Positions 1 through 64,000 of a stretch of 64,000 nucleotides of DNA are shown here, piece after piece. Within the stretch, counting starts at the first letter, position 1. Each line of letters starts with the position of its first letter. The translations under genes and the position numbers were made by a program. The stretch comes from Owenia fusiformis. Taxonomy: Eukaryota; Annelida; Polychaeta; Sabellida; Oweniidae. Below the pieces are notes generated by a model, which saw nothing but the letters and a program-made list of their open reading frames with translations, made no database searches and had not been told where the DNA came from. The DNA is taken from contig CAIIXF020000001.1 of NCBI GenBank assembly GCA_903813345.2, positions 5,518,001 through 5,582,000 of the forward strand. Direction: 5' to 3'.

Positions 1-357
1 AAAATCAACCAAACTTTCGTTTGTACAATAACAATATTGAGAGACCTAAACATGTTGTTTTTATGTCATTTTGTTCCAATGAGGTTCGGATAAATGTTAC
101 ATTTACTTCCGAACATAAGATACCTAGAACGAAAGAAGTGTGTGGTGTGTTTTCTAAAACAAGATAGAATATATATGTATATGTATGTATAATTCAAATT
201 ATAATGTTACCATCCAAAAGCTGACCATTAAATTGACGATGTGTAAAATTTTCAGAATGCTTTTATGACTGGTTTAAGAGAAACAGGTGTTCAAAAAGTT
301 CATCATATTGATACCACTCCTTTAAGTGTATATGTATTGCTTTTGTTTTGGTTTCAG
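1..357 (+). other. Intron or upstream part of the left-edge zinc-finger gene
   Basis: No coding exon is recognised here. The reading frame that follows is open back to an ATG at 265, but the stretch 265-357 has no zinc-finger character and ends in a good 3' splice signal, a T-rich tract followed by CAG at 355-357. I therefore read it as intron. Upstream exons of the gene would lie left of the window. Confidence 0.6.
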
Positions 358-840
358 AGAGGGTTGATACTGCATTTGAAATATGACCATGAAAACAGGC
401 TGATGTGTAGTGCATGTCCAAAGACATTTGGCACACAATCTGGACTAGATGAACATTTCTCCAGAATTCACAAAGGAGAAGGAAAGATTTTCATATGCAA
501 TGAAGATGGCTGTGTGAAGTTCTTTCGTCGAAACCAGGCACTTGAAAGCCATATTAATAGTTGTCATAGAAAATGCTACGAATTTGCCTGTCCTAATCTT
601 TCATGTGAAAGAAAATTCCCATGTCAAAAAAAATTGAATGCTCACAAAGTTGAATGTGGAAAAAAATTCTCAGTAACCTGCACAAAGTGCGATAAGAAAT
701 TTAATACATATAATGGTATGAATGACCATCGAAGGGCAATGCATGGGTCTGAGACGTACAGATGTGAATGCGGAAAGGTGTATACATTCAGGTCAGGGTT
801 AGCAGCACATCTTAAGAAATTTAATCATAGAAAGGTGTAG
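358..840 (+). CDS. C2H2 zinc-finger protein, 3'-terminal coding exon (partial gene)
   Basis: The exon starts after the acceptor AG at 356-357, in phase 0, and ends at TAG 838-840, encoding 160 residues. It carries four or five C2H2 fingers in a row. The first exon residues look like the His-containing end of a finger begun upstream. Then come C-x2-C-x12-H-x4-H (CSAC...HFSRIH), C-x4-C-x12-H-x4-H (CNEDGC...HINSCH), a degenerate finger (CPNLSC...H) whose second His is unclear, C-x2-C with HRRAMH, and a final finger CECGKVY...HLKKFNH only a few residues from the stop. C2H2 arrays of this type usually bind DNA, so a nuclear transcription factor is likely. The variable linkers and Cys spacing argue against a recent KRAB-like array. 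The orthologue cannot be named. An unspliced start at ATG 265 is possible but less likely. Confidence 0.8.
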   Translation, partial: RGLILHLKYDHENRLMCSACPKTFGTQSGLDEHFSRIHKGEGKIFICNEDGCVKFFRRNQALESHINSCHRKCYEFACPNLSCERKFPCQKKLNAHKVECGKKFSVTCTKCDKKFNTYNGMNDHRRAMHGSETYRCECGKVYTFRSGLAAHLKKFNHRKV

Positions 841-1127
841 TATTTGTACTAACATGCCGTTTTACTTCACTGTTATACAAACATATGCACCATTCTGCAT
901 AATTTAGTCTTGATTCATAGGCACTTTCACTTTAGAAATCGGTGATAGGATGGTGTGCCACAATTTATCAATGTCTCATCAATATTATAATTTCCTTTTA
1001 TACACAGATCTTCTGCCTTTATTTTATGTTAACTGGAATCTCAAGTTCAGGGAACCTAATGTTTTTGCAATGACTTGCACACACACTTTGATGTTTATAC
1101 TTGTATAATTATTGTATTTCTATCTAC

Positions 1128-1133
1128 AATAAA
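1128..1133 (+). terminator. AATAAA poly(A) signal for the left-edge zinc-finger gene
   Basis: This is the first canonical AATAAA after the stop at 840, giving a 3'UTR of about 290 nt. The interval 841-1127 shows no other feature. Confidence 0.55.
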
Positions 1134-2169
1134 ATTATGCATATATGACTTGTATATAGATGAGTTTTGTGGGATTCATATTATAGATGGTTAAACTGCT
1201 AATATTGTTCACATCATATCATGTCATGTCATATGCAATACTTATGCATCCTATCTCAGTTGTCCAAACAAACTTAAATTCGTAACCAGAATTGGCATAT
1301 TTATTGAGATATTAATGCTGTTTTTCATTTCGAAAAATGATGTTCTCTTTTAAGCGCTCTAACTCAGTACGATCTCAGTATGATCTCCATTCAGATTTTG
1401 AAAATATCCTAGGTTCAGGGCCGATATAAAGATGGCAGCACCAACAGAATCCATTATTATCTTTTTCTTGTACCGTAAAGGGTAGATAAAAAGTAAAAAT
1501 ATATTTCACCCAATCCTTTAACATGTACTAGTATTTGAATGTATGGTTGCCACCTCGAAAAAATATATTTCCTAAGTGACATCTATAATTGAGTAGGGTG
1601 AATGTTTATTCTTAATAGGGAATTCGAGGGAGGTAGTCCTTAGCGGAGGGAATGGATAATATTTAACACATCATGAAATTAGGAAATGATTGAAAAAAGT
1701 CACCCACCCAACCAAACCATTTCCCGAGGCTGTACAATCTGTACATTCCGGTGGGTTTCACTTAAAAATATTTTTCACCTAATCCTTTAACATGAAATCT
1801 ACTTGAATGTATGGATGTCACTTGAGAAACATACATTCTGAACTGAATGCTCACTTAGGACTATCAATGATAACTCTAAACATCCACTGATATGCAAAAT
1901 GGCCAAAATGTCACCACCTGCCATTTCATGTGTTACGGATGCCGATCGTTGTCACAAAAAAGTTGGGGACTAATAAATATTGTGGCAGTGACATAAAAGT
2001 ATGCCCTTGACAAAATGTGACCAAGTACACATAACTAAACAGGTAATTTTGTAATAAGTGTATTTAGTAGGTTTTCCACTACATTTTTAAGTCACTGTTT
2101 CCACTCTTAAAAAAGAAATTAATTCTTTAATTGAGCCTTTCGGATCAAAATCATGAGTCCAAAAACAAC
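1134..2169. other. Intergenic, with a diverged direct repeat
   Basis: No gene is seen. A diverged direct repeat of about 90 bp occurs near 1493-1585 and 1764-1850; both copies contain a block reading TCAC, then a variable base, then TAATCCTTTAACATG or similar, followed by TGAATGTATGG. Near 1905-1920 lies a TGTCACCACC block that recurs at the ends of the repeats at 40787 and 60947. Confidence 0.5.
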
Positions 2170-2171
2170 TA

Positions 2172-2684
2172 CAGAGTGACCCCAAAAATGCCACCCACTA
2201 ACTCTGGAATTACCTCTCAATAATTAAGGAATCTACAATTCTACATGTTTTTTGGGTGTAGTGTCCAATGGAAAAAAGATTGTTGTGGCATGCTCTCGGT
2301 GCAAAATACAACTTTCTGAAATTGAGATTTCTGTCTTAGCCATTATTTAAGTCATTTTTGGATTGCTTTCATGCATTTTATCAATAAATAATATGACATG
2401 TCTATCCATTTTTCTTAAAAAATTTTGTCAAATTTGATGAACTGATTGGATTAATAGGTAAGTTTTAAGAAAGACAGATTTTACAATTTTGACTGATATT
2501 GCGTTTGAGCATGCCTCCACGGAAAATGGGATATCTCTTAATTTACAATTTGTTGATGCTATGCAAAAACATAGTAATCTTTACTCCATTGAACACTATC
2601 TACACATAAAAAATCATGAAGATTCCTTAATTATTGGCAGAGTTATTCCAAAATTAGTGGGTGGCATGTTTTTGGGTCGCCCTG
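2172..2684. mobile_element. Foldback MITE with TA target duplication (Tc1/mariner-like)
   Basis: The ends are inverted: CAGAGTGACCCCAAAAATG on the left and the complement of CAGGGCGACCCAAAAACATG on the right. Each is flanked by TA (2170-2171 and 2685-2686). The arms stay alignable for about 150 bp, through AATAATTAAGGAATCT, so the element folds back. CAG-starting TIRs with TA duplications are typical of Tc1/mariner-derived MITEs; the superfamily is inferred. The short open frame in its right arm is a by-product and not a gene. Confidence 0.75.
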
Positions 2685-2867
2685 TACCAATCTGACATTC
2701 TCAATATCATCTGCCTGTTGACATAGCTTTACGTTCATTTCGTATTTTAAACCCCATTTAGGCCATTAAAGCTACTTCTGAGGTAGACTGTTTCAATATC
2801 ATAACTAAAATCATCTGAGGTTCTCAGAGGACAGTATGATACTGCTTGATGATGGCCTTCAGGTGCC

Positions 2868-2873
2868 TTTATT
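2868..2873 (-). terminator. Candidate poly(A) signal for SF3B6
   Basis: TTTATT on the + strand reads AATAAA on the minus strand, about 260 nt beyond the SF3B6 stop. It is the nearest canonical hexamer I found on that strand; non-canonical signals closer in cannot be excluded. Confidence 0.4.
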
Positions 2874-3132
2874 ATCTATCTGATATTTAAACCTACATGA
2901 GTGATGTACAATGTATTGTATACTTCAAAGTCCAGTACATGTACACTTCAGTACATGTATTGTTTGGAAGTATAGAATTAAGATCACATTTGAATATCCT
3001 ATGCTTCGAGATCTCCATTCAAAAATGCTTTGATATATATCAATATAAAAAAATATCTTCATTTCAATGTTGGTCCTTAATCCAATCAAATGTGCTGCTC
3101 TTCAATAAATAAATGGAGTTTGATAATATATC

Positions 3133-6100
3133 TCATTTTTTCTGAGGTGTACTCAGTCCATATTTAGATTTCATAGCGTCAAGTTCATCTTTCTTTTTCT
3201 CAGTGTCCATCTTTTTGAAAGCCTGGAAAACAACAAGAGTTACAAAATGTGAGAGGTTGAAAATATGAATATAATAGTAGTAATAAACTAGAGATCTACG
3301 ATTGCAAGCAATCTCACAGAGGACCCCTAAAGACATGTGTTGAGAGGTTGTCATCAATGTAAAAATAGTTTTACAGAAAAACGGCGTTCTATATTCTAGA
3401 ATTTGTAGTTGACCAATTTTGAGAAACTTGGATAATACAGTTTGTGATTAAATTTGATGACCTTTGACCATGCAAATTTTATTTTTTTACACCTCAGTAG
3501 GCTAAACCCAACAATTCTATTTCTATGGTTGCCAGATTTATCTTCTTTAAGCCCACTAAACTTAGTTTAAATGAAAAAATAAAAAAATAATCATTGAAAC
3601 ATGTTACTCACACACTCGCTCAAATATGAGACAGAGTTTGATTTGCTTTAATATTGAACCAAGAAAAAAAAGCTCACAGAGAAAAAAGCATTTGAAGTTC
3701 AGAGATCATTAGTAGTGCATGCACATGATAAACAAAGTGTATGTTTTAAATTACTTCTGATTTAAAAGATGGCGACACTTCTGTAAAATTGAATGTATCC
3801 TGAAATACAAACAACTTCAACACCTTTCAATGACATTGATAAAAACTTGATATATAAAGTTTGACAGATCGAAAATATTTTTGATAATTTATTGTAAGCT
3901 TTGATGTGGTCTGTTTGAGCTGTTGTTGGTGTCAAATGAAAGATAAGGTTTTTATCCATACATTGGACATTCTATAAAATTCAAATATAAGTCTTTATTT
4001 TGCCCAAAAACATTGCAAAGTGGGACTTAAAGGTAGGTGAGTTCTTATTCTTATATTCTGAAGAAATCTTTTTTTGGTGGTGACATAATAAACTGTCACA
4101 AATTATATTTCTGAGATGTTATGCGTGAGTTCTGATCAAAGGTTCAAATTGGTCAAATTGTGGAATATATAAGTGGCAAAAAGTCAGATTTCTCAATAGA
4201 ACAAGGCACAGATGTGAACAATATCGTACCTAAAACACAGCAGTTGTTAACTTTGATACATAGAAACATCCCTGAAAATTTCAGATGAATCCATCAAATG
4301 GTTTGGCTGGAAACCTGTAGACAAGTCTTGAAAGTGAAGATTTGAGGACAGAAAATCAAAAATGGCCACCTTAAAATTAACCCAGAATGCCCAAAAACTA
4401 ATCAGTTGTTAACTTTGATATGTAGAAACATCCCTGTAAATTTCAAATGAATCCGTCAAATGGTTTGGCTGGAAACCTGTAGACAAGTCTTGAAAGTGAA
4501 AATTTTAGGACGGAAAATCCAAAATGGCCACCTTAAATTTTACCCAGAATGCCAAAAAACTAATCAGTTCTTAACTTTGATACGTAGAAACATCCCTGAA
4601 AATTTCAGATGAATCCATCAAATGGTTTGGCTGGAAACCTGTAGACAAGTCTTGAAAGTGAAGATTTTAGGACGGAAAATCCAAAATGGCCACCTTAAAA
4701 TTTACCCAGAATGCCCAAAAACTAATCAGTTCTTAACTTTGATACGTAGAAACATTCCTGAAAATTTCAGATGAATCCGTCAAATGGTTTGGCTGGAAAC
4801 CTGTAGACAAGTCTTGAAAGTGAAGATTTTAGGATGGAAAATCCAAAGTGGCCACCTTAAAATTTACCCAGAATGCCCAAAAACTAATCAGTTCTTAACT
4901 TTGATACGTAGAAACATTCCTGAAAATTTCAGATGAATCCGTCAAATGGTTTGGCTGGAAACCTGTAGACAAGCTGAAAAGTGAGACGCCGCCCGCCTGC
5001 CCGTCAGATAAAAATATAGGCATGATTGAATTGAAATACTTTTGGATTAAAGATATGATTTCTGCTCTTTACCAAAAGACTTGTCCTTTAATCTCGCCTA
5101 CCTCCCCCACAAACTAGCCATGTTTATTAGTAATATCAAGCTAGAGTTGATCTGATAGGCAGCATTCGCGTTAACGCAAAAAACTTGCGTATTTACACTG
5201 ATTTTTGGCCCAGGACCCCGATATTTTAGCTCTATTGCGTCATAGGGAAACCTGCTTACCTTATTTGGCTGGTAGTAAAGCACAACAAGATATCTGTTAC
5301 ACACATTGAAACCCGACAGATGATCACAAGCGTTCTTGGCATCAAAAATGTCTTCATAAACAACAAAAGCTGTGCCTTTGGTCTCTGGTGTTGATCCACT
5401 GTAAAATAAAAAAAAACAGACATTATTTGTGCATAAAAACAAAAATAGAAAAGTGCTTATATCAAAATAATTCAATTGTTGTGCATATTTGAATGATATT
5501 GTAATATTTTATACTCAAGAATCAAAACAAGTTGTAACCCTATCAAACTTTTAACATATTTGTTACATGGGACACCATATTTTGTGAACCAACCTAATTG
5601 TTCTTATAAATAGCAAATATTCTTCCAAATGTGAATGTGTTATAAGAAAGGAGAGAAGGTTAGCACTCCCCTTGATAAGGACGGAAGAAACCCTTGTGGT
5701 TTATAACACACATAGGCATTGTCTCTTACTTTGAGACAACCTTATTTTTAAGACGAAACCTTGATCTGGCTTTTTACTTACACTCTTATCTGCCTAATTG
5801 CTCCATATTTTCCAAATATATCATACATTTCCTCAGCTGTTATCTTGTATGGAAGATTTCTGATGTATAATATGCGGTTCACCTCTGGTGGTAACCGCAC
5901 CTGCGAATAAAATCAGTTGTCACATTATCGAGGAATAATTTTCAGCATATTTGTGGGACAAATTACTAGGACTTTATAAGCTAATTGTTTACATCATTTA
6001 CGTGTAAAAATGTTGCATTAGCCCTAATAAACAAAATATGTTATGAATTACGAAACACATCGTTGAATAATGACGGTAAATTAAACTATTAAAACTTTAA

Positions 6101-6351
6101 GTGATTAACTTTGATTTTATATGTTATTGTTTTCGTTTGGCCCACGATTATTTCCAAAAGTAAACTAAGAAATACAAATTTCAAATCATAATTCTGGAAA
6201 ACTGGATGAGAAAGCGCGATTATACGTGATATAAATAGTTGTCTAGTGTCACATAGTTAAATTCAAATGTAAAGCAGTACCGATTGCGGACACAGAAAGG
6301 TTATAAATCATCTAAATTACTTACATTTGTTTTCATTCTACTCATAGCCAT
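3133..6351 (-). CDS. SF3B6: Splicing factor 3B subunit 6 (p14, SF3B14), complete four-exon gene
   Basis: The coding exons on the minus strand are 6351-6325 (starting MAMSRMKTN), 5900-5782, 5398-5260 and 3222-3133. All junctions are GT-AG and phases agree, giving 375 nt or 124 residues plus stop; the human protein has 125. The single RRM shows RNP2 (ILYIRNLP, residues 19-26) and RNP1 (KGTAFVVY, 56-63), plus the family block [20 protein letters not shown]. Tyr21 aligns with human Tyr22, known to contact the branch-point adenosine. The protein belongs to the SF3b complex of U2 snRNP and acts in the nucleus during branch-site recognition. The C-terminal 29 residues, after AFKKMDTE, are Lys-rich and the least conserved part. 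Intron 3 is about 2 kb and holds a 162 bp tandem array. The start is the first ATG after the family's usual short N-terminus. Identification is essentially certain. Confidence 0.97.
4232..4976. repeat. 162 bp tandem array (about 4.6 units) in SF3B6 intron 3
   Basis: The TTAACTTTGATA block recurs at 4247, 4409, 4571, 4733 and 4895, exactly 162 bp apart each time. Each unit carries AAATTTCA(G/A)ATGAATCC, GGTTTGGCTGGAAACCTG and an AATGGCCACC-type segment. The last unit is cut after TAGACAAGC and followed by a short GC-rich block (GCCGCCCGCCTGCCCG). The unit length is a multiple of three but no frame is conserved as protein. Nucleosome-sized core repeats of this kind are known inside bivalve pearl and other HINE elements; membership is inferred. 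Confidence 0.85.
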
Positions 6352-8192
6352 CTTGAATTAATTTTAGAGACAACCCAAAAGATGGCGCTTTGAATAAACT
6401 CAAAACTGTCTTATTCTTTTCGATTTTTTTTATATGTATTAGACGAATATTCAACGTAAAAAGCATTAGTTGGACTATTTTTTAATTTTAATTTAAGATA
6501 TTTAAATGAAAATCAATACCAAACCAAACGATGATGAAAAGATGTTGGTCTGAGAGTACAAACTTGATGACATCACTTTTGTGGCCATTTTTCTGAAAAT
6601 CAGGAAGTTACAGATTTTTAAACATTCTTGTCATTACTATACGATTACAACCATTTGACTACTAGAAGACAGTGAATAAAATTACTATGGACTCAAAGAC
6701 AGACAAACAACTGCTCACAAATCAAGGTTAGTTAACTTTTTTTACCTTCATAGACAGTCTGACCATTTGACTGTACAGTGCTGATACAAATTAATTGATA
6801 AGTCGTATAGTTGCCATATTTTCTTGAATTTTAACATTTAATGTCCCAAACTCCCACAAACTGCAGAAAAGTATACACCGTAAATCATATTTACCTAAAT
6901 GAGTGTCTCCACAGCTTCATACCAGCGTATGCATAATGCATTTGTCACGAGTTTGAGCTGAAATTTTGCTAAAATGAAGTAAGGGTGATCTCCGCCAGGT
7001 TTGTTTATTGTCGTTAGCTTTTAATGGTAAGTGCTCAGAAGCAAATAATTCATGGGCGCAAAATAATCAAATAATCTGATCAAGCCAAACAAAAATTTAT
7101 GTCCGTTTCCGGAACTCGTCTCCGACCGACCCTAGTTTGAACCCTCAACTCTAAGACATTTTTGAGTACACTGAAAAATAAAATATTCTAGTTGAAAGCC
7201 CATGATCAAAACAATACATTTCCTTCAGAAATGTTTTACTCACATCAGGCCCAGGTGTCCATATTTCTCATACTCCGGAACATTTGCAGTAATATTATTG
7301 TTAGGGCCCCCAAAACACTTGAAACACAGGAAATATTGTTTATTTTCTTGAAAAGTCCGCCATTTTTGCTCTTCAAAATAGAGACCCGCAATCAACTCCC
7401 AGAGGGGTCTAGCAATTGCCTTAGATCTAAATGACAAAACAAGAGATGACAAAAAACGTAAGAATGTGTGAATGGAGCCTGATCGTCATAAGGAGGATTG
7501 GATCCCAAAATGCAACATGACACGCAACAGCTTTCAAAATGGCAGAATCGCATCACCAGTCATGAGTAAATAAGGTTAACTGATGTTGCATTCTGAAAAT
7601 CAGTGCACAGTTTTCATGGTGTTGTTGTGAAATGTGCGTATGTCGTTTGAAACCCTCTCTTACGCAATTTTATTATAAACTAACACCTTAGGGTTAAACT
7701 ATTGCTCGAGGAATTAACTCATTTTCATCAATAAATATTAACCCATCAGGTTTTCTACTAGTAAACTAACGTTTAAACCTCAGTCCATTGTCGTTATCAC
7801 TTACTACTAATCCCAAGTGAGATATGGCTCTTGCCTCAGCACGAGTCAAAAATGTGTATTTATGTGACATTTTCTGTCACGCAAAAAAATATGCTCGACT
7901 TCAATATCTTCAGCAAATATGTGACAAATACGCAAATATCTAGTTGATCGCCAATCATATGGGTTTATAGGCAGAATGTAGAAGTATTTCTTTTTCATCT
8001 AGAAATATTGTACCTCTTAAAGTTAGCGATATGGGAATCCCCATAGTAACATCCAGGTCTCGTGCTGCAGTGTATCCGGATGTACCAATAGATAAAGGAA
8101 TTTTGATGGTTGAAATAAGTTAAATCACATACGATCGGGGATATAACTCACATTAAAGAATCCTTAAACACTCAGGAATTTATCGAGGTAGG
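6352..8192. other. Upstream flank of SF3B6, no gene recognised
   Basis: The SF3B6 promoter should lie in the first few hundred bases, but no TATA box or other motif is convincing. Short opposing frames at 7192-7452 are shadows of each other without protein character. Confidence 0.4.
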
Positions 8193-8195
8193 CCC

Positions 8196-8246
8196 GGGAG
8201 GGGGGGGGCACTGGTCAACTTTTTGTACAGGGGGGGGGGGGGGGGG
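8196..8246. repeat. Two G-runs, including 17 consecutive G
   Basis: One G-run lies near 8196-8208 and a second of 17 G at 8230-8246. The sequence is capable of G-quadruplex formation. It resembles the G-runs just inside the CA...TG repeats at 11314, 12471 and 12905 but has no clear partner end. Confidence 0.6.
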
Positions 8247-8488
8247 CGCTGACTTGCAAAAATGTGAGTAAAAAATGTTAAAAAATGTGTTAACGTCACC
8301 TTTGATATACACGCCTAACCATCGACAACGTACAGTGACAAAATAGGCCGTCGTACACTCTAGATGTAATGTGTCACTTTTAACCGATTTGAAGCAAAGA
8401 CAATGATGTAGGTTTTAAAAAAATTATCTGAGGAATACATTAAGGATTTCATGTTTGATTTTGTGTATATTCGTTTAGGAAGAGACAT

Positions 8489-9094
8489 TTAAAGGAACAT
8501 TCCTGGCCAAACCTTTTCTATCCTGATGTGATAGCTATAATCATATTTGTAGTTTCCATATTTAGCAAAACACCAGGAAATGTTTAATATAGTCAATATT
8601 GATAATTTAAAAATGTAGTGCTCATTTCCAGTAAGCTGCCATCTTTTAAGATTTTACTCAGGAAGTGATGTCATCGACTCTCAACTTTCATGACCTTGCA
8701 TATAACAGTATAGGGAAGTAGCACAAAATCACTTCTAGACAAGTGGTTCTTACTTTATGTGCAAAAATATTTTCAGAGTTTGTCAGCTTAGAATAATAGA
8801 AGAGACTTATAGAAGGATTAAATCATAGACAAAATTGAAAAAGAATGCACAGCTGGTTTTTGTAATTCTTAATAGCTCCTTATAATGTTATATGCAAAGT
8901 TGAGAGTCGATGACATCACTTCCCGAGTGAAATACTAAAAGATGGCAGCCTACTGGAAATCAGCACTACATTTTCAAGTGATCAATATTGACTATATTAA
9001 AACATTTTTCCCTGTATTGCTAAATATGGAAAGTATATATGGTTATAGCTACCATATTAGGAGAGAAATGGTCTGGCCCGAAATGTTCCTTTAA
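8489..9094. mobile_element. Foldback MITE flanked by TTAA
   Basis: TTAA at 8489-8492 and 9091-9094 brackets an element with inverted arms of about 230 bp. The left arm starts AGGAACATTCCTGGCC; the right arm, read from its outer end, starts AGGAACATTTCGGGCC. Both arms share AAGATGGCAGC-type, TGATGTCATCGACTCTCAACTTT and TATATTAAACAT segments in mirror order, around a spacer near 8725-8880. TTAA duplications are known for piggyBac and Kolobok; which applies is not decided. Confidence 0.8.
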
Positions 9095-11308
9095 CTTCCT
9101 AATAAGTTAATAACGTTAAAGATTTTTGAACAGTGGTCGATTTTTTTCATGGTAAATCTAGCCATATAATTGGTCGGTTGGAAAATGTTGTTTTTTACAC
9201 ATTTCCTTTGATCATTTCCACAATACTGATCAATTGATGGAAAAATGGTGGTTCAGGAGAAACTAAAGTACATTTGGAATTGGTCTTCTCGATCAATTTA
9301 AAATAAAAATGTTGAAAAGTAATTATTTCAACCTTGATTTTAAGCTTTCAGATAGGGGCAAAATTGCACTTTATCGCCATTTTAATTGGGAGGATAAGGG
9401 TTAAGGTAAATAAATATGTGTGTATTACCAGGAATAACAATACTTTTGCGAATGTTTTTTAAAAAATCATATGCCATTATCTTTGTAAATTATTTCATAT
9501 TCAAATTCTGTTGTCATTAACTATATCGAAGACACTATATTTTGGCGATTCACGACCCAATTTGATCGGAATTGGGATTTCATATGACACATCATCACAA
9601 GAGCATACACAGAATTAGCGACGACAAATTCCCATGAAACGAGGAACAAGTGATTGAAGAGTTGAAGCAACGGTTATGTCCGCCATTTGTGACAACAGTA
9701 TCTGACTTTACCACTTTACCATTGTCAGGCTATTCTGGTGTGTATATGTTCTCTTGAATATATCAATTATAGATTTTTCTCTTTGGGACAAAATGTCAAG
9801 ATGAATTTGCTATGGTTATTAGCCACTTGATATTCAAGGTAATCAATAAATTGAATATAGAATGTATGCATCATCATCTCTAACGTTGGAAACCACTGTC
9901 TACTCTAGATCCCTATAAAATAATATTGAGAGACATGCAGCCCATTTCTGAACATGGTTGCTTGTTATTTTTGTTAGAATGTATTATTAACGGGTAGTAA
10001 TATGATTCGACAAATTCCCGAGTTGATATATAATGTTCATGAATTGAAAGAGGCAATTTTCATCATTACTTGGCTATAATCAGCCCTGTCTAGAGAATGG
10101 ACCATTAGACTTAATTGAGAAAGTAGAGTAAAACCAGTATAAAGTGAACACTAGTGTTATTTGATGGCCAGCAGTTGGGGCTAGCATTTGTAACAAATCG
10201 CTCTGGGTCAATACAACCTACTTGACATTTGTTTTGTTCATCCTATTAGCGTATAAGAAAGGCTACACAGGCTGTGACAAATACAGATTCACACATTCAA
10301 TATGTAATAGTGTTTGTTGGAATTGGCTACTCTGTGGAGTTGTCGTTTTCCAGTTTTGCATTGAATTGTTAATATTATGCACTCTTTTTTAGCCTTAAAA
10401 TTACTTTTAACCAGCCCTTATTAGGATTTAATTTAAAATATCACTGTTTCAGTAACAGATTTGTGTTATTTATTATGTTCAATAATGCTGTGTTCAAACG
10501 TTACAAAAAACGCAAAAGTTGATGGACCTAAAATATCACTGCGTCCTATTTTTATATACCTGTTCGATGGGATTTGCTATGCCTTGGCATTGTTGTTATC
10601 TGGTTTTGCTTTAGCTTGATAAACTTAACTCTGTTTATGATTTTTATATATAACTTGAATGTCAATCAAATTTTGACAAAGCAGGAGACCATTTGTGTTT
10701 AATTTTTGTGATTAGATGTCACATACATTTATTCTGTACAAATAATGACTGATATGCTTCAAGGGCGTGAGATTTATTTAGAAAGGCACAATATCAGCAG
10801 GGTGCAAAAGTCAACATTTTTGTTGTAAATCAAGGAATGGTAGTCTACATGGCGTATAATGAATGGATATAGATGAAGTAATTATCACAAAATGAATTTC
10901 TACAATTACTCCCCCCCCCTTCTTTCATATCACTCTCCCTTCGTTCTCTGTGTAATATTGATTATTTCTTAGATCATTTTATTAGTGATTTTTAAAAAAT
11001 GTTGTTCCTTATTTAACAGATCTCACACCTTAGAATCAGTTTAGAGAAAACAGATTATACCATACCATGCACATATTCATTTAGCGTAAATTTTCCCATG
11101 AAAAAATAAATCTTGCAGTTTTGTTTGAATTATGTAGCAGAAATCGTCTCCTCCCCTCCGATTTTTCTGATTATCAGGCGTCATTATAAGGAAACGTGTT
11201 GTTTCTAGATAAAATATGCATAATAAAACCTCACATCTTATCTCCGGGTCCTCAGTAAGATATCTATATTTCCCTCAGGATATATCCAAAACCTTCCATT
11301 ACATAATT
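9095..11308. other. Intergenic, with two isolated 3' ends of the HINE-like family
   Basis: No gene is recognised. The segments near 10315-10355 (TTGGCTACTCTGTGGAGTTG, ending CCAG) and 10560-10605 (GATGGGATTTGCTATGCC, ending CTGG) match the 3'-terminal module of the HINE-like family at 21588. Their 5' ends were not located. Confidence 0.5.
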
Positions 11309-11313
11309 CTCGT

Positions 11314-11999
11314 CAGGCCCGTAACCAGGGGGGGCTCGTGCGAGCCCCCCCCCCAGATATCTCCTAAAATGATGTGGACCTACCTTTTCTGCTTTCTTGA
11401 AGAATTTTCTGACATTCCGAGGTAGGAGGTAACATTTGGTGACATATGTACGGTGTATTTTGATGTGATTGCCACTTTCTTTTTATAAAATTCTAAATTG
11501 ACTAGAATAGCGAGGCAACTAAATGATTCGGAAATTAATCTTATATTTTATCGAATTGCCCAGAATGCACTAAATCAGCCCAAAAATCTTTTTCAGGGGA
11601 ACATGCCCCTGATTTTGATCCTAGAATCGCTCAGAACGCTCTAAATCAGCCCAAAAATTTTCTGGGGGAGCATGCCCTCTGGCTACATCACTCACAAACT
11701 ATTATTTTACAGCTCATGATAATTTGGCTCGAATTTTGTTCCATCTAAATCAACTAACTATTCATTTTAACACCATGAGGGAATTACTGGGCCATTTTTC
11801 AAAATTTGGGCCCTTATTTTCTTCTGTGCAAGCGCGGAAATGTTTGTGTCCCCTCCCTTGTTTTCGTGGCCACCCCTGGTGTCTTGTTAATAACACCCTT
11901 GTGGTCACAATGCGAAGTTGGTTAAACATGAAAACATTTTTGTGTGTGGATGGGGGGAGGGGTTCGAGCCCCCCTAACCAAAACCTGGCTACGGGCATG
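11314..11999. mobile_element. CA...TG MITE, 5 bp target duplication CTCGT
   Basis: The left end is CAGGCCCGTAACCAGG; the right end read inward is CATGCCCGTAGCCAGG. Both are followed by G-rich/C-rich blocks that also pair (GGGGGGCTCG with CGAGCCCCCC). The direct repeat CTCGT flanks the element at 11309-11313 and 12000-12004. The interior has two similar halves that each mention AATCAGCCCAAAAAT. The frames at 11216-12212 arise from this element and encode no protein. Confidence 0.8.
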
Positions 12000-12470
12000 C
12001 TCGTAACATATATATGTGAATGTGTAGAATTTTGGTCTTCTATGGATTACTTCTTCAATTTGTAGTTTACTTGACCGATTTGGTTTGAAGGTATATAAAA
12101 TAATTGTAATAACACAAGTGCGTTTCTTTAGGAAGCAATCATGGGTTGTTTCATGGTACCTAGTTGCCCATCCTCTTATTAGTAAGAAACTTTTTGATTG
12201 TCCCTTGTACATAAATGTTTAATAAAGCTATATTAAGGCATTGAAATTGTACCCCTGTGTAATCCAATGGGAAAGAACCCGGATGTAGACGAAGTTGTAC
12301 CTTACATGAGAGCTCTTCAAACGAGAGGTAACTAAACTGAACTAAACTAAACCTTATAGCATATTGGAGTATTAAATTAGCGTATCAATAAAAATAAGTT
12401 TAAAATGAGACATGTTTAATTTGATGCAGTCAACTCAACTGAATCACATCACACATTTTTTTTACTAAAT

Positions 12471-12597
12471 CACTGGCGGATCTGGGGGGGGGGGGGGGCT
12501 GGGGGCTCGGGCCAAATTTTGAAGAAAATGGGCCTCAAAATTTCAAAATTTGGGCCCAATTTGCCCCCACCCCTATTGGTTCCCAGATCCGCCCCTG
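12471..12597. mobile_element. CACTGGCGGATC MITE, 127 bp, target duplication TAAAT
   Basis: The left end is CACTGGCGGATCTGG with a G-run; the right end is CCCAGATCCGCCCCTG. TAAAT is duplicated at 12466-12470 and 12598-12602. It is the shorter copy of the family at 12905. Confidence 0.85.
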
Positions 12598-12904
12598 TAA
12601 ATGGTTGTGCTTTGATATTTTGCAGCAAAAACACTTAAAGTCCCCGTAAAAAGTTTGAAAATATTTTTTTATCATTCATTTACTATTCGTCAGGACTTAA
12701 AAAGTGATTTTAGAGATTTTTGAACAAAAAGAAAAAAAAGTTGTGAGCATTGCATTTCTCAAATATTCAAATTTCCCGCCATTTTTCAAAAAAGGTTGAA
12801 ATTTTTTAATCATCAAATATTTCTTAATGCATTTCAAAAAAGATTATCTTTTTAACACCAATGCAAAGATTGAACAAAAGACACACTATTTCAATAATAA
12901 AATG

Positions 12905-13234
12905 CACTGGCGGATCTGGGGGGGGGGCCCAGGGGCCCGGGCCCCCCCCCCCTTGAGTGGGCCCAGAAAAAAAAATTGTGCCCAAAAAAAATTTTGAGCC
13001 AAAAAAGGCTTTAAGGCCCCAAAAAGTAGGCCTTTTAGGTCTTAAATTGGCCTTCTAAGGCCTTGTTTTTTAATTTTAGGCCAAATTTAGAAGAAAATGG
13101 GCCTCAAAATTTCAAAATTTGGGCCCACTTTTGGGTTTTTGGGGCCCAAAATTTTTTTCCGCGCAAGCGCGGACGTTTTTTTCTCAGACCACAAGTTTGG
13201 GCCCCCCCCTTGTTGGTTCCCAGATCCGCCCCTG
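12905..13234. mobile_element. CACTGGCGGATC MITE, 330 bp, target duplication AAATG
   Basis: It has the same termini as the 12471 element. AAATG is duplicated at 12900-12904 and 13235-13239. The interior is a patchwork of GGCC-, GGGCCC- and AAATTT-rich words. The open frame over its right half is an artefact. Confidence 0.85.
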
Positions 13235-13313
13235 AAATGCCATATTTAATGGGCCACTTCAATGTTTTAGCATATCAAAAATATTTTGAAACATTAGTGA
13301 TGTCACTAAGGTA

Positions 13314-13550
13314 CAGTTGGGGACATAAATAAATGACAGGTGGATTTGCTGAAGTGAGGATTTCCAATGTTAAAAATAAGAGAATTTACAAGAGGCCATA
13401 AATCAGTGGATGAGATTATACACAATGTAAAATATACAAATTTTAAGGGATATGTATCTAGACAATATTGGAAATTATGGGCTTTCAGACCACCATAATT
13501 AGGAAATGGTGATCGAAAATCGACCTGTCATTTATTTTTGTCCCCAACTT
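13314..13550. mobile_element. Tc1/mariner-like MITE, 237 bp, TA duplication
   Basis: TIRs of about 26 bp begin CAGTTGGGGACATAAATAA on the left and AAGTTGGGGACAAAAATAA on the right, and both continue ATGACAGGT. TA flanks both ends (13312-13313 and 13551-13552). Confidence 0.85.
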
Positions 13551-13552
13551 TA

Positions 13553-16542
13553 GCAAAAACTTTTTGAAAAAAATTGAATTTTTTTTTTGATGTCAATCTT
13601 TTCTAAATATATGATAGACTTTCATAAAAAACCAATGTTGATTGTTTAACCAGGTTAAAAGGAAGAATAAGTTCATTTCTCGCTTGTTTATCAACCGATT
13701 TTCTTAATTTTTTCAGCAAAAAACATGGGAGGATGAATGCCATGCGTTGGTATGAATTGTGGCTAATTAGAAGATATGAGTGACCTCTAAAAGTTGGTTT
13801 TAAATAAATTCACAAATTTTGGAACAAAAGTCTATCAAAAACCAGTTTTTGAAATTAAAAAAAAAAGTTTCACATATCACACTTTGATAACATTGGGTAA
13901 GACTACAATATAAGCCAAAGTGGTTTAAACTTTAATGGCTATGTTGATAAAGCATTCTTAATCTTGTCAAAAACAATATTTGTCCAAATATTTCATTTTA
14001 TGGAGCGGTCATCCTTTAAGAGTGCAAGCAATCTTATGGAGCAAACTTAAATTGTCTGATCAGATAGGAACTCTTTGTAACTTGTCAATGACTTTGAAAA
14101 AAAAAATTGTTCAGTTTGAAGCAAGTTCAAATTTGACCTTGAAAAATTTTGTTATAGGAAGTCTAGGAGGCATGATACTGTATCTCATAACTGGTGCAAG
14201 ATTTGTAGCACCTTTATGTTTCAAAGGAAAAATATTGATTTGTAGTCTTAACATTTTGAGCAACTTTGATAATTCTAGTTTGTTGTTGTTGATCTTTTGC
14301 TTTTTGCTTTTTCAGACCTCAACAAGTCTTTTTGATCAAGTTGACCTTAATTTTAATAAAAAAAACACATTCAAAAAAGTAACCTTTTACAAGGTCAACC
14401 AAATGACAAATCTCGAATCCTAGAATATGTCCAGAAAAAAAGTTATCTGTCCAATAGAAGAAAAGATATTTAACTTTTTGTGATTTTATAACATGGGATC
14501 TATGGGGAACCCCTCGAACTAGAAGGCACATTTTCAAAAAAAGTTGAATTTCCAAAGTTGATAAACAATTTTCAAAACCATATTTCTAGATGTACTTTTA
14601 CTTGTAGATTTCAAATTTGACATCACTTTGACTGAATTTTGAATATTTAATGAAGTAAATCCAAGATTATATCTATTCGCATCTAGTCTATTCAAATTTG
14701 CCATCAAATAGAAGAAATTGTTGGTTAAATGGCTAAAATGCAGATCTCCTAAAATCTCATTAAAACAATGAGATTTCAAACTATTTAGCAAAACATCTAT
14801 TCTTAAATAATAAGCATGAAAATGAGTTAGCAATATATTAGTATTATTTATTGAACAACCCTCGTATAATTTGAATTGGTCAACAGGACAATTTTGACAG
14901 GCAAAATTAATCTGCTGTAAAGACAATGAATAGAATAAATGAGTACCTGTGATGTTGATTAATGATAGGCGACTGGTGTGTCAGTATAGACGCAGATGAA
15001 AATCAACATGCCAATCAAGTTAACATACACAATGAGTTAAAATGAAAAATGATCTCATCAAATTGAATACATTAAATTATAATTTAAATGAAATAATACA
15101 AGTAGTGTTTTGATAGCCATGTGAAAAGTTCAGTTGGTCACTGGGACATCCTAATGTATTATGGCTTCCAGATTCTTATCTTATTTTACTTTCCCCTACT
15201 TTAGTTATTTAGAGAAGCTTTGTATATTGAATATAGTTGTTTGGGTATTGCATTTCCCCAAAAAATTACATTTCATCAAGATTTGTTGTGGTTTAAAATG
15301 AACTCATTAAACCAACAGATGATAATTGATATTGAATGATGAGAAGAAAGACAATGTAGTCTCCAAGAGTCATCAATGGTCTGAGCTGTGGCCACATGTC
15401 CAGGAGTTCATATGGGGCAACTGTTGACAGATAACACAACAATGTCAATATTAATGATATCAAAGTTAACCGTTAACCATTGAAACCTTTGATAGGGAAC
15501 TATTAAGATAGCAGCATTAGAGAAAAACAACCACTTGTGTAACTTGCACATGCTTTGACCAAATCACCACAAACATGCAAACAAATAGCAAAAGAGACGA
15601 ATTATCAGAATTAAACTTAAAACTAAGATCATAATGTGTTTATTTCTATGGAAAAAGGATAATTAAAAGAGAAAATTAAGTCACATATTAAAGATCAAAC
15701 ATAAATAACTTGGACATAAACATTATTATATAAATTAATTAACTATGCAAATATTATATTTAGTGTTAAAGGATATAGCTTAGCAGTTGGAATTAAACTA
15801 TGTAAAACAGGATATAATACTTTACAAGAGGATTAATTATCTGTCAAGAAACATGCAGAATCCATGACACACACTGAATTAACACTTTACATTCACAAGT
15901 ACTTGACCATTTAGATAGACCTTATTGGACATTTTCTTGGACTCAGTATCGGCAGCTGCTAAATGAACACTTACCAAATTGTTGTTGTTATTAAATACAC
16001 GCATTGTGTTATTTGAGACTTGGAAATTAAGACTGGTCAGTTCAAGTGTTTGAAGAACATTTTAAGACGCATTTGGGATACAGTCTTTGTATTCTACAAG
16101 AATAGGATTTAGTCTGTGTAATGGAAGACAAGAATTGACTCTAGGATCTTAAGGTCTCAAGTGTTTACTGTTTGGGGACAACTAACCCAAGAGAATCTCA
16201 AGTATTCCTGGTAAATAGAGATACCTCTGAATTGCTAAGCTGGATATATCACTCTAGAGTGGGACAGTGACATATACAGACATGCAGAAACCATTGTGGG
16301 ATCCACTGCAAGTATTATCCTTTGGAATACCAACGTGTAAGATAAAGTGAGATTAATCAGAATGTGCAGAAACCAAATAGGTATTTTGATAAGATATACA
16401 ACAGTTGCCAAGTTAAATGAAACTTAATTGTATCAGAACGTAGCTGCTGTAGCTATATGCAATAATACATTATCAATACCCGGATACCACAGACATTTCT
16501 ATACTTAATTAAAATACAACTTTTGCAATATTTAAACAAAAG
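13553..16542. other. Intergenic and upstream region of the duplicated gene
   Basis: No gene is recognised. About 14420-14686 is a diverged copy of the 436 bp TIR element at 31692; it shares TATTT(A/C)ACTTTTTGTG(A/G)TTTTA and the TTCGCATC end. The frames at 13980-14926 overlap this repeat and have no protein character. An exon of the gene at 16556 could lie in 15000-16540, but no splice pair is convincing. Confidence 0.5.
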
Positions 16543-16566
16543 ATGACTCATCACCATGGATATTAA
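16543..16566 (+). promoter_or_regulatory. Upstream ORF overlapping the start of the duplicated gene
   Basis: An ATG at 16543 opens a seven-codon frame ending TAA at 16564-16566. It runs across the main ATG at 16556 in a different frame. The main ATG has the near-ideal context CACCATGG. Such overlapping uORFs commonly reduce translation; that effect here is inference. Confidence 0.5.
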
Positions 16567-18382
16567 TTTTTTTGTTCCACCTGGATATTTACAATTCCTT
16601 GACCTCAGTTATAGTAGTGCCATCTTGATGGATGATACACCTCTGCCAACAAATTTATGTAACAGAAATGCAGATATATTAATGCAGCGTAAACATAAAC
16701 CTGCACTTGATCGCAATGTAAATGTGAATAGAAAAAGCAGCAGCGTAACAGCTGTACAGAGTTGTTGTATTGATAGTCATAGTATTGGAAATAATAGATT
16801 TATTTATACACAAGCAAATCATCATCATGTGATATCTAGGGATACGTGTAATAAAAGATATACAGATGATAACAGTACCATATTTGACACTCATAAAAAT
16901 GATTCTATTGATGTTTCAAATGTGGACATTATTCAGGATATTATCAGTAAGGTTGAAATATCTGGAAATGAATGCGTCACTATGGGAGGATCCTTGTCAA
17001 AACATATGGTGAATAATGAATTGGTGAATCATAAGAAAAACTCTTTGATAAACAATGAAGATATGCAATCATGGAGTGAGGATAGGATGGAAAGATCAGA
17101 AACGAACATAGACAATCATGAAAATAAGGATTTCAATAGAAACAATGACATGAGTGATACATTATTGCACGACTGTTCATCTTTTGAGATTCAAAGTACT
17201 CCAGTCAAAGAATTTCAGACACTTAAAACAACTCATGACAATAGTAGATGTATGATGCGTACTGTGTTTGTCTCAAGTTTGGAGGCTGACATAGCGGAGG
17301 GCGACATATGTCGGTGTAAACTGGAGTCTATCATTTGCAATGGTGATTGTGAAAATGACAATAACATTATTACAATGAGTGATCATGATGATGAAGATGT
17401 TTTCTCAAGCTGTTTATCTATAAATAAATCACTGTATAGTCCAAACACAACACAATATAAAAGTCTTGACAATACTGTTGAAAGTGAATCAGATAATGAT
17501 GACGACATAGACAAGGATTTAAAATTTGTCTCAACTGATTCTCTACATATTGAAAATTATCATGACTTCATCAATATTGTTGATGACATCATGGATGAGA
17601 CTGATTGTGAACCAGAATGGGATGCATATGATACAGTCATCAACGATGATGATGAAAGTAGAGAGATTGAATGTTCCGTTAATTCAATTTTATCAAATAC
17701 TGGTCCTACAAGACCTTATAGTTTTGGTTATTATAGCGATTCAGAAATCAATGATGATATACCATGCGTTGATAATGTCCTGGAAACAGAACCAAAAGAA
17801 CTTTCTTTCAATGATCATAGCGCTCCCAATTCTGAAATATCTGATACAGAATCATGGACAGAGTTTGGTTCAAATGTTGATTCACCTATGTATATTCATG
17901 CTGTGAAATCTAGTGCCATAGAAAAAAGGAAATCCAGTGCAATAAAAACAAGGTTATCTAGTTGTTCAAGGCACTCAAGCACTTCAGTTGACCCAGATCC
18001 GGCAACTGACACAAGTTTGGACAGATGGTCTGATGCTGAAGAGGTATTTGACAATACTTTCTATCATTCTTTTGCTGATGGATCTATTGTGAATACTGAT
18101 TGTGAATTATCGTGTACTGAAGAAGATAATGATAAGGGTGAGGATAAATCAAAAATGGTGCATCAGCCGTTTGCCAGAAATGCAGTAATACAAGTACTTA
18201 CTGAGAAAATTGATGATGAAATAGCATTGAAGTATAACCAAGATGGCATTGAATCTGTATTTCTTGAACATTATGATGACTTTGTGAATATTGTCATGCC
18301 ACATGAAAAGATTGTAGAGGAAAAAGAGGTTTGGGATGATTTTGTGCCAGGGTGGCAAGGCAATGGCTTGTGGTTGGATTAA
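16556..18382 (+). CDS. Unrecognised acidic, low-complexity protein, upstream tandem copy
   Basis: This is a single open frame of 608 residues with start context CACCATGG and stop TAA at 18380-18382. I do not recognise the family. The protein is rich in Asp, Glu, Ser and Asn, has no signal peptide, membrane segment or Cys/His finger, and looks largely disordered. A related motif occurs twice: around residue 331 (HIENYHDFINIV, then EPEWDAYD) and at the C-terminus near residue 568 (FLEHYDDFVNIV, then EVWDDFVPGW). A small basic Ser patch (KRKSSAIKTRLSSCSRHSS) lies between, and the end is GLWLD. A conserved stretch before the C-terminal motif reads HQPFARNAVIQVLTEKIDDE. The frame is preserved in the second copy at 23643, which supports it as real coding sequence. 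A 5' non-coding exon may exist upstream. Confidence 0.8.
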   Translation: MDINFFVPPGYLQFLDLSYSSAILMDDTPLPTNLCNRNADILMQRKHKPALDRNVNVNRKSSSVTAVQSCCIDSHSIGNNRFIYTQANHHHVISRDTCNKRYTDDNSTIFDTHKNDSIDVSNVDIIQDIISKVEISGNECVTMGGSLSKHMVNNELVNHKKNSLINNEDMQSWSEDRMERSETNIDNHENKDFNRNNDMSDTLLHDCSSFEIQSTPVKEFQTLKTTHDNSRCMMRTVFVSSLEADIAEGDICRCKLESIICNGDCENDNNIITMSDHDDEDVFSSCLSINKSLYSPNTTQYKSLDNTVESESDNDDDIDKDLKFVSTDSLHIENYHDFINIVDDIMDETDCEPEWDAYDTVINDDDESREIECSVNSILSNTGPTRPYSFGYYSDSEINDDIPCVDNVLETEPKELSFNDHSAPNSEISDTESWTEFGSNVDSPMYIHAVKSSAIEKRKSSAIKTRLSSCSRHSSTSVDPDPATDTSLDRWSDAEEVFDNTFYHSFADGSIVNTDCELSCTEEDNDKGEDKSKMVHQPFARNAVIQVLTEKIDDEIALKYNQDGIESVFLEHYDDFVNIVMPHEKIVEEKEVWDDFVPGWQGNGLWLD

Positions 18383-19440
18383 CAGTAACCCTTATTCTAA
18401 ACAATGTATATTGCCACAGTGTAATGTAAATTGCAAGCTTGGTATAAGCTTTTTGTTAAATATTTCTACTTGTATAATGCATTTAGATGTGAAGCACATT
18501 CACGCTGAGTGTTTTGACACAGGATTAATGTTATTGTCTAGATTTAGTTAACTAATGGTTTATAGGGACCTGGGTTATTTTGTGTTTCTTTCATGTTGCC
18601 TATTGAGTTTCTATTTACTTATACTTTATATCATTTATTTATAAAGTGTTCCCAACTAGCAGTTTCTGTATTAGTCTTGTTATCCCTTGTGCAGTTCAAG
18701 AGACACAGTGCAAGTCTATCTCTACATTCCAATTATTCTTGATGCAGAGAATCACCTAAAGGTTGTGTTTTTGATAAATCTCCTATTATGAAAGTCAATA
18801 CAATTCTTACATTTCGATTTTTAAACAATATTTTTCTTATTGTTGCAATTGTAAGAATGATTAGGCTATAATTGTGGGATTTATTGACCCAATGAACGAT
18901 GTTCTGTTGGGATATACTTAAGCTGTCCGTCCGTCTATCCGTCCATCTGGCCATTCCTCCGTCAGTCCGTCAGTCAGTCAGTGTATAATTTTCTATTAAA
19001 ACCACTTTGATTTTTAGTTATTTACCTTTATTCAATTTTCTAGGATTTTCAGGTCTTGTGAAAAAGGTCGAGCTAATTTATTAATCAAAACAAATAGAAA
19101 TACTTTGCCAGCTGTTTCTATCTTATGAATAGTATTCTAGCCTTACCAACACATATGCTGCCATCTATTTATCCATTTACATATAGCAAGTGTTGCATTA
19201 TGAATTTGTTTGCTATGATAATTATCAACTGGAAATTGGTATTTTAAAAAGCTTTCAGAATTGATTTTTAGTTGAGATATTGATTTTTCTACAAGATGCC
19301 ACATATTTTATGAGTCATCTGAGAGCAAGATTTATTGCAGTTTTTTCTTTTGTAATACATTTAATACCTGATGTCTGATAATGAATGTATTGTGGGACCC
19401 CTAATGTGTAGTGCTCATTTTTAAGTTAAGTCCTAATAAA
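18383..19440 (+). other. Probable 3'UTR of the upstream copy, with AATAAA at 19435-19440
   Basis: About 1 kb of non-coding sequence is shared with the second copy. It includes a 5' fragment of the HINE-like family near 18881-18985 with TCCG/TCCATC repeats, also present in copy B at about 25866, so that insertion predates the duplication. AATAAA at 19435-19440 is a candidate signal; copy B has AATAAG at the same place (26428-26433). Confidence 0.5.
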
Positions 19441-19967
19441 GTTTAAGTTTAAAATATGTCATAATGTATAATAATTCAAGATATTGGAAATTAAGATGAC
19501 AGATTTTCTTGAATTTTTACTTTTTAGACAGATTTACAATCTGGAGTCTATTAAGAATAACTAGACATTATGGAGACTCTGTAGGCCATAGGCATTTATG
19601 ACCTTTTGAAGGTTGCAAATATTCTTGAGATGCTAAAATGTTGAAGTGACATATTAGATATGTCATTTTATTCTTGAAATAGTGTGTCCTTTGTTCAGTC
19701 TTTATATTGGTGTTAAAAAGATAATGTTTTTTCACTGTATAGTGGAATATTTGACGATAAAAAAAACTTAACCACTTTTTTAAAAAAGTTCTTTTTTTTA
19801 AATATCCAAAATAACTTATTTTTCAAAAATCTCTAAAATAACTTTTAAATTTGTGACAAATAGGAAATGTTGATAAAAACATATTGGAACTTTAAAGGAA
19901 TGTACATACTGACATTAAGTCAAAATATTGATTGGAGTATAATATTCATCTGGAGTCTTAATGATTA

Positions 19968-20477
19968 CACTGGTGATCCACTCTATTACGCTGATTACCG
20001 AAACGGAACAAAATTTCAGAACCTTTGAAGGTGCGATTTTTCTTTTTTCCTTATTCCATGCGCTAAAGGCAAAATTCCCATGACATTTTTATAACAAACA
20101 CGTGTCAGAATCATATGTCTAAGAAAGTGTACATGTTTGCGAACAAATAGAACAGAAGACCACAGAATCTTCATTTTAATACCTCACTTAATTTACATAA
20201 ACGGAACTTCGAAAAACCGTTAAGATCTGCATTTCTAACCAATTCTGTTTACGTAACTTAAGTGAGGTATTAGATTGACGATGCTATTGTCCTCTTAACT
20301 ATTTGTTCACAAACATGTACATACATATGATACTGACACACGTTTGTGATAAAAATGTCGTGAGAATTCTGCCTACAATGCGTGAAATAAGGAAAAAAAG
20401 AAAAATCTTAACTTCGAGGTTCCGACATTTTGTTAGCGAAACGGTTCGTAATAGTGTAATCAAGTGGATCACCAGTG
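19968..20477. mobile_element. Foldback element with CACTGGTGATCC ends, copy A
   Basis: The outer ends are CACTGGTGATCCACT and AGTGGATCACCAGTG. Arms of about 250 bp pair through TCAGTATCATATG-type and CTAATACCTCACTTAA segments. The flanks GATTA (19963-19967) and AATTA (20478-20482) look like a 5 bp target duplication with one change. The element is present in both duplication units, so it predates the duplication. Opposed short frames at 20299-20529 arise from its right arm. Confidence 0.8.
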
Positions 20478-21587
20478 AATTAGTCATATAAATTATTTTT
20501 ATATAGACATCCTGTATATACTGTAGCAATTTTTGTAAGTCTATTGTACCATTATGTTTATAACATCTTTGGTGTAATTATTTTCATAGTTTTACATATA
20601 ACTGATGACTGTATTATTTACTGTAGACAAAAAAACATCTAAAAAACTATACGTAAATTTCAAAATCTAATGACTTTTTTACCAGAATCTGCAGATTTTG
20701 CATGAGAGTGCTGTTTGATTACTACCTGTGTTCTTGTTTGATTGATTGAAAGGAGATATTGGAACATAAAACTGTTACCTTTGTCTTTATCAAGTATTAC
20801 ATACCTATGGAAGTATTTGTATGGAAGTCAATGGGAAAGTAAGTGGGCTATATCTACCAATATTGCCGGCTTTCTTTATCATCTTGACTAACTGGAGAAA
20901 CAAGATTCCTAGTCACCTCAGAATTGACCTTGGAACACAAAGTGACAAGATAATCCATCACCAAATTTTTCATTAAGATTGCTCTTATTTGAACAATTTT
21001 TATCCAATTTACACAAAAATTGTTTTCAAATGTGTAGAAATGATCAATGCCGTCTAATTTACTAAATTGAGCATCACCTGTTGTATAGATATGTAGTAAA
21101 ATGTCAAAAGCTTGCAAAAATTCCCTGGTTTCAACTGATTTTGAATCCTGTGATTCAAGAGGTTCATAACCATGACAATATCATAACGTCATGCTTAATT
21201 TCAATCAAACTCTACTCGCAACTACAGATGTGTGACGTCATTGATACAAAGTAGCCATGGGAATAAAGTATAATGTAATATATCAGTTGCGTCACTATTA
21301 CGTGAAATATGTCGATAGTTCTTGCCCAAATACCACGGACCGTCTTTGCAAATACAGAGCCTCCCAAGGACAGACTATATTGGCAGAACTGAGGCATATT
21401 TCATATAGAAGTGACATAACCTCAAAATACTATAACAAAGTAATATGTATTTTTGTGAATTATACGGTGTAAACAGATAGAACAATAAATTCCACAAAAA
21501 ACTTAAATACCTGTTTTTGATGATGTTCTAATATTACAATGGCCAGATAAAGATGATTGTGCCAGACTAACTTAAAAATATGAATTA
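20478..21587. other. Non-coding part of duplication unit A
   Basis: Short frames here occur on both strands. They are matched in unit B (32683-33349) only with altered lengths and starts. Nothing suggests protein. Confidence 0.5.
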
Positions 21588-22523
21588 TTATCCCATCGAA
21601 CGAAGTTCGGAGGGATATAGGGAATGCCTCCGTCCCTCCATCCGTCCGTCCGTCCGTACGTACGTCCATCCGTCCGGGCAATAACTCAAATACCGTTGGC
21701 CCGATTTTGTTCATATTTTGTACACATATACCCTATGGGGGTAGATTTTTGCTATAACTCAAAAAATAGTGGAGCGATTTTGTTCATATTTGGTATGTGA
21801 ATACTATAAGTATTGCACACTGTCTAAAGACACTTTTGGTAGAAAGTGGCCATCTTGAAAAATGGCCGCCATTTTAACATATTTTACTATAACTCAAAAA
21901 GTAGTGGAGCGATTTTGTTCATATTTGGTATGTGAATACTATAAGCATGGCACACTGTCCTATGACACTTTTGGTAGAAGGCGGCCATTTTGAAAACAAT
22001 TTTGAAAAATGGCCGCCATTTTAATGTATTTTACTATAACTCGAAAAGTAGTGGAGTGATTTTGTTCATATTTGGTATGTGAATACTATAAGCATGGCAC
22101 ATTGTCTATTTCTAATGACACTTTTGGTAGACAGTGGCCATTTTGAAAAATGGCCGCCATTTTAACGTATTTTACTATAACTCGAAAAGTAGTGGAGCGA
22201 TTTTGTTCATATTTGATATGTGAATACTTTAAGCATGGCACATTGTCTAATAAAACTTTGGGGAGTAGTCGGCCATTTTGAATAATGGCCACCATTTTTA
22301 TGTGTGTTATTTTACAAGTACGTGTGCAATTTTTCAAAAATTTTAGATGTGGCTACTTAAAGCATATTATTTCTTCTGATGACAACTTGGCTAGTGAGCA
22401 ACCATTTTGAAAATGGTGGCCTTTCTGGTGTGTTGTTTTATGATATTTGCTATTCGTTTGTAAAAATGTCAGCCATTTCTGTTCGATGGGATTCGCTACG
22501 CTTTGGCGTTGCCGTTGTTCTGG
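21588..22523 (+). mobile_element. Helitron/HINE-like non-autonomous element with internal tandem repeats
   Basis: The element starts TTATCCCATCGAACGAAG, then has TCCGTCCG-type repeats. Four tandem units of 135-147 bp follow, each beginning CTATAACTC (21752, 21887, 22034, 22175), plus a degenerate fifth. The 3' module is GATGGGATTCGCTACGC, a short hairpin (ACGC...GGCGT-like) and CTGG. Unit B lacks the element: its sequence at about 33425-33435 runs from GAATTA directly into TTTTTG, which fixes the ends to within 2 nt and shows insertion at a T-rich site without target duplication. Helitrons and HINEs end in a hairpin plus CTRR without TSD; the assignment is inferred from those traits. Confidence 0.75.
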
Positions 22524-23613
22524 TTTTTGTTTCTGCTTCATTCAGAAAGTTACAAATAATGAAACAGTATTTGACTGTAAATATATAAGCACAAGTACCA
22601 AAGGGAAAGGACCAAAAGTTGTAATGGAACTCAGCAAGAAAAAGCAAACTCTAAGTGCACACCAGTCAAGAAAAACAAACCCCATATAGCCCAAAACCAT
22701 GATCTAACGTGAAAAGAAACAATGTCTAATACCCCCTTTCCCCCCACCATTCAAGAACCAATATCACAATCCAAGACCAGAAGACTTAGGGACATTTCAT
22801 TCATACTGAAGTCATTACAATACATGTTGAAGAAAAAATTAGAAATTGATAGCCAATTGATAGCCAATACCCATAACCTCAAAAATAGTTGTAGATACAA
22901 GTACTCATACAAGATAGAGCATTCAGTCTCAAATGATGTGGGATAGATAAAATCCAGTATCCAAGTCCATAGGTGTTTCAAAGGGTCAACATCCATTCAC
23001 AAAATGGATTTTACAAAAGTAGGCTAAAACAGGTCACTTTGACAGATATTCAGTAGAATGTGACTATAATAAAACATCGATAATATATTCTTGACATGTG
23101 CAGGAAGATAATGACGTTGCACCATGTACGCATAAAATGCCATGGCATACTCTCAAAATTTATCTCAAAGTTAATTTTTTACATTGAATTACCCCAAATG
23201 TAAAAAGATTGCAAATAATTTCAGTTTAGTAGTACATATTAGTTTTTTGTATTAGAATTTTGTATTTTAAAACACCTGAGAGCGCTTCAAATGTTCTTGG
23301 GGAGAGAAGCCCCTAAACCCCCTCAAAGTTTGCTTGCTTCGCTCACTCATGGCATACTCACAAAATACCACACTACGCCACTGAAGACTTGGTTTTAAAG
23401 TGAATTTTTATATGGTTCCTGGTTTATTAACTTACTCAGAAAGGTTTTTGTACTGCATTTTATAATGCTACACCAAGACCTCTAATTGAAACCATTAGAT
23501 TTTTAATTTATTTAGATATATACCAACAACATTTCACCCAAATATTTCTTTTGAGACCTCTTGCCTTTGAAGCATTTCAGAATCTGATTTCAAAATAAGC
23601 TCATCAGGATTAT
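22524..23613. other. Downstream end of duplication unit A, non-coding
   Basis: It contains about 450 bp not present in unit B (near 22575-23020). Then comes sequence matched at 33600-34036, including AATCTGATTTCAAAATAAGC just before the junction. No protein is recognised. Confidence 0.45.
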
Positions 23614-23642
23614 CAATAAATTTATGTAACAGTTATGCAGAT

Positions 23643-24609
23643 ATGTTAGTGCAGCTTAAACATGAACCTGCACTTGATCGCAGGCCTCCATTGGATTTAA
23701 AACTCAGTTCAGCCAATGTAAATGTGAATAGCAAAAATAGTATTGGAAATAGGCTAATAGATTTATTTATTATTACACAAGCAGATCATCATCATGTGAT
23801 ATCTAGGGATACATGTAATAAAAAATATAGAGATGATAGCAATACCATATTTGACACTCATGAAAATTATTCTATTGATGTTTCAAATGTGGACATTATT
23901 CAAGATATTATCAGTAAGGTTGAAATCTCTGGAAATGAATGCGTCACTATGGGAAGATCCATGTCAAAACATATGGTGAATAATGAATTGGTGAATCATA
24001 AGGAAAACTCTTTGATAAACAATGAAGATATGCAATCATGGAGTGAGGATGGGATGGAAAGATCAAAAACGAACATAGACAATCATGAAAATGACGATTT
24101 CAATAGAAACAATGACATGAGTGATACATTATTGCATGACTGCTCGTCTTTTGAGATTCAAAGTACTCCAGTCAAAGAATGTCAGACACTTAAAACAACT
24201 CATGACAATAGTAGATGTATGATGCGTACCGTGTTTGTCTCAAGTTTGGAGGCTGACATAGCGGAGGGCGACATATGTCGGTGTAAACTGGAGTCTATTA
24301 TTTGCAATGGTGATTGTGAAAATGACAATAACATTATTGCAATGAGTGATCATAATGATGAAGATGTTTTCTCAAGCTGTTTATCTATAAATAAATCTCT
24401 GTATAGTCCAAACACAACACAATATAAAAGTCTTGACAATACTGTTGAAAGTGAATCAGATAATGATGACGACATAGACAAGGATTTAAAATTTGTCTCA
24501 ACTGATTCTCTACATATTGAAAATTATCATGACTTCATCAATATTGTTGATGACATCATGGATGAGACTGATTGTGAACCAGAATGGGATGCATATGACA
24601 CAGTCATCA

Positions 24610-24641
<32 letters not shown>

Positions 24642-25367
24642 AGTAAAGAGATTGAATGTTCCGTTAATTCAGTTTTATCAAATACTGGTCCTACAAGACC
24701 TTATAGTTTTGGTTATTATAGCTATTCAGAAATCAATGATGATATACCATGCATTGATAATGGCCTGGAAACAGAACCAAAAGAGCTTTCTATCAATGAT
24801 CATAGCGCTCCCAATTCTGAAATATCTGATACAGAATCATGGACAGAGTTTGGTTCAAATGTTGATTCACCTATGTATATTCATGCTGTGAAATCTAGTG
24901 CCATAGAAAAAAGGAAATGTAGTGCAATAAAAACAAGGTTATCTAGTTGTTCAAGGCACTCAAGCACTTCAGTTGACCCAGATCCGGCAACTGACACAAG
25001 TTTGGACAGATGGTCTGATGCGGAAGAGGTATTTGAGAATACTTTCTATCATTCTTTTGCTGATGGATCTATTGTGAATACTGATAGTGAATTATCTTGT
25101 ATTGAAGAAGATAATGATAAGGATGAGGATATATCAAAAATGGTGCATCAACCATTTGCCAGAAACGCAGTAATACAAGTACTTACTGAGAAAATTGATG
25201 ATGAAATAGCATTGAAGTATAACCAAGATGGCATTGAATCTGTATTTCTTGAACATTATGATGACTTTGTGAATATTGTAATGCCACATGAAAAGATTGT
25301 AGAGGAAAAAGAGGTTTGGGATGATTTTGTCCCAGGGTGGCAAGGCGATGGCTTGTGGTTGGATTAA
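23643..25367 (+). CDS. Second tandem copy of the acidic protein gene, 5'-truncated
   Basis: An open frame of 574 residues runs to TAA 25365-25367. It is closely similar to the 16556 gene over nearly its whole length, including both (Y/H)DF(I/V)NIV motifs and the GLWLD end. The duplication breakpoint lies inside the coding sequence, so the original ATG, about the first 30 codons and the 5' flank are absent. The first available ATG (23643) comes from an Ile-to-Met change. Every length difference I could align is a multiple of three: 33 nt longer and 42 nt shorter near the start, 9 nt longer, and a GAT run expanded by 15 nt near 24610. The frame is also open upstream of 23643 through the junction to about 23582, following a possible acceptor (TTTCAG). 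It may be expressed from a new upstream exon, or be a still-intact pseudogene; its AATAAA has become AATAAG. Confidence 0.6.
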
Positions 25368-26665
25368 CAGTTACCCTTATTCTAAACAATGTTTATTGCC
25401 ACAGTGTAATGTAAATTGCAAGCTTGGTATAAGCTTTATGTTAAATATTTATACTTGTATAATGCATTTAGAAGTGAAGCACATTCAGGCTAAGTATTTT
25501 GACACAGGATTAATGTTATTGTCTAGATTTAGTTTACTAATGATTTATAGGGACCTGGGTTATTTTGTGTTTCTCTCATGTTGCCTATTGGGTTTCTATT
25601 TACTTATACTTTATATCATTTATTTATTTATAAAGTGTTCCCCACTAGCAGTTTCTGTATTAGTCTTGTTATCCCTTGTGCAGTTCAAGAGACTCAGTGC
25701 AAGTCTATCTCTACATTCCAATTATTTTTGATGCAGAGAATCACCTAAAGGTTGTGTTTTTGATAAATCTCCTATTATAAAAGTAATACAATTCTTACAT
25801 TTCGATTTTTAAACAATATTTTTCTTATTGTTGCAATTGTAAGAATGATTAGGCTATAATTGTGGGATTTATTGACCCAATGAACGATGTTCTGTTGGGA
25901 TATACTGAAGCTGTCCGTCCATCTATCCGTCCATCTGGCCATTCCTCCGTCAGTCCGTCAGTCAATCAGAATTCTGTGTATAATTTTCTATTAAAACCAC
26001 TTTGATTTTTAGTTATTTACCTTTATTCAATTTTCTAGGATTTTCAAGTCTTGTGAAATGAGCTAAATTATTAATCAAAACAAATGGAAATACTTTGCCA
26101 GTTGTTTCTATCTTATGAATAGTATTCTAGCCTTACCAACACATATGCTGCCATATATTTATCCATTTATATAGCAAGTGTTGCATTATGAATTTGTTTG
26201 CTATGATTATTATCAACTGGAAATTGGTATTTTAAAAAGCTTTCAGAATTGATTTTTAGTTGAGATATTGATTTTTCTACAAGATGCCACATATTTTATG
26301 AGTCATCTGAGTGCAAGATTTATTGCAGTTCTTTTTCTTTTGTAATACATTTAATACCTGATGTCTGATAATAAATGTATTGAAGGACCCCTAATACATA
26401 GTGTTCATTTTTTATAAGTTAAGTTGTAATAAGTTGAAGTTGAAGAAAATATGTCATAATGTATAATAATTCAAGATATTGGAAATTCAGATGACAGATT
26501 TTCTTGAATTTTTACTTTTTAGACAGATTTACAATCTGGAGTATAATAAGAATAACTAGACATTATGGAGACTCTGTAGGTCGTAGGCTTTTTTTTTAAA
26601 TTTCTTTTTTTTTCAAAAATCTCTAAAATAACTTCTTTTCAAAAATCTCTAAAATAACTTTTAAA
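25368..26665 (+). other. 3' flank of the second copy, non-coding
   Basis: It matches 18383-19850. It includes the same HINE-like fragment with TCCGTCC repeats (about 25866-25980) and a short tandem duplication of CAAAAATCTCTAAAATAACTT at 26614-26660. The frame at 25321-25731 is 3'UTR-like sequence. Confidence 0.5.
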
Positions 26666-27680
26666 GGAGCATGTAAGTTATGGCAAGCCATTTTCAAAGG
26701 GCTATATCTTTAGTTCGAAGAATAATTTAACCACAAAATCAAATGGTTCTATTAGATCCATGTCTTATCTTCAATAAATGACATTAGGATGATAATCAAA
26801 ATGATTGGATTATCTCTTAAGCTGTCCCTAATCCACCCATCCTCACCAATTTCCCCTAATTCAGACGCAATTTTCACCAAAAGTGCAGGCCTTTTTAATA
26901 ATTTTTAGTGCAAAGTTGTATTGAACTTTCAGACATGATTTAAACTGTAAAGGGGAAAAGTTAATTATGAACCTACTTTTTGGTATTTTTTTTCGTGATT
27001 TTTTCGGATTTTTTCTGATATTATAAGGTGCTTCATACTTATATTATACAATTACAAAATAGAGGGCAGCTAAGTGTCATGAATAATTTGTTTCGCTGTT
27101 TCAAACACTCGGATAGTGACTTACTCAGCTTATGGATTGCCTTAATCCTGTATTTTACCTTGACAATTGTTTGTGTATAAAACAGTTGTGTCATTCACGT
27201 AGAGCTATTTATATACTGAATAGTTCTTTCTAATTACATGTGCCTGGTTTTGGCTATTCAACCTAGACTCTTTGTTTGGGCAGGCTGAAATGAATAAGTG
27301 TAAAAATAAAATGAATCACAGGGTGAGGCAAAAAATGTCATCCAAAGAAATGTTATTAGCTCATTCATCCAGTATGAGTTGAAATCATATTTAGTTAATT
27401 TTACCATGTAAAATCTTTTTGTATTTAACCATGTTTTATGGGTCCATTCCTCAAGGTCACAATTCTATGGCAATTCTACAAATTTCAGCCTCATCCCTTC
27501 AGGCAGACCTACACTGGTCGGTTGAGAATGTAAGGTCACCATCACAGAAATTGTTCTCCTACTTGTTGTAGGGGTTGACATTATCTCAGAGATAGCCCGT
27601 AGTCATGAGATGAGGCTGGCATTTTGGACCATGTTTCGTTTTATATAGCCATAAAATCCAAGACTATTTGGGCAGGGTCG

Positions 27681-28010
27681 ATAATAACGACATTTCTAAG
27701 GGCAATATAGTGAAATATTGGACCGAGGGCCAAAGACCCAAGGTCCAATATTTCACTATATTGTTCGCAGAAATGACGTTATGAGTATTATTACCACCGT
27801 TAACGACCAGGGCTGAAATAACAAGAAAATCTTACGCACTGAACGATATCTAATTTCCCGGGGAAAAATTCCCAGTCCAGAATATATTCTAGACCGGTCC
27901 ATATGGACCACCACTATGACGTCACACATTTCTTAGGTCGACATAGTAAAATGAACGCCTTCTAAACTAGCACTAAAACCCCTAGAACTGGCCCGGCAAG
28001 GTGGTAATAA
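27681..28010 (+). repeat. Compound repeat: long hairpin plus GGTGGTAATAA-ended segment
   Basis: Positions 27681-27724 and 27742-27792 are inverted copies (CAATATAGTGAAATATTGGACC in one arm) around a 17 nt loop. The adjoining part runs from ATTATTACCACCG to GGTGGTAATAA, itself an inverted pair of ends. A second copy in the opposite orientation lies at 35372-35650. Confidence 0.8.
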
Positions 28011-28803
28011 TTAAACTTAGTAAAATGAAATAACATTAAACAAGGTTTTATTATGCGAAATAACACTTTAACAGATGCGGAATTTGTTTGGGCTATATTT
28101 TTGGCTCACTCGGTATTAGACTGCACTTTGATAGTATTCATAATGTCATATGTTGGGTAAAAGGCGATGATTTAACCTACTGTTGATGGCAAATTCATTT
28201 TAATACGAATGAATAGTGGCAGGTGCTATTTATATCTAATGAGCCATAAAATAGTAGGTTGATCTGGCAGATGTTAGTTGAATTCGCGAATACTACTTGT
28301 AAGGGGGTTTCAAAGCCCATGGTCACCTTTGTAGTTTCTTCATCCTAGGTCAAATCCACTCAAGAATGCTCTTAATTACAATGGTGTTATATTAGATGCA
28401 GCATCTATTAATTTCTTGAATCACAGCACCCCTAATCTTAATCATAATTCCGTTGATTGACCTACAGCATAGGCCTAGGGAAAAGTAGTAGGAAGGCAGC
28501 TTATGAGTGCTCTCGATGTTCATAATCTTACTACTACTTTTACATAGGCCTATGACCTACAGATAAGTTTGGGATTCCTTATTAAAACCAAAACCTCTAA
28601 TTCTAATTACAGCCCCTAAAAACAACAACCCCGAACCAAGTGCATGTGGCAGTCATTGAACCCAAAAGCATTTTTATATGCCAACCTATAATGAGACCCC
28701 CTTTAGTGAATAACAACCAGGTAGTCGTCTAAGGTATAGCAACATGTTCAGTTTGTAATTTTATAGAAGGTCACTGAATCCTCTAATCGTTCATTCAGTT
28801 ATG

Positions 28804-28899
28804 GATAAACTATGAGTACTGGGTTTTATGAGAAATAATAGCAAAGGGGCTTGGCCTGAGGCTATTAGTTCTCATAAGACCCATTTCGAATAATTTATC
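28804..28899. repeat. Small foldback repeat
   Basis: The left arm GATAAACTATGAGTACTGGG pairs with the right arm read backwards, GATAAATTATTCGAAATGGG; both continue to (TC)TTATGAGAA and TAATAGC. The loop is around CAAAGGGGCTTGGCCTGAG. Confidence 0.7.
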
Positions 28900-29282
28900 T
28901 AACTTAAAACCCACACTGACTCTTAGGAATGGTAAATGACCCATGATCCAAGTTTAGAAAAATTCTTTTGTATTAACTGTGAGGTAAATGTGTAGAGAAG
29001 TGGGTTGTTTTAATTGGTTCAGCTTCAATGCACCGCATGTATCAGGCAAGGTACAGTTAAAAAGTGTATTTATTTTGTGTTTACAATTCAACTATTGAGT
29101 GATTGAAAATGGTTTAATAAGTACAGCTTCGGTGCACTGCATGTGACAGTCAAGGTGTAATATTGAGCCAAACACTGTCAATCATATTTTGTACCACACT
29201 GGTTTTAGATAGCTTACAGTGTCCATTCTCTAAAAACAATACAACAAGAATGCACTCCTCTTTCTTACTACTGTACATTCTT

Positions 29283-29600
29283 GAAGGTGAACAAGTCTTC
29301 AAATTGATCATTTTTTCAAAATGATCGTCAGGGTCTCAAAAATTCAAATCTGACTTTAGATTTTACAATTATTGACCGCCAATGACCTCAAAGTAGAGGG
29401 TCTAAAAGGTATTTTTCAACTTGCTTCGAATTGACCGAATTTTCAAAATCACCTACAAGTTCTCAGAAGTCAAATCTGACTTTTGATTTGACATTTGACC
29501 TCTCAAGTTCAAAAAGTTTAAAAAGGCATTTTTCAACTTGCTTCAAATAACCTTTTCTTTTCAGGATTTGACTTAAACTACAAGGTGGTGACATTCGTAT
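29283..29600. repeat. Degenerate tandem repeat, TTGACCT/CAAATCTGACTT family
   Basis: Units of about 118 bp carry TTTTTCAACTTGCTTC and TCAAATCTGACTTT. The same family occurs at 40787-41374 and 60947-61370, each ending near a GGTGGTGACA block. Confidence 0.6.
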
Positions 29601-30379
29601 CTCATACCCATGTACATGGGTGGTGATACAGTTTTGAAGGGTTCAATTTTTAAAGTTCTAAAAGATTATTCAATCTAATGCTATCTGAGGTATAAATACA
29701 TTCATAGTATCCATAGATGTGAAATTCGTCTAGTCAAAGATAGATAGATATAGAGTCATAAAATAAAGCCAGAATTGTTAATGTTAGTTTTTCATTGATT
29801 GTCAAAATAGCGCCATTCAAACATGTAGGTCTACAAGTGCATTAATGCACCAACAATTCATATAATCTGAATAATCTGAAACCTTAGAATTAAACTCTTC
29901 AAAGAATATATCATGCCCCAAGTACGCGGGTACGTGGGTACGAGGTATAAGGTTTTTCATACAAAGCCCGAGGTATTGACTGAGGGAATAGAGTGATCGA
30001 GTGACAATATCATAATTACACAAGGCAATACACCTATTGTCAAAGGGTAAAACCCATAGCATTAAACTGTTTATTCCATAAAAATTCCAAGCAGCAAAAA
30101 CAATCCAATAAAAAGAACAGGCGCGTTTATTGGCAAATAATATCCCCATGGTCAAAATAAATAATTCTTAGGTGTAACATGAAGAATAGAATGTTATAAC
30201 TCTTTGGAAAATATTAAAGTGCTCGGGCAAATATAGGCTGAGATATGGGCCATTTAGTTCAGTAAGGTTGTATTGACTTACATGGGACTGTGCATCATTG
30301 ACTTAACATGAGGATATCAGCAGATCCCTATAGAGGCCATTGGTTTCCATTGATTATCACCAAAATACTAAAGATACAC

Positions 30380-30481
30380 TATGACCTGAATCGACTGCAA
30401 CCTTAATAATTTCATAATATGACACAAATGATTTATCTCATCAAATGTGCAAATATGAAGTTTGCAATCGATTCAGGTCAT
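30380..30481. repeat. Small foldback repeat
   Basis: TATGACCTGAATCGACTGCAA at the left pairs with the complement of TTGCAATCGATTCAGGTCATA at the right. The spacer is about 60 nt. Confidence 0.7.
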
Positions 30482-31691
30482 ACTTAAAATTAAATGATTG
30501 TGCATTTTTTCATCTTTTTCCCCCTACGAAATGGCTATAGAAAAATGCTCCAAAAACAACTTTTACACTTATCAAAAATCATACAACTTTGTAAAACCAA
30601 AGAAAATACTATTATGTTTCATTATGTAGTAACATATGTGGATAAGATGTAGGGATGCTTAGGATGCAAATGGATTTTGACAGACATAAAAATACTTCCT
30701 GGTTTGGAATCTATGCCTCTACACTTCATGATTGAATTATGACCCTAATAAGTGGCCTATACATCAATACAGTGCTGAATATAGGTCAACAAGATACTAG
30801 TGTGCATATAAACACATTTATGTTTTACTGAACATACTTTACACGACACAGTCATGTTGACATATCCATGCATGCTCATTTATATAATACGCAATTATGC
30901 AACAATGAATACACACTCAGGGTATTAAGCACATGTAGAATATATCATGCCATCTATGGACCATATATAACTCTATCTATAAACATCATTGCATAAAATA
31001 GGGTACATCTAAATGTCACTCTAAGTGACATCTTTTCATACACTTCACACTAAGGTCATGGCCTATGAGGTAAAAATGACAAATGGATTAACAGATAATG
31101 CTTATCTCATTTAGATCATTTTTTTCTTTTTGGAAATCAATCATGTGACATAGCTCAATGTTTTCGTGCATTAATCTCATTAAAAAATTGCTACTTTTAG
31201 GTCAAAAATTCGGCCTAAAAAAGTTAATGTTTTTGGATTATCCTAATCCCAAAGTAATCAAGTTTTCCTTTTTAGAGGTAGATCATTCCTTGCAATAAAT
31301 TGTAATTTTGCCATAAAAGCTGAAATAAAATGCTGCATTTTTGGTGAAAATTGCGTCCGAATTAGGGAAAATTTGGTGAAGATGGTTGGATTAGGAACAG
31401 CTTAAGAGATAATCCATTCAACTTGATTATCATCCTACTGTAATTTATTGAAGACAAGACATGGATCTAACAGAACCTTTTGTTTTTGTGGTTAAAGTAT
31501 TCTTCGAACTAAAGATATAGCCCTTTGAAAATGGCTTGCCATATCTTACGTGCACCTTTGTGACAAATAGGAAATGTTGATAAAAACATATTTTCAAACT
31601 TTACATCGGAACTCTAAAGGAATGTACATACAGACATTAAATCAAAAATATTGATTGGAGTATAATATTCATCTGGAGTCTTAATAATTAC

Positions 31692-32127
31692 TCAGATGCG
31701 AGTAGGCAGTTACCAGTTTCGCCACCAGGTGGCTGATTCAGGGGAAATAACATGGCAGGATATTACAAAATTCCCTTGAGCTTGAATATTCATTAGTTTT
31801 AGTGGTTCACTTTTCATATTACCCTTATGTATCTGGTCATTATACAAATTAAAATACGTCCAGTAAAAGAAAATATTATCTGCCCAACACTAGAAAAGAT
31901 ATTTCACTTTTTGTGGTTTTACAACATGGGTTCTATGGGGAATCTCCCCGACCTAGAAGTCATATTTTCAAAGAAAATTAAATTTTCAAAGTTTTTTGAT
32001 AAACCCTTTTCAAAACCACATTTCTAGATGTAATTTTGCATGTAGATTCCAAATATGACATCAGTTTGACTGAATTGTGAATTTTTAATGTCATAAATCA
32101 AGATTATTTCTACTCGCATCGAGCATA
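31692..32127 (+). mobile_element. 436 bp TIR element, target duplication ATTAC, present only in unit B
   Basis: It starts TCAGATGCGAGTAGGCAG and ends CTACTCGCATCGAGCAT; the shared inverted core is GATGCGAGTAG. ATTAC lies on both sides (31687-31691 and 32128-32132), and unit A has a single GATTAC at that point (19963-19968). Other members lie at 14420-14686, 34076-34951 (reversed) and 55412-55668 (diverged). Confidence 0.8.
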
Positions 32128-32131
32128 TTAC

Positions 32132-32537
32132 ACTGGTGATCTACTCGATTACGCTGATTACTGAAACGAAACAAAATGTCGGAACCTCGATTTTTGTTTT
32201 TTCCTTATTCCACGCGTTAAAGGCAAAATTCCCATGACATTTTTATAACAAACACGTGTCAGAATCATATGTCTAAGAAAGTGTACATGTTTGCGAACAA
32301 TTAGAACAGAAGACCACCGAATCTTCATTTTAATACCTCTCTTAATTTACATAAACGGAACTTCGTAAAACGGTTAAGATTTGTATTTCTAACCAATTCT
32401 GTTTACGTAACTTAAGTGCTATTGTCCTCTGAACTATTTGTTCGCAAATATGTACATACATATGATACTGACACACATTTGTGATAAAAATGTCGTGAGA
32501 ATTCCGCCTACAATCGTAATTGAGTGGATCACCAGTG
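32132..32537. mobile_element. Foldback element with CACTGGTGATC ends, copy B
   Basis: This is the duplicate of the 19968 element. About 100 bp are missing, mainly from the right arm, so it now pairs less fully. Confidence 0.75.
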
Positions 32538-34075
32538 AATTACTCATATAAATTATTTTTGTTTAGACATCCTGTATATACTGTAGCAGTTTTTGTAAGT
32601 CTATGGTACCATTATTTTAATAACATATTTGGTGTAACTATTTTCATAGTTTTACAAATAACTGATGACTGTATTATATACTTTAGACAAAAAAAACATC
32701 TAAAAAACTGTATAGTGACCCATATGTTGGAGAAACAAGATTTCTAGTCACCTCAGAATTGACCTTGGAACACAAAGTGGCAAGATAATCCATCACCAAA
32801 TTTTTCATTAAGATTGCTCTTATTTGAACAAGTTTTATCCAATTTACACAAAAATTGTTTTCAAATGTGTAGAAATGATCATTGCCGTCTAATTTACTAA
32901 ATTTAGCACCACTTGTTGTATGCATATGTAGTAAAATTTCAAAAGCTTGCAAAAATGAAAAATTCCCTGGTTTCAACTGATTTTAAATCCTGTGATTCAA
33001 GAGGTTAATAACCATGACAATATCATTATGTCATGCTTAATTTCAATCAAACTCTACTCGCAACTACAGATGTGTGACGTCATTGATACAAAGTAGCCAT
33101 GGGAATAAAGTATAATGTAATATATCAGATCAGTTATGTCACTATTACGTGAAATATGTCGATAGTTCTTGCCCAAATACCACGGACCGTCCGTGCAAAT
33201 ACAGAGCCTCCCAAGGACAGTCTATATTGGCAGGACTGAGGCATATTTCATATAGAAGTGACATAACCTCAAAATATTATAACAAAGTATATATTTTTGT
33301 GAATTATACGTTGGAAACAGATGGAACAATAAATTCCAAAACAACTTAAATACCTGTTTTTGATGATGTTCTAATATTACAATGGCCAGATAAAGATGAT
33401 TGTGTCAGACTAACTTAAAAATATGAATTATTTTTGTTTCTGCTTCATACAGAAAGTTACAAATAATGAAACAGTAATTGACAGTAAAGCATTTTAGCAA
33501 AATTGGTATATATGCTAACAAAAGGCATGTTAACCCAGACTCCAATTGAATAATGTCATTTCTGGATTGATGAGACTTCTATCATGAGAAAATAAGTAAG
33601 CTAAAAACAGTTCACTTTGACAGATATTCAGCAGAATGTGGCTATAATTGCATTACATTGAATTACCAAATGTATAAAGATGGCCAATAATTTCAGTTTA
33701 TTAGTACATATTAGTTTTTGTATTTGAATTTTGTATTTTAAAACACTTTAGAGAGCTTCAAATGTTCTTGGGGGAGAAGCCCCTTAACCCCCTCAAAGTT
33801 TGTTTGCTTCGCTCACTCATGGCATACTCACAAAATACCACGCTATGCCACTGGAGACTTGGTTTTAAAGTGAATTTTTATATGGTTCCTGGTTTATTAA
33901 CTTACTCAGAAAGGTTTTAGATTTTAAATTTATTTAGATATATTACCAAAAACATTTCACCCAAATATTTCTTTTGAGACCTCTTACCTTTGGAGCATTT
34001 CAGAATCTGATTTCAAAATAAGCTCATCAGGATTATCATCAGAAGTTAGAATTAATATTAATTAGTGAAACAAAT

Positions 34076-34951
34076 TGATACCAGTAGAAATCATCTTGAT
34101 TTATGTCATTAAAAAAATCAAAATTCAGTCAAAGTGATGTCATTTGAAATCTACATGTAGAAGTATATATATATATATATATATCTAGAAATATGGTTTC
34201 GAAAATTGTTTATCAGCTTTGAAAATTTGATTTTTTGAAAATTTGACTTCTAGTTTGGGGAAATACCCCATAGACCCCATGTTATAAAATCATAAAAAGT
34301 GAAATGTCTTTTCTTGTATTGGACATTTTCTTTTTCATGTTTTACTGGACATATTATAATTTTCATAACTATTAGATACATGGGGGTGATATGAAAATTG
34401 AACCACTAAAACTGATGAATATTTAAAGGTACAACAATTAGTGCAGGGAATCAATTCATGATTATCGACCAGTGTCAAAATATATTTAAGTTTGGATATT
34501 TCATCAAGATTAACTTTTTTTTTTATTTACAAAGAAACCCACTGAATGAATGTTAATTCAGCTGATATTCCTCTTGAAACGTGGTGAATCTATAAGTGGG
34601 ACTCCATTTATAGAAGCTTTGAACTGAATTTACACTTCTTAATGCTGAAATTGATAGTTTATCCATACATTTTAAGAAAATAGGTATGTCAAAAAAGATG
34701 TTAAGCCAAATATTGACCTGATAGCTCAGAAAAAATAAAAATTTACGAATTTTCTCTCGACAGTCCTTGTTGCCCCTTTAAGTTAAAGGGAACTTTCTAC
34801 TATGTTTGCTATGCTATCTGACCCAACGAGTCACCTGGTGGTGAAACTGGTAACTACCTACTCCATGGTGTGGTATCCAGTTTGTCAGTGTTTCAAACTG
34901 CGTGCATAGTATGCACAAAGTTTGGATCCCACACCATGTACTCGCATCTGA
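34076..34951 (-). mobile_element. Reversed copy of the GATGCGAGTAG element, with a nested MITE
   Basis: Read on the minus strand it starts TCAGATGCGAGTA at 34951, continues GGTAGTTACCAGTTTCACC, and ends near AGTAGAAATCATCTTG at about 34076. A (TA)n run of about 24 bp lies at 34168-34191. A 75 bp MITE splits it at 34864-34938. Confidence 0.65.
34864..34938. mobile_element. 75 bp nested MITE, CATGGTGTGG ends, target duplication TACTC
   Basis: The left end is CATGGTGTGGTATCCAGTTTG; the right end read inward is CATGGTGTGGGATCCAAAC. TACTC is duplicated at 34859-34863 and 34939-34943, inside the larger element's GCGAGTAGG sequence. Confidence 0.85.
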
Positions 34952-35371
34952 GTTATTGGGTAATGTAGATTTAAGCCTATAACCCCAGCTTTTTTGGGGG
35001 TTTATGAAAAAGCCCAACCACCAACTGGTCTGTGTTTTCCACAGGTAGCCTCAAAATGGTTTGAGTAAAATATGTAAAAGACTGACCAATCTAAAAGACT
35101 GACCATATTTGTAGCCTTGAATTATTTACATGTATATATTTTGATTTTGAATACAATGTCAATCATTGGTAAAGTTTTTTACCCATTTTTTCTTTTCAGT
35201 TTAGTCATGGTTAAATCAGTGGTCGGAGGTCAATCTTTTTCGTAAACCTGTCATTTTCAGATAATCAAGTCTTTGATTATAAGTATTTTCTGATGTTTCT
35301 CTTTCTACCCTGTGCGAAGCTGTTACAAAGCCTACTGCACTTGTCATTAAACCAAAGTTATGTTAATTGCC

Positions 35372-35650
35372 ATTATTACCACCTTGCCGGGGCAGTTCTA
35401 GGGGTTTTAGTGCTAGTTGAGAAGGCATTCATTTTACTTTATCGACCTGAGAAATATGTGACGTCATAGTGGTGGTCCATATGGACCGGTCTAGAATATA
35501 TTCTATATATTTCCCAGGGAAATTAGATATCGTTCAATGCGTAAGATTTTCTTGCTGTTACAGTCCTGGTCGTTAACGGCGGTAATAATACTAATAACGC
35601 CATTTCTGCGAGCAATATAGTGAAATATTGCCCTTAGAAATGATGTTATT
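35372..35650 (-). repeat. Second, reversed copy of the compound hairpin repeat
   Basis: It matches 27681-28010 in reverse: ATTATTACCACCTTGCCGGGG, then GGTCCATATGGACCGGTC and CAATATAGTGAAATATTGCCC. Here one arm of the hairpin and its loop are missing. Confidence 0.75.
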
Positions 35651-35749
35651 GTACTATTCTCTTCATTGTAATCAAATGTTTGCTAACAGCTCCCAAATAA
35701 TCTTGTGGATAATTTATCATATAATTCCTGTCATCTTCATGTTCTTCAG

Positions 35750-38700
35750 AGGAGCCCTTCTATGATACAGCAGAGATCGCCTCCCCAACATATGATAACA
35801 CAGCAGCATCAGACTTTGCCTCAAATGCGGTATATAATGACCCTGCAGCAGAGATAGACAGAAAGAGACAGGAGGATGAATGGAAGAAAGACCTAGAAAA
35901 GGTAAGCTAGTCTGAGTTTCTCTGCGATAAGATTAAGGTTGGTGTTAGTGGTGATTCAGAAATGGCATCCTCACTTTACAGCTCTATACCAGATAAAAAA
36001 TTGAAACTCGAAAACCATAAGGAGATTATTTATATCTTGAAAGTAGAAATAATGATGAGATAAACCATAACGTAAACTATTTTGCTGATGTATTTAAGTT
36101 GGAAGAGGAGATCACCACCCTAAGACAGGTGCTAGGTGCCAAAGTACAGCAGGCTAATGCCATCAAGACCAAGCTGGGCATCACCCCTATGGCTGAGTTG
36201 AAACACGACTTACAACACGGCATACAGAACATAAAAGAGTCACCAGCGTAAGTACAAGTTGTGTCTTGCATCAAACAGATGGTTTATATTAAACTGGGAA
36301 GGTAGCAGTAGCAGGCAGTGGCACTTTTCACTTGATGAGACCCTGGGCCCAAAGTTGTCCTTCCCTTGCTGGTCTCTCTCTCACAGTCACAGTGTAACAT
36401 AAATTGATTACTTTGAAAAAATTCTCTTTGCATGCTAATTAAGGCATCGCACTTCCATGATACCTTCTGCTATTTTAATGTACCCATAACTGTTGTTGTT
36501 TATTCTGTATGAATGTGATTGAAAAGTGTTCAGATTTTTTAACTATGAACCTGTATTAGGTAGACTATATTTTAGATATTCTTAGTATACAGATATTGAA
36601 GTAACATTTTAAAGACATGCAGACAATCACAATTTGTCATTATTGAGCCTTATTGCAAAATTCTTATTCAAATTTTTATTCCCTCAACCCACTTGGGTGG
36701 GCCCAGAAAAAATTTGGGGCCTCAGTTAGTAGGCCTTTCTCAGCATTACATGGCCTTTTTGGGGCCTTTTTAGGCCAAATTATCCAAAAATGGGCCCCCC
36801 TTGTTAGCTTCTGGATCTGCCAGTGAAGAGCTATGTCCTCGTTGTTTTTGTTTTATTTTTTTAAATTTAATATTGCATTGAAATGTTTTATAGTTATTGA
36901 TGTGGTAGACTGCATGTAATCAGCTTAATGAACAGCACACTATTTGATTGATTGCGGCTTTGAATAATGCCATGAATAAAATTGTTTAAACTTTCTGATT
37001 CTGGCCTCGAAAAATATCAATTATGGTAATGTTTTTCTGATTCGTGCCTCACTCAAAATTCTGATGTATCTCCAATGTATGTTTTTTATTATCTGCAAAT
37101 AACTGGTAAATATTATATTGTGATATATACAGATTAATAAATATTTTGTTCATTGGGATTTGCTATTGTTTTTTTTAGTTTAAGTATTATCGCTCATTTG
37201 AAAACAAATTATAGTCTAGCTAGTTCTTCATTAGATATATTTACTTCAAGATATTATTTTCAGCCCAATTTTTTTTATTTTTTCCAGGTACCAAAAAACA
37301 AATGAAAAACTCAAGCAGTTTAATGAGAAAATCACATCTAGTGAGGCGTGAGTGTCTGTTTGACTCTATTGTTATTAATTAATAACACTCAGACCATGGT
37401 TGGAAGCTCATAAAATCATATGTAAATGTTAAATGTTCATGTTTAATTGTGTGCTTGGTTTTTTAAGTTTTAAAAATCTGATTTCATGAGAACCTATCTC
37501 TAAATATAAGATATTCTCTAAAGTATAATTTAATGATGCTACAATTTTATTTTTGATTTTGTTGTTTTGCTGAAGCTTTAGTATATTATTAAGACCTAAT
37601 TTGATAGTACATGTAGTACCTTAAGTAGTCTACCTATACCTGCTATTGCACAGCCATGCCAAAAACTAAATAACAAGTGAATACCAATGTTTGAAAGGAG
37701 CAAATGTCAGGATAATGACAAATTGTAAAATTTTAATTTAAATAAGCCATTAATCAGTAAGACATATGCTTCCATATGCACTGGGGATGAACTGGAAACA
37801 AGGGAGATTTTGCCTCATATCAAAATGGCTGCAATGAAAAAGGAGCATTTTCCTCTTATCATTGATAAATGTGCCTCATTTCTTAAGTAAAAGAATTAGT
37901 TTGTAAATATCTCAGCAATGACTGGATTGATTTCTAAGTTGTAATCATATTTTAAAACCAATTACCTGCCAAACATTTAGTTGCAATTGGAAAGATGAAA
38001 GGATTAAAATCGTGAAAAGAAAAAATCTTACCAAATGCTTCCTTTTCATTGTGATACGAGGCAAAACCTCCCTCGTTTCCAGTTCGTCCCCAGTTCATTC
38101 CCAGTGTAATGTGAATTTTGTTTAAAAATGACACATCCCATATTTAGCATTTTGTGAAGTATTTAATAAACAATGATGTTGATATTGCACAAAACCTCTG
38201 CCCTCCCCCATTCTCATTTCTATATTTCCTCAACCAATGAAGAATAGTCTTATTCAGGAAAGAACACAGTCAGATTAGTTTTCACTAATTTTATTATCCC
38301 AGAAAATGTAGTCTAGCAGGGATATAGAGAAGCTATCCATTCATCCCTCAATCCGTCCATCCGTTTGTGTGTCCAGGCCATAATTCAAAAACTGGTCAAC
38401 GAATTTAGTTCAAATTTATAGGCTGATACTTAATTGGCATTGAACTTCTCATGAGTGGAGAATGAGTTTACAATATGCCCACTCAATTCAAAATTGCAAC
38501 CATCTTTGTAAAAAAGGTAATCTTTGATCAAATACTGGTTGGTGGATTTAGGGAATTGTATATGCTGATGCTCGGAATCATTTGGTAGAGACAAATTAAA
38601 AACAGAGATCAAATGTATAAATTATTAATTTTTCCTGTGTCACTTTGCTTTTAAGGTCAGGCAAACACCATTAATCAATATTAAAAATGATTTGTTAACA

Positions 38701-41700
38701 CTATTTCATGGTTTCCCATATTTGAACAGTCCTCATAAATTCTCCAGATTCTTTATTTTTCTTTTTTGTGTGTTTTTGTTTTCTTTTTTGTGTGTTTTTG
38801 TTTTCTTTTTTGTGTGTTTTTGTTTTGTGTTTCTGCTTTTTTGTTGCCAAATGGATTAGGGTTGGACTCCTCTGCATTCTATTTTTTTATTGTAGGTGCA
38901 AGATGAATGGATACGACTGATGTTGCTTTAGCTGTTCTGTATGTTTATGTACTGTAATGTTAAATATATGTGGGATTTTGGTTGGATGATATCATACAGA
39001 GAAAATGCTACATTATTAAATGCATAAGTGATTGCGTCAATTATTTATACCAATTGATACTAATAATGCTATCTTGCAAAGCATAAAATACCATTTATAT
39101 AAGTCAAACTTAGAATGTCATTTCTAGTTAATATCCCAGAATGTTAAATCAGTGGTAAAAGTCAAATTCATCGCATTTCAGCAATGTTACTCTGAAAAGT
39201 TCTTTATTACCATTTCAACGGAAAACTATTTGGTCTTGTAGAGTTTCAATTTTTCAAGGCATAGTTTGTTAGTCAGTAGCATTTATACATTCCTCTGCCA
39301 GTCCAAACCTTTTGATAAAGCATAGACCCTTTCTCTTCAGGAATAGTTATATAATATGCACAAAAAACAGGGTATTCCAGAACTCATGAGAATTGAAGGA
39401 GACTTGTCATACTGTATTCTCTCTAATAAACGCACAGGGCGGTTCCCGAATTCTCCTGGAGGAGATGTCTCAAATGACAAAATCTCCTGGGATTTTTGAA
39501 TGATGAATATTAATGGGCGATAAAAGGCTATTTCATGAAGAGGTAAAAACTATTTTTGGATCAGAAGATCCCATGTTTACTGCAAGTGTCAATGGTTTCC
39601 AATACGCTTTGGTCAATCGATAGCGTTAAGTGAATTAATGGAATTTACACTTTTATCGTTATCGTTTATCGTTTTTCCTTGTTCTTGATTTTTGTTACTC
39701 AAGTTGCCAGTTGTCTTTCATAAAAAAATTGTGTGTGCGTTTATTGGAGCACTGTATTTGTCTTTAATTTGGTGCTACTTAATTTGGTGCTTTTGGGCCT
39801 ATTTGCGTCTATTTAATTTGGCGGTTTGCAAGTGTTTTGTTTATATAAATTTCTTCAATAGTTCTCATTGTTTCTATCAATTTAAACGGCCCGGCCATCT
39901 TAGTATGTGTTTCTTATAAGCAGAAATGCACCAAACGAAAAACATGTCAAATTCCCGGGGGTTTGGAGACTATTTAATTTGGAAATTATTTAATTTATTT
40001 AATATGTGCCAATTTAAAATGCTCGCCAAATTAAAGACGAATACAGTATGTGCACCTATTAGAGAGAATATGATAGGTGATTTATCTTAAAATTTGGTGC
40101 ACTTTAACAAACTTTAACTTTAATTAAACATACATCGAGGAATAAATGACATGAATTTCAGGAACATAGCTCTTATATTTCCATATTTACTGACCCGCAA
40201 TATGTGTTTAACCAATGTGGTAAGTTTGAAGTAAATTGACCAATGCATTCTCGTGAGTTCTGGGACACCCTGTAGTTGCATTGTCTGCCAACATTCCCAT
40301 TCCCTGTATGAACTTGCATTTCCTTCCAAAGTTCCCATTCTCCTCTGAATGCCAAGTCTTTTTAGAGATACTTTTATACAGTATCTATTCTATGACTCGT
40401 ATATACTTTATCATATACATGTACGAGTGAAGAATAAGTGTACATGCACATGTAGTTTCAATCATTTTCATATTAGCTCAGTTACCATACAATTTTGACG
40501 TACAGTATAATTGTCTCTGAAAAAACACATTCCCTGTTTGGTTTTTACCTCAGTCTGTACATTTAATTGTTGATTTTTTACTATGGGTATCTAGGCAAAA
40601 TTACCTTATACACTTAGCAGACTTGATTGTTCCAATTCTGTGCATCATGGTTAATTTTTTCAATGTGAATCATGTTTAATTGATCCATGTATTCATATAT
40701 CATGAATATCATTGATACGTTCACCAGAGTTGGTCGTTGCATCCATGTTGTTTCTCATTTTATTCCCTCTATGCCTGGCTTATTTGTTATGTCACCACTA
40801 AATAGTGGTGACATAATGTTATGTTCTCTGAGTCTGATGTTTTTTTGTGACGGTGGGTGACGATTGGCATTCGGCGTTTGTTACAAATTCTTACAATTTC
40901 CAATAACTTAACAAATACCGTCAATTTTTTTCAAAATCATCTACAAGTTCTCAAAACTTCAAATCTGACTTGAGATTTGACCTTCATTGACTTTTTCAAG
41001 GTCAGAAAAGTAAAAACAAGTTTTTTCATCTTTCATCAAGTTTTTAGATAACTCTTGTTATCGCGATTCCAGGAAAACCACTTAACGGATTTACTTCAAA
41101 TTTTCAAACATGTTACATGGTATGAAGTTCTAGAGCTGATTAAGTTTTTGGTGGCCATCTTGCTATGTTTTGAGTACTATATTGTTCACCCTGTGCCTTG
41201 TTAGATTTGACCTTCAATGACCTTCTCAAGGTCAAAAAATGTCAAAAAGGTAATTTTCAACTTGCTTCAAATTGACCAATTTTTCAGAATCTTGACATTT
41301 TTCTCAGAATTTCAAATCTGGCTTAAGATTGAATTCACAATAGTGTGAGCAACTAGGGTGGTGACATTTTGTCATGTTGTCAAAGCCTTGTTCTTTTAAT
41401 GTGATCATTATTTGAATGTTCTTTCCTTCTGATCTGGCCCTATGGAGAGTTCCATATACATAATGGTTGATTGTTCCTTATATGTGTTTCAGGTACCAGA
41501 AGACAGCCACGGGACTAAGGTCTGCTGGACAGAAGACAGGAGAGGCCTTCAGTAAACTAGGCTCATACACAAAGACAAAATTGGCAGATGTAAAGTAAGT
41601 AAATGACTGAAAAAAATTGAAATTGTACAGCAAAAAAACACAAATTCATATCCATATTTCAAGTGAATAAAAGCCTTCTTATCTTTCTTAAGTTAAGACA

Positions 41701-44700
41701 TTAACCTAATGATTATGAAGATGATGAAACAGTGAAACATCAGTTGAGATAATCTTAAAGGAAATTGTAAATTATGCAAAAAATATGCGCTCATGAATGA
41801 ATTATTCGGTATTTCTAAAATTTAAAATCATGCAAAATTAAAATGCGCCATGTAAAAATATAATTCTGGCATCTGTGGATTATATAGAAGGAAATGTGTT
41901 CTACATTTTCTGCCAACTAAATTAATGTCCTTATTTCTTATGATTTACCACTTGTGTGATTTTCTTTGTTTTCAGAAATTCTGAATCATTCAAATCTTTT
42001 GAGGATAGAGTTTCTGGTGCCTATACCAATGTTAAGGTATGTTGAGGTCTTGATTTCTGTTGGAGCTTGACTAATTTTAGCTATATTAATACCTATACCC
42101 ATATATATATGTAGGTGAAGGCTGTTCTGTTGGCTTAAATCTTAATGGTTTGCAATTAACTAACTTTGGCCTACCTGCATTTTGTGTGTGTTTTACTATC
42201 TGTAATAAGTATAATGTTTTTGTTGGTTGCATAAACATTAAAATTCTATTAAACATTCTCTGACCAGTATAATGCAACATCTCTTTATTATTATCATATG
42301 TGGACGTCACTGCTGAAACAAGTGTAAATGATAACACTTAAGGAGAGTAGAAGGGATAGAAACAAAATAAGAGTTTGAAACTGTCACAATCTTACAATAT
42401 TTTTTGTTCTGTTCTCGGCTATCTAGATATTTCTAAGACAATAACATTAGGATTGTAAGCAAAACATTACTATTTTGAAAATATTGCTCCCAGTATTTCG
42501 CACTCACTATCCCTTCTACTTCCTTAAAGATGTAATGATCATCCCGATCCCGAACATAATTAGTTTAAACCAATAACATGCAAAACTTTGATTTTCAATG
42601 GATAGTAATAAACATTGATCAATATACACGTACGGTACAGGTATCCCAGCATAGCCATAGTGGTACATAGTTCAGACCCTTTTTATAAAGAGATCATAAA
42701 TTAATAAATGCATCTCCTATATTTTAGGTCTACCAGTACTGCTTGCTTGTTGACTTCATGATTATGCTTTGTTTATTTATTTTCTTACCAGAGGTCACAG
42801 TCGTTAGGGGGCATCCGACAGCGTATGGTGAGTGGTTCCTCATGCATGTTGTAAAGCACCACATTATTGAACTGATCACATACTTTATTATAGAGTTAGA
42901 AAAACAGACCTCTACTGTATCACTGTAGCTGTATCAGCAAAATAGTTATATCAGATAATCCTTACACATTTTTTACTTAATAATAATAAATCAAGTTCAA
43001 TGAAAATTTGTTGGTACCATTTGTGTTTTCAATAAGGTCTGAAAAAGTGGGCTTGAAAAAGTAGATCCCAAAATAAAGTGATTAAAAATGTTACTTTTTA
43101 TTTCAACTTTTTACTTGTTAATTAAGTGACAAACCGATTTAATTTTTTATAAAAAATATTGAAATAACATCCAAATCAAATTATGAATATTCAAAAGAGG
43201 ACATTTAAATCTACAAGATGTAAAAATATCAAAATTGTCCGAAGCAGGCATAACGTACTGATGAACTTCATTGTCCAAACCGAGACTTGTCTTTCATGAA
43301 CATTTATTCCATTTGTTGTTACTTGCCTTTGCTACAAGAAAGACATAACTTCATATTTTGCCATTCGGATAGCCAAAGAACCTAATGTATTCTGATTTTC
43401 TTTGTTTTCTGCTTTAAGTATTATTAATAAAATAATTTTAATAATTTGATTTGTCAAAGTAGAGTTGTGTGTATGCATTGTCTGTGGTTTTATGACATAT
43501 CTGCTTCCGCTCAAATGTGGCTAAATGTTTTTCAGAATTTCAACTGCTGTTAAAAAGGAAAAAATTACAATGATTTTAATGTTAAAATCTATTTATTTGT
43601 AGAATATTTTTTAATCATTGGAACAAATACATACATTGGAAAGGTACATTAGTATGACAGAAAATGTTCAGCTAAATCTGCATTTTGCACATGTTATACT
43701 AACAGGGCTAACACATTGCTCTCATATTGTATAAGTCAAAGGATTTAGAAGGGAAAGGGAGCGCAGAAGTCATATAAAGATTACCTTTAGAATTCTTATT
43801 TCATTTTCTTGAGGTATCTGACCCAACTGAAGATTTAAAATGCAGAAGTGTTCAAATTCAATCGGTCCCCTTTTCATTTCATATGCCATAAAACCTTAAA
43901 AATTGAAGGATAATCCTGAAATAAAGTCAGAACTGTTTGAAATAGGTGTGACATGGAATGAGAGGAAAAAAATTGGGAAATTGTGACAATAGGGGATACA
44001 CATATTATATATTATATAACATGATATCTTTAATTTACAGTTTTGAATGTTGCAATATTCATGAGAACATCAGATATCTGTAGATACTTTCAATATATGT
44101 GCTCATAGACTAGTACAATTACATCTTTTAACATAACATGCTTCATATAAGTGTAATCTGGGTTTAACCTGCACCGGGATTTGGGCTTAACTTACATTAA
44201 TGTGCTATTCAAAAGTTTGCGTAAGAACCCCCAGCAAGTGACAACCCCCTTATCAATCAAACATGTTTTTATTTATACAAATTTGATTTGACGAGTCCAC
44301 ATTCGTTCAATTTGATAAAATCTGCTTCACTTCCGGAAATGTGCAGTAAGCCTTGATTCATTACTGTTAGCACTTGCGTATAATAATGAAATCTGATGTT
44401 TTAAAGAGAGCAGATTTGGGGTCAGGGTCCAAGGGTGGGGAATATTTAACTAGTTTTATTGCTCCCAGGGTGGGGAAATTGACTCATTAAATTGACCCTA
44501 GGGTAAGGAAAATGACATTCAAAATTTTTTGTGTGGGGATCACGCAAACCTTTATATGGTGCATAAGATCTTTGCATTCAGTACTAATATTTGAGGTGAG
44601 ACTGGTGGGTTGGGTGAGGGTCAGGCAGATTCAACTTGATTATTGATTAAGGCTAGAAAAATTGTGCATGGGAATCCTCATATCATTAATTGTTTTTATT

Positions 44701-47700
44701 TTTATTACTTGTAAATCTGAGCAAGAATAATTGAATTATGACTTATAACTTATTACACAAGCTACAGGTTACCCAACCAACCTGCATAGCCTTACTAATA
44801 TTCCCCTCACTTATTTACCATCTCATATTATTTCTGGATATGAATGTACAATATTTGATATAACCATGCCTCGGATAATGTGCCATGTATGTAAACTGTG
44901 GTACATAAAGAGATCCTATCAGAATATACGACATATACAAAAGTGAATGTGTTACAGCAAATGCAAATATTTTAATATGGTCTCCAAGTATGATTGTTGT
45001 AAAATAAGGCCAGGGTTTGAATGAATATGTACCATATATGTGCTAATGCTCACCCAAGCCTAACCATTAATGTACATGTACCAGTAACTAATATATTTTA
45101 TTGCAGCTTAAGCGAGGGTTTTCACTCAATTCATCGACCAGCATGAATATCTCTGATTTGACATATCCTGACATCATTGAGGTACCCCCACCTGACACCA
45201 CTGCCCTGCTGACATTTTTCATGTTGTAATATATCACACGAGAGGACATGCCTCATATGAAGCATCAACTTCTAATAATATATTTTTGTTTGATCATTAC
45301 TTGAGACAATGATATCAAATTATTACCACTTATTATTGCTCTTGATGATAATATGAAAGCATTATCCTCTGCATCTGGTTATTGCAGTGTTAAATTTTTT
45401 AAAATGTTCTTTTTGTGATAGTCCATATATTGAAATGTGACATGTGTTACTTGAATAGTTTAGATCAGTTTATTAAGGCATCTCCTCTGTATTAGTTGAT
45501 ACTTTTTGCAGTTTGGTACTCTGTGTATTCTTTTCAGTTCTTGATCATATTAGGAAAGCTTTCGAGGATTCACACCCAAATACAAGTAGTTGTCAATTGT
45601 TCAGTTTAATAAAATGTGGGTGAGGGACTTTATGAAAACATATTACGTATATTATTTATAATGGAAAGACTGAAGTGTGTCACATGTCCACAAGAAGGGT
45701 TCCTAATATGTTGATGATTTTCTAAAAACTTGTAGTACAATACATGTATGTACAAATCATCAACAACAGTCTGTTATCCACCCCCAGACAGTAGCTTGTA
45801 GAATGCTTTCTTCTTGAATTCTAAACGAATACCTTTAAGCCCCAAAAAGTAAAAACAGTAAATATTCCTGGAACAGAGCACAGATGTGAAATATCCTGTT
45901 GTAATACACAATGCATGCATTAAAAGATTTGCCAAATCTATGGCACATGATTACATTGATGCTACCTTAGACTAAGGAACCAGTATGTTAGTGACTCTAT
46001 TGGAGATGCTATTTTTGTAGATTGAATAGACCTGTTATCACTGCTGTGTTTTATTGCATCTGTTTATTAAGTATATTCTGATATTATCTGAGGAATATGT
46101 GAATCAATCCGGATCAATAAATATCAGATCCTCCATTCAATCACATGGTTCACTCACCTAATCAACCGTGTTTTCCTGGTACTGTTCACTGGACTAAAGG
46201 CCTCCTCACATATGAGTTAAAACCCCAAGGGGGCCTAAAACTGTTGGTTGTTCTTAAAGTGTATTTGCAGTGCCATTTATTTTATATTTTCATTGTTATG
46301 GCAACTGTTTCCAAGGTTTTCATTATTATTATCTCTTTGGAAGATAAATACTTTATCCTGTTAACATCAAACAATTTTCTTCTTACACAATCTTTATTAT
46401 CCCAATGGACGAAGTTTGGTAGGGATATAGTGAAAAGTAGTAGAATATATAATCATAAGCAAGACTTTCTAATGACAATTTGACTTTGTGAGAAGTCATT
46501 TTGAAAAATGATTGCCATTACATACTAATTTATGTTTATTACTATAACTCAAAAAGCAGTGGAGCGATTTTGTTGAAATTTTTAGATGTGACCTCTTGAC
46601 CTCTTCGAAGCATATTACATTTTCTTTTGACAATTGTTTAGTGAATGGCCATAAAAAAGGTGATCATTTCGTCTATGCTATATTATGTTGTTGCTATAAC
46701 TGGAAAAGTTGTGGAGCAATTTTGTCAAAATTTTGTGATAATACTTTGAAACATATTATACTTTCCAATGACACTTTGAGTAGTAATGGGTCATTTTGAA
46801 AAATGATCATCATTTTTAGGTGTTTTTTCAAGTTTTTTGTTATAAATGAAAATGTGAATACTAAGAAGTATATTACACTGTCTAGTCACATTTTGGCAAA
46901 TAGGAGAACATTTCGGTATATGGCAGCCATGGCTGTTTGGTGGAATTTGCTACTCTTGGAGTCACTGTTTTTCTCATTTATTAATTAAATTAAACTTTCG
47001 GTGTTGTATTTCAAATGAGGTATTTTGTCTAAAATTATTCCTGCTTGTCATTATCCCACCGAAAGAAGTTTGATGGGGGCTGGGGATATTTCAAAAAAAT
47101 TTCAAAATGGCTGCTATTTTTGTTCTTAAAAAACATAATCTTTGATAACTCAAATGCTAGTGGATGGATTTGGTTCAAATTCTATATACTTCCATAGGTA
47201 CAAAGGAGCTCTGTTCAAGAAGAAATTTTCAAGATGCCTGCTTCTTATCAAAATATGTTTTGTTTGGGATTGGCTACTATTTGTGGAGTTGCTGTTTCCT
47301 AGTTTTTCATTTAATTATCTTACATATAGTTCCACGGTCCTTTAATCTAAAATTATGTTTGTCTTCACTCTGGGAATTGAATTTATTTCCAGCTGTATGC
47401 CTTGCATTTAATTGGTCCAAAACAGCTAACATGGCCAACAGTCCGTGACCCATTACCATCTTATTAGACAAAGATACCACATATCAGGTATATGTAGTGT
47501 ACATAGATATGTATTGAATCCTTCATACTTCAGTTTTTTGGTAATAAATCTGCCTTCTTGTTCTATGTCATCAGAGTATCAAGATTCAGAACTCATTGAA
47601 TAAGACTTGTTGCCCATCTTTGCTATGAATTCCCTAAACTGTACTTGAGTGAGATAAGGCACCCGTGTGTTGGATTAGTTATGGATCATAGTTTGTTTTT

Positions 47701-50700
47701 TCCCACTGTGGTGGAGTAATTTTACACATCTGGATTTGGTCCTATCAAATTCATTATTTAATCAAATTGGAATGCTCTAAAAACCCTTGCACCTGTGACA
47801 TGCACCTTCGACCTGACCTATTGGGTGTCTAGGATATTCTTCGATAAAAACATTTATAAAAACCCTGCAACCTTCAATTTCTCAGTCAAGGAAATGTCTC
47901 TGACCATAAAAGGAAATATACTATGACGATATGAATATTCATGAATTAGAAAGGCTTTGTACATGTCAAAACGTTGTTACTTCAAAGACTTAATAACCTA
48001 CCGCTTGCCTGTCGATCAGACTTGCTGTCATCTGACACTGAAATCACTAAAAAACATACTTTTCAAATTACGATATCTCTAAACATATTACACCAATTAC
48101 AATCACATCAGCCCTTAGCGCAGAAGGCCAATTCACTTTTAATTTAAGAAATAATTCTCAAATCAATGGACGTGTACTTTACTCTATATTTGACCAGAAA
48201 GAATATGAGAAACTGAAAATGAATAATTAATGCTCTGCGGGCGGGAAATGAATAAACACGCTAAATTACACTATTTAACGGCTCTAGTTTCAAAACTATA
48301 TATCCAATCCACATGAAATCAAAACAAATAAAATTGAAAGATGCCTCTCATTGAAACATATATAAAATGTAATTTGATCTCATGGAAATAAACATGAAAA
48401 TAACATGCAATTAGAAAACTCCCAATTACAATATGATAGGAAAAGCTCAAATAGTTTTACTGCCTCTTCAATGGAGGAGGTAAGAAATGTTCATGTTTGA
48501 AATTATTTGCACGATACAATAACTGTTTTCACCACTCTAGGGACACATCAGTTACTGCTAACATTACTTGTATAAAACTTAATAATCTCAACTTGGAACT
48601 ATATGGACTGAGAAATTGAAGGGCGTATGCTTTTTATGAATTTATTCCAAAAATTTCTGGACATCCAGTTGAAGGTCGCAGGTGCAGGTCAAAGCGTTTT
48701 TTAGAGCATTCTAATCAAATTTACTGTCTTCATTCATGTCATTTACACTTTCCATACGTTTGATTTTTAGTTGGCCCTGAATTGACCAAGGTCTTAAAAG
48801 CTTGGAATGAGTTGTTGTTTTTAAATTTTATCAACAATGGCTATTATTAATGAAATACGAATACTTTATTTCCATTTTTATTGTATCTAACTTTTTTCAT
48901 CCAATTCAGGATAAATTGATTTTGTTTAGTTCTCATTCAGAGTATAAATTACAGTTGTTATCCCATGAAACAAAGTTCAGGGGGTATATAGAATTAGGCT
49001 CCATCTGCACGTTTTTTTTAACCCTACTATCACACCAAACTAGTTCTCACTACGTTCTCGAAAACGGGCTTCAACTGTGTACGAACGGACTGGACCTACT
49101 AAGAACCGTTTGGGATCTATTTACAAACTTCATCGAACGTACTCGAACGGGTAGGTCCTCTAGAACTTAGTCAATGCTCAAAATGTTCTCGTGGTCGTCA
49201 CGTTCTACAATTAGAATGAGTGACAACGTACTAACGACGAGCTGGACGTACTATGAACGGAACCGTCGTACTTCAATCCTACTAGGGACGTTTTAACAAC
49301 GAGTTGAACTGTCTGAGGACGTGTTGAGAACGAGGTAGAACTAATTGCAAACGGGTTTAAACTGATTAAGAACGTATTTAACACTGCTTATGAACGAGTT
49401 AGCAAAAATATAGCTATCCCACCAAACAAGTTGCCACTACGTTTTTCAGAACTGGTTTTAAACTGTGTGCGAATGGAATGAACGTAACTGCAACTTTCTA
49501 AGATCTATTTACGAACTTTATGAACGTTCTCAGACGGGAAGGTGATTTTAGAATTTTGAATCGATTCAAAATTCGATGGCGACAATACCGTTCTGTAATC
49601 AGGTCATGTTGACCTTTTAGACTAAGGGACGCGTTCTACGACGTTGCACACCGACGTGGTGCGACCTGAACGAACTGCGAACGAGATGGACGTATTGAAG
49701 ACTGTTTAAGAACGAAGAAGCTAATTATTTCAGACATATTTCCCGACCACAGCCAGATTGAGCCCGTTTTATGCCGTTTTCGTAGGACTGGCAAGAACGG
49801 GTAAGAACTAGTTTGGTGTGATAGGGGGGTTAGCAACAGAGTGATTTTTTGAAATTTTATATGTGAATAATAAGAAGCATGTTACACTTGCTTGTGACTC
49901 TTTGGCTAATGCCTAGTAGGCACCCATTTTCAAAAATGGCAGCCATGGCTGTTTGATGGGATTAGCTACGCCTTGGCGTTGCTGTTTTCTAGTTATATTT
50001 ATTTGTTTTGTTTTTTCCTATAGCTAGTACAGTGCACAGCCACAAGATATGCCTCAACCTGGAGAGACCATTCTATTAATTTATCTTGTCAAACTCATTG
50101 ATCAACTAAATTCATACATTTTCATTGGGTTGTGTATTAGCCTAGATTTTTGTCTATATGTTTTAGATATCATACAAAGGAGAGTTGTTTTGAATGTTAA
50201 TGTGTTTTTATTTATTTTTTAAAATGTATATAGTCATATACTTTTAAGCATGTTTTAACCAATCTATGAATTTTTCCACTGCCATATATATAGTGCTATT
50301 CATTTTCCCCTTTTTGGTGGATTGTTCCATCATCATATACTAATATGTTCAGCCGTTCTAACTCATTGTCATGTGCATCATGTGCCTAACATGTACATGT
50401 AATTAGAATCCATGTTGCTATTATCTGTTGCTTTTTATTTCATATTCTTTTATTCTTTTCTAATATTGGCACTGATTAGTATTTTCACTAATCTGTTTCC
50501 TAACGAATTCTATTGATAAACTCAAACTTGTAACATATGATTCCCCAGGCTGTTGTAATATACTTAACCCTTGTCCAACTGTATTGTTTGTCAGAAAATC
50601 CTGTTTTGATCATGACTTTTGATTCCAAACAGTCCGTACACATACTAAATATTTAGTTGAAATTTGACGTGTTGAAACGAAGACAACTACATTCTTTGTT

Positions 50701-51247
50701 TCCAGTTGATCCTCAGTGATTTTATCAATGACCAACTGCCATGCTTGATAAATGAATATCTGTTCATTTATCTAGGACATATTATACAATAATAATGCAT
50801 TAAATGCATTTGTTGATGTTTCATGTAAAAGTTCACAATGATCATGGCCGCTTACAGTTAGACAAGGGTTAACTGTGATGTAATCTTCATAGTAGATTCA
50901 TGTATAATTGATGGTAGTCATTTCATCAAATTGATAAATATACTTAATGTATGCCAATTGATTAATGGAAGGCCAGAATCAATATGTTTTAGTTATTATT
51001 TTAAACTGCCAAGCATTTTTTAAACATCTTATTTGTGATTTAAATACAGGTATTTTAAACTACACTGATTTGTGCATTATATTCAATAGTTTGCATTCAA
51101 TGCTCATCTTCTTTTCTGCAGGCAAAGGTGTCAGGCAGTAAATCCGAGAATAATTTTGAAGAAGTCTTGAACAACACAGCCAATGAAAATGCTTCAGGAG
51201 GCTCTGGCAGCACGTCTCCACTTCCCGAAGAAAAAGTCCCGCTATAA
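35750..51247 (+). CDS. TPD52: Tumour protein D52 family (TPD52/TPD52L), at least eight exons; 5' exon not found
   Basis: The coding exons are 35750-35901, 36099-36247, 37288-37347, 41493-41594, 41976-42036, 42792-42827, 45107-45181 and 51122-51247 (stop TAA 51245-51247). All have AG/GT borders and matching phases. Family landmarks appear in order: a coiled coil (EIDRKRQEDEWKKDLEKLEEE, then ITTLRQVLGAK), KLGITPMAELK (vertebrate KLGINSLQELK), AYQKT with AGQKTGEAFSKLG, NSESFKSFEDRV (vertebrate NSPTFKSFEEKV), and the tail NNFEEVLNNTAN...PLPEEK. D52 proteins are small cytosolic coiled-coil proteins that form homo- and heteromers and take part in vesicle traffic. The first exon seen needs one base from an upstream exon with the start codon, not located. 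The TPD52 symbol stands for the family; invertebrates usually have one member. Confidence 0.93.
36690..36825. mobile_element. Truncated copy of the CACTGGCGGATC MITE family
   Basis: The end GGATCTGCCAGTG matches the family terminus of 12905. The interior GGGCCCAGAAAAAA and GGCCTTTTTGGGGCC words also match. The opposite terminus is missing. It lies in a TPD52 intron. Confidence 0.65.
37288..37347 (+). CDS. TPD52: TPD52 60 nt cassette-type exon
   Basis: The exon has exactly 20 codons with phase 2 at both ends, so it can be kept or skipped without a frame change. It encodes YQKTNEKLKQFNEKITSSEA. The next exon (41493) also begins YQKT in the same phase, with the same GGTACCA at its acceptor, which suggests exon duplication. 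Inclusion or skipping is inference. Confidence 0.75.
38294..38420 (+). mobile_element. 5' part of a HINE-like element in a TPD52 intron
   Basis: It starts TTATCCCAGAAAATGTAG, then GGGATATAGAGAAGC, TCCGTCCATCCG and an ATAATTCAAAAACTGG-type segment, as in the 21588 element. The 3' end was not located. Confidence 0.6.
38761..38826 (+). repeat. Three perfect 22 bp tandem repeats
   Basis: Units of CTTTTTTGTGTGTTTTTGTT plus TT start at 38761, 38783 and 38805 with no differences. A fourth, broken unit follows. Confidence 0.9.
39415..40070. mobile_element. TIR element with TATTCTCTCTAATA ends in a TPD52 intron
   Basis: The left end is TATTCTCTCTAATAAACGCAC; the right end read inward is TATTCTCTCTAATAGGTGCAC. 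The interior repeats TTAATTTGG(T/C)G several times on both strands. The 75-residue frame at 39692 belongs to this repeat. Confidence 0.7.
40787..41374. repeat. Palindrome-ended repeat with TTGACCT-type interior
   Basis: It begins with a perfect 14 bp arm palindrome (TTATGTCACCACTA, AA, TAGTGGTGACATAA; 40787-40816). It ends near GGGTGGTGACATTTTGTCATG. The interior has CAAATCTGACTTGAGATTTG and CTTCTCAAGGTCAAAAAATG tandem words. The same ends and interior recur at 60947. Confidence 0.65.
42342..42523. mobile_element. 182 bp MITE with TTAA duplication in a TPD52 intron
   Basis: TIRs are GGAGAGTAGAAGGGATAG and CTATCCCTTCTACTTCC. TTAA flanks both sides (42338-42341 and 42524-42527). Confidence 0.85.
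42792..42827 (+). CDS. TPD52: TPD52 36 nt cassette-type exon
   Basis: Twelve codons (RSQSLGGIRQRM) lie between TTACCAG and GTGAGT, phase 0 at both ends. The position corresponds to the alternatively used, Arg/Ser-rich segment of vertebrate TPD52-like proteins. Coding use is supported by the splice signals and phase. Confidence 0.65.
43515..45106. other. TPD52 intron, no feature recognised
   Basis: This is AT-rich sequence with no exon, repeat boundary or RNA gene that I could support. Confidence 0.4.
45107..45181 (+). CDS. TPD52: TPD52 75 nt cassette-type exon
   Basis: Twenty-five codons (LKRGFSLNSSTSMNISDLTY, then PDIIE) lie between TTGCAG and GTACCC, phase 0 at both ends. The Ser/Thr-rich content is unlike the core D52 domain. 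The weak donor GTACCC fits optional use. Confidence 0.6.
46397..46976 (+). mobile_element. HINE-like element in a TPD52 intron
   Basis: It starts TTATCCCAATGGACGAAG with GGGATATAG. It has the internal CTATAACTCAAAAAGCAGTGG unit and ends TGGAATTTGCTACTC...CTCA. The short frames at 46145-46988 fall in and around it. Confidence 0.65.
47051..47302 (+). mobile_element. Short (252 bp) HINE-like element
   Basis: It starts TTATCCCACCGAAAGAAG and ends GGGATTGGCTACTATTTGTG plus GAGTTGCTGTTTCCTAG. Most internal repeats are missing. Confidence 0.7.
47303..48957. other. TPD52 intron, no gene recognised
   Basis: Near 47769-47830 and 48660-48710 are mirror-related blocks: GAATGCTCTAAAAA with CACCTGTGACATGCACCTTCG, and CGCAGGTGCAGGTC with TTTTTTAGAGCATTC. 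This suggests a long foldback of roughly 950 bp. Internal pairing was not traced. Confidence 0.45.
48958..49992 (+). mobile_element. HINE-like element interrupted by a nested insertion
   Basis: The 5' end is TTATCCCATGAAACAAAG with GGGGGTATATAG; the 3' end is GATGGGATTAGCTACGCCTT, GGCGT, then TGCTGTTTTCTAG. Positions 49019-49832 do not belong to the family and split it. Confidence 0.7.
49019..49832. mobile_element. GAACG-rich TIR element nested in a HINE-like copy
   Basis: The inverted ends read TAACCCTACTATCACACC on the left and TAACCCCCCTATCACACC on the right, and both continue AAACTAGTTCT. The outermost TTA/TAA may instead be a TTA target duplication. The interior contains two related halves about 387 bp apart (from 49027 and 49414). 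GAACG occurs at least 13 times and CGTTC at least five times, far above the local background. The 66- and 106-residue frames here have no protein character. Confidence 0.7.
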
Positions 51248-52007
51248 TAAACACTCCATAGACTCCAGACCTTGAAGGACACAAACTTTGTAAGGGTGAT
51301 TCATGAAGAATTACCAGATTGCAGCCAAACCAGTTTTACTTATCATTGTAAAAACAATTTATGGTACTGGTACATTTTAATGGCATAAATATATAAACAT
51401 GTTACACTGCTAAATGTGGACCGGGATAATGCCTTCCTTAACTTGGTATGTGGTTTTGAAATTATATTCCATATATCTTCAATGTCTTATTCGTGTAAAA
51501 CTGGGAATTGTACCTTCTAATGGTATCATCCATTTATAATTTTCTACTTCATTTCAATATTTTTGAGTTACAACATTAAATGTAAAATGTAGTGTTGCAT
51601 ATACATGTACATGCTATTATTTTATTATTACTACTAAGCCTTCATATGAAGCTGGTTAAGCTATCTATATGATATTATATTCTTCCATCCAGTCACTATT
51701 GAGCATAAGTCACTTAGGGTAATATTGGCAACTAAAACTATTTGAATGATTGAAAAGTATTTGCTCAAATTATGCAGGTAGTGCTTCACAGAAAAACTTA
51801 GATTTGGAATAATGAAAGTGAAAGTGTTTGTTTTAAGGTGCTGCCTAACATAAAATTCAGAATTTGTGATTTGACTATGAATCTAGACAATTTTTAGTGA
51901 CAAAATTAGTTTGACTTGTGTACATGTATGTTTAGTACATTGAACAGCTGCATCCTTCCTTTGCTTCGTCTGTTCCAATTTATCAATTGACCAATTGATG
52001 AAATAAA
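51248..52007 (+). other. TPD52: TPD52 3'UTR with candidate AATAAA at 52002-52007
   Basis: This is about 750 nt of non-coding sequence after the stop. AATAAA at 52002-52007 is a plausible signal; others follow further on. Confidence 0.45.
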
Positions 52008-52507
52008 AATGTTAAATCTGAATTTGTAATTTCCATGTATGATTTTTCAACATTTAGTGCAATGATTAATCCAGTGTGAATTATGCGTTGTTTTAATGCA
52101 TTTTCAACTCTGCATAAAAGTTATTTTGCTATTCATTCCTGGAAATTAAGTCTGAGTCGAGTTCTAAGCCATGAGCTATGAACCTCAAACTCAGGCTTAT
52201 TGGTGAATTTAATGTACAAATTTGAATGTGTGTAAAAAGCTTTGTATAAATTAGTCTATCCTCCAATTACAGGGCATTATTCATGTAGTACACATGTACA
52301 TGTTTATAATGATAATCTACAAAATCATGCCAGTGAGCCAATTTTTGATCTTGAGATCCTGTACTTGGAGAAATTAACAATTCTTACCGTGCATTATAAT
52401 AATAAAAAGAAACTATGCTTATAGGCTGTGTGATTATGAATCAACGTCTAGTAATGATCAATGCAAGATATCTATGTATTAGAAATTAGTGAAATAATCA
52501 ATAATAT

Positions 52508-53156
52508 TATGCCATCGAACAAAGTTCGTAGGGATATAGAGAAGCTGTCCATCTATCCGTTTGTTCATTTGTCCAGGCAATAACTCAAATACCGGTTGAC
52601 AGATTTGGTTTAAATTTGAATTAAATAAAAAATATAATCTTTGATAACTCAAATACCAGTCAACGGATTTGGTTCAAATTGTATATACTGATGCCATATG
52701 GACATAGAAATCTGCTCAAGAAGGAATCTTCAAAATTACTTATGAATTTAAAATGGTCCCCTTATTTGATTTAAAATATATTTTTTGATAACTTAATACC
52801 TTTTTCAGATTTGGTTCATATTTTATGTGCAGATTGGCTAAGGACTCTGGCCAAGAAGAAATGCTAAATTCAAAATACTGCCATTTCTCAAGAAAATTAT
52901 GATAACACAAATACCAGTTACCAGATTTCTGAGATTTGGTCCAAATTTTATGCGCTAATGTTTTATGGACACACAGCCATAAGAACTCTGATCAAGAAAG
53001 AATTTAATATATGACAGCATGTCACATCATAGGTGTAGATTTTGCCAAAAGGAGACAATGCTGCTGTACTCTTTCCTGGTTATTTCTATCATGTAATGTC
53101 CAAAAATATGTTTTGTTTGGTGGAATTTGTTACTCCGTGGAGTTGCTGTTTTCAAG
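52508..53156 (+). mobile_element. HINE-like element downstream of TPD52
   Basis: It starts TTATGCCATCGAACAAAG with GGGATATAGAGAAGCTG. The internal TTTGATAACTCAAATACC units occur twice. It ends GGAATTTGTTACTCCGTGG, then GTTTTCAAG. Confidence 0.65.
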
Positions 53157-53655
53157 TTATTGCAAGGTAAAGATTGAAGAGTTAAGCTCTGCAATTTAAG
53201 ATTGCACGAATCACCCTGTTTCCTGTATCCACACCTCCTTCAACTGGCTGGAGTCTGATATCAGCCATTGTTTTTTGTGATCACCCAGTAATTATGTCCG
53301 TATCCATCCAGGTTACTAGGCTTTTAAACCCTATTTTTCCAATTTTGCCTCATAAGAGGTTGCCATGAGAATGAGGGTGATTCATGTTATCGAAAAGTGT
53401 TATTCAAATAATGGTTATATATCAGTATGTATTGATGTAATTGTAAATTATACATATGTTACTCAAATGGGTTTGAGGGATGTTAAATAGTGCAATCTGT
53501 TGAACATGTATATAGTGAGGGATAAGGTAGTAAAGTTAAATATATATGATATAACAATAACAGATGATGGAAACCAAATATGAAAGTATTGTCTCTGTTT
53601 AACATTCCGCTGTATTAATAGGAGAAATTGAGTATGACCTAATAGGTGTCACTGT

Positions 53656-54337
53656 ATCACTGTGTAGAGTATGCATCTTACACTGCAGGGGTGCAACCAG
53701 CTTTCAGTCAAGGGGGTGTGATTGTGGCATAAGCGAGCCAAACAAATTTTTCTTTAAGATATAATCTGAATTTTACAACAATTGATGCAACTTCCTTCAA
53801 AAATGAGCTGGAAGCTTCAAATAAAAAACATTTTAAAGCTCTTCTTCTATCTAATGGTTCTGTTTTCATTAGTTATGGGGGAGTGTGTTCGCAGACCATC
53901 GCACCCCCCCCCCCCCTGGCTATGCCTGTGTACTGTAATCACCTCACACTGTGTATTCACATTACACTGTGTAGTGTTTACACCTTATGGTGTGTAGAGT
54001 ATACACAATAGAGACATCTTGCACCATGTAGAGAATGCACATGTGTGAACTGTGTAGAGTATGTACCTTACACCATGAAGAGTATGCTCTTTGCACCATG
54101 TAGGATGAATCTTATATTATGGAGAGTATCCATGAAGAGTATGCACTTAACACTGTGTAAAGGATGCGCACCTTTTAGAATATGCACTTTACGATGTATT
54201 GAAGATAGATGATGCTCCTTATACAGTGTAGGGTACACATTTTACCCCATTTAAGGTAGGCATGTGCACCTTACACATTGTATAGTATGTGCTTTTGCAC
54301 CATCTAGAGTATGCATCTTACACCATGTAGCATCTAG
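53656..54337. repeat. Degenerate 26-30 bp minisatellite (ACCATGTAGAGTATGCA family)
   Basis: The words TGTAGAGTATGCA, CACCATGTAG and CTTACAC return irregularly through the segment, roughly every 26-30 bp. They are interrupted by the element at 53686-53928. No frame is kept. Confidence 0.7.
53686..53928. mobile_element. CAGG...CCTG element inside the minisatellite
   Basis: The left end is CAGGGGTGCAACCAG; the right end read inward is CAGGCATAGCCAGG. A C-run lies next to the right end. The termini resemble those of the 11314 MITE. No clear target duplication is visible. Confidence 0.6.
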
Positions 54338-54959
54338 ATTGATATTACCGCGTTTAGATAGTTGTAGTGTTTAGACTCTAGTCAAAAATTTATCTTCTGT
54401 TTGATCAAGAAAATATTCAAAAACCGAAATAGAACTTTATATATTTTATCAAAGTATATGCAATAGCTCATTCAAATCCCAAACCACCATGATAAGAAAT
54501 GTAAATTGGCAAGTTACAGTAATATTGAGCAAGAATAATGTAAGATGCACTGACCAAACAACACTTCAATTTTGTTATTGTCACTACAGTGATGTAGTGA
54601 ATAAATATTGTATCATATTTTTCACAACTTACAAATAATCTGTTGTCTGAATGCGATACAATTAATGATTTAATAAATTCAAATAGATTGAATATATTTC
54701 AATATTATGTGTCTTCTTTGTTAAAGATGTAAAAGGGAAATTCATAGATATGTGGATTGTGGAAGAAGTTTGGCCACTTCCTATATAAAGTTATCATAAG
54801 CCTTCTTTGTTTTTTGAGGTCTCAAATATTTCATATTTATGTACTCCTAAATTATTTGAAAGCTTTGGATACATAGTATCTTAATATATACACGATTCCA
54901 TGTTCCATTCTAAGGCAGACCTGATTTGATCATGGAAGGTCAAGGCCATAGCATTTTTG

Positions 54960-55268
54960 CCCCAGGTATCATTAAAAAGAAAAATAAGCCATTTGTAGTG
55001 CAAATTACATGTGTTTTCAACAAAAATAGCTTATCAAAGCGCACTAACACTCACATAAGTCTTTTTAAAGACATGACGTTTTATTGCAATCGAACTCCTG
55101 TGGAGCACTAGCAACAAGGCGATACTGTTGACACACACCATTAGCCAACAAGATTGACATACCATAATCAGAGGTGTAAGTGCGCTTGAATGAGATGTTT
55201 TTGTTGAAAACGTGTGACCATGTAATTCGCACCGCATCTAGGCATATTGTTTTTCGTGATACCTGGGG
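54960..55268. mobile_element. Foldback element with CCCCAGGTATCA ends
   Basis: The left arm starts CCCCAGGTATCATTAAAAAG; the right arm read inward starts CCCCAGGTATCACGAAAAAC. They pair for about 100 bp through GTTTTCAACAAAAA and GCGCACT. The opposed short frames at 54926-55334 come from the arms. Confidence 0.75.
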
Positions 55269-55411
55269 GGAAAACTTGGGGGGAAATATTATGGAATTCT
55301 CTAGCGCCACAGACAGTTCAAAAACACAGCCCAAAGGTGTGCATCACTCTAATTAGTACTTATAAAGGACTTAAATGAATTCCAAATCCAGTTCATGAAC
55401 AATAACAATGA

Positions 55412-55668
55412 GCCAGATGCCAGTAGGTAGTTACCAGTTTCAACACTAGGTGGCTATTTCGACACAGATTACTTGACAGATATAGTTACAGAAAATTACC
55501 TTAATTTGAATAGTGATCAGGTTAAATGGATCATATGAAAGTATGTCCAGTTTTTGTGATTTTATAACATGGTCTCTGCAGATTCTACCCAACCAAGAAG
55601 TTATTGAATATTTGATGACATCGATTTTTGGGGGGATTTGCATCTATCGCAAGTGGATGTGGAGACTC
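55412..55668 (+). repeat. Diverged copy of the GATGCGAGTAG element
   Basis: It contains AGTAGGTAGTTACCAGTTTC with CACTAGGTGGCT, and GTGATTTTATAACATGG, in the order seen at 31692. It ends near GCATCTATCGCAAGTGG. Confidence 0.6.
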
Positions 55669-57516
55669 CTCATATGGAATATTTCGTGTTGAGTTGACTG
55701 GAGTTCAGTCTCACCTGGCAATGATGTTACAGTATTGATCCCTGAATCCAGCCAAGAAAATATTTCAAAGATCTGACCAGATAATGAATGATGAATAAAC
55801 AATCTGATTGGTTGAGAATATTAAGCTGATGTTGAATGTGATTTCAAAGTCCCTTGATTGACTATGTCATCCTATTAGTGTTATAATATACATACATGGT
55901 GATCAAAAAACGGAAACCCTGCATTTTCCTCATATCTCAGTCATTACTCCCTGATATTTGACACAAGTGTACATCATTTGATTTTCTACCACCCTACCAC
56001 ATTTCATGACCATCAGACTGACGCATGTTGCAGGACTTTGAACAACATGCTCCAGGTGAGGCCATCATCGCGCTGTAGACAAACCTGCAGTTTTATTAGA
56101 GGAGTACTGATACAAGAAAAAAACTTCATTATATAATACATGATTTTATTTCTACTCAAGTAATAGATGTACAAAACAGCTTTATTTGACATAATAATGT
56201 GACACTATCATAAATATGTGTAGCTATAACTATTCTTGTAAAGAAAGAGAGCTTTCTTGAACAATGATAAAACAGTATGTGACACTTCTTTATTAACAAA
56301 TACATAGAAAAATAGATTTTAAGATTTTAGATAAGCAGATTAAGCTTATTGCAGATAAGCTTTACTATGGCTGATAGCCTATCTTGTGCGTAGATTTTAC
56401 CCATTTAATTGTTTTAGCAGAATTGTCATCACTACTCTCCATCTAGTTGTTTTCCACTGACATAATACCATAATGTACCAACAGTCCAACATGGATGTTT
56501 TTCTGGGGCTTTTTTCTTTTTTCTCTCAATTTACAAATTCAATTTGGCTTGATGATGTAGCAAATGTTCCAGTTTTAACAGAATGAGAAAATAGCTTCAC
56601 TGGAAGGTGTTTATTTCAGACAAATCCATTGAAAAAAAGGTGTACTATCTATTAAAGAAAAAAATGAATTCATTATTGTTCAGATCTTTGGTGTACCTTA
56701 AATAAAGTTTATAATACTAAGGGGTTAGAAAATAGACATTGATAAGAACTGATATGAGCCCAAAATATTCTAAAATTGAAACTTGCCAGCTTACTAGATC
56801 TGATACTACCTTTAATTCTAAATGACTGGTGAATATAGGGTATGAAACTACAGTATATTATAATGGTTCTATTCTAAAATTACAAGATCTACAAGCATGC
56901 AATAATAAAACCTTAATCCATGATACAAGTCATGTAAACAATGATACAATGCCTTTCTTTAAGAATATCTGACATCAGTTTTGAAATAATATATGTAACA
57001 AAACAAAGCAATGTGTGACTGTAACAATAGCATTGTCAGACACATTAAGTCATTAGAAAGTATAGTAATGACATAGGTTTCAATATTTGAACATTATTCA
57101 CATATACAGTAAAATAAAAGCGAAATTCTGCAATATGTGAATCTCCATTATGGCATTTTCAGATATGTTTAACAAGGGAAGAAAAGTGATGCTTTAAGCC
57201 TATTGTCACTCTACTATACCTAACCCCTAGAAATACATAAGATATTCTATTTGTCTAATTGTATTGTTTAGTATATTTTTGAAAGTACCTTATTAACATC
57301 TAACAGTCCTCCAATAAACCATTCATAAGGAATACACACATAAAAACAAATCACATAATCATTACTAATAAGCCAAATGGGTTGCTCATGAACACCAAAT
57401 GCAAGGTATAGTAGAGTGATTGTTATATCCGTCATCAGTTTTTAATTTTACCAAAATCTGCATATACCAGTACATGTATAAAAAAAAAATATTACAATAA
57501 ATATGACAGACATGTT
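55669..57516. other. Intergenic or zinc-finger 3'UTR, no gene recognised
   Basis: Near 55893-55920 the sequence GGTGATCAAAAAACGGAAACC resembles a DNA-transposon terminus, but its partner was not found. Part of the interval may be 3'UTR of the gene at 57587. Confidence 0.4.
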
Positions 57517-57522
57517 TTTATT
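57517..57522 (-). terminator. Proximal poly(A) signal of the long zinc-finger exon
   Basis: TTTATT on + reads AATAAA on the minus strand, about 65 nt after the stop at 57587-57589. More distal signals exist. Confidence 0.45.
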
Positions 57523-57586
57523 ATATAAAATTAAAGGCATGAATCATTCTACTTTTTGCCTCCAAGAGCACATCCAAGAAATGTAT

Positions 57587-60342
57587 CTATATGTTCATCA
57601 AATGATCTGGGATATTATTTGGTTGATACCCAGTAAATGATTCATTCTTAATTGTCTGACTCCCTGGTGTAGATTTATGTTTTCGGTATTTCCCTCTTTT
57701 GTATCCACTTGCCCTACGTTTGGCCAATTGCACAGTTTTCCTGGCTCCATTAAACACGTAACCTTGACCTCTCATACGATTCCTCATTTCCACTTCCATA
57801 TGTCGCTCAAGGTCGCAACGTTTAATAAAAGCCCTATCGCATATATTGCACATGAACTGTTTTGTCTTGTGAAAAAATAAATGCTGTTCGATTTTGTCAA
57901 GTCGTTTTGACCTATAGGGACACAATTTACATTCATACATTTCCCTATTATTAACGTTGACCAGAGAGTATGACTGAAATATTGCATCTGAATGTTCATG
58001 TTTCACCGCTTTGTGGCCCAATACATGGGCCTCATAACATTCTGGGGACCTTGTCTTATAGCTACACATTCTGCAAGGGATCTCTGTACTTAGCATCTTT
58101 AACTTAGTGGAGTTAGCTGGACTTGTACTTGATGTCACCATGACATCTGCAGATGTCACCATAGCATCAACTAAGTCACCTGTTGTCTGATTTGATTCTG
58201 ATGGTGAGATTGATGTGAAACTTGATGTAGAAGGAAGGCTTTCATTGATGTCATTCTTTTCTTGAGTTTTATTCTTATGAATTAGTCCTAGCATGGTTAA
58301 CAAACGATCATTTTTATTCTTTGACTCAGAAGTGTTTTCATCAATTTGAGAGTCTGCCTCCTTATGTTTAGAGTCCTCATATTCCTGGATTGCACCAAGC
58401 TCCCCTTCACTAATGACATTTTCATTTTTGGTTGGTAATTGATTTGACATAACTCCATTTTCAGTTGGGTCCTTTGGTATTTGATTATCAACAGAAACAT
58501 CCATCTTGATCTCTTCATTGTTGTGTTGATTAGGGATTTCAAGTGATACATTCTCATCTTCTATTGATTCACCTTTATCTATATTATCAGTAGTGGTTGC
58601 TGCTTCAATATCATTAGAATCAGACCCTTTCACAGTTTCTGTTTTTTCAACTTGATTTATCTCTGTACGAGGTACACTATTCTTTGGGTTTTCCTTACCA
58701 GGTCCCTGTAGTTTTGTCATCCCACCCACATTGATCTTGTATACAACATTATTTTTGGGTTCTGGTTTATTTTTCAACATCACTATTGCATTTCTATTGG
58801 CAAATAGCTCAACCGTATTATCACCTTGATACTTACACTTAAAATGACCAGTCTTTATACATTTGTTCTTGGTAATAGTCTCCAGTCTTGCAGTATTATT
58901 GGTAAGTTCTAATCCATCATTGATATCTGTTTGTTCTTGTTTTTGTTTCTTTTTCACCAGTTTGGGTATTATTTGTACTTCTTTGTAGAGAATGTTTTGT
59001 GACATTTTCAGAGCTGATTCTGGGCTGTAACTTTGGGACTCCTCAGTTGCTATATATCCCTTGCCTCCATGTTGGATTCCGTGTTTCACTTTGCACTCTT
59101 CAAGGTGAATCTTTAAATTGTCTTTCGCCACAAATATCATGTTGCATAATAAGCACTTGAATGCAACAGTTGATTTAGGAACACCAAACTTGTCAACTGT
59201 TACCTGTAACAGTTGCCCAGTTGTTGTTTTTACTTGCTTTACACATGTGTAACTCTTCTCAGATGGAGGCTTTTGTGCATCGAACATACTTCTCATAGTT
59301 TGAAATCTGCCACCGGGATCCCTTGGTTTGTTCATAGCAATAGATGACTGCACCGTTGAACCACCTGGGGCCATCACAAGCTTTGTTTTGTGTTCTTTCT
59401 CGACATGATAACGAATAGCCTGTTCTGATACAAACATGTGTTTACAATACATACATACAAACATGCACTTCTTCGAAGTATTCCCATGCTCTGGAGAACT
59501 GAAGGGGATATGTTTTATAGGTACATGATTGGTGGGCTGAATGTAGGAAAAATCTGATGTCACTGACCCAGCTACTGACACAATCTTTGGAGAGAAATCA
59601 CTGATATCACTCACATTATGTGATAGTTGCCCTGTATCCTGACACACTGCAGAGGCTTGTATTAATAATGGAGAGGTCGGTGCTGATATTGCAGATGTTG
59701 TTAACACAGCAGATGCTGGTGATGATATAACAGGTACTGCTGGGCCATCAGGGATATCTAGTGATGGCACATGTTTGACTTCTCTATTTGTACTCTTGCA
59801 TAGCACCCCTAGCATCTCATTTGCAGTTAAACTGTGTGTCTCCAAATGTTTAAAGAATCGTACTGTGCTATTAGATTTGAAGCCACAGGTTGGGCATTCA
59901 GACGCATGATCCGGATGTATTGTCCTCAAATGCTTCTCAAATGAATTCAAACTAGTTGAGTTATACTTACAATCGTTATAGTAAGGACATTCATAGTAAT
60001 ATTTCTCATGTGTATCAACATGCCGTACAAAATCAGATAAATATAACATAGCTTTGTCGCACACTGGACAGATATAGTTGCCATTATGTGATTGCATGTG
60101 CATATCATACCTGACTTTTTGATTGGTTTTATATTTACACCTAACACAATTATAAGTCCATGCCCCCTGGTGTGGTTTCCTAGGGCCTCCGATCCAATCA
60201 TTTTCTGGACCTGGATAATAGTCTTGAGATTCACCAATATATGAATTGTCATATGGCATGTTGGGGTATTGAGGCTCTGCTTTAATTTCCAGGGACGGGT
60301 CATCAGGGCTGGCCCAGATTGAAGAGTCCATAAGAGAACTCG
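57587..60342 (-). CDS. Multi-C2H2 zinc-finger protein, large 3' exon
   Basis: The exon begins after TTATTTCAG at 60342 and is open to the stop at 57587-57589. The first ATG at 60331 gives 914 residues. It holds nine C2H2-like fingers. Four are clustered near the N-terminus: C62/C65/H78/H82, C88/C91/H104/H108, C115/C121/H134/H139 and C146/C149/H162/H166. Two sit in the middle (VCMYC...HVEKEH; KCLLC...H). Three lie near the C-terminus (CRMC...HVLGH, CKLC...HLFFH, CNIC...RHMEVEM, whose last His is lost). Long Ser/Asn/Glu-rich linkers separate them, and the tail is basic (KRRASGYKRGKYRKHK). A nuclear DNA-binding regulator is likely; the orthologue is not named. The frame is also open for the 11 nt before the ATG, and the acceptor phase fits the donor at 61797, so this may be the 3' exon of the gene beginning right of the window. 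Confidence 0.85.
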
Positions 60343-60409
60343 CTGAAATAACAATGCATTAACAATGCATTAACATGACAAGGTGGAGGAGGTAGATTAA
60401 ACAAACTCA

Positions 60410-60415
60410 TTTATT
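60410..60415 (-). terminator. Poly(A) signal after the short terminal exon
   Basis: TTTATT on + (AATAAA on the minus strand) lies about 195 nt past the stop at 60609. It comes just before the acceptor at 60343, as expected for an intronic alternative terminal exon. Confidence 0.55.
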
Positions 60416-60608
60416 TCATATAAACTTCATTTTACAAGTATATAACATGACATTTTGTACATGACTTGTGCATAAAAACAACATTATGATTCATCAAAGT
60501 AAATTATTGGGCCTCGATAAGAGCATGAGATTAGCATGATCTTAAGTGCAAACTAATAACTAAGGTGGCTAGTTAATTCACAAATATGTAAAAAGACTAG
60601 TAAATTCA

Positions 60609-60877
60609 CTAACATGTCAACGTTCTTGTCCTCCCTGATCTTCTTACTCCATCAATCGCTTCAGAATTCACGTTCCTGACAGATGATGGTCTATAGCTGG
60701 GGTCCTCATGGTTTAAACCCATTCTGCTGCGTCGTGGAGACAAGCCCTTTTCACTGGGACCACCATCAGATGGAGTCGAGGTATAACCAGGACCAGGCCA
60801 AAGACCTCCAGTGCGTTGTGGGGAATGCAATGTGTTGATACTTTCTTCATCAATATCCATTTCATCATCACCCTGGT
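60609..60877 (-). CDS. Short alternative C-terminal exon of the zinc-finger locus
   Basis: The acceptor is TTTTTTTTAG; the exon starts at 60877 with AC, completing a Gly-Asp junction with the G at the end of the 61797 exon. It encodes DQGDDEMDIDEESINTLHS and more, through a Ser/Pro/Gly-rich stretch to RRSGRTRTLTC and TAG at 60609-60611 (about 90 residues). It has no zinc finger. With its own AATAAA it gives a complete short isoform. It is also conceivable that this is simply the normal last exon and 57587-60342 a separate gene. Confidence 0.75.
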
Positions 60878-60946
60878 CTAAAAAAAACAAAATAGATATA
60901 TACTTTGTAATTCAATTTGCTACAGTTTTAAAGACAAGGCATTAAC

Positions 60947-61370
60947 ATGACAAAATGTCACCACCTGGTAAGCAAATGGTTAAAAAATTTGGTCAATTTG
61001 AAGCAAATTCGAAAAAGACCTTCTTGACCTTTTTTGACCTTGAGAAAGCCATTGAAGGTCAAATCTCAAGTCAGATTTGGGCTTCTGAGAACTTGTAGAT
61101 GGTTTTGAAAATCTCAAATCTCAAGTCAGAGAACTTGTATCTCAATAATGATTTTGAAAAAGAATTTGGTCAAATCGAAGCAAGTTCGAAAAATACCCTT
61201 TTGACCTTGAGGTAAAATCTCAAATCTGAAGTTCGATTTGAACTTCTAAGAACTAGTAGTTGATTTGAAAAATTGATTAATTTGAATCAAGTTCGAAAAA
61301 GGTCTTTTTGAACCAGAGGAGGTCTTTTAAGGTCACATCTAAAGTCGGATTTGAACTTCTGAGAACTTGT
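60947..61370. repeat. TGACAAAATGTCACCACC-ended tandem repeat in an intron
   Basis: It starts ATGACAAAATGTCACCACC. It then repeats GAAGCAAGTTCGAAAAA-, TTGACCTTGAG- and TCAGATTTGGGCTTCTGAG-type words about every 110-125 bp. It is the same family as 40787-41374 in reverse. Just after it, TACAGGGTGTTCAAGAAACA resembles a mariner-type terminus. Confidence 0.65.
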
Positions 61371-61796
61371 ACAGGGTGTTCAAGAAACAGGACCTAAGAA
61401 AAGTTGGATAACTTAGTCAATCTTCCATATTCTGCCTTGAAAATTCAGAATTATTCAATTTATTCAATGTGATTTGTTGTGAAAGATGATTATCTACTTA
61501 TTGAGTCAGAGTTAATGTACTATATAGATGTGTTACAATTTGGAGAAACCACCTGGTATGGAGAATGACGTCACATTAATTTTGGGGAATTCTTAATATT
61601 CAAACACTTTCACTTTTGTTATTAGAGCACTTTGACATTCAATTACATATCGAGATTGCATTTATTCCATTTAGTTAATGAAAAGGAAACAAATTGATGA
61701 TATTTGTGAAAAGTTGCTTTAACGATTTCTAAGCCCTTGAATAGTCCTGAAAGTTATATAGATCCTTTAAGTTGGATTAGTTAACTTGTATCTTAC

Positions 61797-64000
61797 CTCC
61801 TGGACGCTTTACACTGTCAAGATACTGCTTTCGCATGAGTGCAATCTCATTGTTAACTTCTGAGTCACCATTATGATCATTCTCAATGATTGAATCACTG
61901 TTATCAGCACCTGCCTCACTGTTACCAACAGCATCATCTGTATCCATATGAGGGTCACTGATTGGCACATTATCTGGCACGCTCTTTTTGAATGTCTGGG
62001 TAAGTGCCATATTAGGCATCTCATGATGATCATCATTGTCAGAATCTTCATTTTCTGTATTCCTATGCTGATTGTGAAATCTTTTGATTGGTGACTTATG
62101 GTGCTGACTATGTAGTGGCTCGTGCCTCTGGACATCAGACGATTTTATGAAAACTTTGTCACAGAATTTACATACATATTTCCTGTGTATGTGTGCCTCC
62201 ATATGCTCGTCATATTTATGCTTTGATGGGGTTTTATAAGTACAAGGAATACATTCAAAGTATTTGCTCTTGTCAAGCTTTCCATCTACTTTAATATTCA
62301 AATATATGTAATTTTCTTTTTGACTCCCATCAGGATTGTTTTTATTAACATCATCTTCCTTCATGCTTACTGGAGACTCTGACTGCTTTTCATTATTTTG
62401 TTCAGATTTGTCCACAGGTTGGCTCATTTTGTCATCATTTTCTACAGAATCAAGTTGCTGATTTGATTGTTCACCAATATCATCAATAGTTGCATTACTG
62501 ACACTTGCACTGCACTCTGCCACAGTGTTTTGTGCTTCAGGGGTTTCATCCATCAGTAGATCATCTGCCTCATTTAAATTGCTAGGAACTGAAGGATCCT
62601 TAGCATTAGATTCTCCATTTATAGACTTAGAATCAGTTTTGTGAATAATATTATTGTCGTCATGCTCATTTGAAACTCCATCATTTTCTGTAGGTTTACT
62701 ACTCTCATGTTCATATTCATGGTTTCCTTGTGTTTGATCTTTGTGGAGATTACACTCATTGTTATCTTTTGTCCCCGTGGGGTGATGAACTCCATCAATG
62801 TCATTGTTTATACTGTCACTAACAGTGGTCTTGGGTTTGTTATCCGGTATGTGCTTTTTAATTGCATTAGGGGAGGTGTCCAGATGTGATGGCGAGGGCG
62901 CATACATTTTGGTTGGGTTTTCAGTAGAACTATCAAATTCAATTACATTGTTTCCAATCTTATGTGTTTTATCAACTTGTGAATAGGTACATGTGTCAAC
63001 TGAGTTCTCAATGGTTTGGTGTGAGTTGACTTGTTCTGAATTTTCACTTTGAAATACTTCCACCGGTTTGCCAGTTGATGGTTGAGGAGTGTTTGTATCA
63101 GATAGAGTTTGTACAACATCTGGAAGTAATAGTGGTGGCCATATACCAGTTGAACTTCTCTCTGAAGATTCATGACATGGATTTCCTTGACATTCTGATT
63201 CTTTATTACTCATCAGAGTCTCCGTTGCACTGTCCTTTGGATAAGAAACTGGAATTCCTTGTTTTAATGGAGGGGGCTTTGGAAGCCTTGAATTGATATT
63301 ATTGCCATTCAAGATACCATGAAGTGGATCAAATGCTTTCCGAAGTTCATGATTTTGAGGATACTGATGTGGTCTGGATAAGGGATAGGGTCTGATGTCC
63401 ATACCCTGGGGCACTGACCTCAAAAATTGCTGCGGAGGAAGTTTTCGATGTATTTCTTCTGCTGACAGTCTTCTCATGGAAGAAACCATGTGTGGCATTC
63501 CATGAATTGTGAAATTGGGATCTAACATGTGTTCAGACTCAAGCATGTTTCTTTGAATAGAATTCTGATGTTCCTGTTGAATTTGAAAACCCATGTTCTG
63601 ATTCAACTCCAACTGTTGTTCATTCACTTGTTGTACCTGTTCATGAGGACTGTATGACCCAGTTGACTCTCTTAGTTCAGCCATCCTCCTCCTGGTGTTC
63701 TTTTCAAGTTCGTTAATGACATTCATTGGACTTCTTTGTGGAGTTTCTCTGTTGAGTACTTGTGGGAACCCTTGGGGATAATGAGGGGGCATCATTTCTG
63801 GGGAAAGAGGCATCATTTGAGGAGATGGCAACATGGGAACTTGTTGGTGTAGACTGGTTTGCAGATGAGGGGGAAGACCAGGCATTCGCATATGGGAAGC
63901 AGGAGTGTTCATATACACTACACCTGGGGGTGAAAGCAAAGGCCTTTGATTAGAGCAATGTTCTATCCCCATATGGGGCCCCAGCATATCGGGCAAGCCT
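61797..64000 (-). CDS. Zinc-finger protein, long internal or 5' exon cut by the window edge
   Basis: The frame is open from the edge (64000) to the donor G|GTAAG at 61797/61796, over 730 codons. No start codon can be chosen. The N-terminal third is rich in Pro, Met, His and Gln (PSPQMMPLSPEMMPPHYPQG). The middle is Ser/Asn/Asp-rich and disordered. Near the end, around residues 585-635 of the visible part, lie two C2H2 fingers: CIPC...HMEAH and CKFC...HEPLH. That pair resembles the last two fingers of the 57587 exon (CKLC...HLFFH, CNIC...RHME) in sequence and in having FI-K---D--RH. The exon ends with one base of a split codon that is compatible with both downstream acceptors, 60877 and 60342. 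Confidence 0.85.

Follow-up and report, generated by a model that had tools for sequence, protein, structure and literature searches.

A 5'-truncated tandem gene copy in Owenia fusiformis with a long open frame and an uneven replacement rate

Structure of the locus

The window analysed here, a 64,000-nucleotide stretch of the Owenia fusiformis assembly (contig CAIIXF020000001.1), contains a head-to-tail duplication of a segment of about 7 kb, one of whose breakpoints falls within a gene, as seen when the window is compared with itself. Two long open frames, of 608 and 574 codons, lie where an earlier sequence-only reading of this DNA had placed them, and are referred to as A and B. The features of the locus are as follows:

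16556..18382, plus strand: ORF A, 608 aa, which retains the original 5' flank
23643..25367, plus strand: ORF B, 574 aa, its in-frame ATG lying opposite codon 41 of A in the alignment
23949..23951, plus strand: possible alternative start of B, aligned with Met143 of A
16647..23613, plus strand: first duplicated unit (unit 1), 6,967 bp long, its left breakpoint within codon 31 of ORF A
23614..34038, plus strand: second duplicated unit (unit 2), 10,425 bp with probable later insertions counted in, right end matching the end of unit 1
23612..23616, unstranded: unit junction, at which the gene resumes in codon 31 directly after the unit end, with a CA overlap
32127..34038, plus strand: rest of unit 2, beyond the coordinates of the sequence-only reading, collinear with 19964-23615 of unit 1
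26666..31556, unstranded: multicopy element in unit 2 only, 4,891 bp, with inverted ends of about 300 bp that are 84% alike
31692..32126, unstranded: multicopy repeat in unit 2 only, 435 bp

Nine collinear segments join 16647-23615 to 23614-34038; in unit 1 they account for 5,003 of 6,967 bases. The first (16647-19597 against 23614-26592) comprises the gene and its 3' flank at 93.7% identity, and the last runs as far as 23615 in unit 1 and 34038 in unit 2. Similarity between A and B sets in within codon 31 of A, at its second base, in agreement with the earlier placement of the breakpoint about 30 codons into copy A; the duplication had been confined to 16556-25367, a frame that is too narrow, as the duplicated unit extends to 34038. 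The sequence that ends unit 2 is the same as that found directly upstream of B, and at the unit junction the two parent sequences overlap by 2 nt (CA). B lies on the same strand as A, about 5.3 kb beyond the stop codon of A, and the 5' flank of A is absent from it. On the outer sides, neither the 500 bases leading up to 16647 nor the 38 bases that follow 34038 have a 20-mer in common with the rest of the window, and from about 34077 onward the flank is a multicopy repeat. A search of the 498-Mb assembly (525 contigs) with the sequence of A returned two matches only, A and B themselves, both as DNA and as protein at E <= 10.

With collinear head-to-tail copies, a breakpoint in the gene and outer flanks that are unrepeated in the window, the locus as assembled has the anatomy of an ordinary partial (5'-truncated) tandem gene duplication, an already known route of gene duplication. 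It does not have the form of a processed (retroposed) copy, as similarity extends, with interruptions, about 5 kb beyond the stop codon to the unit end. Divergence among seven aligned pieces of the unit ranges from 2.7 to 7.7% of bases, which is compatible with one duplication event.

Both of the longer stretches present in unit 2 only are multicopy. The 4,891-bp element has an empty site in unit 1 at 19849/19850, where the sequence runs uninterrupted, and at least 216 matches in the genome, counted from 38 scored of 6,112 candidates; these consist of one or several pieces, are often exact to both ends, and the best long ones listed are 99% identical. For the 435-bp repeat, 40 of 3,736 candidates were scored, of which 39 are further near-full-length copies, 92-95% similar to it. 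Element and repeat are best read as insertions postdating the duplication. Unit 1 for its part carries 934 bp around a tandem repeat of about 135 bp for which unit 2 has no counterpart.

Start of the truncated copy

It had been proposed that B, deprived of its ATG, should decay. Met1 and Met25 of A are indeed absent from B, but this expectation is too strong: codon 41, which is ATA in A, is an in-frame ATG in B (at 23643). At codon 43 the situation is reversed, with ATG in A (Met43) and GTG in B, and the frame of B is open for 24 codons further upstream of 23643. The ATG at 23643 sits behind two short upstream ATGs, at 23624 (a start followed directly by a stop) and 23635 (four codons). A short upstream ORF (ATG at 16543) overlaps the start of ORF A. 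The possible alternative start at 23949 has what we take to be the better context (actATGG), that of 23643 (gatATGT) being presumably weak. Were B to start at 23949, its first 102 codons would be leader, a reading that fits the relaxed replacement rate found there and fits the net in-frame indels less well.

Stops and frameshifts of the kind expected in a duplicated pseudogene were not found in B, in which 574 codons are open and the indels are net in frame.

Codon comparison of the two copies

A protein-first alignment of A and B misplaced the N-terminal gaps and inflated dN there (NG86 0.356 over the first 60 codons), and was replaced by a codon alignment placed on the DNA gaps. In this alignment the coding indels are 33, 42, 9 (net) and 18 nt. 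The sequence-only reading had listed indels of 33, 42, 9 and 15 nt, all multiples of three; the first two stand, its 15 is an 18-nt indel consisting of a GAT run, and its 9 may be two out-of-frame indels that cancel. At the DNA level this net 9-nt change is made up of gaps of 5 nt and 4 nt, 15 aligned bases apart, so that over a few codons the reading frames of A and B do not coincide, and it represents either two compensating indels or one complex change.

Dropping seven codons of the frame-ambiguous stretch from the 563 aligned left 556 for comparison, with 59 nucleotide differences distributed over 38 replacement and 19 silent codons. Replacements thus outnumber silent changes, as had been seen by eye, though the whole-frame pairwise omega is 0.42 (likelihood-profile interval about 0.25-0.75), lower than 1 (p = 0.005) and compatible with 0.5 (p = 0.58); with the seven ambiguous codons retained it is 0.46 (p = 0.0096 against 1). 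The comparison is pairwise, without an outgroup, and its changes are not assignable to A or to B, for which reason the relevant floor is 0.5, the minimum pairwise omega expected if A is constrained and B neutral. A dN/dS near 1 had been named earlier as the outcome that would count against constraint; the whole frame lies below 1 but not below 0.5, and whole-gene dN/dS alone therefore allows a neutral B.

The replacement rate is uneven along the frame. By equal quarters omega is 1.94, 0.13, 0.33 and 0.16 (against 0.5, p = 0.017 (above), 0.060, 0.53 and 0.057, respectively). The best single split falls at A residue 117, and none of 1000 column permutations produced one as strong. To its left (A residues 32-116), 64 codons hold 16 replacements and 1 silent change, giving an omega of 3.6 that is not significantly above 1 (p = 0.155) and is above 0.5 (p = 0.017). 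To its right, 492 codons hold 22 replacements and 18 silent changes, with an omega of 0.26 (p = 0.0001 against 1; p = 0.047 against 0.5), and from A residue 200 omega is 0.19 (p = 0.009 against 0.5), the split at 117 and the cut at 200 both having been picked after seeing the data. An omega below the floor for a neutral B suggests, at modest significance, that both copies are under constraint right of residue 117. The earlier description of the pair as under relaxed but real constraint is thus broadly upheld by the omega below 1, by its value past residue 200 and by the frame survival described below, but not if constraint is taken to be uniform, replacements on the breakpoint side standing at 16:1.

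The breakpoint-proximal part also carries three of the four net coding indels. Raised mutation at the breakpoint was considered as a cause and set aside, the excess of substitutions in 16647-16906 (16/218, 7.3%) over non-coding sequence (124/2,868, 4.3%) being marginal (p = 0.06). Total divergence is low in 17401-17900 (10/500, 2.0%; p = 0.013 against non-coding), which could also come from conversion by A, a process that would help the frame of B to stay open. However, with 18 of the 19 silent changes falling within it, the constrained part (492 of the 556 codons) as a whole is unlike a conversion tract, and conversion is not needed overall.

The encoded protein

The protein encoded by A is acidic (12.3% D, 7.6% E and 11.7% S; net charge -72) and probably disordered. 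The sequence-only reading did not recognise the family, and profile searches bear this out: no Pfam-A model reached its curated cut-off for A or B, and PDB chains yielded no match to A at E <= 5. Two Pfam candidates were rejected, LAG1 DNA-binding for A (E 1.2) and RNase J beta-CASP for B (E 0.08), each falling under its curated cut-off and each matching one of two near-identical proteins only. A resemblance to PPP1R15 was considered and dropped, as it gave no match. A scan of viral contigs, weak because it relied on just two short peptide patterns drawn from the N-terminal part, which changes fast, found no relative. AlphaFold2 prediction from two sequences gave a mean pLDDT of 27, with no residue at 50 or more, which fits disorder and fits a shallow alignment too. 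A motif of the form YxDF(I/V)NIV...WD is common to A residues 315-358 and 553-596; the two stretches align with a local score of 59, which none of 2000 shuffles of the C-terminal part reached, and both are unchanged between A and B. Our guess would be an intrinsically disordered regulatory or scaffold protein.

Survival of the truncated frame

Five non-coding stretches of the unit (2,868 aligned bp; four short ones of 55-135 columns were left out) were used as a neutral yardstick, and differ by 124 substitutions (4.3%) and 21 indels, 16 of which are not multiples of three. The contrast drawn earlier between coding indels and non-coding ones of other sizes is accordingly real. A very recent duplication, which had been offered as one explanation of the intact frames, is not the whole story as non-coding divergence has already reached 4.3%, at which an unconstrained frame should usually have broken. 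Among simulated neutral copies (20,000 in each simulation, B being given half of the non-coding distance), 29% were without a new stop, 0.8% without a frameshifting indel and 0.23% without either, and 0.3% (20,000 simulations) kept the frame when compensating indels were allowed, figures that rest on 21 indels, assume equal rates in coding and non-coding sequence and would be raised by conversion from A.

These figures weigh against the reading of B as a non-functional duplicate still awaiting its first disabling mutation, with constraint on A alone. The whole-ORF omega is compatible with it, and it would also account for a breakpoint-proximal part that evolves no more slowly than non-coding sequence, for the three net coding indels located there and for the poor placement of the ATG at 23643. 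It would, however, demand that B belong to the fraction of just 0.0023-0.003 of neutral frames that survive, and it sits badly with the omega of 0.19 past residue 200, albeit after a post hoc cut; on balance we regard it as rather unlikely.

It is improbable that the two units are two alleles of one locus misassembled end to end, with B as the second allele, its 5' end cut by the join. Such an arrangement would predict the same codon statistics, explaining the intact frames, the indels in multiples of three and the low omega with no selection on a second gene, and the insertions found in one unit only could be allelic. However, the window contains no N bases and the junction is a clean join at base level with its 2-nt overlap, and non-coding divergence of 4.3% is very high for alleles; as weak evidence, the single further stretch of gene size that was examined (57587-60358) matched nowhere else in the assembly, so that no retained allele was seen there. 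Least probable of all is that B, lacking a promoter of its own, belongs to the transcription unit of A as an alternative or read-through part, for example spliced from an upstream A exon, for although B follows A on the same strand without the 5' flank of A, and AG dinucleotides were seen by eye directly after the junction, such AGs are expected by chance and A is provided with a stop of its own as well as candidate poly(A) signals (18995 and 19435).

Probable origin and retention of the truncated copy

We consider it probable that B is a 5'-truncated paralogue that has been retained under constraint along most of its length, the part beside the breakpoint being relaxed or adaptive. A single-copy gene would have been copied head to tail from codon 31 to about 5 kb past its stop, with the junction joined by a non-homologous or microhomology-mediated mechanism, as an overlap of only 2 nt suggests. 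The upstream copy A would have held the promoter side and the full N-terminus, and the tail of unit 1 would have become the new 5' side of B. The frame of B would still be open because selection acts on B itself, mainly on the residues aligned with about 117 to 608 of A, while the part adjacent to the breakpoint would be relaxed or adaptive. B would be transcribed, and would probably make an acidic, disordered protein that would lack the first ~40 residues of A if translated from 23643, or would be shorter if translated from 23949. A bolder version, which we hold only tentatively, is that B may be a working new gene, its 5' side taken from intergenic sequence, its start provided by the ATA/ATG difference at codon 41 (or by Met143), and its new N-terminal segment under positive or relaxed selection, as the 16:1 ratio and the in-frame or compensating indels could indicate, with the rest, including the two D-F-I/V-N-I-V motifs, kept by selection.

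A survey in Drosophila yakuba (Rogers et al., 2017; PMC5460883) covered tandem duplications with a breakpoint inside a gene, and part of it describes 5' gene pieces that activate neighbouring sequence, using RNA-seq. As in the cases described there, the head-to-tail duplication in O. fusiformis takes in part of a gene and fuses it to adjoining non-coding sequence; unlike them, B is without the 5' piece, and its non-coding surroundings have diverged by about 4%.

If B is made, it would exemplify a gene that stayed coding although a duplication had removed its start, with neutral yardsticks adjoining it in the non-coding parts of the unit and the later insertions, and it would show how a truncated copy gains a start and how a relaxation of constraint stays confined to the vicinity of the breakpoint.

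Most 5'-truncated gene duplicates are expected to decay, and the notable point here is that the truncated B stayed open and, for the greater part of its length, seems to be constrained. In being without the promoter and N-terminus of its parent, B resembles ordinary 5'-truncated duplicates and duplicated pseudogenes, from which it differs in remaining open over 574 codons with a pairwise omega below 1.

Repeats and a multicopy element within and outside the duplicated units

Unit 2 of the head-to-tail tandem duplication (23614-34038) contains the following element:

26666-31556, multicopy element of 4,891 bp with terminal inverted repeats of ~300 bp

Other genomic copies are as much as 99% identical among the matches listed, and the longest stop-to-stop frame among those listed within the element is 116 aa; it is probably a young non-autonomous DNA transposon. 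Tandem arrays are found at two positions:

4241-4984, 162-bp unit, 4.6 copies, 95% matches
21747-22298, ~135-bp unit, 4 copies, in unit 1

The latter sits inside 934 bp of unit 1 that are absent from unit 2. Close to the tail of unit 1 and a short way upstream of copy B, the 5'-truncated copy of ORF A, 23110-23385 is a portion of a dispersed repeat (best 40 of 284 candidates in the assembly scored).

Features of ORF A and other open frames

17498-17629 and 18212-18343, internal repeat in ORF A (residues 315-358 and 553-596)
16543-16566, short uORF (peptide MTHHHGY), out of frame and overlapping the ORF A start

The internal repeat of ORF A, the copy with the original 5' flank, comprises two occurrences of a Y-x-D-F-(I/V)-N-I-V ... 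W-D motif, and both stretches are identical between copies A and B. The uORF may exert translational control of ORF A.

57587-60358 (-), open frame of 923 aa
247-840 (+), open frame of 197 aa
5098-5508 (-), open frame

By eye, the first two look like C2H2 zinc-finger proteins and are candidates for this family; an assembly search with 57587-60358 gave no second match. The third is a candidate for splicing factor SF3B6 (p14), which it resembles.
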